Shown piece by piece: positions 1-41,649 of a DNA stretch of 41,649 nucleotides (positions are counted from its first letter, which is position 1; every line of letters begins with the position of its first letter). The stretch comes from an uncultured Chryseobacterium sp. GTDB taxonomy: Bacteria > Bacteroidota > Bacteroidia > Flavobacteriales > Weeksellaceae. The translations under genes were made by a program, and so were the position numbers. The notes under the pieces are model-generated. The model ran no database searches. It was given only the letters and a program-made list of their open reading frames with translations, and was not told where the DNA came from. The stretch is taken from assembly GCA_913777465.1 (NCBI GenBank), contig CAJYRQ010000001.1, positions 1 to 41,649 on the forward strand, given 5' to 3'.

Positions 1-197
1 GGGAAATCATCAACGGTAATTTCATCATGGAAGCCTTTGGACTGTAAATGGAGAGAGGAAAATTCTTTTGGTACGGTGATTTTTTCTTCAAAGTAAATAT
101 GTAAAAGGTTCTCTTTCTCTTCAAAGCGCACAATCTCGAAATAAGAAATTAAATATTCGGGAAGCAGTAATTTCAAAAGTTCGTTCTCACTAGACAT
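1..197 (-). CDS. Transposase N-terminal part (partial, runs off window)
   Basis: An open frame starts at an ATG at 195-197 and runs leftward off the window; 65 codons are visible, beginning MSSENELLKLLLPEYL and continuing with an acidic stretch and IVRFEEKENLLHIYFEEK. From memory this matches the short proteins called 'ISAon1 family transposase N-terminal region' in Flavobacteriia; the family name is recollection and the sequence itself contains no catalytic residues. The same start occurs at 41566 on the other strand with scattered substitutions. It lies about 50 bases inside the element end, the usual place for the first gene of an IS. Confidence 0.7.
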   Translation of the reverse strand, partial: MSSENELLKLLLPEYLISYFEIVRFEEKENLLHIYFEEKITVPKEFSSLHLQSKGFHDEITVDDF

Positions 198-250
198 TCA
201 ACAAAAATAAAACTTTATCTTTTTCTCCCCAACTTTTGTAACTGATCCAC
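1..250 (-). mobile_element. Insertion sequence end, left copy (partial)
   Basis: Read on the minus strand, bases 250 down to 114 match the other end of the window (41513-41649) with about six differences in 137 bases. The shared stretch includes a non-coding terminal part (about 198-250) followed by the start of a transposase-like gene. The outer boundary is put at about 250 because the two copies stop matching there. Only the transposase-5' end of the element is inside the window. The exact terminal base and any target duplication cannot be set from one end. Confidence 0.8.
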
Positions 251-612
251 AAATAAACCTAACGGGTTTTTAAAAAACTGTGAGGTTAGGAATACTAAAT
301 CAATATTTTTATATACAGAAACGGAATTAATAAGAAGTTCTTTGGATTTTTGTTATCGTCGATTTGATCATAATTATTGATCGAGTGCTGAAGAAGTGTA
401 AAAGATCAATAATGGTGAAACAAATACAAAGCGATCTCATTAGAAATTGTTTTTAATTATTAATTATAAAAATGATATTTCGCTTGTGAAAAGACAAATA
501 AATCAAATATAAATTTTATATTTGTCACCGTTCAAAGTCTGATCTTTGAGACTTTCGGATACAGAAGGAATCTTTCCTTGAAATTATTGAAAAAATAATC
601 GACTTATACATT
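251..612. other. Non-coding stretch next to IS end, with imperfect palindrome
   Basis: No credible gene is present on either strand. Just inside the IS end, 259-290 holds an imperfect palindrome with arms CCTAAC and GTTAGG around a GTTTTT/AAAAAC core, resembling dispersed palindromes in flavobacterial intergenic DNA. A -7-like box lies at 517-524, listed separately. The rest is AT-rich with nothing else recognised. Confidence 0.5.
517..524 (+). promoter_or_regulatory. Putative -7 box (TATATTTG) for the lipoprotein gene
   Basis: TATATTTG fits the Bacteroidota -7 consensus TAnnTTTG and lies 88 bases before the ATG at 613. No clear TTG/TTTG sits 17-23 bases upstream, so the assignment is tentative. 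Confidence 0.4.
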
Positions 613-990
613 ATGAAGAAACTATTTTTACTCTTGTTTACTGCTTTTTTATTTGTAGGCTGCAGCAAAGATGACGATACGATCTACGATTTCATCGGAA
701 CATGGGCCGGAACTTATGAAGGAACTGAAAAAGGCGACTGGAACATCGTTGTGGCAACCGACGGAAAAGTAACGGGAACCATGCACTCCGACCAGACTAC
801 CGAAAACTACTATATCTCAGGATATGTGAGCGAATCAGGTGATCTTAATGCCACCATCGGTTCTCCTGATGATGGGGAGTTCAGAGGGACGCTGACAAGA
901 GAAGATAAAAAAGCCAGCGGAACATGGACCAATGCTGTTCCGGCAACCGTAAGATCCGGTACATGGAAAGGGGCTAAAACATCCAAGTAA
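613..990 (+). CDS. Small surface-exposed lipoprotein, function unknown
   Basis: The 125-residue product begins with a lipoprotein signal peptide: MKK, a hydrophobic run, then a lipobox ending in VGC with Cys17 as the lipidated residue. The residues just after it, SKDDD, match the Bacteroidota lipoprotein export signal (a Lys followed by acidic residues), which sends lipoproteins to the outer face of the outer membrane. The mature part is short, rich in Gly, Thr and charged residues, with alternating patterns such as GTWAGTYEG and SGTWKGA that suggest a small beta-sandwich or barrel. No family is recognised. The gene is monocistronic, with a -7-like box upstream and a strong terminator at 1013-1039. 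Confidence 0.85.
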   Translation: MKKLFLLLFTAFLFVGCSKDDDTIYDFIGTWAGTYEGTEKGDWNIVVATDGKVTGTMHSDQTTENYYISGYVSESGDLNATIGSPDDGEFRGTLTREDKKASGTWTNAVPATVRSGTWKGAKTSK

Positions 991-1012
991 ATATTTTTAC
1001 AAGATAATACAG

Positions 1013-1039
1013 GCTGTCCGGTTTCGGACAGCTTTTTTT
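1013..1039 (+). terminator. Rho-independent terminator after lipoprotein gene
   Basis: GCTGTCC (1013-1019) pairs with GGACAGC (1026-1032) across a six-base loop and is followed by seven T residues. It sits 23 bases after the stop of the lipoprotein gene. Confidence 0.9.
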
Positions 1040-1092
1040 ATGATCTATTGTAAAAGCATCTGCCTTACGGTCCCACAAAAACATAATTTGCT

Positions 1093-1100
1093 TATATTTG
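1093..1100 (+). promoter_or_regulatory. Putative -7 box (TATATTTG) for the NlpC/P60 gene
   Basis: TATATTTG matches TAnnTTTG and lies 26 bases before the ATG at 1127, a typical leader length. It also argues against any start upstream of it, such as 1040. No clear -33 TTTG is present. Confidence 0.5.
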
Positions 1101-1126
1101 TAAACAGCGTAAAATTAAAGGAAAGT

Positions 1127-1699
1127 ATGAACGACAGAATCTTTTGCAGAAAGCCATCCATCCGAAATTTATGGCTCTTATCCGCGCTTTCTTTACTGGC
1201 GGTCTCTTGTGGAAGCTCGAAAAAAGTATCCGCTAAAAAAAAATATTCCTATAAAAATGTAGCTAAAACGGAAAACCTCCGTAAGCTGGATTCCCGTTTT
1301 GACGGTAAAGTTTCAAAATCAATTAATGAACTTCTAAAGGATGCTGAGAAATACCTCGGTGCACCCTATAAATTCGGCGGAAGCACTTCTTCAGGATTCG
1401 ACTGTTCCGGATTTGCTCTGAAAGTTTTTGAAGAAAACGATTACAAACTTCCGAGAAGGTCGGCAGACCAGGCTGAAACGGGCAGCGAAATCGATATAAA
1501 AGAAGCGAAGCCCGGAGACCTTTTGTTTTTCGCGACGGCCGGTGGCACCAAAGTTTCTCATGTTGGAATCGTTCATGACATCGGTAATGATGGGGAAGTA
1601 CGCTTCATCCATGCCTCAACCACCAAAGGCGTTATTATCTCCTCGCTGAACGAAGCTTATTGGAATAAAGCCTATCTTCACGCCAAAAGGGTGTTGTAA
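1127..1699 (+). CDS. NlpC/P60 family cell-wall hydrolase lipoprotein
   Basis: A 190-residue C40-family peptidase expected to cut peptide stems of peptidoglycan. The catalytic set is visible: Cys93 in GFDCSGFALKVF, His145 in HVGIVHD and His162 in the FIHAS stretch. The N terminus has a membrane segment ending in AVSCGSS, with Cys28 as probable lipidation site; the following residues are Lys/Ser-rich, not acidic, so it probably stays on the periplasmic face. The frame is open back to 1040, but the -7 box at 1093-1100 and the well-formed signal peptide favour the ATG at 1127. It stands alone between a terminator and a 364-base gap. Confidence 0.9.
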   Translation: MNDRIFCRKPSIRNLWLLSALSLLAVSCGSSKKVSAKKKYSYKNVAKTENLRKLDSRFDGKVSKSINELLKDAEKYLGAPYKFGGSTSSGFDCSGFALKVFEENDYKLPRRSADQAETGSEIDIKEAKPGDLLFFATAGGTKVSHVGIVHDIGNDGEVRFIHASTTKGVIISSLNEAYWNKAYLHAKRVL

Positions 1700-2063
1700 A
1701 CGAAAAAGCAAGGTAAAAAGTAGAAGAAAGCTAAATATGAATACCTTTTAAACCATTAAGAAATATGAAGATTTTAAGGTTTGATTAAGATAAAATCAAA
1801 GATTTTATTTAAAGTTTACTTAAAGCGAAGCTCAGCTTAATTTTACTAAACACCTTAATAAATCTTAACGGTTTAATTAACATAACAAACAATCCTGTCA
1901 GATAATCAAATAACCTGATTGTATCTGTTGAAGTAAGAAAACTCCCAACATCCGGTTTCCCGCTTCCAACTGCTCAATACTTCATCCCGCTTAATCTTAA
2001 GCTGAGCCTTTATCTTCCCCTAAACTTTTGTATCTTTGGCGCGAATAATTTTAAAAGAGAAAC
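1700..2063 (+). other. Non-coding gap before dapD with putative -7 box
   Basis: No gene of useful length occurs here. The sequence is AT-rich, with loosely repeated TTAATCTTAA-like words and AAGCTCAGCTT/AAGCTGAGCC pieces. A -7-like box TATCTTTG is at 2031-2038, 26 bases before the dapD ATG, and is the likely promoter for dapD and perhaps the genes after it. No terminator with a T-run was seen after the NlpC/P60 gene. Confidence 0.45.
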
Positions 2064-2876
2064 ATGTCGTTACAACAAACTATTGAAAATATCTGGGACA
2101 ACAGAGAACTATTGCAGAATGAAGACAGCCAGAAAGCCATCAGAAAGGTTATTGCCCTGGTCGATAAAGGAGAGCTCCGTACTGCTGAGCCTACCGAAAA
2201 CGGATGGCAGGTAAACGAATGGGTGAAGAAAGCAGTAGTGATGTATTTCCCGATCCAGAAGATGGAAACCATTGAAGTAGGCCCGTTTGAATTTCATGAT
2301 AAGATGCCTTTGAAGAGAAACTATGCTGAAAAAGGAGTTAGGGTTGTACCGCATGCCGTGGCCAGGGAAGGAGCTTATATCGCTCCGGGCGTTATCATGA
2401 TGCCGTCTTATGTGAATATCGGTGCTTATGTGGATTCCGGGACCATGGTCGATACCTGGGCAACGGTAGGAAGCTGCGCACAGATCGGTAAGAACGTTCA
2501 CCTGAGCGGCGGTGTTGGAATCGGTGGCGTATTGGAACCATTACAGGCTGCTCCGGTTATTATCGAGGACGATTGTTTCTTAGGTTCAAGATGTATTGTC
2601 GTAGAAGGCGTTCATGTAGAAAGAGAAGCGGTTTTAGGTGCAAATGTCGTTCTGACAGCTTCTACAAAGATTATTGACGTAACCGGCGATACTCCGGTAG
2701 AAATCAAAGGAAGAGTTCCGGCAAGATCGGTAGTGATTCCGGGAAGCTATACCAAAACTTTCCCTGCAGGAGAATACCAGGTTCCATGTGCGTTGATTAT
2801 CGGTAAAAGAAAGGAATCCACAGACAAGAAAACGTCTTTGAATGATGCGTTGAGAGAGAACAATGTAGCCGTTTAA
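2064..2876 (+). CDS. dapD: 2,3,4,5-tetrahydropyridine-2,6-dicarboxylate N-succinyltransferase
   Basis: A 270-residue protein of the usual DapD length. It transfers succinyl from succinyl-CoA to tetrahydrodipicolinate in the succinylase branch of diaminopimelate/lysine synthesis, in the cytoplasm. The middle shows the left-handed beta-helix of hexapeptide repeats (about residues 100-200, e.g. GAYIAPGVIMMPSYVNIGAY, VGSCAQIGKNVHLSGGVGIG), with the family's GGVLEPLQAAPVIIEDDCF segment. It overlaps the next start by one base (TAATG), so the two are probably translated together. Since diaminopimelate feeds peptidoglycan, its place before envelope-glycan genes fits a cell-surface theme. Confidence 0.96.
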   Translation: MSLQQTIENIWDNRELLQNEDSQKAIRKVIALVDKGELRTAEPTENGWQVNEWVKKAVVMYFPIQKMETIEVGPFEFHDKMPLKRNYAEKGVRVVPHAVAREGAYIAPGVIMMPSYVNIGAYVDSGTMVDTWATVGSCAQIGKNVHLSGGVGIGGVLEPLQAAPVIIEDDCFLGSRCIVVEGVHVEREAVLGANVVLTASTKIIDVTGDTPVEIKGRVPARSVVIPGSYTKTFPAGEYQVPCALIIGKRKESTDKKTSLNDALRENNVAV

Positions 2877-3553
2877 TGAAAAAGGTACTTTTTGTTTCCG
2901 TTTTACTGGCTGCTGTTTCTGCATTGCTTTATTTTTCATATCATTTTTATTTTTCACAGAATAGGGTCAGAAATAAGCAAAGCAGTCCTGTGAAAGCACG
3001 TAAAGTTTCGATGCCGGAAGTTTCCGCAGAAAGTAAAAATATAATAACCAATCTGGAAAAATTCAGAAAAGCAGTTATCAGTAATGATGAGGAAACTGTT
3101 GAGGGCTTTATAGAATTTCCCATAGATGTTAATTGGGTGAATATCTGGACGTACAGCCGTGATATTTCTGCTGATTCTGTAGGAGCAGCCCTTTTAAAAG
3201 AGGATTACCTTTTGAACAAGAATGAAATATTTTCAGATGTATTTAAAAAACTTTTAAAAAAAATTGATTTTAACGGATTAAAAGAAAATAACCGGGTAGG
3301 ATCTGTTATAAAATATAACGACGGAAATACATACAGTATGGAAGTCAAAATCCAGTCTTTGAGTAACAATGATATCATGGATGGAATTTGTTTCGAGGTT
3401 GTTAATGACAGCGATGCTTATGATAATAAATATTATGATTCAATAGTTGAAAGCAACAATAAGAGTATTCATAAATATTTTTGGGTGGCGCAACACTTTT
3501 TTAAAAAAGATATGAAAGGCAACCTCAGGCTTTCATATATTAATATTATGTAA
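2876..3553 (+). CDS. Membrane-anchored protein of unknown function
   Basis: A 225-residue protein I do not recognise. It opens with MKK and a hydrophobic segment (about residues 4-27), which could be a signal peptide or a single anchor; no lipobox Cys follows. The rest is hydrophilic, with a Ser/Lys linker and then an alpha/beta region containing TNLEKFRKAVISNDEETVEGFIEFP, a pattern reminiscent of periplasmic proteins in which a short helix precedes a 'length of stay' phrase like VEGFI.FPI; that resemblance is weak. The start overlaps the dapD stop, and the GT87-like gene follows 4 bases later, so it is co-transcribed. The sequence is more AT-rich than dapD. Confidence 0.75.
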   Translation: MKKVLFVSVLLAAVSALLYFSYHFYFSQNRVRNKQSSPVKARKVSMPEVSAESKNIITNLEKFRKAVISNDEETVEGFIEFPIDVNWVNIWTYSRDISADSVGAALLKEDYLLNKNEIFSDVFKKLLKKIDFNGLKENNRVGSVIKYNDGNTYSMEVKIQSLSNNDIMDGICFEVVNDSDAYDNKYYDSIVESNNKSIHKYFWVAQHFFKKDMKGNLRLSYINIM

Positions 3554-3557
3554 TGTC

Positions 3558-4736
3558 ATGAAGAAAAATTTTAAAAATAAATTCTTATCCATCCTTCTAA
3601 ACCCCAAATATATTTTTGGGGTTTATTTGATTATCGCTGTGTTAACAGCCGTTTCCAAATACCTGAGAGGGAATTCCATCAACAATTACCTGATCTTTAA
3701 AAATGTATTTTTTAATACCCTTCACGAAAGAAATCTTTACCTGCAGTATCCCGATCTTTATCAGGATTCAAACCATTACGGGATCTTTTTCAGCCTGCTG
3801 ATTGCACCTTTTGCGCTGATGCCGGACTGGCTGGGAATCTGTCTTTGGAATGTTGCCAATACTTCAGTCTTTCTCTACGCCATCTATAAACTACCTTTTT
3901 CGGATCCGAAGAAAGCCCTGTTTGCTTTATTCTGTCTGCAGGAATACATTACATCCTCCCTGTATTTCCAGTTTAATATTGCGCTGGTGGCGCTTCTGGT
4001 TCTGGGAGCGGTTTATATCTATGAAAACAAAGAAAAGAACGCTACTGCAGCCATGATGGTCGGGTTTTTCGTGAAAATTTACGGTATTGTGGGATTGACG
4101 CAGTTTTTCTTCATCAAAGATAAATTCAAATATATTGTATCGGCTGTGGTGATTGGGATACTGTTTTTTGTGATCCCGATGATTTATTCGAGTCCAGCAT
4201 TTGTTGTGCAGAGCTATACGGACTGGCTTCAGTCGCTGGCCGAAAAGAACGGGCAGAACCAGGGACTCACTTCCTATCAGGATATTTCCCTGATGGGTTT
4301 TGTAAGAAGAATTGTCGGTGATGCATCGATCTCCAATCTTACTTTTCTGGCATTCGGCTTACCGCTTTTTGCCGCACCGTATATCCGAATCAGTCAGTAT
4401 AAAAATTATGCATTCCAGCTGATGATCCTGGCTTCCTCACTGCTGTTCCTGGTTCTGTTCAGCTCAAGCTCGGAATCTCCGACCTATATTATTGCCGTAG
4501 TGGGCGTGATGGTCTGGTTTTTTCTTCAGAAAAAGAGAACGCCTTTGGTCATTGGTTTACTGGTTTTCGTCATTGTTTTAACGTGCTTTTCCACTTCGGA
4601 TCTGTTCCCGAAATTTGTAAGGGAAAACTACATCATCAAATACTCTCTGAAAGCCGTACCTTGTATTGCTGTTTGGTTCAGGGTGATTTATGAACTGTTG
4701 ACCAAAGATTTTCAAAAAGAGTATAGCCTGAACTGA
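3558..4736 (+). CDS. Polytopic membrane glycosyltransferase, GT87/DUF2029-like
   Basis: A 392-residue protein with about ten hydrophobic segments and an early periplasmic-type loop carrying NNYLIFKNVFF...LYLQYPDLYQDSNHYGIFFSLLIAPFAL. That loop is characteristic of the GT87 (DUF2029) family of GT-C transferases, which move a sugar from a polyprenyl-phosphate carrier on the outer side of the inner membrane. The neighbour at 4741 is a polyprenyl-phosphate glycosyltransferase type GT2, the expected supplier of such a donor. Sugar and acceptor are unknown. The gene lies 4 bases after the previous stop and 4 before the next start. Confidence 0.8.
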   Translation: MKKNFKNKFLSILLNPKYIFGVYLIIAVLTAVSKYLRGNSINNYLIFKNVFFNTLHERNLYLQYPDLYQDSNHYGIFFSLLIAPFALMPDWLGICLWNVANTSVFLYAIYKLPFSDPKKALFALFCLQEYITSSLYFQFNIALVALLVLGAVYIYENKEKNATAAMMVGFFVKIYGIVGLTQFFFIKDKFKYIVSAVVIGILFFVIPMIYSSPAFVVQSYTDWLQSLAEKNGQNQGLTSYQDISLMGFVRRIVGDASISNLTFLAFGLPLFAAPYIRISQYKNYAFQLMILASSLLFLVLFSSSSESPTYIIAVVGVMVWFFLQKKRTPLVIGLLVFVIVLTCFSTSDLFPKFVRENYIIKYSLKAVPCIAVWFRVIYELLTKDFQKEYSLN

Positions 4737-4740
4737 TCCT

Positions 4741-5670
4741 ATGAAAAAAATTTCAATTGTAATCCCGGCCCATAACGAAGAAGGAAATGTAGTACTTGTC
4801 CATCAGAAAATTAAGGAAGTTTTTGCAGGATTGCCCCATTATGACTTTGAAATTATTTTCGTGAACGACGGCAGCAGGGACAATACTCAGGAAAAGCTTG
4901 AAGAACTGTCCGCACAATACGAGGAAGTGAAATTCATCGAATTCTCCAGGAATTTCGGGCATCAGCCTGCCGTAAAGGCAGGGATGGATCTGGCTCACGG
5001 AAATGCCGTAATCTCTATGGACGGCGATCTTCAGCATCCTCCCGAAATGATTCCGGAAATGATCAGGAAGTGGGAAGAAGGCTATGATATCGTTTTTACC
5101 ATCCGGAAATATCCAAAGCAGATTTCTTACTTTAAAAGAAAAACGTCTGACTTTTTTTATAAGATTTTATCCAGTCTCTCCGACGTCAACTTAACCAAAG
5201 GCGGCGGTTCGGATTTCAGGCTAATGGATGCCGGTGCGGTGGAAGTCATGCGTAACCTGAATGAAGATGATCTTTTCCTCCGCGGCCTTACCAGCTGGAT
5301 GGGCTTTAAACAGGCGGGAATCGAATTTACGGCCAACGAAAGACTGTCCGGGGAAAGCAGCTACAACCTCAAAAAAATGATTACTTTTGCTTTTACGGGA
5401 ATTACCGCTTTCAGTGTAAAGCCGTTATACATTGCGGCTTATCTGGGATTCCTTTTTTCAGGGTTTTCCGTGTTGGGTTACGGAATTTATGTGCTGTATT
5501 CATTCATTGCCAAAACGGAAATCTCCGGCTGGGCTTCGCTCATCATGACGATTGTCTTTTTCGGAGGATTGCAGCTGATCATTCTCGGGATCATCGGAAT
5601 TTATTTAGGCAAAATTTTCAAACAGGTTAAAGAACGGCCCAATTATATCATTAAAAACAAAAACTTCTAA
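4741..5670 (+). CDS. Family 2 glycosyltransferase, polyprenyl-phosphate (GtrB/DPM1-like) type
   Basis: The 309-residue product has a cytoplasmic GT-A domain: PAHNEEGN at 9-16, FVNDGSRDNT near 40-49, the metal-binding DGD at 94-96 in MDGDLQHPPEM, and GGGSDFRLMD near 157-166. Two C-terminal membrane helices (about 225-252 and 262-290) give the GtrB/DPM1 topology. Such enzymes transfer a sugar from a nucleotide donor to undecaprenyl or related lipid phosphate. Its place directly after the GT87-like gene suggests it makes the lipid-linked donor for that enzyme; this is inference from order. The next gene starts on the base after its stop. Confidence 0.9.
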   Translation: MKKISIVIPAHNEEGNVVLVHQKIKEVFAGLPHYDFEIIFVNDGSRDNTQEKLEELSAQYEEVKFIEFSRNFGHQPAVKAGMDLAHGNAVISMDGDLQHPPEMIPEMIRKWEEGYDIVFTIRKYPKQISYFKRKTSDFFYKILSSLSDVNLTKGGGSDFRLMDAGAVEVMRNLNEDDLFLRGLTSWMGFKQAGIEFTANERLSGESSYNLKKMITFAFTGITAFSVKPLYIAAYLGFLFSGFSVLGYGIYVLYSFIAKTEISGWASLIMTIVFFGGLQLIILGIIGIYLGKIFKQVKERPNYIIKNKNF

Positions 5671-6447
5671 ATGGTTTTACTAAGTTTTGACATCGAGGAA
5701 TTTGATATGCCATTGGAATACAAAGGTAAAATTCCTTTCGAAAAACAGCTTTCAATCTCACAGACCGGTCTTGAACGGATTTTGAACATCCTTAAAAAGC
5801 ATCAGGTGAAAGCCACGTTTTTCTCAACTGTGGTCTTTGCCGAAAACAGCAGAACTCTTATTGAAAGATTATTGAATGAAGGTCATGAACTGGCTTCCCA
5901 CACCTGGTTCCATTCCGAATTTGAAGAAAAGCACCTGAAGGAATCGAAAGACCGCCTGGAAGAAATCTTCTCTGCAAAAGTGACGGGATTGCGGATGCCG
6001 AGAATGATGCCAGTAAGGAAAAATGCCGTTGAAGAAGCGGGATATTCCTACAATTCGTCGGTTAATCCTACCTTTCTTCCGGGAAGATACAACAACCTGA
6101 AAGTTTCGAGAACTTATTTCAAAGAAGGAAAAGTAACCCAGATCCCGGCTTCGGTTTCACCCAACTTCAGAATCCCTTTGTTCTGGCTGAGCTTTCACAA
6201 TTTTCCGTTGTCCTTTTACAAAAAGCTGGCTTCCGATACCCTAAAAAAAGACCGTTATCTCAATATCTATTTCCATCCGTGGGAATTTGCGGAAATAAAA
6301 GAGGAAGCTTTTAAACTACCCGGTTTTACCGTAAAAAATTCAGGAGAAGAGATGGTCAGAAGGTTTGATGATTTCGTTTCATGGCTAAAAAATAAAAACC
6401 ATACCTTTGGTACCTTCCAGGAATTTCAAAAACAGATCGAATCATGA
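5671..6447 (+). CDS. Polysaccharide deacetylase (NodB-like) family protein
   Basis: A 258-residue carbohydrate esterase 4 type protein. The first motif is FDIEEFD (6-12) and the metal-binding His pair is His77/His81 in ASHTWFHSEFEE. KATFF (47-51) is the usual strand just after the helix. No signal peptide is present, so it probably acts in the cytoplasm on a lipid-linked or nucleotide-linked sugar and not on finished wall polymer. The next gene starts inside its last codons (4-base overlap, ATGA), and it follows the GT2 gene without a gap. Confidence 0.88.
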   Translation: MVLLSFDIEEFDMPLEYKGKIPFEKQLSISQTGLERILNILKKHQVKATFFSTVVFAENSRTLIERLLNEGHELASHTWFHSEFEEKHLKESKDRLEEIFSAKVTGLRMPRMMPVRKNAVEEAGYSYNSSVNPTFLPGRYNNLKVSRTYFKEGKVTQIPASVSPNFRIPLFWLSFHNFPLSFYKKLASDTLKKDRYLNIYFHPWEFAEIKEEAFKLPGFTVKNSGEEMVRRFDDFVSWLKNKNHTFGTFQEFQKQIES

Positions 6448-7538
6448 AGATAGCCTATGATGCCAAAAGATTTTTCCACAACACGTCAGGGCTGGGCAAC
6501 TATTCCCGTGATCTGGTGAGGATCCTCTCCCAATATTTCCCGGAGAACGAATATCTTCTTTTAAACAAAAACAAATCGGAACGCGGTGCGGATATTTTAC
6601 AGCATCCCAACGTCCGTTTTGTGGAAACCTCAAAAGGACAGATGTCACGGCAGCTCAAAATGGGAAAAGATGCCCAGAAGACAGGAGCCGATATTTTCCA
6701 TGGACTGTCCGGCGAACTTCCGCTGAAATGGGATAAAACCCCGGTTAAAAAAACAGTGACCATTCACGATCTTATTTTCGTCCGGTATCCAGAATACTAT
6801 TCCTTTTTCGACCGTAAAATCCATTTCTGGAAATTCAGAAAGGCAGCAGAATCGGCAGATAAAATCATCGCTATTTCGGAACAGACCAAACGCGATATCA
6901 TTCAGTTTCTAAAGGTTCCCGAATCGAAAGTGGAAGTTATTTACCAGGGCTGCCATCAGGCTTTTAAAGAGCAGCAGCCTGAGGAATTATTTATTAAAAC
7001 AAAAGAGAAATTCAGACTTCCGGAAAAGTTTATTCTCAATGTCGGAACCATCGAGGAACGCAAAAACCTGCTTAATATAGTGAAGGCGTTAAAAGATACC
7101 GGTATTCCGTTGGTAGTCGTTGGCAAAAAGACAAAATACTTCAAAAAGGTAGAACGGTTTGTTCAGCAGAACAAAATTGAAGTCCGGTTTCTGGAAGGTG
7201 TTTCCATGGACGAGCTGGCCATATTATATAAAATGGCGGAAATATTTATTTATCCCAGCCTTTTCGAGGGATTCGGGATCCCGGTGATTGAAGCTCTGTT
7301 CTCCAAAACAGTGGTCATTACCAGCAATACCAGCTGCCTTCCCGAAGCCGGCGGACCGGATTCCGTCTATATCGATCCCAAAAATCCGCTTGATATCGCA
7401 GCAAAAATTAAATTTTTATGGGACAATGAAGCCGAACGCAAACGCCGTGCTGATAAGGGTTTCAGCTTTGTTCGGAAGTTCAACGACGAACCGATTGCCC
7501 GGCAGCTGATGAACTTTTATGAAAAAATTATTTCATAA
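6444..7538 (+). CDS. Family 4 glycosyltransferase
   Basis: A 364-residue retaining GT-B transferase. N-terminal start IAYDAKRFFHNTSGLGNYSRD gives the donor/acceptor loop typical of mannosyltransferase-like GT4 enzymes. The C-terminal nucleotide-sugar domain has NVGTIEERKN near 190-205 and the EX7E motif Glu275/Glu283 in FEGFGIPVIEAL. It is the last gene of the envelope-glycan cluster, overlapping the deacetylase by four bases; the his promoter begins six bases after its stop. The sugar cannot be told from sequence. Confidence 0.9.
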   Translation: MKIAYDAKRFFHNTSGLGNYSRDLVRILSQYFPENEYLLLNKNKSERGADILQHPNVRFVETSKGQMSRQLKMGKDAQKTGADIFHGLSGELPLKWDKTPVKKTVTIHDLIFVRYPEYYSFFDRKIHFWKFRKAAESADKIIAISEQTKRDIIQFLKVPESKVEVIYQGCHQAFKEQQPEELFIKTKEKFRLPEKFILNVGTIEERKNLLNIVKALKDTGIPLVVVGKKTKYFKKVERFVQQNKIEVRFLEGVSMDELAILYKMAEIFIYPSLFEGFGIPVIEALFSKTVVITSNTSCLPEAGGPDSVYIDPKNPLDIAAKIKFLWDNEAERKRRADKGFSFVRKFNDEPIARQLMNFYEKIIS

Positions 7539-7543
7539 AATTC

Positions 7544-7573
7544 TTGAAAGTTTAAAAATTAGTCCTACATTTG
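7544..7573 (+). promoter_or_regulatory. his operon promoter (TTG-N19-TACATTTG)
   Basis: TTG at 7544-7546, 19 bases, then TACATTTG at 7566-7573 fits the Bacteroidota -33/-7 consensus very well. It lies 18 bases before the leader-peptide ATG and is the probable start of the histidine transcript. Confidence 0.8.
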
Positions 7574-7591
7574 TACCCTAATTCATCAAAA

Positions 7592-7639
7592 ATGAAACCG
7601 AATTTTTTAACCGTACATCATTATCATCATCTCTGCTAA
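7592..7639 (+). CDS. hisL: his operon leader peptide
   Basis: A 15-codon frame reading MKPNFLTVHHYHHLC and then TAA. Four of fifteen codons are His, clustered as HHYHH near the end, as in attenuator leader peptides. It follows a good promoter and precedes a terminator hairpin and hisG. When charged histidyl-tRNA is short, the ribosome should stall on the CAT run and favour the antiterminator. Far too short for routine gene calling, but the His run, position and downstream hairpin together are convincing. Confidence 0.88.
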   Translation: MKPNFLTVHHYHHLC

Positions 7640-7716
7640 GACGGACCTGATTGATATGTTACGAAGTTAAAAATCAAAATAAGAAAAACCGTCTGAGTAA
7701 ACAGGCGGTTTTTTTG
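7639..7716 (+). terminator. his attenuator: terminator hairpin with competing segment
   Basis: AACCGTCTG (7687-7695) pairs with CAGGCGGTT (7702-7710) across a six-base loop, followed by a T-run, giving an intrinsic terminator 74 bases before hisG. AGACGG at 7639-7644, overlapping the leader stop codon, is complementary to CCGTCT at 7689-7694 in the 5' arm, so it can form an antiterminator. AGACGG could also pair weakly with CCGT at 7611-7614 inside the leader reading frame, as a pre-emptor. The switching model is inferred from the pairing. Confidence 0.85.
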
Positions 7717-7789
7717 TTTTCGAATTCTTCCCGGGCAATTTGTTTCAATAAACCATTTCTTTTTACTCAGGCACAGCAAAAGTGAACTT

Positions 7790-8647
7790 ATGAGTAAATT
7801 AAAAATAGCCATACAGAAAAGCGGAAGGCTCTATGAAGAATCGCTTCAGCTGCTTAAGGACTGCGGCATCTTCATCAACAACGGCAAAGACCAGCTGAAA
7901 GTTTCTGTAGACAATTTCCCGATAGAAATCATGTACCTGCGCAACTCCGATATTCCCCAGTACCTTGAAGACGGAGTAGTGGATGTAGCCATTGTCGGGG
8001 AAAACCTTCTGGCCGAAAAACAGAAAAACATCGAAATTGTGCAGCTTTTGGGATTCTCCAAATGCCGGGTTTCCCTGGCCATCCCAAAAGAAATAGAAAC
8101 CGACGACATCAGCTATTTCCAGGGCAGGAAAATCGCAACTTCCTATCCGAATACCCTGAACAAATTCCTTAAGGAAAACAACATTTCAGCAGAAATCCAC
8201 ATCATTTCCGGTTCGGTGGAAATTGCCCCGAATATCGGACTGGCAGACGGCATCTGTGACATCGTAAGTTCAGGAAGCACCCTGTTTAAAAACGGATTGA
8301 GGGAAACGGTGACGCTTATGAAATCGGAAGCCGTACTTGCAAAAACAGCTTTTCTGAATGAAGAAAAAACAGCCATTCTCGAAAAATTCCTGTTCAGGAT
8401 AAAGGCCGTTTTAAAAGCAAAAAATTCAAAATACATCCTGATGAATGTTCCGAATGATAAAATCGAACTGATCTCCAAAACGCTTCCGGTACTGAAAAGC
8501 CCAACGGTTATTCCGTTGGCGGAAGAAGGCTGGAGCAGCATACACTCGGTGATTGACGAAGAACGGTTCTGGGAAGTGATTGATGAGCTTAAAGCAAAAG
8601 GTGCCCAGGATATCCTGATTATTCCAATCGATAAAATGGTGATTTAG
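7790..8647 (+). CDS. hisG: ATP phosphoribosyltransferase, long form
   Basis: First step of histidine synthesis: ATP plus PRPP gives phosphoribosyl-ATP. The 285 residues correspond to the long form, with an N-terminal catalytic part (KIAIQKSGRLYEESLQLL; the PRPP-site region DIVSSGSTL near 157-165) and a C-terminal ACT-like regulatory domain (about 210-285, ending with DILIIPIDKMVI). The long form works without HisZ and is normally inhibited by histidine. It is the first structural gene after the attenuator; hisD starts one base after its stop. Confidence 0.96.
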   Translation: MSKLKIAIQKSGRLYEESLQLLKDCGIFINNGKDQLKVSVDNFPIEIMYLRNSDIPQYLEDGVVDVAIVGENLLAEKQKNIEIVQLLGFSKCRVSLAIPKEIETDDISYFQGRKIATSYPNTLNKFLKENNISAEIHIISGSVEIAPNIGLADGICDIVSSGSTLFKNGLRETVTLMKSEAVLAKTAFLNEEKTAILEKFLFRIKAVLKAKNSKYILMNVPNDKIELISKTLPVLKSPTVIPLAEEGWSSIHSVIDEERFWEVIDELKAKGAQDILIIPIDKMVI

Positions 8648-8648
8648 T

Positions 8649-9941
8649 ATGAAGATTAATAAATATCCGAAGAAGGAAACCTGGCCGGTACTGGTAAAAA
8701 GACCGGTACTGAAAAGAGAAACACTTACGGAAACCATTATTGAAATTTTTGATGAAGTTTCTAAAAACGGTGACCGTGCTTTGATTGAATTCAATAAAAG
8801 ATTCGACAATGCTGAAGTAGAGAATATTAAAGTTTCTCAGGAAGAAACAGATGCTGCTGACAAGTTGGTTGACCGTGATTTAAAATCAGCCATTCAGCAG
8901 GCAAAAGAAAATATTGCAAAATTCCACGCTTCCCAGATTCCACAGACTGAGAAGATTGAAACGGTGAAAGGCGTTGTTTGCTGGCGCGAAAACCGGGCGA
9001 TCGGAAAGGTGGGAATTTATATTCCGGGAGGAACGGCACCGCTGTTTTCTACGGTTTTAATGCTTGCGGTGCCGGCTCAATTGGCAGGCTGTAAAGAAAT
9101 TGTCCTGTGTACGCCTCCTAACGAAAACGGGAACATCAATCCTGCCATTTTATATGCGGCAAAGCTGTGCGGAGTTACTGAAATATTTAAGACCGGCGGC
9201 GCTCAGGCAGTTGCGGCCATGACCCTCGGAACGGAGAGTGTTCCTGCGGTGTATAAAATTTTCGGTCCCGGAAACCAGTATGTAATGGCCGCAAAAGAAT
9301 ACGCCCAGAATTACAGGGTAGCCATCGATATGCCGGCCGGACCCAGTGAAGTTTTAATCATAGCCGGTGAAAAAGCCGTTCCGGTATTCTGCGCAGCCGA
9401 CCTGCTTTCCCAGGCGGAACACGGCAGCGACAGCCAGGTGGTTTTCCTCACAACCGATGAGAAGATTCTGGAGGAAACCATCCGGGAAACGGAAATCCAA
9501 CTTGCCGCTCTTCCAAGGAATGAATTTGCAGGTGAAGCATTAAAAAACAGTCACTTCATCCTGATGGAAACATTGGAAGAATCATTGGAATTCAGTAACC
9601 TGTATGCTCCGGAACACCTGATCTTAGCGATGGAAAATGCAGAACAGTATATTTCCGGAATAGAAAATGCAGGTTCCGTTTTCCTAGGCAATTATTCATG
9701 CGAAAGTGCCGGGGATTATGCCAGCGGAACCAACCACACCCTTCCGACCAACGGTTTTGCAAAGAATTACAGCGGTGTCTCCTTAGACAGTTTTGTAAAG
9801 AAAATCACTTTTCAGAATCTATCAGAAGAAGGATTAAAGAATTTAGGTAAAACCATAGAGATCATGGCAGAAGCGGAAGGATTATCCGCTCACAAAAATG
9901 CCGTCAGTATCCGATTAAAAAAACAAAATGAAAGAATTTAA
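8649..9941 (+). CDS. hisD: Histidinol dehydrogenase
   Basis: Last two oxidations of the pathway, histidinol to histidine with NAD+ and zinc. At 430 residues it is the normal length. Visible marks are the IYIPGGTAPLFSTVLM segment, the zinc-site region SQAEHGSDSQV, the catalytic pair Glu322/His323 in YAPEHLIL, and SAGDYASGTNHTLPT. Its last 14 bases overlap hisC, indicating translational coupling. Confidence 0.97.
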   Translation: MKINKYPKKETWPVLVKRPVLKRETLTETIIEIFDEVSKNGDRALIEFNKRFDNAEVENIKVSQEETDAADKLVDRDLKSAIQQAKENIAKFHASQIPQTEKIETVKGVVCWRENRAIGKVGIYIPGGTAPLFSTVLMLAVPAQLAGCKEIVLCTPPNENGNINPAILYAAKLCGVTEIFKTGGAQAVAAMTLGTESVPAVYKIFGPGNQYVMAAKEYAQNYRVAIDMPAGPSEVLIIAGEKAVPVFCAADLLSQAEHGSDSQVVFLTTDEKILEETIRETEIQLAALPRNEFAGEALKNSHFILMETLEESLEFSNLYAPEHLILAMENAEQYISGIENAGSVFLGNYSCESAGDYASGTNHTLPTNGFAKNYSGVSLDSFVKKITFQNLSEEGLKNLGKTIEIMAEAEGLSAHKNAVSIRLKKQNERI

Positions 9942-10956
9942 TACCCGCAGTTTGGTACGCAAAAACATCCTGGAGCTCCAGCCTTATCTCAGTTTCAGGG
10001 ACCTGCATGAATTTAATAATCCGGTATTCCTGGATGCCAATGAAAATGCTTCAGGGGAACTGAACCGTTACCCGGATTCTACCCAGAAAAAATTGAAGCA
10101 GAAATTAGCAGCACTAAAAGGAGTTTCAGCAGACCAGATCGCCGTAGGAAATGGAAGCGATGAGCTGATTGATCTGATCATCAAGGTATTTTGCGAGCCT
10201 AAAGAAGATTCCATTCTCATGATGAATCCCTCGTTTGCGATGTATGGTTTTTATGCCTCGGTGAACGGAAACAATGTTCTTCTGCTTGATCTCGATGAAA
10301 ATTTTGAAATCAATAAAGATGAATTTTTAAAAACAGCGAATGATAAACAGCCTAAGGTTTTTTTTCTCTGCTCACCCAATAATCCAACCGGAAATTCGGT
10401 AGAAGACATTGAGTTCTATATTCAGAATTTTAATGGAATTGTCGTAGTGGACGAAGCGTATATTGAATTTTCAGATCAAAAATCATGCATTGGTCTTTTG
10501 GAAAAATATTCCAACCTGATCGTGCTCCAGACATTTTCCAAAGCCTGGGGAATGGCCGGCGCAAGGGTAGGAGCCGCTTATTCTTCAGCAGAAATCATTG
10601 CTCTGATTAATACCGTTAAAGCTCCGTACAACGTTAATTCTTTAAGTTTAAATAAAATAGGGGAAGCGATTGATCAGAAGGATCTTGCAGAAAAGAATAT
10701 AAAAAAGACTTTAGCAGAGATGTCATGGCTGAACCATGAATTAGAGTGTCTTGAAGTTGTGAAAAAAATATACCCGAGCGATGCCAACTTCTTTCTGGTT
10801 GAATTTGAAGATGCGGAAAAAGTATATGCGAAATTACTTGAAAATGAAATCCTGACCAGTAAAAGAAGCCCTAAAATTCCAGGCTGTATCAGGATCAATG
10901 CCGGAAGCCGGGAAGAGAATATCCTCTTAATTGAAACCTTAAAAAACATAATATGA
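9928..10956 (+). CDS. hisC: Histidinol-phosphate aminotransferase
   Basis: PLP-dependent class I/II aminotransferase (342 residues) making histidinol phosphate from imidazole-acetol phosphate. The PLP lysine is Lys205 in [14 protein letters not shown], and [11 protein letters not shown] carries the substrate/PLP-site Asn. The ATG lies inside the end of hisD and its own stop overlaps the start of hisB by four bases. Confidence 0.96.
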
Positions 10957-12047
10957 GAAAAGTTTTGTTCATCGACCGTGACGGGACATTAATTGTAGAA
11001 CCGCCTGTTGATTTTCAGGTGGACTCGCTGGAGAAGCTGGAATTTTATCCCGGCGTTTTCAGGAACCTTTCTGCGATCGCCAAAGAGCTGGATTTTGAAC
11101 TGGTGATGGTGACCAATCAGGACGGACTGGGAACCGAAAGCTTTCCTTTCGAAGATTTTATAAAGCCCCAGGAGAAAATGCTGAAAGCTTTTGAAAACGA
11201 AGGTATTTTATTCAGTGATATTTTAATCGATAAAAGCTTTGAGCATGAAAACCTGCCGACCCGGAAGCCGGGAACCGGAATGATGGGAAAATATATTTAC
11301 GGCGATTATGACCTTAAAAATTCATTTGTAATCGGCGACCGGCCGACGGATGTCCAGCTGGCAAAAAATCTTGGTACCCAATCCATTCTGATCGGCAACT
11401 CATTAAATGAGGACGCGGTTTTAACGACAACAAACTGGCAGGATATTTACCAGTACCTGAAACAGATTCCGAGAAAAGCAGCAGTAGCACGGAAAACCAA
11501 TGAAACTGCCATCGAAGTGGAAGTTAACCTCGACGGAAGCGGGAAGTCGGAGATTTCAACCGGGCTTCACTTTTTCGACCACATGCTGGAACAGATCTCA
11601 AGACACGGCAATCTCGACCTGAAAATTAAAGTGGAAGGGGATTTGCAGGTAGATGAGCACCACACGATAGAAGATACCGGAATTGTGCTGGGTGAAGCAT
11701 TTTTGAAAGCGCTGGGAAAGAAAAAAGGAATCGAGCGGTATGGGTTTCTGCTTCCAATGGATGACTGCCTGGCTCAGGTGGCTCTTGACTTCGGAGGACG
11801 TCCATGGCTGGTCTGGGAAGCCGGTTTTAAAAGGGAAAAGATTGGTGATGTCCCGACGGAGATGTTTTACCACTTTTTCAAATCTTTTACCGATTCTGCC
11901 AAATGTAATCTAAACATCAAAACAGAAGGTGAAAACGAACACCACAAGATCGAATCCGTTTTTAAGGCATTTGCCAAAGCCGTTAAAATGGCGGTAAACC
12001 GATCCGATATGAATTTTAACCTGCCATCTACCAAAGGAAGCCTGTAA
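10953..12047 (+). CDS. hisB: Bifunctional histidinol-phosphatase / imidazoleglycerol-phosphate dehydratase
   Basis: Two activities in one 364-residue chain. The N-terminal HAD phosphatase domain (about 1-165) has DRDGTL at 8-13 with both catalytic Asp residues, plus VTNQDG and the [13 protein letters not shown] motif. The C-terminal dehydratase domain (about 175-364) has the Mn-binding histidine clusters [23 protein letters not shown] and EHHKIES. The phosphatase half supplies the step that otherwise needs a separate gene. Its final base is the first base of hisH. Confidence 0.97.
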
Positions 12048-12625
12048 TGATTGCCATCATCAAATACAACGGCGGAAACGTAAATTCCGTACAGAACGCA
12101 GTCCGCAGATTAGATGCCGACTCTATCATCACCGATGATTTCGACGTCATCCGGAATGCCGATAAGGTTATATTCCCCGGCGTGGGGGAAGCCTCTTCTA
12201 CCATGAAAAACCTGAAAGAGAAAGGCCTTGACCTGCTGATTCCTTCACTCACACAGCCCGTCCTGGGAATCTGCCTGGGAATGCAGCTGATGTGTGGTGA
12301 TAATGAGGAAGGAAATACCGTAGGAATGGGTATCTTCGACATCCGCGTAAGAAAGTTCCCGGCAAAGGATATTGTACCGCACATGGGCTGGAATACGGTT
12401 TCGCAGTTCAGATCTGATTTGTTTGCAGGGACAGACGAAAACAGTGATGTCTATTTCGTGCACAGCTATTACTGTGAGCGGTCGGAATTTACAACATCAG
12501 TGTGCGATTATATCCTGCCTTTCAGTGCTTCCCTGCAGAAAGATAACTTTTATGCGATGCAGTTTCACCCGGAAAAATCGGGGACGGTCGGAAGCCGGTT
12601 ATTAGAGACCTTTTTAAACCTTTAA
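12047..12625 (+). CDS. hisH: Imidazole glycerol phosphate synthase, glutaminase subunit
   Basis: Class I glutamine amidotransferase (192 residues) that supplies ammonia to HisF. The nucleophile is Cys76 in GICLGMQLM; His174 and Glu176 in QFHPEKSG complete the triad. The glycine-rich FPGVGEA segment is also present. It shares one base with hisB and is followed two bases later by hisA. Its partner hisF is two genes on. Confidence 0.96.
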
Positions 12626-12627
12626 AA

Positions 12628-13341
12628 ATGAAAATTATTCCTGCCATTGATATCATCGACGGAAAATGCGTCCGTCTCTCAAAAGGTGATTTCGGAACGA
12701 AAAAAATATATAATGAAGACCCGGTGGAAGTAGCCAGGGAATTTGAAAGCTACGGCATCAGGTACCTTCATCTGGTGGATCTGGACGGTGCGAAGTCGAA
12801 ACATATCGTCAACCATAAAGTGCTGGAAAATATCGCAAGGGAAACCGGTCTTGAAATAGACTTTGGCGGTGGCCTGAAAACAATAGAAGATATTGAAACT
12901 GCTTTTAACTCGGGAGCCCGAAAAATCACCATCGGAAGCATTGCCGTTCAGGATCCCGGATTCTGTTTTCAGTTAATTGAAAAATATGGTCCTGAAAAAA
13001 TAATCCTTGGTGCCGACTGTGAAAACAGAAAGATCAAAACCACCGGCTGGCTGGAAGAAAGCGGACTGGAGGTCATCGATTTTATCCTGCAATATCGGGA
13101 AAAAGGAATAAACACCGTCATTTGTACGGACATTGCGAAAGACGGAATGCTGCAGGGAGCGTCAGGGGAACTGTATTCGGAAATTTTAAGCAGAACAGCT
13201 GTCAATGTAATAGCGAGCGGCGGCATTTCCTGTTTGGAAGACCTTTATGAAATGAAAGAGATCGGCTGCTTCGGAACCATCATCGGAAAAGCAATCTATG
13301 AAGGGAGGATTTCTTTAAAACAATTGCAGGATTTTGTTTAA
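12628..13341 (+). CDS. hisA: ProFAR isomerase (5-ProFAR to PRFAR)
   Basis: A TIM-barrel isomerase of 237 residues. The catalytic Asp8 lies in [19 protein letters not shown] and the second acid is in [12 protein letters not shown]; phosphate-binding loops are FGGGLKT and IASGGIS. It resembles hisF, as expected for these paired half-barrel repeat enzymes. The 226-base gap after it breaks the otherwise tight operon. Confidence 0.96.
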
Positions 13342-13567
13342 ACACAAAAGCTTTCTCACATAAGTCACATGAGATTTTTAGGTTAAAGCTTTGCGCATAT
13401 TTTAGAACATATCATGCTAAGAAATCAAAATTTTTTTGGTTCTAGCAGATCTTCTTAAAAGAACTGGCGGCTGAGGCACTCGAAGCCACATCATCTGTGA
13501 AGATCTGTGCGATCTGTAAGAAATATAAAACCATAAACCCTGAACCAAAAACTTTAAACTATTTACA
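13342..13567. other. Intra-operon gap between hisA and hisF with repeat-like DNA
   Basis: There is no gene on either strand. The start carries CACATAAGTCACATGAG-like words and the end ATCTGTGAAGATCTGTGCGATCTGT, a style of short GTG/CAC-rich repeat also seen at 30581-30682. No promoter or terminator is clear, so read-through to hisF is assumed. This gap is the only one longer than three bases among the eight his genes. Confidence 0.4.
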
Positions 13568-14320
13568 ATGCTAAAAAAAAGAATCATCCCCTGTCTGGAT
13601 ATAAAAAACGGAACCACCGTTAAAGGAATTAATTTTGAAGGATTACGGAACGCCGGAGATCCCATCGAGCTGGCCAAACGGTACGAAGTGGAAGGTGCAG
13701 ACGAACTCGTATTCCTGGACATTACGGCAACGATTGAAGAACGGAAGACTTTTGCGGAGCTTGTGCGAAAAATTTCCGGGGAACTCAGCATTCCCTTCAC
13801 GGTTGGCGGAGGCATTTCCACAGTGGATGATGTCAGGAAACTGTTGGAAGCCGGAGCGGATAAAATCAGCATCAATTCATCGGCTGTTAAAAACCCGTCG
13901 CTGATTTCAGAAATCGCAGAAATTTTTGGCAGTCAATGCGTTGTGGTAGCTATTGATACAAAAGAAGTAAACAGCTCGGATTATGTACACGTGAAGGGCG
14001 GACGGGAGCTTACGGGTCTGAAAACAGTTGACTGGGCAAAGCAAGCGGAAGCACTGGGTGCCGGTGAAATCCTGCTGACCTCGATGGACGGCGACGGTAC
14101 CAAGAACGGATTCGACATCAGGATTACCAAACTGGTTTCCGAAAATATAAACATTCCGGTGGTCGCTTCCGGAGGAGCCGGGAAACCTGAGGATTTCGAA
14201 GAAGTTTTTACCCGGACGAAAGCAACGGCCGCTTTGGCCGCCAGTATTTTCCATTTCGGAGAAGTCGGGATCCGGGATCTGAAAAATAATTTAACCTTAA
14301 AAAATATTGCTGTACGATGA
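13568..14320 (+). CDS. hisF: Imidazole glycerol phosphate synthase, cyclase subunit
   Basis: A 250-residue TIM barrel that closes the imidazole ring using ammonia from HisH, releasing AICAR to purine synthesis. Asp11 in [17 protein letters not shown] and the Asp in [12 protein letters not shown] are the catalytic acids; phosphate loops VGGGIS and ASGGAG are present. It overlaps hisIE by four bases. Confidence 0.97.
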
Positions 14321-14907
14321 ATATTGATTTTAATAAAAGCCAGGACGGCCTGGTACCGGTAATTGTGCAGGACGACCGGACGCTGCAGGTCCTGATGCTG
14401 GGCTACATGAATGAAGAAGCCTTTGAAAAAACACAGCAGGAAAAAATCGTTACTTTTTTCAGCCGTTCGAAAAACAGGCTCTGGACAAAAGGCGAGAAAT
14501 CCGGAAATTTTTTAACTGTAAAAAGTATAGAAAGCGACTGCGATGCAGATACTATTTTAATTAGGGTCATTCCCCAAAATGTAGTCTGCCACACCGGAAG
14601 CTTCAGCTGTTTCGGGGATAAGGATTCCAAAGGGTTTCTGTATGAACTCGAAGCCAAAATCAGGCAAAGGATTGATGAAAAAACAGAGGGTTCTTACACC
14701 TATTCCCTGTTTCAGCGAGGCATTAATAAAATGGCCCAGAAAGTAGGAGAGGAAGCGGTAGAACTGGTGATTGAAGCGAAAGATGATAATGATGATCTGT
14801 TTAAAAATGAAGCGGCAGATCTGATGTATCACTTTTTAATTTTACTGAAAGCGAAGAATTTTTCATTGCAGGATATCGAAGAAACCCTGTTGTCACGAAA
14901 TAAATAA
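14317..14907 (+). CDS. hisI: Bifunctional phosphoribosyl-AMP cyclohydrolase / phosphoribosyl-ATP pyrophosphatase
   Basis: A HisIE fusion of 196 residues doing steps two and three. The HisI half (about 1-105) has the metal-site ESDCDADT and [11 protein letters not shown] cysteine/histidine motifs. The HisE half (about 112-196) is the all-alpha pyrophosphohydrolase with [14 protein letters not shown] and [14 protein letters not shown]. It is the last gene of the operon, with a terminator 40 bases later. Confidence 0.96.
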
Positions 14908-14947
14908 AACGGGTATAATCCTTAAGATATTAAAAACAGTTAAAGCA

Positions 14948-14977
14948 AAAGCCAATCAATGACGATTGGCTTTTTAC
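14948..14977 (+). terminator. Terminator of his operon
   Basis: AAAGCCAATC (14948-14957) pairs with GATTGGCTTT (14964-14973), a ten-base stem with a six-base loop and a T-run. The A-rich left side means it could also stop the convergent M28 peptidase transcript. Confidence 0.9.
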
Positions 14978-15001
14978 AGATAAGCTATTGATGCTATTTG
15001 A

Positions 15002-16177
15002 TTATTTCGAAATAATCACTTTTCGTACAGCCGTTTTTCCATCCGATTTTACGGTAACCATATAAGCACCGTCCGATAATCCCGAAAGGTTTATTCTGGA
15101 CTCATTTTCTTTGTTCAAAATCAGGCGGCCGGTCATGTCTGAGATTTCCAATTTGAAATTTTTGATCTCTTTCGGAAGTTCCACCTGCAGATAATCTTTA
15201 GCCGGGTTAGGATAAACTTTTACCGATTCCAAAGCATTCTGCTTTATTTCTTCAGTAGCCAGCTGGCTTGTAGAGGCCGTTGCAAAATGCTGCAAAGCAC
15301 CCACTGCTGCCTTTCCTACATTGTACACGTAAGTAGGGTCTACGTTCGCAAAGGTGTCGTTTACCGTATGTTCGTTGTAACTTCTTGCATTTTCATAAAA
15401 ACCGGTAATGATGTCTCCTTTTTGTTCAAAAGGAATATAATCCGAAGAATAAGCATCCGACATTACCGTCTGTAATGGCGAATACAATCCCGTGCAGGTA
15501 GCCAGTTGCTGGGTAAAGCTCAACGACGCGGCATTGTTTGAAGTTAATCCGGATTGGTCGCTTTCACATTTAATGGCATTATTGGTATTGCCCAGCTTTC
15601 CTCCGACCTGGTCAATATTGAAAACCACTCTGACATTAAACTGTCTGACATTGTTCTGGAACAACACATTATTCGCATAGTGGCTGCTTCCCTGTAGGTT
15701 CTGTTCTTCCCCTGAGAAATGGATGAATTTGATTGAATATTCGGTTGGGATATCCTTCAATATTCTGGCTGCTTCCAGAAGAATAGCCGTTCCGCTGCCA
15801 TTATCACTTACTCCCGGCCCTACAATGGTATCGTAATGTCCGCAGATGATCACATAAATATTGGGATAAAGCGTTCCGGTTTTTGTGATGATCAGGTTTC
15901 TGGAATTTACGTTATTGCCGAATGTGAAAGGATCTTCCGTAATCTGGCTGGCTGTATAGCCGTAAGACTGGTATTTGGCTTTCAGCCAGTTCAGGGTATT
16001 GGTATTGGCCATAGAGCCGGTGGTTTTCACACCAAGATTCTGAAAATCCTGTAATAGGTTTGTAACCGTTGTCTGGGAAACCTGGTCGGCCCTGTTTTTA
16101 TAAGCCTGAATAAAACTTTGTGCCTGAAGGCCGTATGCTGATAAAAAAACAAGCAATAGAGTCGTTATTTTTTTCAC
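15002..16177 (-). CDS. M28 family secreted metallopeptidase with T9SS sorting tail
   Basis: A 391-residue zinc exopeptidase with signal peptide (MKKITTLLLVFLSAYGLQAQ). Metal-site residues include His114 in ICGHYDT, Asp125 in GVSDNGSGTA, and Glu157/Glu158 in FSGEEQN. The C-terminal 70 residues (VYPNPAKDYLQVELP ... GAYMVTVKSDG ... KVIISK) form a type A T9SS sorting domain, so the protein is exported across the outer membrane and attached or released. The start is GTG at 16175-16177, chosen because it begins the signal peptide and follows a -7 box by 34 bases. It converges on the his operon. Confidence 0.92.
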   Translation of the reverse strand: MKKITTLLLVFLSAYGLQAQSFIQAYKNRADQVSQTTVTNLLQDFQNLGVKTTGSMANTNTLNWLKAKYQSYGYTASQITEDPFTFGNNVNSRNLIITKTGTLYPNIYVIICGHYDTIVGPGVSDNGSGTAILLEAARILKDIPTEYSIKFIHFSGEEQNLQGSSHYANNVLFQNNVRQFNVRVVFNIDQVGGKLGNTNNAIKCESDQSGLTSNNAASLSFTQQLATCTGLYSPLQTVMSDAYSSDYIPFEQKGDIITGFYENARSYNEHTVNDTFANVDPTYVYNVGKAAVGALQHFATASTSQLATEEIKQNALESVKVYPNPAKDYLQVELPKEIKNFKLEISDMTGRLILNKENESRINLSGLSDGAYMVTVKSDGKTAVRKVIISK

Positions 16178-16211
16178 GGGTGAAGAAAAATTTTACATTT
16201 TTAATAATAAA

Positions 16212-16219
16212 CAAATGTA
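16212..16219 (-). promoter_or_regulatory. Putative -7 box (TACATTTG) for M28 peptidase
   Basis: On the minus strand TACATTTG lies 34 bases before the GTG start and just past the rplT terminator. No -33 TTTG at the right spacing is seen. Confidence 0.5.
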
Positions 16220-16223
16220 AAGA

Positions 16224-16255
16224 ATAAAAAAATCCTGAGCAAAAAACCCAGGATT
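16224..16255 (-). terminator. Terminator after rplT
   Basis: On the minus strand AATCCTG and CAGGATT (16249-16255 with 16231-16237) form a stem with an 11-base loop followed by a run of T. It ends the rpmI-rplT transcript. Confidence 0.85.
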
Positions 16256-16279
16256 TATATTGATAACAAAAATTTTACA

Positions 16280-16624
16280 TTATTTTACTTGATCTACAAC
16301 TGCTTTGAAAGCTTCAGGGTGATTCATTGCTAAATCGGCTAAAACTTTTCTGTTAAGCTCAACGTTGTTCTTTTTAAGAGCTCCCATAAACTGAGAGTAA
16401 GACATTCCGTGCTGTCTGGCTCCCGCGTTGATACGGGTAATCCATAGTGCTCTGAAGTTTCTCTTCTTCTCTTTTCTACCACGGTAAGCATATTGCATTG
16501 CTTTTTCTACCGCGTTTTTAGCTACTGTCCAAACGTTCTTTCTTCTACCGAAAAAACCTTTAGCTTGCTTAAAAATTTTCTTTCTGCGAGCTCTGGAAGC
16601 TACCGCATTTACTGATCTTGGCAT
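16280..16624 (-). CDS. rplT: 50S ribosomal protein L20
   Basis: A 114-residue, Lys/Arg-rich protein with the family start [19 protein letters not shown] and the [24 protein letters not shown] core. It binds 23S rRNA early in 50S assembly and in several bacteria represses its own operon. It follows rpmI after 119 bases, and a terminator follows it. Confidence 0.98.
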
Positions 16625-16743
16625 AATTTAATTGTTTTTTTGAAGTGGGCGGCAATGGTTACATTACACTTATTTGCTCCATTTCAGGGTTAAAATGTTG
16701 AATTTGTTTTGAATTCTTATAAACCGGTATGGATTTATAAAAA

Positions 16744-16941
16744 CTACTTGATGGCTAATTGACGAAGTACGCTTTTCTCGTCCACAGCAGCCACGTAAGA
16801 AGTCGTCGTAAGATTTCTCTTTTGTTTCGTTTCTTTCTTGGTTAAGATGTGGCTTTTGTAAGCATTCTTTCTTTTGATCTTACCGGAACCGGTAAGAGCA
16901 AAACGTTTCTTAGCACCTGATTTCGTTTTTAATTTTGGCAT
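16744..16941 (-). CDS. rpmI: 50S ribosomal protein L35
   Basis: A 65-residue basic protein, [20 protein letters not shown] and [21 protein letters not shown]. The frame stays open to 17016, but the ATG at 16941 gives the standard L35 start and the upstream part lies in the leader, downstream of the -7 box at 17014-17021. It is paired with rplT as in most bacteria. Confidence 0.97.
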
Positions 16942-16983
16942 TGTTTTGCTTTTTATGGTTTTGTTATCAATATCTGTATCTGG

Positions 16984-17021
16984 TTTCCGGTGACTCCCGG
17001 AAATAATAGGGTGCAAAATTA
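16984..17021 (-). promoter_or_regulatory. rpmI promoter -7 box and leader hairpin
   Basis: On the minus strand TAATTTTG (17014-17021) fits TAnnTTTG and lies right after the stop of the upstream membrane-protein gene. The predicted leader then contains TTTCCGG-GAGTCA-CCGGAAA (17003 to 16984), a perfect 7-bp stem with a 6-base loop, 42 bases before the ATG and with no T-run. It may be a ribosomal-protein binding leader; that role is inference. Confidence 0.55.
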
Positions 17022-17028
17022 CAAAAAA

Positions 17029-18801
17029 TTATTCATATTTTCGGTGTAATGGCAGGGTTTCTAAAAATATTTCCTTTTTCGGAATGATCTCAATGTTTAT
17101 CGTGTTTCCAATATAACTGATTTTTGAATCGGGAGAAAATAAAGTAGATGCCTCCTTGCTTATTTCCCATTTTCTGGAACCCAGATTTTGAAGATAGAGG
17201 TTGTATTTCTTTCCTTTCTGCAGATGGTTCAGCAGTTTTCCGTTCTTAAAAACACTTTCATCATTTGAATCAGCACTCATCAAATAACCGGGGATAATCA
17301 TTATATCTTCTTTTTTTAAAATACCTGTGCTTTTTCCATATTTGTTAAAATACAGAATATGCTCGTCATCACTTTGTTTAGCCACGACTTTCACATAATT
17401 ATTTTTAAAAACCGGATTCACCTTCATCTGTTCACCAATGTTAAAGTTTAGATCTGCTCCGATGAAATAAATAATGATATCCGGATTTCTTCCCAGGACG
17501 TAGCGGGCATCTCCCAGCTCATGCGCCAAAGAGCCGGTTCCGAAATTCTTGGGAGGGTGGCGGGGCGTATAATAATCATTTAATCCAAGCATATCGATAG
17601 CGGGAAGTTCGGAGGCATAAGGGATACAGCCGGCTGCCGTTACTGCGATCAGGGTGGTTTCCGGAAAGGTATTTTTCAGGGTTTTCCCAAGTTTCAGCCC
17701 GCGGAATTCCCAACGTTCTCCGATGGCATACTCATTGGCCGGAATCAACAACTGGACAAACGGGTTAATGATAATCAGAATGATAAATCCTGTCCTGAGT
17801 TTTTTTGTTTTAAGGCCGGTCTGCAGATTGTCCAGACTAAAAATAATCGCAAATACCAACAAAATAAGCACTGGATAATAATGCCGGAAAGCCGGGAAAA
17901 TGTCACCGCCTACCAGCACCACATAAGCCGTCCATGCTGCAGCATTCAGCAGCAGATAGTATCCGAAAGCATTTCTTTTCTGGTAAACCAAATGAAACAG
18001 ACCGTACAGTCCCAGAACAGACAGCAGCAAAGTGCCAACAAATGATTTCAGGATATAAAACCCGCCCCTTAAAATGTGATGGAGGGTAACTTTTACTTTA
18101 ACCAATGCCGTATTGGGAACAAGCTCGCCATAAAAATGATACCTGAAAATAAGCTGTCCCGACAGAAATAAAGCCGGTACCAATGCAACAATAAAAAATA
18201 CTTTAATAAGATCTCTGTTGCTTTTCCTGAAAACAAACAATAAAAATGCAGCTGTTATAATCGTAAACAGAAAACCGTCCGGCCGGATAATGGCCAATAG
18301 TCCCAGCCATAGCGACAGATAATACATCCTACCGGAATTTTTATCGTTCACGATCTTTGAAACTTCGGTTAAGGCAAGGGTAAGCAGAAGAATATAAAAA
18401 GGCTGTTCCAGTCCGCCGATTGCCCAGACGGTGAAGCAGGGGGTCGTTACCAGCAGGAAAACAGCTAGAAATACATATTGCTTTTTAATATTTTTTGTTT
18501 TAAAATAAGAAAGAATAATGGCAAGCGTCCCTACGGAGCACAGTATTCCTAATATTCTGGTGGCAAGGATCAGGTCAACACCCAATTTCCCAAAAAAAGA
18601 AATAAGCAGAACCCATAACAGATTGGAATAGCCTTCTACAGGATGCCCGTCATTCCAGGTGAGTCCTTTGCCTTCGATAAAGCGTTGTGCATACCGCAGG
18701 GAGATCAGGCTGTCATCAGACAAAAAAGGGTAGTGGTAATAGCAACCCAGTGAAAAAATAATCAGGGTAAAATAGAAAAAGGAATCATATCCTGTCTTCA
18801 T
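17029..18801 (-). CDS. GT-C-type polytopic membrane protein, probable glycosyltransferase
   Basis: A 590-residue protein with about ten to twelve membrane helices over the first two thirds and a soluble C-terminal domain. The first loop has SDDSLISLRYAQRF and then GLTWNDGHPVEGYSNLLWV, the acidic-loop signature of a GT-C group that includes mycobacterial AftB-like enzymes using polyprenyl-phosphate sugars; a conserved GLEQPFY and RPDGFLF follow. Substrate is unknown. The frame is open to a Met-like codon at 18873, but promoter-like TTTG and TTATTTTG elements at 18849-18874 overlap that part, so the ATG at 18801 is preferred. It sits between infC and rpmI, which are usually adjacent. Confidence 0.8.
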   Translation of the reverse strand: MKTGYDSFFYFTLIIFSLGCYYHYPFLSDDSLISLRYAQRFIEGKGLTWNDGHPVEGYSNLLWVLLISFFGKLGVDLILATRILGILCSVGTLAIILSYFKTKNIKKQYVFLAVFLLVTTPCFTVWAIGGLEQPFYILLLTLALTEVSKIVNDKNSGRMYYLSLWLGLLAIIRPDGFLFTIITAAFLLFVFRKSNRDLIKVFFIVALVPALFLSGQLIFRYHFYGELVPNTALVKVKVTLHHILRGGFYILKSFVGTLLLSVLGLYGLFHLVYQKRNAFGYYLLLNAAAWTAYVVLVGGDIFPAFRHYYPVLILLVFAIIFSLDNLQTGLKTKKLRTGFIILIIINPFVQLLIPANEYAIGERWEFRGLKLGKTLKNTFPETTLIAVTAAGCIPYASELPAIDMLGLNDYYTPRHPPKNFGTGSLAHELGDARYVLGRNPDIIIYFIGADLNFNIGEQMKVNPVFKNNYVKVVAKQSDDEHILYFNKYGKSTGILKKEDIMIIPGYLMSADSNDESVFKNGKLLNHLQKGKKYNLYLQNLGSRKWEISKEASTLFSPDSKISYIGNTINIEIIPKKEIFLETLPLHRKYE

Positions 18802-18904
18802 GAAATCAGTTAAAGAATTAACTTTCTTAAGCTTTTTAAGAATAAGTGCAAAATAACGAAAAATAAAAAGCAAAGACGAATGATTCTTTTCTGAATTACA
18901 ACAA

Positions 18905-18930
18905 GAAACCGCTTCAGTAGTGAAGCGGTT
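18905..18930 (-). terminator. Hairpin after infC, probable terminator
   Basis: AACCGCTTCA (18907-18916) and TGAAGCGGTT (18921-18930) form a ten-base stem with a four-base loop. On the minus strand it is followed by a short, broken T-run (TTTCTTGTTG). It would separate thrS-infC from the downstream membrane-protein gene. Confidence 0.65.
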
Positions 18931-18972
18931 CAGTTGATATGTTTTATCGGATCGAATGATCCCTGCTATCGA

Positions 18973-19533
18973 TTATTTAGCCGGTTTTTTAGGACTCATC
19001 ATCATAATCATTCTCTTTCCTTCAAGCTTTGGAAGCTGGTCTACTTTCCCAACGTGCTCCAGTTCCTGAGCAAGTTTCAGAAGCAGGATCTCTCCCTGAT
19101 CTTTAAAGATAATCGAACGTCCTTTAAAAAATACGTAGGTCTTAAGCTTTGAACCTTCTTCAAGGAATTTTTCAGCGTGCTTCTTCTTGAATTCGTAATC
19201 GTGCTCGTCGGTCTGAGGCCCGAAACGGATCTCTTTTACCACCACTTTTACCTGCTTGGCCTTTAGTTCCTTCTGTTTTTTCTTTTGCTCATAAAGGAAT
19301 TTTTTATATTCCAGAATTCTTGCAATAAACGGTTCAGCTTTATCGGAAATTACCACCAAATCAAGATCCTGCTCTGCGGCAATCTGTCTTGCTTTGTCGA
19401 TAGGGTAAATTCCCGGCTCTACGTTATCGCCCACCAAACGAAGCTCTCTCACACGAATTTTATCGTTGATCAAGTGTAAGTCCTCTTGTACCGGACGTCT
19501 TTGTGGGCCCCTGTTGTTAAATCTTTGTGCTAT
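18973..19533 (-). CDS. infC: Translation initiation factor IF-3
   Basis: IF-3 keeps 30S subunits free and checks initiator tRNA and start codon. The conserved region begins [24 protein letters not shown], with the linker [18 protein letters not shown] and C-domain [26 protein letters not shown]. The frame stays open upstream for 20 codons beyond the TTG at 19473, encoding [20 protein letters not shown], the Arg/Pro-rich lead expected before the IND motif. No ATG, GTG or other usual start lies in that part before a TAA, so AUA at 19531-19533 is proposed, in line with the rare AUU/AUC/AUA starts of infC elsewhere; TTG at 19473 is the conservative alternative (166 residues). It lies downstream of thrS. 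Confidence 0.93.
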
Positions 19534-19626
19534 TGTATTATAATTTTATTGGTTAACTCTTATTTAATAATCATTCAGAACCGGATTATGCATTCATCTT
19601 TAATTCTGAATTTAAAATCTCTGACT

Positions 19627-21546
19627 TTATATCGCAGATTCTTTTTTGAAATAGGAAATGAAATCTTCAAGATTCATTACCCCTAAATCTCCTTCACCAC
19701 GTCTACGTACAGAAATTGTGCCATCCTTCTCTTCATTTTCGCCGACTACCAGCATAAATGGGATTTTATTTAATTCTGCATCACGGATCTTTTTTCCGGT
19801 CTTTTCGTTTCGGTCGTCAATCTGGCCGCTAATATCGTGATTTTCTAAAAATTCTGAAACTTTTTTAGCATAATCTACATATTTTTCACTAATCGGAAGA
19901 ATGATAAACTGATCCGGGCTCAGCCACAACGGAAAGTCTCCGGCTGTATTTTCAAGCAGAATCGCAATGAAACGTTCCATCGAACCGAAAGGCGCTCTGT
20001 GGATCATTACCGGTCTGTGCTTTTCGTTATCGTTCCCGATATAATGAAGATCGAATCTTTCCGGCAGGTTATAATCTACCTGGATGGTTCCCAGCTGCCA
20101 TTTTCTTCCCAAAGCATCTTTTACCATGAAATCCAGTTTCGGACCATAGAAGGCTGCTTCACCATATTCCACAACAGTTTTCAAGCCTTTGTTTTTGGCA
20201 GCAGTGATGATGGCATTTTCTGCTTTTTCCCAGTTCTCGTCGGAACCGATGTACTTTTCTCTGTTGTCAGGATCCCTTAAAGAAACCTGAGTAAGGAAAT
20301 CTTCAAAACCTAACGATCTGAAAACATACAGTACCAGATCAATTACGGCTTCAAACTCTCCCAACAACTGGTCCGGAGTACAGAAAAGGTGGGCATCATC
20401 CTGAGTAAACCCACGAACCCTTGTCAGTCCGTGAAGCTCTCCCGACTGCTCGTAGCGGTAAACCGTTCCGAACTCGGCATACCTTTTCGGCAGATCCCTG
20501 TAGCTCCATTGTGATGTCTTGTAAATTTCACAGTGGTGCGGGCAGTTCATCGGTTTCAGTAGGAATTCTTCCCCTTCGTTCGGAGTTTTGATCGGCTGGA
20601 AGCTGTCAGCTCCGTATTTATCCCAGTGTCCTGAAGTTACGTAAAGTTCTTTGGACCCGATATGCGGAGACATCACGAATTCGTAACCTCCTTTTTTCTG
20701 AGCGGCAGACAGGAAATTTTCCAGCTTTCTTCTTAAAGCGGTTCCTTTCGGCAACCATAGCGGTAATCCGGCACCTACTTTTTCAGAGAAGGCAAAAATC
20801 CCCAATTCCTTACCTAATTTCCGGTGGTCTCTTCTTTTTGCTTCCTCCAGTCTTTCCAGGTATTCAGTCAGTTCCTTCTGCTTAGGGAAAGAGACACCGT
20901 AAACTCTTGTCAGCTGAGGATTTTTTTCATTTCCTCTCCAGTATGCTCCGGCGGCATTTAAAATCTTTACTGCTTTTACAATGCTTGTATTCGGAATATG
21001 TCCTCCACGGCAAAGATCCGTGAAGTTATCATGGGTTACAAAAGTAATTTCGCCATCGTTAAGATTGGAGATCAGCTCCACTTTATACGGATTATCAGCA
21101 TATGTTTTCAGTGCGTCTTCTTTGGAGACAGGGTATAATGAGAACGTTGAACCTTTTTTGGCATTTTCCAACACCTTCTTCTCAATTTTCTCAAAATCTT
21201 TTTCCGATAAACTTTCGTCGCCGAAATCCACATCATAATAGAATCCGCTTTCAATGGCCGGACCGATGGTCAGCTTAGCATCAGGATAAAACTCAAGGAT
21301 GGCCTGCGCCAGAAGGTGGGCAGAAGAATGCCAGAAAGCTTTCTTTCCAAGATCATCATTCCAGGTCAGCAGCTGTACCGTAGAATCCGTGGTGATAGGC
21401 GTGGTCGTTTCTACTTGTTTGTCATTAACGACTGCGGAAATGGTATTTCTAGCCAATCCCTCGCTAATAGATTTTGCCACATCTAGCGGAGTAACTCCCG
21501 CCTCGAATTCTTTGACGCTGTTGTCTGGAAGTGTAATTTTTATCAT
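19627..21546 (-). CDS. thrS: Threonine-tRNA ligase
   Basis: Class II synthetase of 639 residues. The order is an N-terminal TGS domain (about 1-62), the editing domain with [10 protein letters not shown] and CRGGHIPNT, the catalytic core (about 245-530) with [35 protein letters not shown] and [10 protein letters not shown], and the anticodon domain with [14 protein letters not shown]. It is first in the thrS-infC pair, with 93 bases between; a -7 box is listed upstream. Confidence 0.98.
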
Positions 21547-21570
21547 TGTTTACTAAGAAATTTTAAGTTG

Positions 21571-21578
21571 CAAAAATA
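21571..21578 (-). promoter_or_regulatory. Putative -7 box (TATTTTTG) for thrS
   Basis: On the minus strand TATTTTTG lies 24 bases before the ATG of thrS and matches TAnnTTTG. No -33 TTTG at the right spacing. Confidence 0.5.
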
Positions 21579-21942
21579 CGAAAATTTTACTTAGTATGCT
21601 ATTTTCACGGGGATTTGTAAAAGATAGGCAGAAAATTTATCCCGGCTGTTTCAGGATATTCAGGTTAAACTTTCCGGCTATAGTGGTGTATGAAAAAACA
21701 TCTTAATGGATAAATAGCTAATAAATAAAGGGTTAAAGCCAGAGCTGCCTAAAAGTGAAGCGTTCCTGACAGCCGCTTAAGAGTTGCCGGCTTCGGTTCA
21801 GATACAGATCCGATAATAAAAATATTCATCATAAAATATGGTGATTTTATCTTAAGAAGAGGCACTTGGAGTTGATCTCATCAGCATTGTGACATCCTGT
21901 GTTCCGGGCATTTCTAAAATCAGAAATCCCTTAAAGATAAAA
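21579..21942. other. Non-coding gap between thrS and unknown gene
   Basis: No gene on either strand and no tRNA-like or riboswitch-like fold was recognised. There is no obvious T-run terminator for the minus-strand gene that ends at 21943. It lies upstream of thrS. Confidence 0.4.
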
Positions 21943-23487
21943 TCATCTCCGTCTCTTATATCTTACTTTCTCCTTGATAATCTCAATCACATCCACGTTC
22001 CGCACCTTGGATTTTACCCATCCGTGAATATCAATGTACAAAAGCGATCTCCGGTAATATTCGTTGCCGGCAAAAAGCTCCAGCTTACTATCAAATTTAT
22101 TAAAAGATTCCAGTTGCCGGTCGGGCGTTACACCATTCAGGTTTTTAAAGAAAGCCACGCTTTCAAAATGGAATTCATCCGGTTTTTTCATTTTTTTGAC
22201 AAACTTCGACGTTGCTTTGATAAAGTCATCATAATCTTCGTCATTCCCCGATTCATATTTGGCCATTAAAATCAGTATCCGGGTATGGAAGAGCAGGTCT
22301 TCCTGCACGTTACCCTTAGATTCAATAACCTTTAAAGAATATTTTATCGACTCCTTAAACTTTTTGCTTCCGAAAAATAAGGCAGCCATTTTCAGATATA
22401 AAATCATAAAATGGTGTTCGTCAATTTTATCCCTCAGCTTTTCCATCTTCAGCTCGATTTCAGGGATCAGCTTAGATCCTGAAAAGAATTCACCCTTCAC
22501 GAAGTGAATATTCATTAATGTATTGTAATGGGTAAGGAAAATAAGCGATTGCAGGTTTTCATTTTGAGCAAAGCTTGAAGCATGCACCCTTTCATTAAAT
22601 TCCCTGAAACTGTTCTCCAGGATATCAATATTCCCATACAGGAAAAGGATTTTCAGGAGATAGGTGTTGCCTTTGATATACCAGACCGGATGGCTGAAAA
22701 TCATCTCCGGATTTTTGTGGAACAGATCCACCCATTGGAAAGCATATTTCAGGGTATATTTGTAATCCTGAAGCAGCTGGTTTTTCCAGACATGTGCTTT
22801 GAAATACCAGAGCTTTTCCGTAAAATTCAAGCACTCAAAATTAATTTTTTGGATCTGTGTATTGAAAAGGCCCATGATTTCTTCCCGGTCTTCATCGTTT
22901 TTTACGTAACCATGGGTAAGCATTTCGCTGTATAATTTCAACGAAAGATTGGATAATTCCGTGGTGTAATGATTCTGTTTGCTGATCTCCGTAGATTCCC
23001 GGATCAGTTCATCCGCGCGGCCTTCAATACTCCTGGTAATAAACTGGGATTCAATAACTTTTTCCAGGTCGATAATCTCGGAAGCAATGGTTTTTTCATC
23101 CAGCTGTAAAGCCGATTGCTTCGTTTTATCAAGAATTTTCAGCGCCTGTTTGTACAGGCCTTTCTGGTAGAGGATATTGGCGAAATCCAGTTGTTCCCGA
23201 AGCTGGATCCGGTAATTCTGATGGCTGGGATTCAGCCGCAAGCTTACGAGGATCTGTTTGTAGAGATGGGCTTTCAGATTGGACAACTGCTGTTTAGTGG
23301 AAATTTTCTTCTCAATGATAATGCCTTCATCGTATTCTTTCATCTTTTCGATTTCAGAAAACAGGAGAAGGAATTTGGCATCCACATTAATTCCGAGACG
23401 GTTTACATACAGCCTGAACTGCCTTTTCTCTGACGTTGTAAGGGATTTGATCAGGACAAATAAAAAATCTTTATGCAATTCTGCCAT
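21943..23487 (-). CDS. Large helical protein of unknown function (TPR-like)
   Basis: A 514-residue soluble protein I do not recognise by family. It has no signal peptide or membrane segment and is rich in Leu, Lys, Glu and aromatic residues at helix-repeat spacing: LYQKGLYKQALKILDKTKQS near 112-131 reads like one tetratricopeptide repeat, and KKFKESIKYSLKVIESKG near 385-403 like another. It starts AELHKDFLFVLIKSLTTSEKRQFRLYV, a basic N-terminal helix pair. Similar uncharacterised proteins are common in Bacteroidota as far as I recall. It is a single gene, divergent from the leucine operon, with 148 bases between. Confidence 0.8.
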   Translation of the reverse strand: MAELHKDFLFVLIKSLTTSEKRQFRLYVNRLGINVDAKFLLLFSEIEKMKEYDEGIIIEKKISTKQQLSNLKAHLYKQILVSLRLNPSHQNYRIQLREQLDFANILYQKGLYKQALKILDKTKQSALQLDEKTIASEIIDLEKVIESQFITRSIEGRADELIRESTEISKQNHYTTELSNLSLKLYSEMLTHGYVKNDEDREEIMGLFNTQIQKINFECLNFTEKLWYFKAHVWKNQLLQDYKYTLKYAFQWVDLFHKNPEMIFSHPVWYIKGNTYLLKILFLYGNIDILENSFREFNERVHASSFAQNENLQSLIFLTHYNTLMNIHFVKGEFFSGSKLIPEIELKMEKLRDKIDEHHFMILYLKMAALFFGSKKFKESIKYSLKVIESKGNVQEDLLFHTRILILMAKYESGNDEDYDDFIKATSKFVKKMKKPDEFHFESVAFFKNLNGVTPDRQLESFNKFDSKLELFAGNEYYRRSLLYIDIHGWVKSKVRNVDVIEIIKEKVRYKRRR

Positions 23488-23534
23488 TGTAAATTTTCGG
23501 AATTTAAAATATTGGTAATTAAATAATTAGGGTT

Positions 23535-23563
23535 AAATTACAATATTTTGGCTATTGTAATTT
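23535..23563. promoter_or_regulatory. 11-bp perfect inverted repeat upstream of leuA
   Basis: AAATTACAATA (23535-23545) and TATTGTAATTT (23553-23563) are exact reverse complements with a 7-base spacer. It lies between the divergent gene at 23487 and leuA, 38 bases before the leuA -7 box. It is AT-rich and has no T-run after a GC stem, so an operator is likelier than a terminator; the regulator is unknown. Confidence 0.55.
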
Positions 23564-23600
23564 TTATAAAAACCGGCAGAGAATAAACGTTTCATCTTTC

Positions 23601-23608
23601 TAGTTTTG
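23601..23608 (+). promoter_or_regulatory. Putative -7 box (TAGTTTTG) for leu operon
   Basis: TAGTTTTG matches TAnnTTTG, 27 bases before the leuA ATG. No clear -33 element. Confidence 0.5.
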
Positions 23609-23635
23609 GTTCAAAATTAAGTAAAAATCTTCATT

Positions 23636-24799
23636 ATGAAATCCGAAAAAATTGAAATTTTTGATACCACGCTGCGTGACGGAGAGCAGGTCCCGGGTTG
23701 CAAGCTGAATACAGAGCAGAAATTAATAATTGCCGGGAAACTGGATGAGCTGGGAGTAGATGTTATCGAAGCCGGTTTTCCGATTTCAAGCCCCGGAGAT
23801 TTTCATTCCGTTTCGGAGATTTCAAAACTGGTGAAAAATGCGAAAGTCTGCGGACTGACCAGAGCCAACCAAAAAGACATCGATGCCGCGGCTGAAGCCC
23901 TGCGCTTTGCCAAAAGGCCAAGAATCCATACCGGAATCGGAACTTCAGATTCCCATATCAGATTTAAATTCAATTCCAACCGGGAAGATATTATCGAAAG
24001 AGCTTCTCAGGCCGTAAAATACGCCAAGACTTTTGTAGAGGATGTTGAATTTTATGCTGAAGATGCCGGAAGAACCGATAACGATTATCTGGCCAGGGTT
24101 TGCGAAGCAGCCATTAAAGCCGGTGCCACGGTCCTTAATATCCCGGATACCACAGGGTATTGCCTGCCGGAAGAATACGGCGAAAAAATAAAATATTTAA
24201 AAGAAAATGTAAGCGGTATCCACAGAGCCATCCTTTCCTGCCACTGCCACAACGACCTGGGAATGGCGACTGCCAATTCTATTTCGGGTGTCATCAACGG
24301 AGCAAGGCAAATCGAATGTACCATCAACGGGCTTGGAGAAAGAGCCGGAAATACCGCTTTGGAGGAAGTGGTGATGATCCTGAGGCAACATCCCTACTTA
24401 CAGCTGTATACGGATGTGAAATCCAGAATGCTGAACCCAATGAGCCTTTTGGTTTCCGAATTGATGGGAATGCCCGTACAGCCGAACAAAGCAATCGTAG
24501 GAGCCAACGCGTTTGCCCACAGCTCAGGAATCCACCAGGACGGGGTCATCAAAAACAGGGAAACTTACGAAATTATCGACCCTGCAGAAGTCGGAGTGAA
24601 TGCTTCAACGATTGTGCTGACTGCAAGAAGCGGGCGTTCGGCGTTGGCTTACCGGTTTAAGCACATTGGTTTTGAAGTAACCAAAAACGAGCTTGACTTT
24701 TTATACGAGGAATTCCTGAGGGTGGCCGACCGTAAAAAAGAAGTCGATAATGATGATTTAAGTGCGATCATCGAAAAAGTCACCAGAAAAATAGGATAG
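23636..24799 (+). CDS. leuA: 2-isopropylmalate synthase, short form
   Basis: First committed step of leucine synthesis: acetyl-CoA plus 2-ketoisovalerate. The TIM-barrel shows [15 protein letters not shown] at 10-24 and the metal-binding [12 protein letters not shown] motif; [11 protein letters not shown] follows near 291-301. At 387 residues it ends soon after the LeuA dimer/linker part and lacks the C-terminal allosteric domain of the roughly 500-residue enzymes, so classical leucine feedback at that domain is not expected. A homocitrate- or citramalate-type specificity is possible, but the leuCDB neighbours favour leuA. leuC follows after 29 bases. Confidence 0.92.
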
Positions 24800-24828
24800 A
24801 AATTTTGATTTTAACAGAATCATTTGAA

Positions 24829-26208
24829 ATGAATAAAAAGAAAACACTTTTTGACAAAGTTTGGGATGCCCATGTGGTCGAAACCATTCCCGACGGACCT
24901 CAGATCATCTATATCGATAAACACCTGATCCACGAGGTTACCAGCCCACAGGCTTTCGCCGAACTGGAATCCAGAAATCTGCAAGTGTTCAGGCCGCAGC
25001 AGATTGTGGCGACGGCCGATCACAATGTTCCGACCTGGGATCAGGATAAGCCCATCCGTGACGAATCTTCAAGAAACCAGGTAGCACAGCTTACCGAAAA
25101 CTGCAAGAAAAACAATATTGAATTGTATGGTTTGGGCCATCCATACCAGGGAATTGTGCACATCATTGCTCCCGAACTGGGCGTTACCCAGCCGGGGATG
25201 AGCATCGTTTGCGGCGACAGCCATACTTCCACCCACGGCGCTTTCGGCTCGATTGCGTTCGGAATCGGTACAAGCCAGGTGGCACAGGTTTTTGCGAGCC
25301 AGTGTTTATTGCTGAATAAACCCAAATCCATGCGGATTACGGTAAATGGAACATTAAATAAAAATGTTCAGCCCAAAGATGTAATTCTGTTTATCATTTC
25401 AAAAATCGGGACCGACGGCGGAACCGGATATTTCTGTGAATACGCCGGTAATGTTTTCGAAGAAATGTCGATGGAAGGCAGAATGACCGTCTGCAATATG
25501 AGTATTGAAATGGGTGCCCGCGGAGGAATGATTGCACCGGATGAAACCACTTTCCAATATGTAAAAGGAAGAACCTTCGCGCCGAAAGGAGAAGAATGGG
25601 ACGAAAAAGTGGAGTACTGGAAAACGTTGAAAACCGACAATAAAGCTGTTTTTGATGCGGAATTTTCCTTCGATGCTTCCGATATTCATCCAATGGTAAC
25701 TTATGGGACGAATCCTGGAATGGGAATTTCCATCAGCCAGAATATTCCGTTCCCGCAGAACGATTCTGAGGAAAAAGCATTGAAATATATGGGGCTAAAA
25801 GCCGGACAGGCGCTTTCTGACATTACAGTCAATTATGTCTTCATCGGAAGCTGCACGAATGCAAGGATCGAGGATTTCCGGACTGCAGCCAACTACATTA
25901 AGGGTAAAAGAAAATCGGAAAATGTCCATGCACTGATTGTTCCCGGTTCCCAGCAGGTCGTTAAACAGATTTTTGAAGAAGGACTGGACATTATTTTCAC
26001 AGAGGCCGGATTTCAGATCAGGCAGCCGGGATGTTCGGCGTGCCTTGCCATGAACGACGATAAAATTCCGGAAGGCGAATATTGTGTATCTACTTCCAAC
26101 AGGAATTTTGAAGGTAGGCAGGGGCAGGGCGCAAGAACGATTCTGGCAAGTCCGCTGACTGCCGCAAAAGTAGCTGTAGAAGGAAAAATTTCGGTCTTCG
26201 AAAATTGA
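24829..26208 (+). CDS. leuC: 3-isopropylmalate dehydratase large subunit
   Basis: The 459-residue aconitase-family subunit isomerises 2- to 3-isopropylmalate with LeuD. The [4Fe-4S] cysteines are in [13 protein letters not shown] and [24 protein letters not shown] and [12 protein letters not shown] are further family motifs. The open frame extends back to a TTG at 24805, but ATG at 24829 starts [15 protein letters not shown], the usual LeuC beginning. The 173-base gap to leuD contains repeats. Confidence 0.96.
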
Positions 26209-26222
26209 TCAACAAGTGAATG

Positions 26223-26368
26223 GTGAATTTCGCTTTGCGAGTCAATTTTGCTGCGCAAGTGAATTTTAAAAGTCGTTTAAATTGACCATTGACTTACGAA
26301 GTAAAATTGACTATTGACAAAAAAAACGAATGGCGGATTGACCCGCAGGAATTGACTGTTGACATTAA
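26223..26368. repeat. Short palindromic repeat patch between leuC and leuD
   Basis: Two adjacent 18-base units (26223-26240 and 26241-26258) share 13 bases, and a third begins GTGAATTTT at 26259. Cores are palindromic (CGCTTTGCG, TTGCTGCGCAA, TTACGAAGTAA at about 26294). An ATTGAC word recurs six or so times to 26363. The units resemble part of the hairpin at 28098-28177. Confidence 0.55.
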
Positions 26369-26381
26369 ACAATTAAACAAA

Positions 26382-26981
26382 ATGCAGAAATTAATAAAAA
26401 TAAAATCCCGTGCGATTCCTTTGCCGGTTGAAAATATAGACACGGACCAGATCATTCCGGCCCGCTTTTTAAAAAGTATTGATAAAAAAGGCTTTGGAGA
26501 AAACCTTTTCAGGGACTGGCGGTATAACGTTCATACCGGAGTGCCGAATACTGATTTTGTTCTGAACAATCTGAAATACACCGGAGAAATCCTGGTCGCC
26601 GGCAATAATTTCGGCTGCGGAAGCAGTAGGGAACATGCAGCATGGTCATTAACGGATTACGGTTTTAAAGTGGTTGTCTCAAGTTTTTTTGCTGACATTT
26701 TTAAAGGAAATGCTTTGAATAACGGTTTGCTTCCGGTAAAGGTTTCCGAAGCTTTCCTGAAAGAAATTCTGGATGGCATCACTGAAAATCCTGAAAAAGA
26801 GCTTATAATTGATGTAGAAAAACAAACTGCCACTTTCAATAATCGGTCAGAACACTTTGAAATTGATTCATACAAAAAGATATGCCTGATGAACGGTTAT
26901 GACGACATCGATTTTTTAATCAGCAGAAAACAGGCGATCAGAGAATTTGAACTTAAAACACAGAAAGTATATGAAAACTAA
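26382..26981 (+). CDS. leuD: 3-isopropylmalate dehydratase small subunit
   Basis: A 199-residue swivel-domain partner of Leu[21 protein letters not shown] and [14 protein letters not shown] are the family signatures. The frame is open upstream to 26289, but that part encodes repeat-derived peptide with recurring LTIDK/LTVDI words; ATG 26382 gives the standard length. Its last 11 bases overlap leuB. Confidence 0.95.
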
Positions 26982-28092
26982 ATTTAACATCGCGGTACTT
27001 CCCGGGGACGGCATTGGACCGGAGGTAGTAGGCGAAAGCATTAAGGTCTTAAATGCCATTGCTGAGGCTTTCCGTTATCAGTTTGATTTTACCTACGGAC
27101 TGATGGGCGCGGAAGCCATTTATAAAACGGGAAACCCATTACCGGATGAGACCCTGGCGATCTGCCGGGCATCTGATGCAGTACTGTTCGGTGCCATCGG
27201 AGATCCTTCTTTTGATAATAACCCGGATGCGAAAGTGCGCCCGGAGCAGGGCCTGCTGAAACTCCGCAAGGAACTCGGTCTTTTTGCCAATATCCGGCCT
27301 TTGAAAACCTACACTTCGCTCATCGATAAAAGCCCTTTGAAAAAAGAAATAATTGATGGCACCGACATCCAGATTTTCCGGGAGCTGGTAAGCGGAATCT
27401 ATTTCGGGGAAAAATTTACGGATGAGGAAGCAGGATATGCTTATGACAACTGTAAATATCACCGGGAAGAAATTGCCCCTATTGTGCATATGGCATTTCA
27501 GGAAGCCCGGAAGCGCAGGAAAAAAGTTACGCTTATCGATAAAGCTAACGTTCTCGATACTTCGAGATTATGGAGAAAGGTCTGTAAAGAGATTGCCGCA
27601 GAATATCCGGACGTGGAGCTGGATTTTATGTTTGTGGATAACGCAGCCATGCAGCTGATCCTGAATCCGAAACAATTCGATGTTATCGTAACGGAAAATA
27701 TGTTCGGGGATATCATTTCAGATGAAGCGAGTGTCATCGGCGGTTCTATCGGACTGCTGCCTTCCGCATCCGTCGGCACCGAAAATGCTTTGTTTGAACC
27801 CATCCACGGTTCTTATCCGCAGGCCAAAGGAAAGGGAATTGCCAATCCGATTGCTTCGCTTTTAAGTACCGCCATGATGCTGGATTATTTAAAACTCGAT
27901 CAGGCGGCCGAAAAATTAAGACAGTCGGTGGAACACGCCATTGAAAACAAATATGTAACGGTAGACCTGAATCCGGAACAGCCATGTTCTACTGCTGAAG
28001 TAGGAAGCTTTATTGCAGATTATATTACCTATTCCGAGAAATCGTATTATAATTTTGAAAATGTAAAGCTTGGAAAATCCACCATTGTATAA
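26971..28092 (+). CDS. leuB: 3-isopropylmalate dehydrogenase
   Basis: NAD-dependent oxidative decarboxylation of 3-isopropylmalate, 373 residues. Signatures are [15 protein letters not shown] near the start, SGIYFGEK near 138-145, [13 protein letters not shown], and [28 protein letters not shown] 26971 is chosen over TTG 26947; it lies 11 bases inside leuD, implying coupled translation. It ends the leucine operon, followed by a large hairpin. Confidence 0.96.
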
Positions 28093-28097
28093 TTCAT

Positions 28098-28177
28098 AAA
28101 CAGCAAAATTCGCTTCGCTAAAATTAGATACATTCAATAGTCCATAAAAAGTTCACTTGCGGAGCGAACTGCTGTTT
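28098..28177. repeat. Long palindromic element after leuB
   Basis: Arms AAACAGCA-AAA-TTCGCTTCGC (28098-28118) and GCGGAGCGAA-C-TGCTGTTT (28159-28177) pair with one mismatch and small bulges around a 40-base loop. It could act as a weak terminator or an mRNA 3' end stabiliser, or be a small dispersed element; the TTCGCTTCGC core is shared in style with 26223-26258. Confidence 0.5.
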
Positions 28178-28404
28178 TAGAAATAATCTGATGAAATCAG
28201 GCCGAAAAAAGGAGATTGAATGGTTTAGTTTATATTATTAACAGGTCTTCTTAGGAAGGAAACAGCATTTACAATCTGGCTCACTAGCCGTCCTGTTGTG
28301 CTTTTAACCGCCTAAGAAAATTACTCATGATCGGGCGTGCTAAATGTAAAACCGGGAGAGCCGAAAAATTGTCTTTTGATTTTATTTGTATATTTTTTTT
28401 CTGA
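28178..28404. other. Non-coding gap after leuB
   Basis: Nothing recognised. A 60-codon minus-strand frame (28321-28503) crosses the terminator and overlaps the acidic-protein gene in another frame, so it is not accepted. Confidence 0.4.
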
Positions 28405-28440
28405 AAAAAGGTTCCGCCTCATCTGAGACAGAACCTTTTT
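28405..28440 (-). terminator. Terminator after small acidic gene (bidirectional)
   Basis: AAAAAGGTTC (28405-28414) pairs with GAACCTTTTT (28431-28440), with an inner CTCA/TGAG pairing. Runs of A and T flank both sides, so it can end the minus-strand set and any read-through from leuB. Confidence 0.85.
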
Positions 28441-28444
28441 AAAT

Positions 28445-28639
28445 TTATTCTTCCGTATTGTCCGTTTTGCCGGATTCATTATTTTCTGAAGATTTCTGAA
28501 CATCTTCCTTATCTACATCAGATGGGTTTGTCTTTTCTGAAGAAGCCGGAATATTCTGAAAATCTTCGTTTTGCTTTTTGGTTTCCGCCTTATTGGCAGA
28601 TTCTTTACCTTTTTTGTCGTCGTCTTGTGTGTTGTTCAT
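28445..28639 (-). CDS. Small acidic, probably disordered protein
   Basis: A 64-residue protein with almost no hydrophobic residues: rich in Asn, Asp, Glu, Lys, Ser and Thr (e.g. MNNTQDDDKKGKESANKAE, ending NNESGKTDNTEE). No family is recognised. It starts 10 bases after the DUF4230 gene on the same strand and ends just before a terminator, so it is plausibly the last gene of that transcript. Low complexity makes coding status less certain, but the terminator position supports it. Confidence 0.55.
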   Translation of the reverse strand: MNNTQDDDKKGKESANKAETKKQNEDFQNIPASSEKTNPSDVDKEDVQKSSENNESGKTDNTEE

Positions 28640-28649
28640 AGCTTACATT

Positions 28650-29255
28650 TTAAAGTCCTAAAATACCCAGTTTGCCGGTCTGGTCTTCGATCTTATAATT
28701 CAAAGCTTTTGCCAAAACGAAAATATTATTCAGGTTTTCCATTAATTGCTGACGGCCTTCCGTTCTGAGCCGGTTCTGATCGATCGATCGGATCGCGGTA
28801 TCTTTGGCTTTTTGCGTCACATTCTTAATATCCTTCTCGGAAATCCTGTTAAAAAAAGAATCATCTACCGACTGGATCTCCACGCTTGGCGTAATCCTGA
28901 TATCGGCATCCGGCAGGGCAGTGATCATCAGTTTTCTGTTTACCGAATCCACTTCGATTTTCATTTTATTTAAATCGTAGGAAACCTGTGCATTGGTTTT
29001 GGTAAACGTAATGATGCTGTTGCTGGATACTTCTTTGCCTAAAAATTCGTAGCCCATTTTGGTTTTCTGTATGGAAGAGGTATTCTGTTCCATCACCACC
29101 ATTTTGTTCATCTTGGCAATCTGGTTAGTAAGGATATAATAATCTGATTTTTCTGTTTTCTTGGTTGGATTCAGACAGGATCTAAAACTGAAAAACAGAA
29201 TAACCATAAGGATGATTCCGGCCAGAAACGGGACTAAAATTTTAATATTTTTCAA
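28650..29255 (-). CDS. DUF4230 domain-containing membrane-anchored protein
   Basis: A 201-residue protein with an N-terminal helix (about 5-26, ILVPFLAGIILMVILFFSF) and a soluble part fitting DUF4230: residues such as LTNQIAKMNKMVVMEQNTSS and ...DADIRITPSVEIQSVDDSFF. Function is unknown. The only credible start is TTG at 29253-29255, right before MKNIKI-like sequence; there is no in-frame ATG upstream. It lies 8 bases after the thioredoxin-like gene, in the same transcript. Confidence 0.82.
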   Translation of the reverse strand: MKNIKILVPFLAGIILMVILFFSFRSCLNPTKKTEKSDYYILTNQIAKMNKMVVMEQNTSSIQKTKMGYEFLGKEVSSNSIITFTKTNAQVSYDLNKMKIEVDSVNRKLMITALPDADIRITPSVEIQSVDDSFFNRISEKDIKNVTQKAKDTAIRSIDQNRLRTEGRQQLMENLNNIFVLAKALNYKIEDQTGKLGILGL

Positions 29256-29263
29256 ATCTAAAT

Positions 29264-29830
29264 TTATTTGCTGAAAATTTCTTTGATCACGGAACCGTCG
29301 TCTTTCTTCAGGATTTGAACCAGATCCCGCTCGATGTATCCGGTAGTCGGCATTTCAATAATCCTTCCGATCTCTTTGCCATATCTCTGTACGATGATGG
29401 TAGGGACTTTCTGAACATTATATAGCCCTTCTTCGCCGTTAGGAGATTCCTTTTTCCGGTTGACGGCAATGATTTTCAATTTACTGTCCGGATAATTTAC
29501 TTCCTCTAAAATACGCATCAGCCTCGGAAAATCACGGTGGGAGTCCTCACACCAGGTTCCGATAAAAACGACGATGTTGTAAGAATTGATCTTATCTTTT
29601 CTAAGTTCGCTGATGGCTTTCTGATCCAGTGCATATTCGTCGTGCTCTTTCACATACCAATCGGCATAAGGTGCTTCGGTGAATTTGCTTTTCAGCTGCA
29701 TTCCCAGCAGCATCTTTCCGTCATTTGTTGTTTCCACTTCACGGCCGACCACTACTTTCTGTGCGGTAAGCTGATGACCTGCCAGAAACAGGGCTGAAAC
29801 GGCAAAAATATTTGTGACAATTCTTTTCAT
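29264..29830 (-). CDS. Secreted thioredoxin-fold protein with single cysteine
   Basis: A 188-residue exported protein: signal peptide ending near LTAQ (24). The thioredoxin fold is shown by NIVVFIGTWCEDSHRDFPRL and the cis-proline VQKVPTIIVQ. The active site is WCEDS with Cys94 and no second Cys; Cys94 is the only cysteine in the chain. It therefore cannot make the usual CxxC disulfide and may be a reductase partner, a peroxidatic-like or monothiol protein. It sits 5 bases after the MazG-like gene. Confidence 0.85.
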   Translation of the reverse strand: MKRIVTNIFAVSALFLAGHQLTAQKVVVGREVETTNDGKMLLGMQLKSKFTEAPYADWYVKEHDEYALDQKAISELRKDKINSYNIVVFIGTWCEDSHRDFPRLMRILEEVNYPDSKLKIIAVNRKKESPNGEEGLYNVQKVPTIIVQRYGKEIGRIIEMPTTGYIERDLVQILKKDDGSVIKEIFSK

Positions 29831-29835
29831 GCTGT

Positions 29836-30303
29836 TTATTTCTCAATAATGGTTTTTAAATCGGCAGGAGAGTAGTATTTGTTCTTAAGAACTTTATGAT
29901 CAGCCTGTCGGTATACATTGAATTTCCCGCCCGATTTTTCATAAAAGGATGCGACTTCCTTTTCTTTATAAAACTCAACGGTTTCCTGTGCCTGTTCTTC
30001 ATTGTCGCACGCTTTTGACATATTAGACCGCTGAACTTCGTTGAACAGTTCTACAAATTTGCTGCCAAGTCCGAATTCGAGAACCGCACCGCTCAGAACA
30101 TACTGCAGGTCGCACAAAGCATCGGCAATTTCCACGATATTGTTGTCGGCGATGGCCTGCTTCAATTCGTTCAGCTCTTCCTGTAAAAGTTCAACCCTGA
30201 GATTGCATCTTTCCGGTGAAGGAATCTGCGGAGTCTCTAAAATAGGGGCTTTAAAAGTGGTGTGGAATTCTGCTACCTGGTTCAGACTGTCAATTTTATC
30301 CAT
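29836..30303 (-). CDS. MazG-like nucleotide pyrophosphohydrolase family protein
   Basis: A 155-residue all-alpha NTP pyrophosphohydrolase. The Mg-binding acids are visible: EELNE (Glu42, Glu43, Glu46) and EIADALCD (Glu58, Asp61, Asp65). Such enzymes hydrolyse NTPs or dNTPs to monophosphate and pyrophosphate, often for damaged nucleotides; the C-terminal 50 residues are an extension of unknown role. It is the first gene of the minus-strand four-gene set, with a -7 box 20 bases upstream. Confidence 0.85.
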   Translation of the reverse strand: MDKIDSLNQVAEFHTTFKAPILETPQIPSPERCNLRVELLQEELNELKQAIADNNIVEIADALCDLQYVLSGAVLEFGLGSKFVELFNEVQRSNMSKACDNEEQAQETVEFYKEKEVASFYEKSGGKFNVYRQADHKVLKNKYYSPADLKTIIEK

Positions 30304-30322
30304 GAATATTTTTTAATTTACG

Positions 30323-30330
30323 CAAATATA
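30323..30330 (-). promoter_or_regulatory. Putative -7 box (TATATTTG) for MazG-like gene set
   Basis: On the minus strand TATATTTG lies 19 bases before the ATG. A TTTG at 30345-30348 is only 14 bases upstream, short for a -33 element. Confidence 0.5.
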
Positions 30331-30803
30331 AAAATTAGGTTTTACAAATCGGGAATCAGCATCAAGGTTTTTCCAAACCTAAAGTTTAATTTGGTTAATA
30401 ACTTGTTTAAATTCATCCTTTATTTTTTAATCTTGAACTTAAGATGCCGTACCCCGGAAAAATCAATATATTGGTTGTTCATTAGCATTCATTTAATTCA
30501 TCTTATTGAAATAAAAAATAACGGCATCATCTGAGTATAAGTTAAAGACCTTTGCCTGAATAAGCGCCAAACCTTATTTTAACACAAATATTATTAATTA
30601 TCTCACAAATGCTCACAATTGATATGGTATCATTAGTGAAATTATCAGTGTTATCAGTGAATATATTCGTGTGATTTGTGTTTAAGCTACCTGTATTAAG
30701 CTATTAGTATATCTTCGAAAAATCATATCAAAAAGTCTCCGAGTTGTCATCTGAAGCCCACCTTTGAAGATTCCATTAAATTTTAGTCATCACTCATTAC
30801 CCA
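30331..30803. other. Non-coding gap with a palindromic repeat
   Basis: This is the longest intergenic stretch of the window. No gene is seen. A palindromic element is at 30581-30682 with 9-base outer arms AACACAAAT and ATTTGTGTT, and inner repeats of CACAAATGCTCACAA and ATTATCAGTGTTATCAGTGAA type. The region ends at the protease terminator. Confidence 0.45.
30581..30682. repeat. Palindromic CAC/GTG-rich repeat element
   Basis: AACACAAAT (30581-30589) and ATTTGTGTT (30674-30682) are exact inverted arms, about 84 bases apart, enclosing further CACAAAT/ATTCGTGTG words in mirrored order. It looks like a small non-coding dispersed element, similar in style to the hisA-hisF gap. Confidence 0.4.
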
Positions 30804-30835
30804 TAAAAAAGGCCGCCCGTTTCCAGGCAGCCTTT
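30804..30835 (-). terminator. Terminator after T9SS metalloprotease
   Basis: On the minus strand AAAGGCTGCC (30835-30826) pairs with GGCGGCCTTT (30817-30808), including one G-U pair, followed by six T residues. Confidence 0.88.
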
Positions 30836-30859
30836 CACAAGATTAAATTGAGTTGAGGA

Positions 30860-33790
30860 TTAGTTTTTAATGAATCTCCTGGAAGTTTCCCCGATCTGGA
30901 TCATGTAAGCCCCTTTAATCAGTCCGCTTACATTCACGGAGCCTCTTTCAAGTTTTCCGGAATTGATTAGTTTTCCACCCATATCGAAGATTCTGTAATC
31001 TTCGTTCGTTGTATTGGAAACATGCAGGATATCTTTGGCGGGATTCGGATACAATTTGATATCCGTAATCAGGTCTTTGATACCCGGCAAATCTCCTCTG
31101 CCTGATGAAACAATATTCACAGTGTAATCCTCCACCTGTCCGTAGGTATAAGATCCGCACGAAGATGAAGGAACAGCATTATACTGCATCATCACCCGCA
31201 TTCTGGTACTTCCCGAAGCAGCGGTAGACGAGATGGTCACGGTTCCCGTTACCGGAGAAGTAGTGGATGCGGATCTGGACCAAACCAGTTCGCCGCTGTC
31301 TGTAAAATCACCGTCTCCGTTGTAATCGATGTATACGGCGTAGGCTTCTTTATATTTGGTTGAGGTCCATACAGGCGTCACGGAAATGGTATAGGAAGAT
31401 CCTTTGGTAACATTGGTGGAGATGGAAGTAAAGTTTTCATATCCCGCTGTTCCCGTCGAGGTATTGTTGATGGTTCCGAACTTCACGTTTCCGATTCTCT
31501 CATCAGCCGTATTCGTTGCGGAAGCCGAACAGTAACTTACGGTACTTCCCGCAGCAGTGGTTACGGAAACCGTATTGCTGGAAGGCGAAGGGTTTCCTGC
31601 CGCATCCTTAGCCTTTACGCTGAAGCTGTAGGTGGTGGAAGGTGTTAATCCGGTTGCGGTATACGAAGTGGAAGAGGTAGATCCGATCATTGAGCTTCCC
31701 TGATAAACCTCATATCCCGTTACGCCTACATTATCGGTATCTCCCGACCATGAAAGATTGGTGCTTGTGGATGTCGTTCCAGAAGCGGAAAGAGTAGGAG
31801 CGGTAGGTGCTACCTGATCTGCGGTTGCAGAACCTGCATTTACCGTGATATTGGCATTATTGACGTCAAAGAAAATATGATTGGAACCTTTTACCATAAT
31901 CCGTCCCGTGGAAGTAGAGGTATTCGGAATTGTTACGGCCTGTGAACCGTCATTAGGAGTTCCGGCAAGCAGGGTAGTCCAGGTATTGCCGCTGTCGGTA
32001 GACCACAGAATGTCTACATTGGATGCATTCACCCCGTTGGCTGTTGTTCCGGCAACATTCCAGGTTACCGTCTGGCTGCTTCCGCCGGTAAACGTTGTCG
32101 CTGAATTCTGGGAGCTTACGCTGAAAGGTCCTGCCGTTCCGTTTACCGTGATTACCGCATCGTCGGAATTATTCCCGGATCCGCCGGCCCTGTTGTCGCG
32201 CACAGTAAACCTGAAATTATAGGTTCTGGCCACGCTGGACAAAGCTTCCACAGTAATCTCCGAACCTGCCGTTGTTGTTGCCCCGGCTAGTACGGAAGCC
32301 ATTCTCGGAAAATATCTTACCGGAGTGGTCTGCGGTGTGAATGATCTGAAGGTAGGTCCCGAAGCCTTTGTAGCACTGGCAGCAGAACTCGCTCCCGTCT
32401 GGGAAGACGAAGCATTGTCCATCTGTTCCCAGATATAGGTCAGGGCGTCGCCGTTGGCATCAGTTCCTGACCCTGTCAGCATAAACGGCGTTCCTTTCGG
32501 GATGGTGTAGTCCAGGCCGGCATTAGCCGTTGGAATCGAATTGCCCGTGCTTGTACTTACCGGACAGGTTTTTGATTTAATATTATTGGTAATCTGCTGA
32601 ATGCTGATCGCATGGAAAAACGAATCCGAATGCGGCTGTATGTCCTGGGAGGTAATTCCCGCGTATCCCATGATGGTGGATCCGGATCCGGGTTCCATAT
32701 TGGCTCCCGTTCCTTCGTTGCTCATGGAGAAGGTATGGTTTCCGCCGAACTGATGCCCCATTTCGTGGGCAACATAATCGATATCAAAATTATCGCCGGA
32801 AGGGATTCCGTCTGCAGGAGAAGTATATCCGCTTCCTTTGGATCCGTTGGTACATACACAGCCTATACATCCGGCATTCCCTCCGCCTCCCGAAGCACCG
32901 AACAGGTGACCGATGTCATAGTTGGCTTCCCCGATCACTGAAGTCAGGGTAGACTGCAGCTGGGAGTTCCAGTTGTTCATCTGTGAGGAAGGGGAATAAG
33001 GATCTGTTGACGCATTGGTATAAATCACGGAATCATTATTAGAGATCAAAACCATTCTGGCGGAAAAGTCTTTTTCAAAAACACCGTTGACGCGGGTCAT
33101 GGTATTGTTCATAGCCGCCAGAGCATTGGCTTTTGTTCCGCCGAAATACGAGGTGTATTCTCCCGTACAGGATAAGGCCAGCCGGAAAGTCCTGAGCTTC
33201 GCATCATCGGCATTAGGCCTTGCCGCAAGATCCGTTGTTCCGGGAACGCCTTTCTGGGCTACATCGATTACTGTGCATTCGAAGGCATTCAGGTTGTCTT
33301 TTTTATCAGATTTTTTGTAAACCACATAGGTGGACAGGTCTTTGGAATAAGGTTCAATGAAAACGGCAGATTTATCACCGTAAATTTCCATCGAAGACAA
33401 TCCCAGTGGAGAAACGCTGAAATAAACTGTTGTGCCGGCATCTCCCAGCCCTTCGCCTACATACGATTTGATATCCGGGTATCGGGCAGCCAGCTGAGGA
33501 TCGAAGTTGGAGTTCTCTCTTACTTTAAAGCTTTCCATTTTTCCTTCGGCATTGGGGAACGAAATCAGGATTTCCGATTTTTCACCTGTTGCCAGTCTTT
33601 TTGGTGCTTTGGCAAGGGCATTTTTCAATCCGTTAATATCCAGGCTGTATAATTTCGGATGGCTGATCGTTAATTTGTTCTGAAAAATTTCTGAGGTACT
33701 TTTTTCTGAGGTTTCAGACCAGAGACGGTCGGTCTGAGCGGATGAAATGCCGGAAGCCAGCATCCCAATCAACAATAGTTGTTTTCTCAT
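30860..33790 (-). CDS. Large secreted reprolysin-like metalloprotease with T9SS tail
   Basis: A 976-residue multidomain exoprotein. It has a signal peptide (to about Ala18), an N-terminal proregion, and a zinc protease domain (about 195-400) with HEMGHQFGGNH at 342-352, the HExxHxxGxxH motif of reprolysin-like M12B relatives. Then come beta-sandwich regions, a fibronectin III domain (about 655-745, DNVGVTGYEVYQGS), a GEVED-type domain (YIDYNGDGDFTDSGE ... VEDYTVNI) and a C-terminal type A sorting domain (LYPNPAKDILHV ... KGAYMIQIG). It is secreted by T9SS to digest protein outside the cell. Confidence 0.93.
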   Translation of the reverse strand: MRKQLLLIGMLASGISSAQTDRLWSETSEKSTSEIFQNKLTISHPKLYSLDINGLKNALAKAPKRLATGEKSEILISFPNAEGKMESFKVRENSNFDPQLAARYPDIKSYVGEGLGDAGTTVYFSVSPLGLSSMEIYGDKSAVFIEPYSKDLSTYVVYKKSDKKDNLNAFECTVIDVAQKGVPGTTDLAARPNADDAKLRTFRLALSCTGEYTSYFGGTKANALAAMNNTMTRVNGVFEKDFSARMVLISNNDSVIYTNASTDPYSPSSQMNNWNSQLQSTLTSVIGEANYDIGHLFGASGGGGNAGCIGCVCTNGSKGSGYTSPADGIPSGDNFDIDYVAHEMGHQFGGNHTFSMSNEGTGANMEPGSGSTIMGYAGITSQDIQPHSDSFFHAISIQQITNNIKSKTCPVSTSTGNSIPTANAGLDYTIPKGTPFMLTGSGTDANGDALTYIWEQMDNASSSQTGASSAASATKASGPTFRSFTPQTTPVRYFPRMASVLAGATTTAGSEITVEALSSVARTYNFRFTVRDNRAGGSGNNSDDAVITVNGTAGPFSVSSQNSATTFTGGSSQTVTWNVAGTTANGVNASNVDILWSTDSGNTWTTLLAGTPNDGSQAVTIPNTSTSTGRIMVKGSNHIFFDVNNANITVNAGSATADQVAPTAPTLSASGTTSTSTNLSWSGDTDNVGVTGYEVYQGSSMIGSTSSTSYTATGLTPSTTYSFSVKAKDAAGNPSPSSNTVSVTTAAGSTVSYCSASATNTADERIGNVKFGTINNTSTGTAGYENFTSISTNVTKGSSYTISVTPVWTSTKYKEAYAVYIDYNGDGDFTDSGELVWSRSASTTSPVTGTVTISSTAASGSTRMRVMMQYNAVPSSSCGSYTYGQVEDYTVNIVSSGRGDLPGIKDLITDIKLYPNPAKDILHVSNTTNEDYRIFDMGGKLINSGKLERGSVNVSGLIKGAYMIQIGETSRRFIKN

Positions 33791-33819
33791 ATATATCCTT
33801 TATTTTGATTGTGGAATAT

Positions 33820-33853
33820 CAAAGCTAATAAAAAATACAGTACGAAAAACAAA
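33820..33853 (-). promoter_or_regulatory. Promoter of metalloprotease (TTTG-N22-TAGCTTTG)
   Basis: On the minus strand TTTG at 33853-33850 and TAGCTTTG at 33827-33820, 29 bases before the ATG. Spacing is 22 bases, within the Bacteroidota range. Confidence 0.6.
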
Positions 33854-33931
33854 ATTTTTTAAGAAAATTTCTGATGATTCGTTTAAACGATTATATAATA
33901 CATTAATTATCGTTAAATTCAGGTTTTCGAT

Positions 33932-33965
33932 AAAAAAAATAGCACACGCCAAAGCATATGCTATT
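33932..33965 (-). terminator. Terminator after acyl-CoA dehydrogenase
   Basis: On the minus strand AATAGCA (33965-33959) pairs with TGCTATT (33944-33938), followed by a run of eight T residues. The inner AGCATATGCT is itself a palindrome. Confidence 0.75.
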
Positions 33966-33988
33966 AAGTTTGAATATAATTTCTGTAA

Positions 33989-35128
33989 TTACTTGGTAAT
34001 ATCTCTTCCGATTACCAGTCGCTGGATTTCCGAAGTTCCTTCACCGATCGTACAAAGTTTGGAATCCCTGTAGAATTTTTCAGCCGGGAAGTCTTTTGTA
34101 TATCCGTAACCGCCGAAAATCTGAACCGCATTGTTGGCAATTCTTACACAGGCTTCAGAAGCATAAAGTTTGGCCATGGCTCCTTCCTTGGTCATTTTCT
34201 GTTTGGCATTTTTCATCGTGGAAGCTCTCTGAATCAGCAATTCCGCGGCATCGATTTCCGTTGCCATATCTGCCAGCATAAAGTTGATAGCCTGGAATTC
34301 TGAAATGGATTTTCCGAACTGATGTCTTTCTTTAGCATATTTCAAAGCTGCTTTGTAGGCACCTCTTGCCGTTCCTAAACTTAATGCTGCGATAGAAATT
34401 CTTCCGCCGTCAAGGATTTTCATGGCCTGTTTGAAACCTTCGCCCACTTCGCCCAAACGGTGGGAATCCGGTACGCGTACATTATCGAAAATAAGTTCTG
34501 CCGTTTCGGAAGCCCTCATGCCCAGCTTGTTTTCTTTCTTGCCTGAGCTGAATCCAGGCATCCCTTTTTCAAGAACAAATGCGGTGGAATTATTTTTAGC
34601 TCCTTTTTCACCCGTTCTGGTCATTACTACGGCAATGTCACCTGAAATTGCGTGGGTAATGAAGTTTTTAGCCCCGTTGATAACCCATTCGTCACCGTCC
34701 TTCACAGCTGTTGTAGACATTCCCCCGGAATCGGAACCGGTATTGTGTTCCGTCAGTCCCCAGGCTCCGATTACTTTACCGGATGCCAGTTGCGGAAGCC
34801 ACCGGTGTCTCTGCTCCTCATTGGCAAATTCATAAATATGGTTGGTGCAAAGTGAATTGTGTGCCGCTACGGAAAGTCCGATGGAAGGATCCACCTGAGA
34901 AATCTCGTCAAGGATTGTTACATATTCATGATACCCGAGACCGGAACCTCCGTATTCTTCAGGAATAACGATTCCCATGAACCCCATTTCCCCCAACTCA
35001 TGAAACAGATCTTTAGGGAACGTCTGGCTTTCGTCCCACTCCATAATGTTTGGTCTGATGTTCTTTTCAGCAAACTCCCTTGCCGTTTCCGCTATCATTT
35101 TGATATTGTCAATAGTCTCTGTATTCAT
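33989..35128 (-). CDS. Acyl-CoA dehydrogenase
   Basis: An FAD-dependent dehydrogenase of 379 residues, the usual length. WGLTEHNTGSDSGGM near the N-half end, NFITHAISGDIAVVM, and QIFGGYGYTKDFPAEKFYRD are family signatures. The catalytic base is Glu363 in GEGTSEIQRLVIGRDI, as in short-chain and butyryl-CoA types. It belongs to beta-oxidation or branched-chain amino-acid breakdown; the exact substrate is not clear. It is a single gene with its own promoter and terminator. Confidence 0.95.
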   Translation of the reverse strand: MNTETIDNIKMIAETAREFAEKNIRPNIMEWDESQTFPKDLFHELGEMGFMGIVIPEEYGGSGLGYHEYVTILDEISQVDPSIGLSVAAHNSLCTNHIYEFANEEQRHRWLPQLASGKVIGAWGLTEHNTGSDSGGMSTTAVKDGDEWVINGAKNFITHAISGDIAVVMTRTGEKGAKNNSTAFVLEKGMPGFSSGKKENKLGMRASETAELIFDNVRVPDSHRLGEVGEGFKQAMKILDGGRISIAALSLGTARGAYKAALKYAKERHQFGKSISEFQAINFMLADMATEIDAAELLIQRASTMKNAKQKMTKEGAMAKLYASEACVRIANNAVQIFGGYGYTKDFPAEKFYRDSKLCTIGEGTSEIQRLVIGRDITK

Positions 35129-35148
35129 ATAGATAATAAGTTAGTTCC

Positions 35149-35179
35149 CAAAGATAAATAAATTGCGGTAACACCCAAA
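35149..35179 (-). promoter_or_regulatory. Promoter of acyl-CoA dehydrogenase (TTTG-N19-TATCTTTG)
   Basis: On the minus strand TTTG (35179-35176), 19 bases, TATCTTTG (35156-35149) fit the Bacteroidota consensus exactly; 20 bases remain to the ATG. Confidence 0.8.
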
Positions 35180-35321
35180 AAAATTATTGCATCCATAGGA
35201 ATTTATTCGCAAAAAACTAATTTCCAATTTTTTATATTCTCATAGTTAATTATTTTTTAATAAAATTTTCCGAAATTTAAGCGGATTAATTTACTATTTT
35301 AGCCTCCCAATTTTTTTAAGT

Positions 35322-37187
35322 ATGAAAAAACTTCTCCTTCCTGTTATATTGATTTCATCCGCTATTGCAGCGCAGGCTCCGGCCGGCTACTACAACGGGA
35401 CAGCAGGCCTTACAGGCTATGCCCTGAAATCGAAGCTGCACGATATTATTGCAACAAAAAACATCAACTGGAATTACAGCGATCTGCAAAGTTATTACAA
35501 CCAGACCGACCTGGATAAGTATTATGATCATACGGCAACGAATACGACCTATTTACTGGACATCTATTCTGAAATTCCGTCGGGTCCGGATGCTTATGAG
35601 TATACTTCCGCACAGATGATCGGCAGCGCATCTGGTGAGGGCCTGGGGTGGAACCGTGAACATATGATGCCGCAGAGTACATTTTACAGCAATTACCCGA
35701 TGTATTCCGATCTTTTTTATATAGTTCCTACGGATGCATACATCAATCAGCGCAGGAGCAATTATCCTTATGGAGTTGTAGGCAACACGATTTATTATAC
35801 GTTCTCCAATTCTTCCAGGATTGGCAACTGCGCAATTCCCGGAGTATCTTATACCGGAAGGGTGTATGAGCCGATCAATGAATTTAAAGGGGATATTGCC
35901 AGAAGTTTGCTGTATTTCGCCGTACGGTACGAAGGGAAACTAGGTACTTTCAATTTTAACAACGATACCAGTCCTACTTCCGACACCAACCCGCTGGACG
36001 GAACGGAAGAGCGGTCGTACGATCCGGCTTACATCGCTATGCTTCTTCAGTGGCATCAGCAGGATCCGGTTTCACAAAGAGAAATCGACCGCAATAATTC
36101 GGTGTACACCATACAGAACAATCGGAATCCTTTCATCGACAATCCTTCATGGGCAAATGCCATCTGGAGCCAGACCGCTGATGCTGTGGCACCGCAGGCT
36201 CCGATAAATCTGTCAGCAATTCAAAATAGCGCTTATTTTACGACCCTAAGCTGGACCCCAAGTACAAGCACGGATGTAATCGGCTATAAAATTTACCAGA
36301 ACGGAACATTGATTGCGTCAACAAAGAATACAACCTTTACGGCAGATCATTTAACGCCTTCCACGGTTTATACTTTTACCGTAAAAGCTTATGACAACGG
36401 ATATCTTCTCTCTCCGGACAGCAATACGGTTTCTTCAACAACACTGGCTTCCGATACTTATGCCAAAGATATTATGATCACCAAATATCTTGAAGGAACA
36501 TCGAATAACAAAGGATTGGAAATTACCAATAAAACAGGCCACCCCGTAAATCTCAGCGATTACCGTTTATCTATTCAGCTACCAAGCAACAGCAATTATT
36601 ACTACCCTGCTCCTTACGAAATGGAAGGTATATTGCAGAATGACGAATCTATAGTAGTGCTGAATCCTAATGCTAGTTTTTCGTGCTTTACGACAGGCCA
36701 AGCCAGGTTTGTGACGGCGGCCCCGCAGATGACATTTTCAGGAAGCCAGTATGTAGAATTAAGATATAAATCCTCTTCGGTAGACGCCATTGGGGTTCCG
36801 AATACAAATAATTCTTCCACTTTAGGAAATGTCTCATTATACAGAAAGGCTAATATTACCCAGCCGGTAACCACATTCAATATCAACGAATGGAATTCTT
36901 ATCCTACCGATTACTGCCAGAACCTGGGAACCCTGGCATCAGCGGAGGTTGCTCCGGTACAGCAGGATGAATTTAAAGTGTACCCGAATCCGGTAAATGA
37001 TCATATTTTTGTAAACGGAAAAACGGAAAATGTAAAATCCGCACAGATCATGGATTTTTCCGGAAAGCTGATCTATTCTGAACAAAACCCTTTCAAAAAC
37101 AAAAAAGGGATTCTTGTTCAGCTCCTCCCTGCAGGTTCCTATCTTTTGAATCTTGAGGGTAAAGTCTATCAGTTTATCAAAAAATAG
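35322..37187 (+). CDS. Secreted endonuclease I family nuclease with T9SS tail
   Basis: A 621-residue exoprotein. After a signal peptide (to about Ala17) comes an endonuclease I domain (about 20-285) with the His-Asn type active site WNREHMMPQS near 110-119. A fibronectin III domain (about 290-375, DVIGYKIYQNGT), a lamin-tail-like domain (about 380-520) and a type A sorting domain (KVYPNPVNDHIFV ... LLPAGSYLLNLEG) follow. It probably degrades extracellular DNA or RNA for nutrients. It is divergent from the acyl-CoA dehydrogenase. Confidence 0.92.
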   Translation: MKKLLLPVILISSAIAAQAPAGYYNGTAGLTGYALKSKLHDIIATKNINWNYSDLQSYYNQTDLDKYYDHTATNTTYLLDIYSEIPSGPDAYEYTSAQMIGSASGEGLGWNREHMMPQSTFYSNYPMYSDLFYIVPTDAYINQRRSNYPYGVVGNTIYYTFSNSSRIGNCAIPGVSYTGRVYEPINEFKGDIARSLLYFAVRYEGKLGTFNFNNDTSPTSDTNPLDGTEERSYDPAYIAMLLQWHQQDPVSQREIDRNNSVYTIQNNRNPFIDNPSWANAIWSQTADAVAPQAPINLSAIQNSAYFTTLSWTPSTSTDVIGYKIYQNGTLIASTKNTTFTADHLTPSTVYTFTVKAYDNGYLLSPDSNTVSSTTLASDTYAKDIMITKYLEGTSNNKGLEITNKTGHPVNLSDYRLSIQLPSNSNYYYPAPYEMEGILQNDESIVVLNPNASFSCFTTGQARFVTAAPQMTFSGSQYVELRYKSSSVDAIGVPNTNNSSTLGNVSLYRKANITQPVTTFNINEWNSYPTDYCQNLGTLASAEVAPVQQDEFKVYPNPVNDHIFVNGKTENVKSAQIMDFSGKLIYSEQNPFKNKKGILVQLLPAGSYLLNLEGKVYQFIKK

Positions 37188-37226
37188 CTATCGGATTGCC
37201 GTTTAGTTATTTGCATTAAAATCGAC

Positions 37227-37307
37227 ATAAGCAGATGTACCGATAATTATTATCTATAAGTATATCTGCTTATATTTTTTATTTATAAGTAATTATGCTT
37301 ATATTTG
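37227..37307 (+). promoter_or_regulatory. Double palindrome and -7 box upstream of SatD-family gene
   Basis: Two 20-bp near-palindromes, TATAAGTATATCTGCTTATA (37255-37274) and TATAAGTAATTATGCTTATA (37284-37303), share half-sites TATAAGYA/TRCTTATA and start 29 bases apart. A third half-site, ATAAGCAGAT, at 37227-37236 is the exact complement of 37264-37273. The second palindrome overlaps the -7 box TATATTTG (37300-37307). This is an operator array; the encoded protein's own C-terminal helix-turn-helix is the likely ligand (inference). Confidence 0.7.
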
Positions 37308-37311
37308 CAGA

Positions 37312-37917
37312 ATGATAGCGGTCATTACCGGAGATATTATAAATTCACAACACGCGGAAACAGAGGTTTGGATCACCAGACTTAAAAATCTTCTCGACAA
37401 ATGGGGAAGCGCTCCCGAGACATGGGAAATCTACAGGGGCGACGAATTCCAGTTCAAGTGTAATATCGACGACGTGTTCTGGCGTTTCTTAGCTATAAAA
37501 TCATTAATCAGGAGTCAGGAAAATTTAGATGTGCGCATGGCCATCGGGATCGGTGAAGAAAATTTTTCTTCCGGAAAGATTACCGAATCCAACGGAACGG
37601 CATACGTGCATTCCGGAAGGCTGCTGAACGATCTGAAAAATGACGGTCACACCGTTGCCATCAAAACATCCAGTGTTTCCGTAGACCGGGACCTGAATAT
37701 TCTGCTGAAATGGTCTTCTAAGGATTTTGACAGCTGGACGATGGCCACCGCAGAGATCATTCACGAAATGATCATGAATAAAGACCTCACGCAGGAAGAT
37801 CTTGCGAAGAAGTTTGCGATTTCCCAATCTTCCGTAAGCCAGCGGCTGAAACGGGCAAACTATGAACTGATCGCCGAAACCAACCAGTATTTCAGAAAAA
37901 AAATCTCCGAACTCTAA
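37312..37917 (+). CDS. SatD-family protein with C-terminal helix-turn-helix
   Basis: A 201-residue protein resembling the SatD family (start MIAVITGDIINS). Residues 41-50 contain GDEFQ (43-47), and RMAIGIGEE lies at 75-83; together these recall the strand-loop and following strand of nucleotidyl cyclase/GGDEF folds, although the classic GG is not complete. The C-terminal part (about 159-187, LTQEDLAKKFAISQSSVSQRL) is a clear helix-turn-helix. The ATG is five bases after the -7 box, so the message may be almost leaderless. DUF3307 follows after two bases. Biochemical function is not known. Confidence 0.8.
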   Translation: MIAVITGDIINSQHAETEVWITRLKNLLDKWGSAPETWEIYRGDEFQFKCNIDDVFWRFLAIKSLIRSQENLDVRMAIGIGEENFSSGKITESNGTAYVHSGRLLNDLKNDGHTVAIKTSSVSVDRDLNILLKWSSKDFDSWTMATAEIIHEMIMNKDLTQEDLAKKFAISQSSVSQRLKRANYELIAETNQYFRKKISEL

Positions 37918-37919
37918 GC

Positions 37920-38615
37920 ATGATTTTTATCCAGCTCATATTCGCACATTTATTGGGAGATTTTATTCTTCAGCCGGATTCATGGGTTGCAGAGAAGGAA
38001 AGCAAAAAAATGAAGAGCGGCTATCTGTATCTTCATGTGCTGATTCATACGGTTTTAAGCTTTATCTTTTTATGGAATATTGAGCTTTGGTGGATCGCAC
38101 TGATTTTCGGAATTTCACATCTGATGATCGATGTCTCCAAATTGAGTTTTCAGACCATTCAAAATAAAAAAAGCTGGTTCTTCTTCGATCAGACGCTGCA
38201 TATTCTGGTGATTGCCGGAATTTCCTTTTATTCAAACGAATTCAATTTTGAATTTTTAAAAGATACAAACCTCTTAAAAGTAGTAGCGGGTGCCGTATTT
38301 CTGACGACGCCGGCTTCGGTTTTCATCAGGATACTGCTGTCTTCCTGGACCCCGGTTCCGGAAACCGCAGGAAATCTGCAGACCGAATCTTTATCGAGTG
38401 CCGGAAAATATATCGGGATCCTGGAGCGTTTAATGGTTTTCACCTTTATCATAGTGAATCATTGGGAAGGTGTCGGTTTTATGGTAGCAGCAAAATCCGT
38501 ATTCAGATTCAGCGACCTGGCGCAGGCTAAACAGAGAAAGCTAACGGAATATGTGCTGATCGGGACGCTGCTGAGTTTCGGGATGGCGGTTTTAACAGGA
38601 ATTTTAATTAAGTAA
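37920..38615 (+). CDS. DUF3307 family membrane protein
   Basis: A 231-residue polytopic inner-membrane protein of the DUF3307 family. The N-terminal signature FIQLIFAHLLGDFILQPDSWVAEK carries a conserved His and Asp inside a helix, followed by HVLIHTVLSF and GISHLMIDVSKL, which add further His/Asp residues in helices and suggest a metal or phospho-ligand site. No function is known. It is translated two bases after the SatD-like gene, so the two probably work together. Confidence 0.82.
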   Translation: MIFIQLIFAHLLGDFILQPDSWVAEKESKKMKSGYLYLHVLIHTVLSFIFLWNIELWWIALIFGISHLMIDVSKLSFQTIQNKKSWFFFDQTLHILVIAGISFYSNEFNFEFLKDTNLLKVVAGAVFLTTPASVFIRILLSSWTPVPETAGNLQTESLSSAGKYIGILERLMVFTFIIVNHWEGVGFMVAAKSVFRFSDLAQAKQRKLTEYVLIGTLLSFGMAVLTGILIK

Positions 38616-38646
38616 TATAAATCTAACTAAAAAGTAATTTCAGAAA

Positions 38647-39366
38647 ATGGAAAAGAAAGAAATGTTGTACGAAGGTAAGGCAAAACAGGTATTTGCTACC
38701 GATAATCCCAATGAAGTCGTAGTACGTTTCAAAGACGACGCTACGGCATTTAATGCTCAGAAAAGAGGATCTGTGGATCTTAAGGGAGAAATGAACAATG
38801 CGATCACCACTCTTATTTTTGAATATTTAAATGAAAAAGGGATTAAGACTCATTTCATTAAACAACTGGACGAAAGAGAGCAATTGGTAAAAAAAGTATC
38901 GATCATTCCTCTGGAAATGGTGGTAAGAAATTATTCCGCAGGAAGCATGGCTCAGAGATTAGGGGTGGAAGAAGGCATCAAATCGCCGGTGACGATCTTC
39001 GATATCTGCTACAAGAAAGACGAATTGGGAGATCCGCTGATCAACGATCACCACGCAGTTTTCTTAGGCGCTGCAACTTACGAGGAGCTTGATGAGATGT
39101 ATGAGCTGACTTCAGACATCAACGAAATCCTGATCGATCTTTTTGATAAAATGAACATCATCCTGGTTGATTTCAAAATCGAATTGGGAAAAACGGCAGA
39201 CGGCGAGATCATCCTGGCAGATGAAATATCTCCGGATACATGCAGACTTTGGGACAAAGACACCATGAAGAAGCTGGATAAAGACCGCTTCAGAAGAGAT
39301 CTTGGTGAGGTTACCGAAGCCTATGTGGAGATCCACAACCGATTGAAAGCTGTTCTTGGCAAGTAA
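38647..39366 (+). CDS. purC: Phosphoribosylaminoimidazole-succinocarboxamide synthase
   Basis: SAICAR synthase, 239 residues, the eighth step of IMP synthesis (CAIR plus aspartate and ATP). [16 protein letters not shown] is the family start, [17 protein letters not shown] and [14 protein letters not shown] are later signatures. It is 31 bases after the DUF3307 gene with no terminator or clear promoter between, so read-through is possible. purF follows after 104 bases. Confidence 0.97.
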
Positions 39367-39385
39367 ATAAAAGCATAGATCCATC

Positions 39386-39429
39386 AGATGCAGAATTTTT
39401 TATTTAACATAATGTCAGGTTCTGCATCT
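39386..39429. promoter_or_regulatory. 10-bp inverted repeat between purC and purF
   Basis: AGATGCAGAA (39386-39395) and TTCTGCATCT (39420-39429) are exact complements with a 24-base spacer that holds six T residues near its start. A further 12-bp palindrome TAATCTAGATTA is at 39448-39459. Role unknown; it could be an operator or an mRNA hairpin. Confidence 0.5.
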
Positions 39430-39470
39430 AATGAGTATCTGTCAACATAATCTAGATTAGAAAAAATAGA

Positions 39471-40970
39471 ATGAAAAGTTTAGACATTCATAAAAGTGAA
39501 TATTTAAAACAATTTGAAACCCAGACCTACGGAAGAAATCTTTTCAGAACGCAGGAAGAGGAAAGACTGGATGCTCCCAACGAGGAGTGTGGGATCTTCG
39601 GAATGTATTCTGACGATGATCTGGACACGTTCTCGCTTTCACAGTTCGGGCTTTTTGCCTTACAGCACAGAGGCCAGGAAGCCTGCGGTATTTCTGTTTT
39701 AAAGAACGGAAGGATCACGAATATGAAGGACGAAGGGCTGGTTTTGGATGTGTATAAAGAAATTCCGGATCCGGAAACTTTTATGGGAAATTCTGCCATC
39801 GGGCATACCCGCTACACGACGGCAGGAGACAAAAAGAAATACAATTTCCAGCCGTTCTTTGCCAAAAACGAATATGACCAGATCATCCTTTCCATTGCGC
39901 ATAACGGAAACCTGACCAATGCCAAGGAGCTGAAAACGGAACTTGAAGCGGAAGGCGTGGTTTTCAGGGCAACTTCAGATTCCGAAGTGATTTTAAGGCT
40001 GATCCAGAAAAATTTAGACTTAGGTCTTCGCGGAGCCATTAAAGCCACTATGGAAAAAATCGAAGGGGCTTATTCGGTAGTGGGCATGACGAGAAACAAA
40101 TTCTTTGCCTTCAGGGATTTCAACGGAATCAGACCGTTGGTTCTCGGAGCGATTAATGAAAATTCTTACGTTGTTGCTTCCGAATCGGTAGCTTTGGACG
40201 CTGTGGGAGCGCAGTACGTGCGTGATATTTTGCCGGGGGAAATCATTTATACCAATGAAAACGAACCGGGAAAACTTCATTCTTATATGGTGGACGAAGA
40301 AAAAGGAAAGCAGAGAATCTGTTCTTTCGAGTACATCTATTTCGCCAGACCCGACTCTTCTTTAGAAAATATCAACGTATATGAAATCAGGGAAAAATCG
40401 GGCGAAAAGATCTGGCATCAGGCTCCGGTAGAAGCAGATGTGGTAATCGGGGTTCCGGATTCGGGGGTTCCTGCTGCCATCGGGTTCTCCAAAGCTTCAG
40501 GCATTCCTTTCCGTCCTGTTCTGATCAAGAACCGGTATATCGGAAGAAGCTTCATCGTACCAACCCAGGAAATGAGAGAAAGGGTAGTGAACCTGAAACT
40601 GAATCCGATTATTTCAGAAATTAAAGATAAAAGGGTAGTGATCATCGATGATTCCATCGTTCGTGGTACCACTTCAAAAAGGCTGGTGAAGATCCTGAAA
40701 GATGCCGGTGTAAAAGAAATCCACTTCAGAAGTGTTTCTCCGCCGATCATTGCACCATGTTATTTAGGAATAGATACGCCTTCCAAGGATGATCTTATTT
40801 CAGCGAACATGTCTACGGAACAGCTGAGAGATTATCTGGGCGTAGATTCCCTTGAATTCCTAAGCGTAGAAAACCTGAAAGACATTTTGGGTTCAGCCAA
40901 CCACTGCTTCGGATGCTTTACCGAACAGTATCCTGTCGGAAAAGGAGAAGAGGTGGAATTATTTAATTAA
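39471..40970 (+). CDS. purF: Amidophosphoribosyltransferase
   Basis: The first committed purine step: glutamine plus PRPP gives phosphoribosylamine. The nucleophile Cys40 opens the CGIFG motif after a long 39-residue lead, presumably cleaved to free the Cys. The PRPP loop VVIIDDSIVRGTTSKR is near 387-402. Cys284 (ICSFEYIYFARPDS), Cys430 (IAPCYLG), Cys479 and Cys482 (HCFGCF) match the four [4Fe-4S] ligands of the Bacillus-type enzyme, so this is the iron-sulfur subclass. At 499 residues it is slightly long because of the lead. A terminator follows. Confidence 0.96.
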   Translation: MKSLDIHKSEYLKQFETQTYGRNLFRTQEEERLDAPNEECGIFGMYSDDDLDTFSLSQFGLFALQHRGQEACGISVLKNGRITNMKDEGLVLDVYKEIPDPETFMGNSAIGHTRYTTAGDKKKYNFQPFFAKNEYDQIILSIAHNGNLTNAKELKTELEAEGVVFRATSDSEVILRLIQKNLDLGLRGAIKATMEKIEGAYSVVGMTRNKFFAFRDFNGIRPLVLGAINENSYVVASESVALDAVGAQYVRDILPGEIIYTNENEPGKLHSYMVDEEKGKQRICSFEYIYFARPDSSLENINVYEIREKSGEKIWHQAPVEADVVIGVPDSGVPAAIGFSKASGIPFRPVLIKNRYIGRSFIVPTQEMRERVVNLKLNPIISEIKDKRVVIIDDSIVRGTTSKRLVKILKDAGVKEIHFRSVSPPIIAPCYLGIDTPSKDDLISANMSTEQLRDYLGVDSLEFLSVENLKDILGSANHCFGCFTEQYPVGKGEEVELFN

Positions 40971-40991
40971 AATTTTTAGCTTAAATAAAAC

Positions 40992-41027
40992 AAAACCCGG
41001 AATTTCATCGAAATCCGGGTTTTTTTA
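40992..41027 (+). terminator. Terminator after purF (bidirectional)
   Basis: AAAACCCGG (40992-41000) pairs with CCGGGTTTT, with an extended ATTTC/GAAAT inner stem and three-base loop, then a T-run. The A-run on the left lets it serve the convergent beta-barrel gene too. Confidence 0.92.
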
Positions 41028-41043
41028 TTCTATAAAAATCAGA

Positions 41044-41514
41044 TTAAAACTTATAAGCAACCCCAACCTGAAAAAGGCTGTTTCTTATAGCATCACCCTG
41101 ACCGTTTTCTATGATATTGGTAAGCCCGGCAACATACCGAGCCGTAACACCGAAGCCCTGTTCAAAATAGTATCCGGCTCCCAGCCCGAGACCGAAGTCG
41201 AATCCGTTGTACAGTCTCGTTGCATCTAAAGATCCGTTATCACTCTTGATCTTTTTGTTGATTGCAAAGCTGAGTTGCGGGCCTGCTTCAAGATACAGTG
41301 CAGGAAGAACATTATACTGAACCATTACAGGAACTGAAATATAATCAAGATTCAGTCTTATGCTGGGATTGTCCTTGTTTTTAGCGCCCATTCCGCTGTA
41401 CAAAACTTCCGGCTGTAAGCTGAAATTGCCGGCTACCGGAATGTTGGCAAATACGCCTCCGTAAATTCCAGTTTTTGCTTTGGCATCGTCAGAACTGATG
41501 GCCGCTACATAAGT
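41044..41514 (-). pseudogene. Outer-membrane beta-barrel protein, 5' end cut off by IS
   Basis: The reading frame holds about 156 residues of a porin-family (OmpX/PorT-like) barrel: GGVFANIPVAGNFSLQPEVL, LNLDYISVPVMVQYN, GLGAGYYFEQGFGVTARYV and a terminal FQVGVAYKF with the C-terminal aromatic needed for barrel insertion. Upstream the frame reads STYVAAISSDD and then meets a TGA at the IS boundary (41513-41520). No signal peptide or ATG is left; the only start-like codons are internal (TTG 41403). About 25 residues including the signal are missing, so it cannot be exported. Confidence 0.85.
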
Positions 41515-41649
41515 GGATCAGTAACAAAAGTTGGGGAGAAAAAGATAAAGTCTTATTTTTGTTGCATGTCTGGTGAGAACGAACTTTTAAAATTACTGCT
41601 TCCCGAATATTTAATTTCTTATTTCGAGATTGTGCGCTTTGAAGAGAGA
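41513..41649 (+). mobile_element. Insertion sequence end, right copy (partial)
   Basis: The 137 bases are a near-identical inverted copy of 114-250 (about six differences). It starts at or within two bases of 41513, where host sequence ACATAA of the barrel gene stops. The rest of the element lies beyond the window. Confidence 0.82.
41566..41649 (+). CDS. Transposase N-terminal part (partial, runs off window)
   Basis: Twenty-eight codons from ATG 41566, beginning MSGENELLKLLLPEYL, identical to the left copy apart from Gly for Ser at residue 3 and the last residue (Arg for Lys). It reads outward from the window, as does the left copy. The same family remark and doubt apply as at 1-197. Confidence 0.7.
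   Translation, partial: MSGENELLKLLLPEYLISYFEIVRFEER

Follow-up and report, generated by a model that had tools for sequence, protein, structure and literature searches.

The window analysed in this study, a 41,649-nucleotide stretch of a contig from an uncultured Chryseobacterium sp., carries a gene of the SatD family on its forward strand and, as the preliminary description had stated, a gene for a membrane protein beginning after a gap of only 2 bp (Table 1). The gene 3' of this membrane partner was read as purC. The first gene product scored 49.6 bits against the SatD family model PF16264 (curated cut-off 29), and all 64 members of the SatD alignment that we built matched the same model at E 1. 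Helix-turn-helix (HTH) models matched the C-terminal part of SatD, over a slightly wider extent (residues ~147–187) than the 159–187 first proposed. The partner scored 89.4 bits against DUF3307 (PF11750; cut-off 23), so its earlier naming was correct for residues 2–102 of 231, but the part that is constant throughout the family is the C-terminal domain that follows. The core of the earlier observation, a SatD/membrane protein pair under palindromes, was confirmed, and the system proved to be larger than described.

Table 1. Features of the satD locus in the window.
Feature	Position	Strand	Basis or remarks
O1, degenerate palindromic operator candidate	37226..37245	+	9/12 arm positions; 29 bp upstream of O2
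O2, palindromic operator candidate TATAAG-N8-CTTATA	37255..37274	+	exact
O3, palindromic operator candidate TATAAG-N8-CTTATA	37284..37303	+	exact; 29 bp after O2; overlaps -7 box
-7-type promoter box TATATTTG (TAnnTTTG), presumed	37300..37307	+	sequence; ends 4 bp before ATG
satD-family gene	37312..37917	+	201 aa; PF16264 E 5.1e-13
SatD residues 1–140, class III cyclase/GGDEF-like domain with invariant D8 and D44	37312..37731	+	profile, HHalign, model, Foldseek
SatD residues 147–187, helix-turn-helix	37750..37872	+	HTH models; alignment members
Codon of Q177, best specificity candidate of the SatD HTH	37840–37842	+	association scan
Membrane partner gene	37920..38615	+	231 aa
DUF3307 (PF11750) domain, partner residues 2–102, optional in family	37923..38225	+	Pfam
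Constant C-terminal membrane domain, partner residues 158–230	38391..38609	+	alignment; G166, E169 and K192 invariant over 37 rows

Both of the 20-bp palindromes previously reported ahead of satD (O2 and O3) were exact, and the second of them overlaps the element TATATTTG, which we take to be a -7-type promoter box following the Bacteroidota consensus TAnnTTTG. To compare this region within the genus we used 80 loci kept of 107 relatives found, 79 of the 80 being named Chryseobacterium. The -7 box falls within the 90% consensus of 79 genus loci and its placement, ending 4 bp before the ATG (window 37300–37312), is conserved in the genus; based on this short distance, the satD transcript may be leaderless. 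O2 and O3 had zero or one mismatch in all 80 loci. The “extra half-site” noted upstream of them does correspond to a conserved element, but a third palindrome of degenerate sequence (O1) describes it better. In the window O1 has three mismatches over its 12 arm positions, a level reached by 2 of 640 control offsets, and in 76 of the 80 genus loci it has at most two, a level reached by none of the 640. The mean arm column identity over the 79 same-register loci was 1.00 for O3, 1.00 for O2 and 0.98 for O1, compared with 0.68 further upstream. A lone exact site was not rare in this genome, with three occurrences of the forward pattern and two of a reversed-pattern control. The tandem pair, by contrast with its control, gave three forward matches against none, one of the three being away from satD, and at least one match was present in each of 59 genus genomes, the reversed control occurring in one of the 59, among the matches listed.

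The expectation that such palindromes would recur before orthologues was borne out beyond the genus. We examined the 170 bp ahead of satD in 67 cluster representatives from divergent Bacteroidota (the upstream of one further representative was too short) and in five plasmid copies; the comparative evidence comes mostly from Bacteroidota. Two to five copies of a single inverted repeat, with every spacing 27–29 bp, were found in 53 of these 72 upstreams; the same criterion was passed by 1 of 130 control upstreams, which were taken from other genes in the same loci and match composition, not gene type. The upstreams of 51 of the 72 beat all of 100 dinucleotide shuffles, and 113 of 117 intervals in the SatD set measured 27–29 bp. 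A clear array was absent in 19 upstreams, several of which had 28–29-bp pairs too degenerate to score while several had nothing visible. A spacing of 28.5 bp corresponds to ~2.7 turns of B-DNA, such that successive dimers would wind around the helix. The array provides a strong signature for locating the pair in genomes.

The letters of the arms varied by lineage. The half-sites seen were TATAAG, TATTAG, TATCGG, TATCGT, TATCTG, TATTCC, ATTTCA, GTTTCA, TTCAAC and TGAACT, and that on a Vibrio lentus plasmid was TTAGCC. Of the TATAAGYA half-site originally proposed, the 6-bp arm thus stands as the general core, but the terminal YA is not general. Nine genomes had two SatD matches, and in the six of these (from four genera) for which both arrays were resolved the half-sites of the co-resident copies differed in every case.

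The variation in the half-sites was compared with the SatD sequences in an association test of 30 long-type SatDs with TAT-starting half-sites, covering 188 residues, the statistics of which ignore relatedness. Residue 177, in the recognition helix of the HTH, ranked first of the 188 residues for base -7 (z 8.8). It was also among the leading residues for base -6 (186, 174, 45 and 177) and for base -5 (173 and 177). All nine rows with E177 had C at -7, compared with 3 of 21 others, and 9 of 10 rows with Q177, the residue present in the window, had AG at -6/-5, compared with 1 of 20 others. Contacts of Gln with A and of Glu with C are common in protein-DNA recognition. A tree-based test for residue 177 was underpowered: it gave one independent pair on supported branches, which agreed in most pairings and was never opposite for E177, and three to four pairs when unsupported branches were counted, the direction being given for the supported pair only. 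The association between SatD residue 177 and the base in the half-site makes the predicted DNA recognition of SatD directly testable.

The pairing of the two genes was highly conserved. SatD was identified in all 148 genus genomes searched with the window protein and was broken in one of these, a 75% complete genome in which satD lies in three frame pieces (G062:C1:37092–37692), perhaps as a consequence of a sequencing-error-rich assembly. At E 0.001, PF16264 matches were obtained in 41 of the 120 genomes sampled from the family, 48 of the 246 from the order and 79 of the 395 from the phylum, these samples overlapping. In 241 of 245 SatD loci, many of which overlap or repeat a genome, the partner follows satD in the same orientation. 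Two of the four misses (L163 and L172) are near contig ends, and the other two (L195 and L245) each represent a second SatD copy of the genome concerned. After clustering at 65% identity, 64 of 68 clusters had the partner downstream. The gap between the genes, measured in 63 cases, was -64 to +14 bp in 58 and 39–250 bp in the other five. A reciprocal search identified the C-terminal domain of the partner in 105 of 296 phylum genomes, and SatD was directly upstream of it in 30 of the 30 best loci, 12 of which are from genomes with no PF16264 match. Among 20 weaker loci, chosen from genomes where PF16264 had given none, 17 had SatD upstream, the misses being two contig ends and one locus (L355) with another gene in that position. 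Since SatD was found upstream of the partner in genomes that are negative for PF16264, the Pfam model misses some SatDs, and the two genes are almost obligate neighbours in the phylum. The proposal that the two genes occur together was therefore upheld from both directions.

The pair was also found outside the Bacteroidota. In a plasmid collection, tblastn identified SatD on five records (one each from Vibrio, Segatella and Sphingomonas, and two from Salinivibrio), with the partner adjacent in all five. The partner is carried by 24 records, including these five, and in six further partner records (E. coli, Enterobacter, P. fragi, Pseudoalteromonas, Fusobacterium and the haloarchaeal Halorientalis) a SatD-like frame was directly upstream in all six, giving adjacency in 11 of the 11 records examined, one of them haloarchaeal. 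The Fusobacterium and Pseudoalteromonas records are larger than 1.3 Mb. Arrays that beat all shuffles were found in 4 of the 11 copies (Vibrio lentus, Halorientalis, Enterobacter and Pseudoalteromonas). The E. coli copy and both Salinivibrio copies have a 28–29-bp pair that does not stand out from shuffled sequence, being matched by 30, 22 and 15 of 100 shuffles, respectively, and the upstream scan gave no array pair for the Segatella, Sphingomonas, Fusobacterium and P. fragi copies. The E. coli plasmid pEC34A (NC_019077.1) is only 3770 bp, and two of its five listed genes, in a gene table that is incomplete, are the SatD-partner pair; partner matches also occur on Klebsiella plasmids of the same 3770-bp size. 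The haloarchaeal plasmid (NZ_CP019068.1, Halorientalis) carries SatD together with a DUF3307 partner, and its palindromes, which are GC-rich, include two 29-bp intervals. On the P. fragi plasmid there are toxin-antitoxin-type genes within 3 kb of the pair. In Sphingomonas insulae (NZ_CP048421.1) the pair lies between TIR-domain and Pycsar-type genes, in a defence-island-like setting.

As to the N-terminal domain of SatD, we compared a SatD profile with the PDB. The profile matched the adenylyl cyclases Ma1120 (E 0.004), Rv1900c (E 0.028) and 3mr7 (E 0.045); the C-terminus gave many HTH matches, and at higher E some unrelated proteins also appeared. HHalign gave 90% for SatD against 29 Bacteroidota cyclase domains and 82% against 21 GGDEF domains, with reversed-profile controls at 0.4% or below and cyclases against GGDEF domains at 20%; each SatD subtype on its own gave much weaker values (1.5–40%). 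In the HHalign alignment, D8 and D44 fall on the two metal-binding Asp residues, and the SatD segment VRMAIGIG falls on the cyclase segment IRIGIHSG. Both Asp residues are invariant in 64 of 64 SatDs. In class III cyclases a Lys is the substrate residue, and an Asn and an Arg are the transition-state residues. We mapped these positions through the HHalign alignment and the shared glycine, and they are not kept as a set in the 64 SatDs: I stands in place of the Lys in 48, the Asn is replaced by V, T, H or I in 49, and R occurs at the Arg position in 20, with 18 more having R one column earlier.

An AlphaFold model of the domain from a shallow alignment was poor (pLDDT 61) and had the element order beta-alpha-beta-beta-alpha-beta. 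The six best Foldseek matches to it were all Ma1120 (probability 0.97–1.00, E 0.02–0.04, TM-scores ~0.3), none reaching E 0.001, and the cUMP synthase 7r65 was at rank 19. The class III cyclase model PF00211 did not match the window SatD at E 1 and was absent among the 25 of 113 families listed for the 64 SatD members, and neither PF00211 nor PF00990 had a match in this genome. Based on these data, the N-terminus of SatD resembles class III cyclases and GGDEF domains by profile and, weakly, by the fold of its model. The earlier suggestion that SatD senses something through this domain is plausible because the domain is cyclase-like by profile, HHalign and Foldseek. We consider it to be a predicted nucleotide-binding sensor whose cyclase chemistry has probably been lost, and as the two metal-binding Asp residues are kept it would probably bind Mg together with a nucleoside triphosphate or a similar nucleotide. 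A sensor-like domain and an HTH in one chain, with palindromic operator-like sites at the promoter of the same gene, is the architecture of a one-component autoregulator.

The constant part of the membrane partner, from an alignment of 37 representatives, is its last ~70 residues (158–230 in the window). This domain is hydrophobic and helical, and searches of Pfam and NCBIfam gave no model that covers it. DUF3307 was present in 22 of the 37 representatives, the others having a different N-terminal half or none. The conserved His and Asp residues pointed out in the preliminary description are present, mostly within the DUF3307 half (H10, D14, H39, H43, H67, D71, D90 and H94 are invariant in 47 genus rows). 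A low-confidence model of the partner (pLDDT 66) gave no convincing PDB match in Foldseek, no cyclic-nucleotide-binding domain was found in it, and PADLOC gave no match for the partner and, for SatD, weak matches confined to the HTH end. The match of an Acinetobacter phage record (MH517022.1, 42137–42415) to the partner is confined to the DUF3307 half (cf. phrog_2470), and phage DUF3307 proteins seem to be without the SatD-linked C-terminal domain.

Array-like sites were also observed away from satD. A second pair of TATAAG palindromes with 29-bp spacing overlaps the stop codon of a gene for a patatin-like phospholipase (~345 aa) in 20 of the 20 genus genomes fetched; in this genome it is at G000:C36, 93847–93895 (L363:2848–2896). 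The protein matches PF01734 (E 1.7e-26) and a PADLOC phospholipase-effector model (E 1.3e-59). There was no comparable site in the 170 bp before the patatin gene (best 3–5 mismatches), the genes downstream of it vary among genus genomes, and the inner positions of the patatin arrays are often not complementary. On sequence grounds, this array may represent a second SatD target. When 24 non-genus genomes were searched with two patterns, 18 matched, 17 of them only at satD. A TATCGG array away from satD (G538:C1:418038–418085; L405:2501–2548) lies within a prophage-like region, upstream of an ORF whose product we took to be an ASCH protein, and perhaps marks a mobile element using SatD control.

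The conservation of the pair, the phased arrays, the association with residue 177, the cyclase-like profile match and the kept metal residues are observed, whereas binding of the DNA by SatD itself, repression rather than activation, the nature of the ligand and a need to restrain the membrane protein as an effector are inferred. Our favored interpretation, to which we assign a probability of roughly two in three, is that SatD is a nucleotide-sensing autoregulator that restrains a co-transcribed membrane effector. The N-terminal domain would be a divergent nucleotidyl-cyclase fold acting as a nucleotide/Mg sensor, not a standard adenylyl cyclase. The HTH would bind as side-by-side dimers on phased palindromes 28–29 bp apart, of which there are three here, and the last of these, lying on the -7 box, would enable SatD to shut off its own promoter. 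The amount, and perhaps the activity, of the co-transcribed membrane protein would thereby be held in check by SatD, and a change in the bound nucleotide would lift the block. The autoregulated operon of the preliminary description is in this way supported as a self-regulating pair by the recurring palindromes and the near-constant pairing, with an operator that now comprises three phased sites. If correct, two “unknown” families become one testable system, comprising a cyclase-fold transcription factor, a readable operator code and an unnamed membrane effector domain.

A tentative alternative is that the pair is a toxin-antitoxin-like or abortive-defence module, in which SatD would repress, and perhaps also neutralise, a toxic membrane protein until a nucleotide signal, such as that of a phage infection, releases it. 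In the part of PMC11323703 used here, satD of S. pyogenes is reported as an essential accessory gene: 178 of 249 genomes carry it (~29% lack it), and the emm1, emm28 and emm49 strains under test all required it, with no mechanism offered there for its essentiality. To be essential where present and yet absent from so many genomes would be suited to an antitoxin-like role, since loss of a regulator that keeps a harmful partner in check would give just such a pattern, the streptococcal SatD being likened to ours by family name. The system could thus be a candidate explanation for the essentiality of satD in those S. pyogenes that carry it, even though the species can lack it. The occurrence of the pair in all 11 plasmid-collection regions, including the 3770-bp plasmid and those with toxin-antitoxin-type or TIR and Pycsar neighbours, and the difference in half-sites between co-resident copies in all six resolved genomes, are also in keeping with such a module. 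However, PADLOC and Foldseek gave nothing for the partner, and the weak PADLOC matches were to the HTH end of SatD. In addition, the presence of satD in all 148 Chryseobacterium genomes searched looks more like a housekeeping role than that of a defence or toxin module, and argues for domestication in this genus. In its fullest form, the proposal would be of an undescribed nucleotide-gated toxin-antitoxin or defence module of bacteria and haloarchaea, in which a retired cyclase-domain sensor on a phased array silences a membrane effector with an unmodelled domain, and fast specificity drift separates co-resident copies; we regard this as somewhat unlikely.

Activation by SatD, with the array upstream of the promoter recruiting RNA polymerase, would accord with two of the three sites being upstream of the -7 box and with the matches to HTH models similar to sigma-70 region 4, but O3 covers the -7 box, which favors blocking, and we consider activation improbable. 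More doubtful still is the idea that the HTH of SatD acts elsewhere and that the arrays serve a different regulator or form RNA or promoter structures. The array at the 3' end of the patatin gene and the SatD copies with no visible array would fit such a reading, but the changes in the half-site follow SatD residue 177, genomes with two SatDs carry two different arrays, the array matches were at satD only in 17 of the 18 matching non-genus genomes, and the patatin arrays often have non-complementary inner positions. A compact relative of Pycsar, in which SatD would be a working cyclase whose second-messenger product is received by the membrane protein, is very unlikely, for despite the cyclase-like domain with both metal Asp residues, the two-gene operon with a membrane protein and the Foldseek match to 7r65, the cyclase Lys and Asn are not kept and no cyclic-nucleotide-binding domain was found in the partner.

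Returning to SatD as an autoregulator of its membrane partner, our search found no prior description of such a self-regulating pair. The streptococcal sat cluster has a gene order that includes ffh and ylxM. Its SatD belongs to the same Pfam family as the window SatD (PF16264), and we set the two side by side by family and description. The earlier statement that SatD and DUF3307 proteins are uncharacterised is too broad for SatD, which has been reported in PMC11323703, as above, and in PMC12077213, the part of which used here describes a two- to threefold induction of the S. mutans satCDE-ffh-ylxM cluster by fructose. The portion of PMC10326533 available to us places a Fusobacterium protein in the SatD family and links it, by name, with acid resistance. 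Neither an operator array nor a relation to cyclases was seen in these portions of the literature on streptococcal sat and SatD.

Several other known systems have features in common with the pair. Pycsar, as presented in the part of PMC11224242 used here, likewise has a protein of the cyclase fold, and its effector can be a membrane protein; the pair is not a Pycsar system by its components, as the partner gave no cyclic-nucleotide-binding domain or PADLOC match and SatD carries an HTH. The mycobacterial CHD+LuxR proteins resemble SatD in joining a cyclase homology domain to a DNA-binding HTH in one protein, but their HTH is of the LuxR type, and no obligate membrane partner or phased array was seen for them in the section of PMC3466318 used here. 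To the class III cyclases (Ma1120, Rv1900c and PycC) and GGDEF domains the SatD N-terminus is linked by its profile match, by both metal Asp residues and, in its poor model, by a palm-type element order. Unlike class III cyclases, SatD does not have the active-site Lys and Asn, and it is fused to an HTH that is apparently read out on its own promoter. In type II toxin-antitoxin operons the antitoxin represses its own operon. The pair has the layout of these operons, with two genes, the regulator first and operator-like sites on its promoter, and it too has plasmid-borne copies, but SatD differs in having a cyclase-like domain, and its partner is a multi-helix membrane protein that is a candidate toxin.
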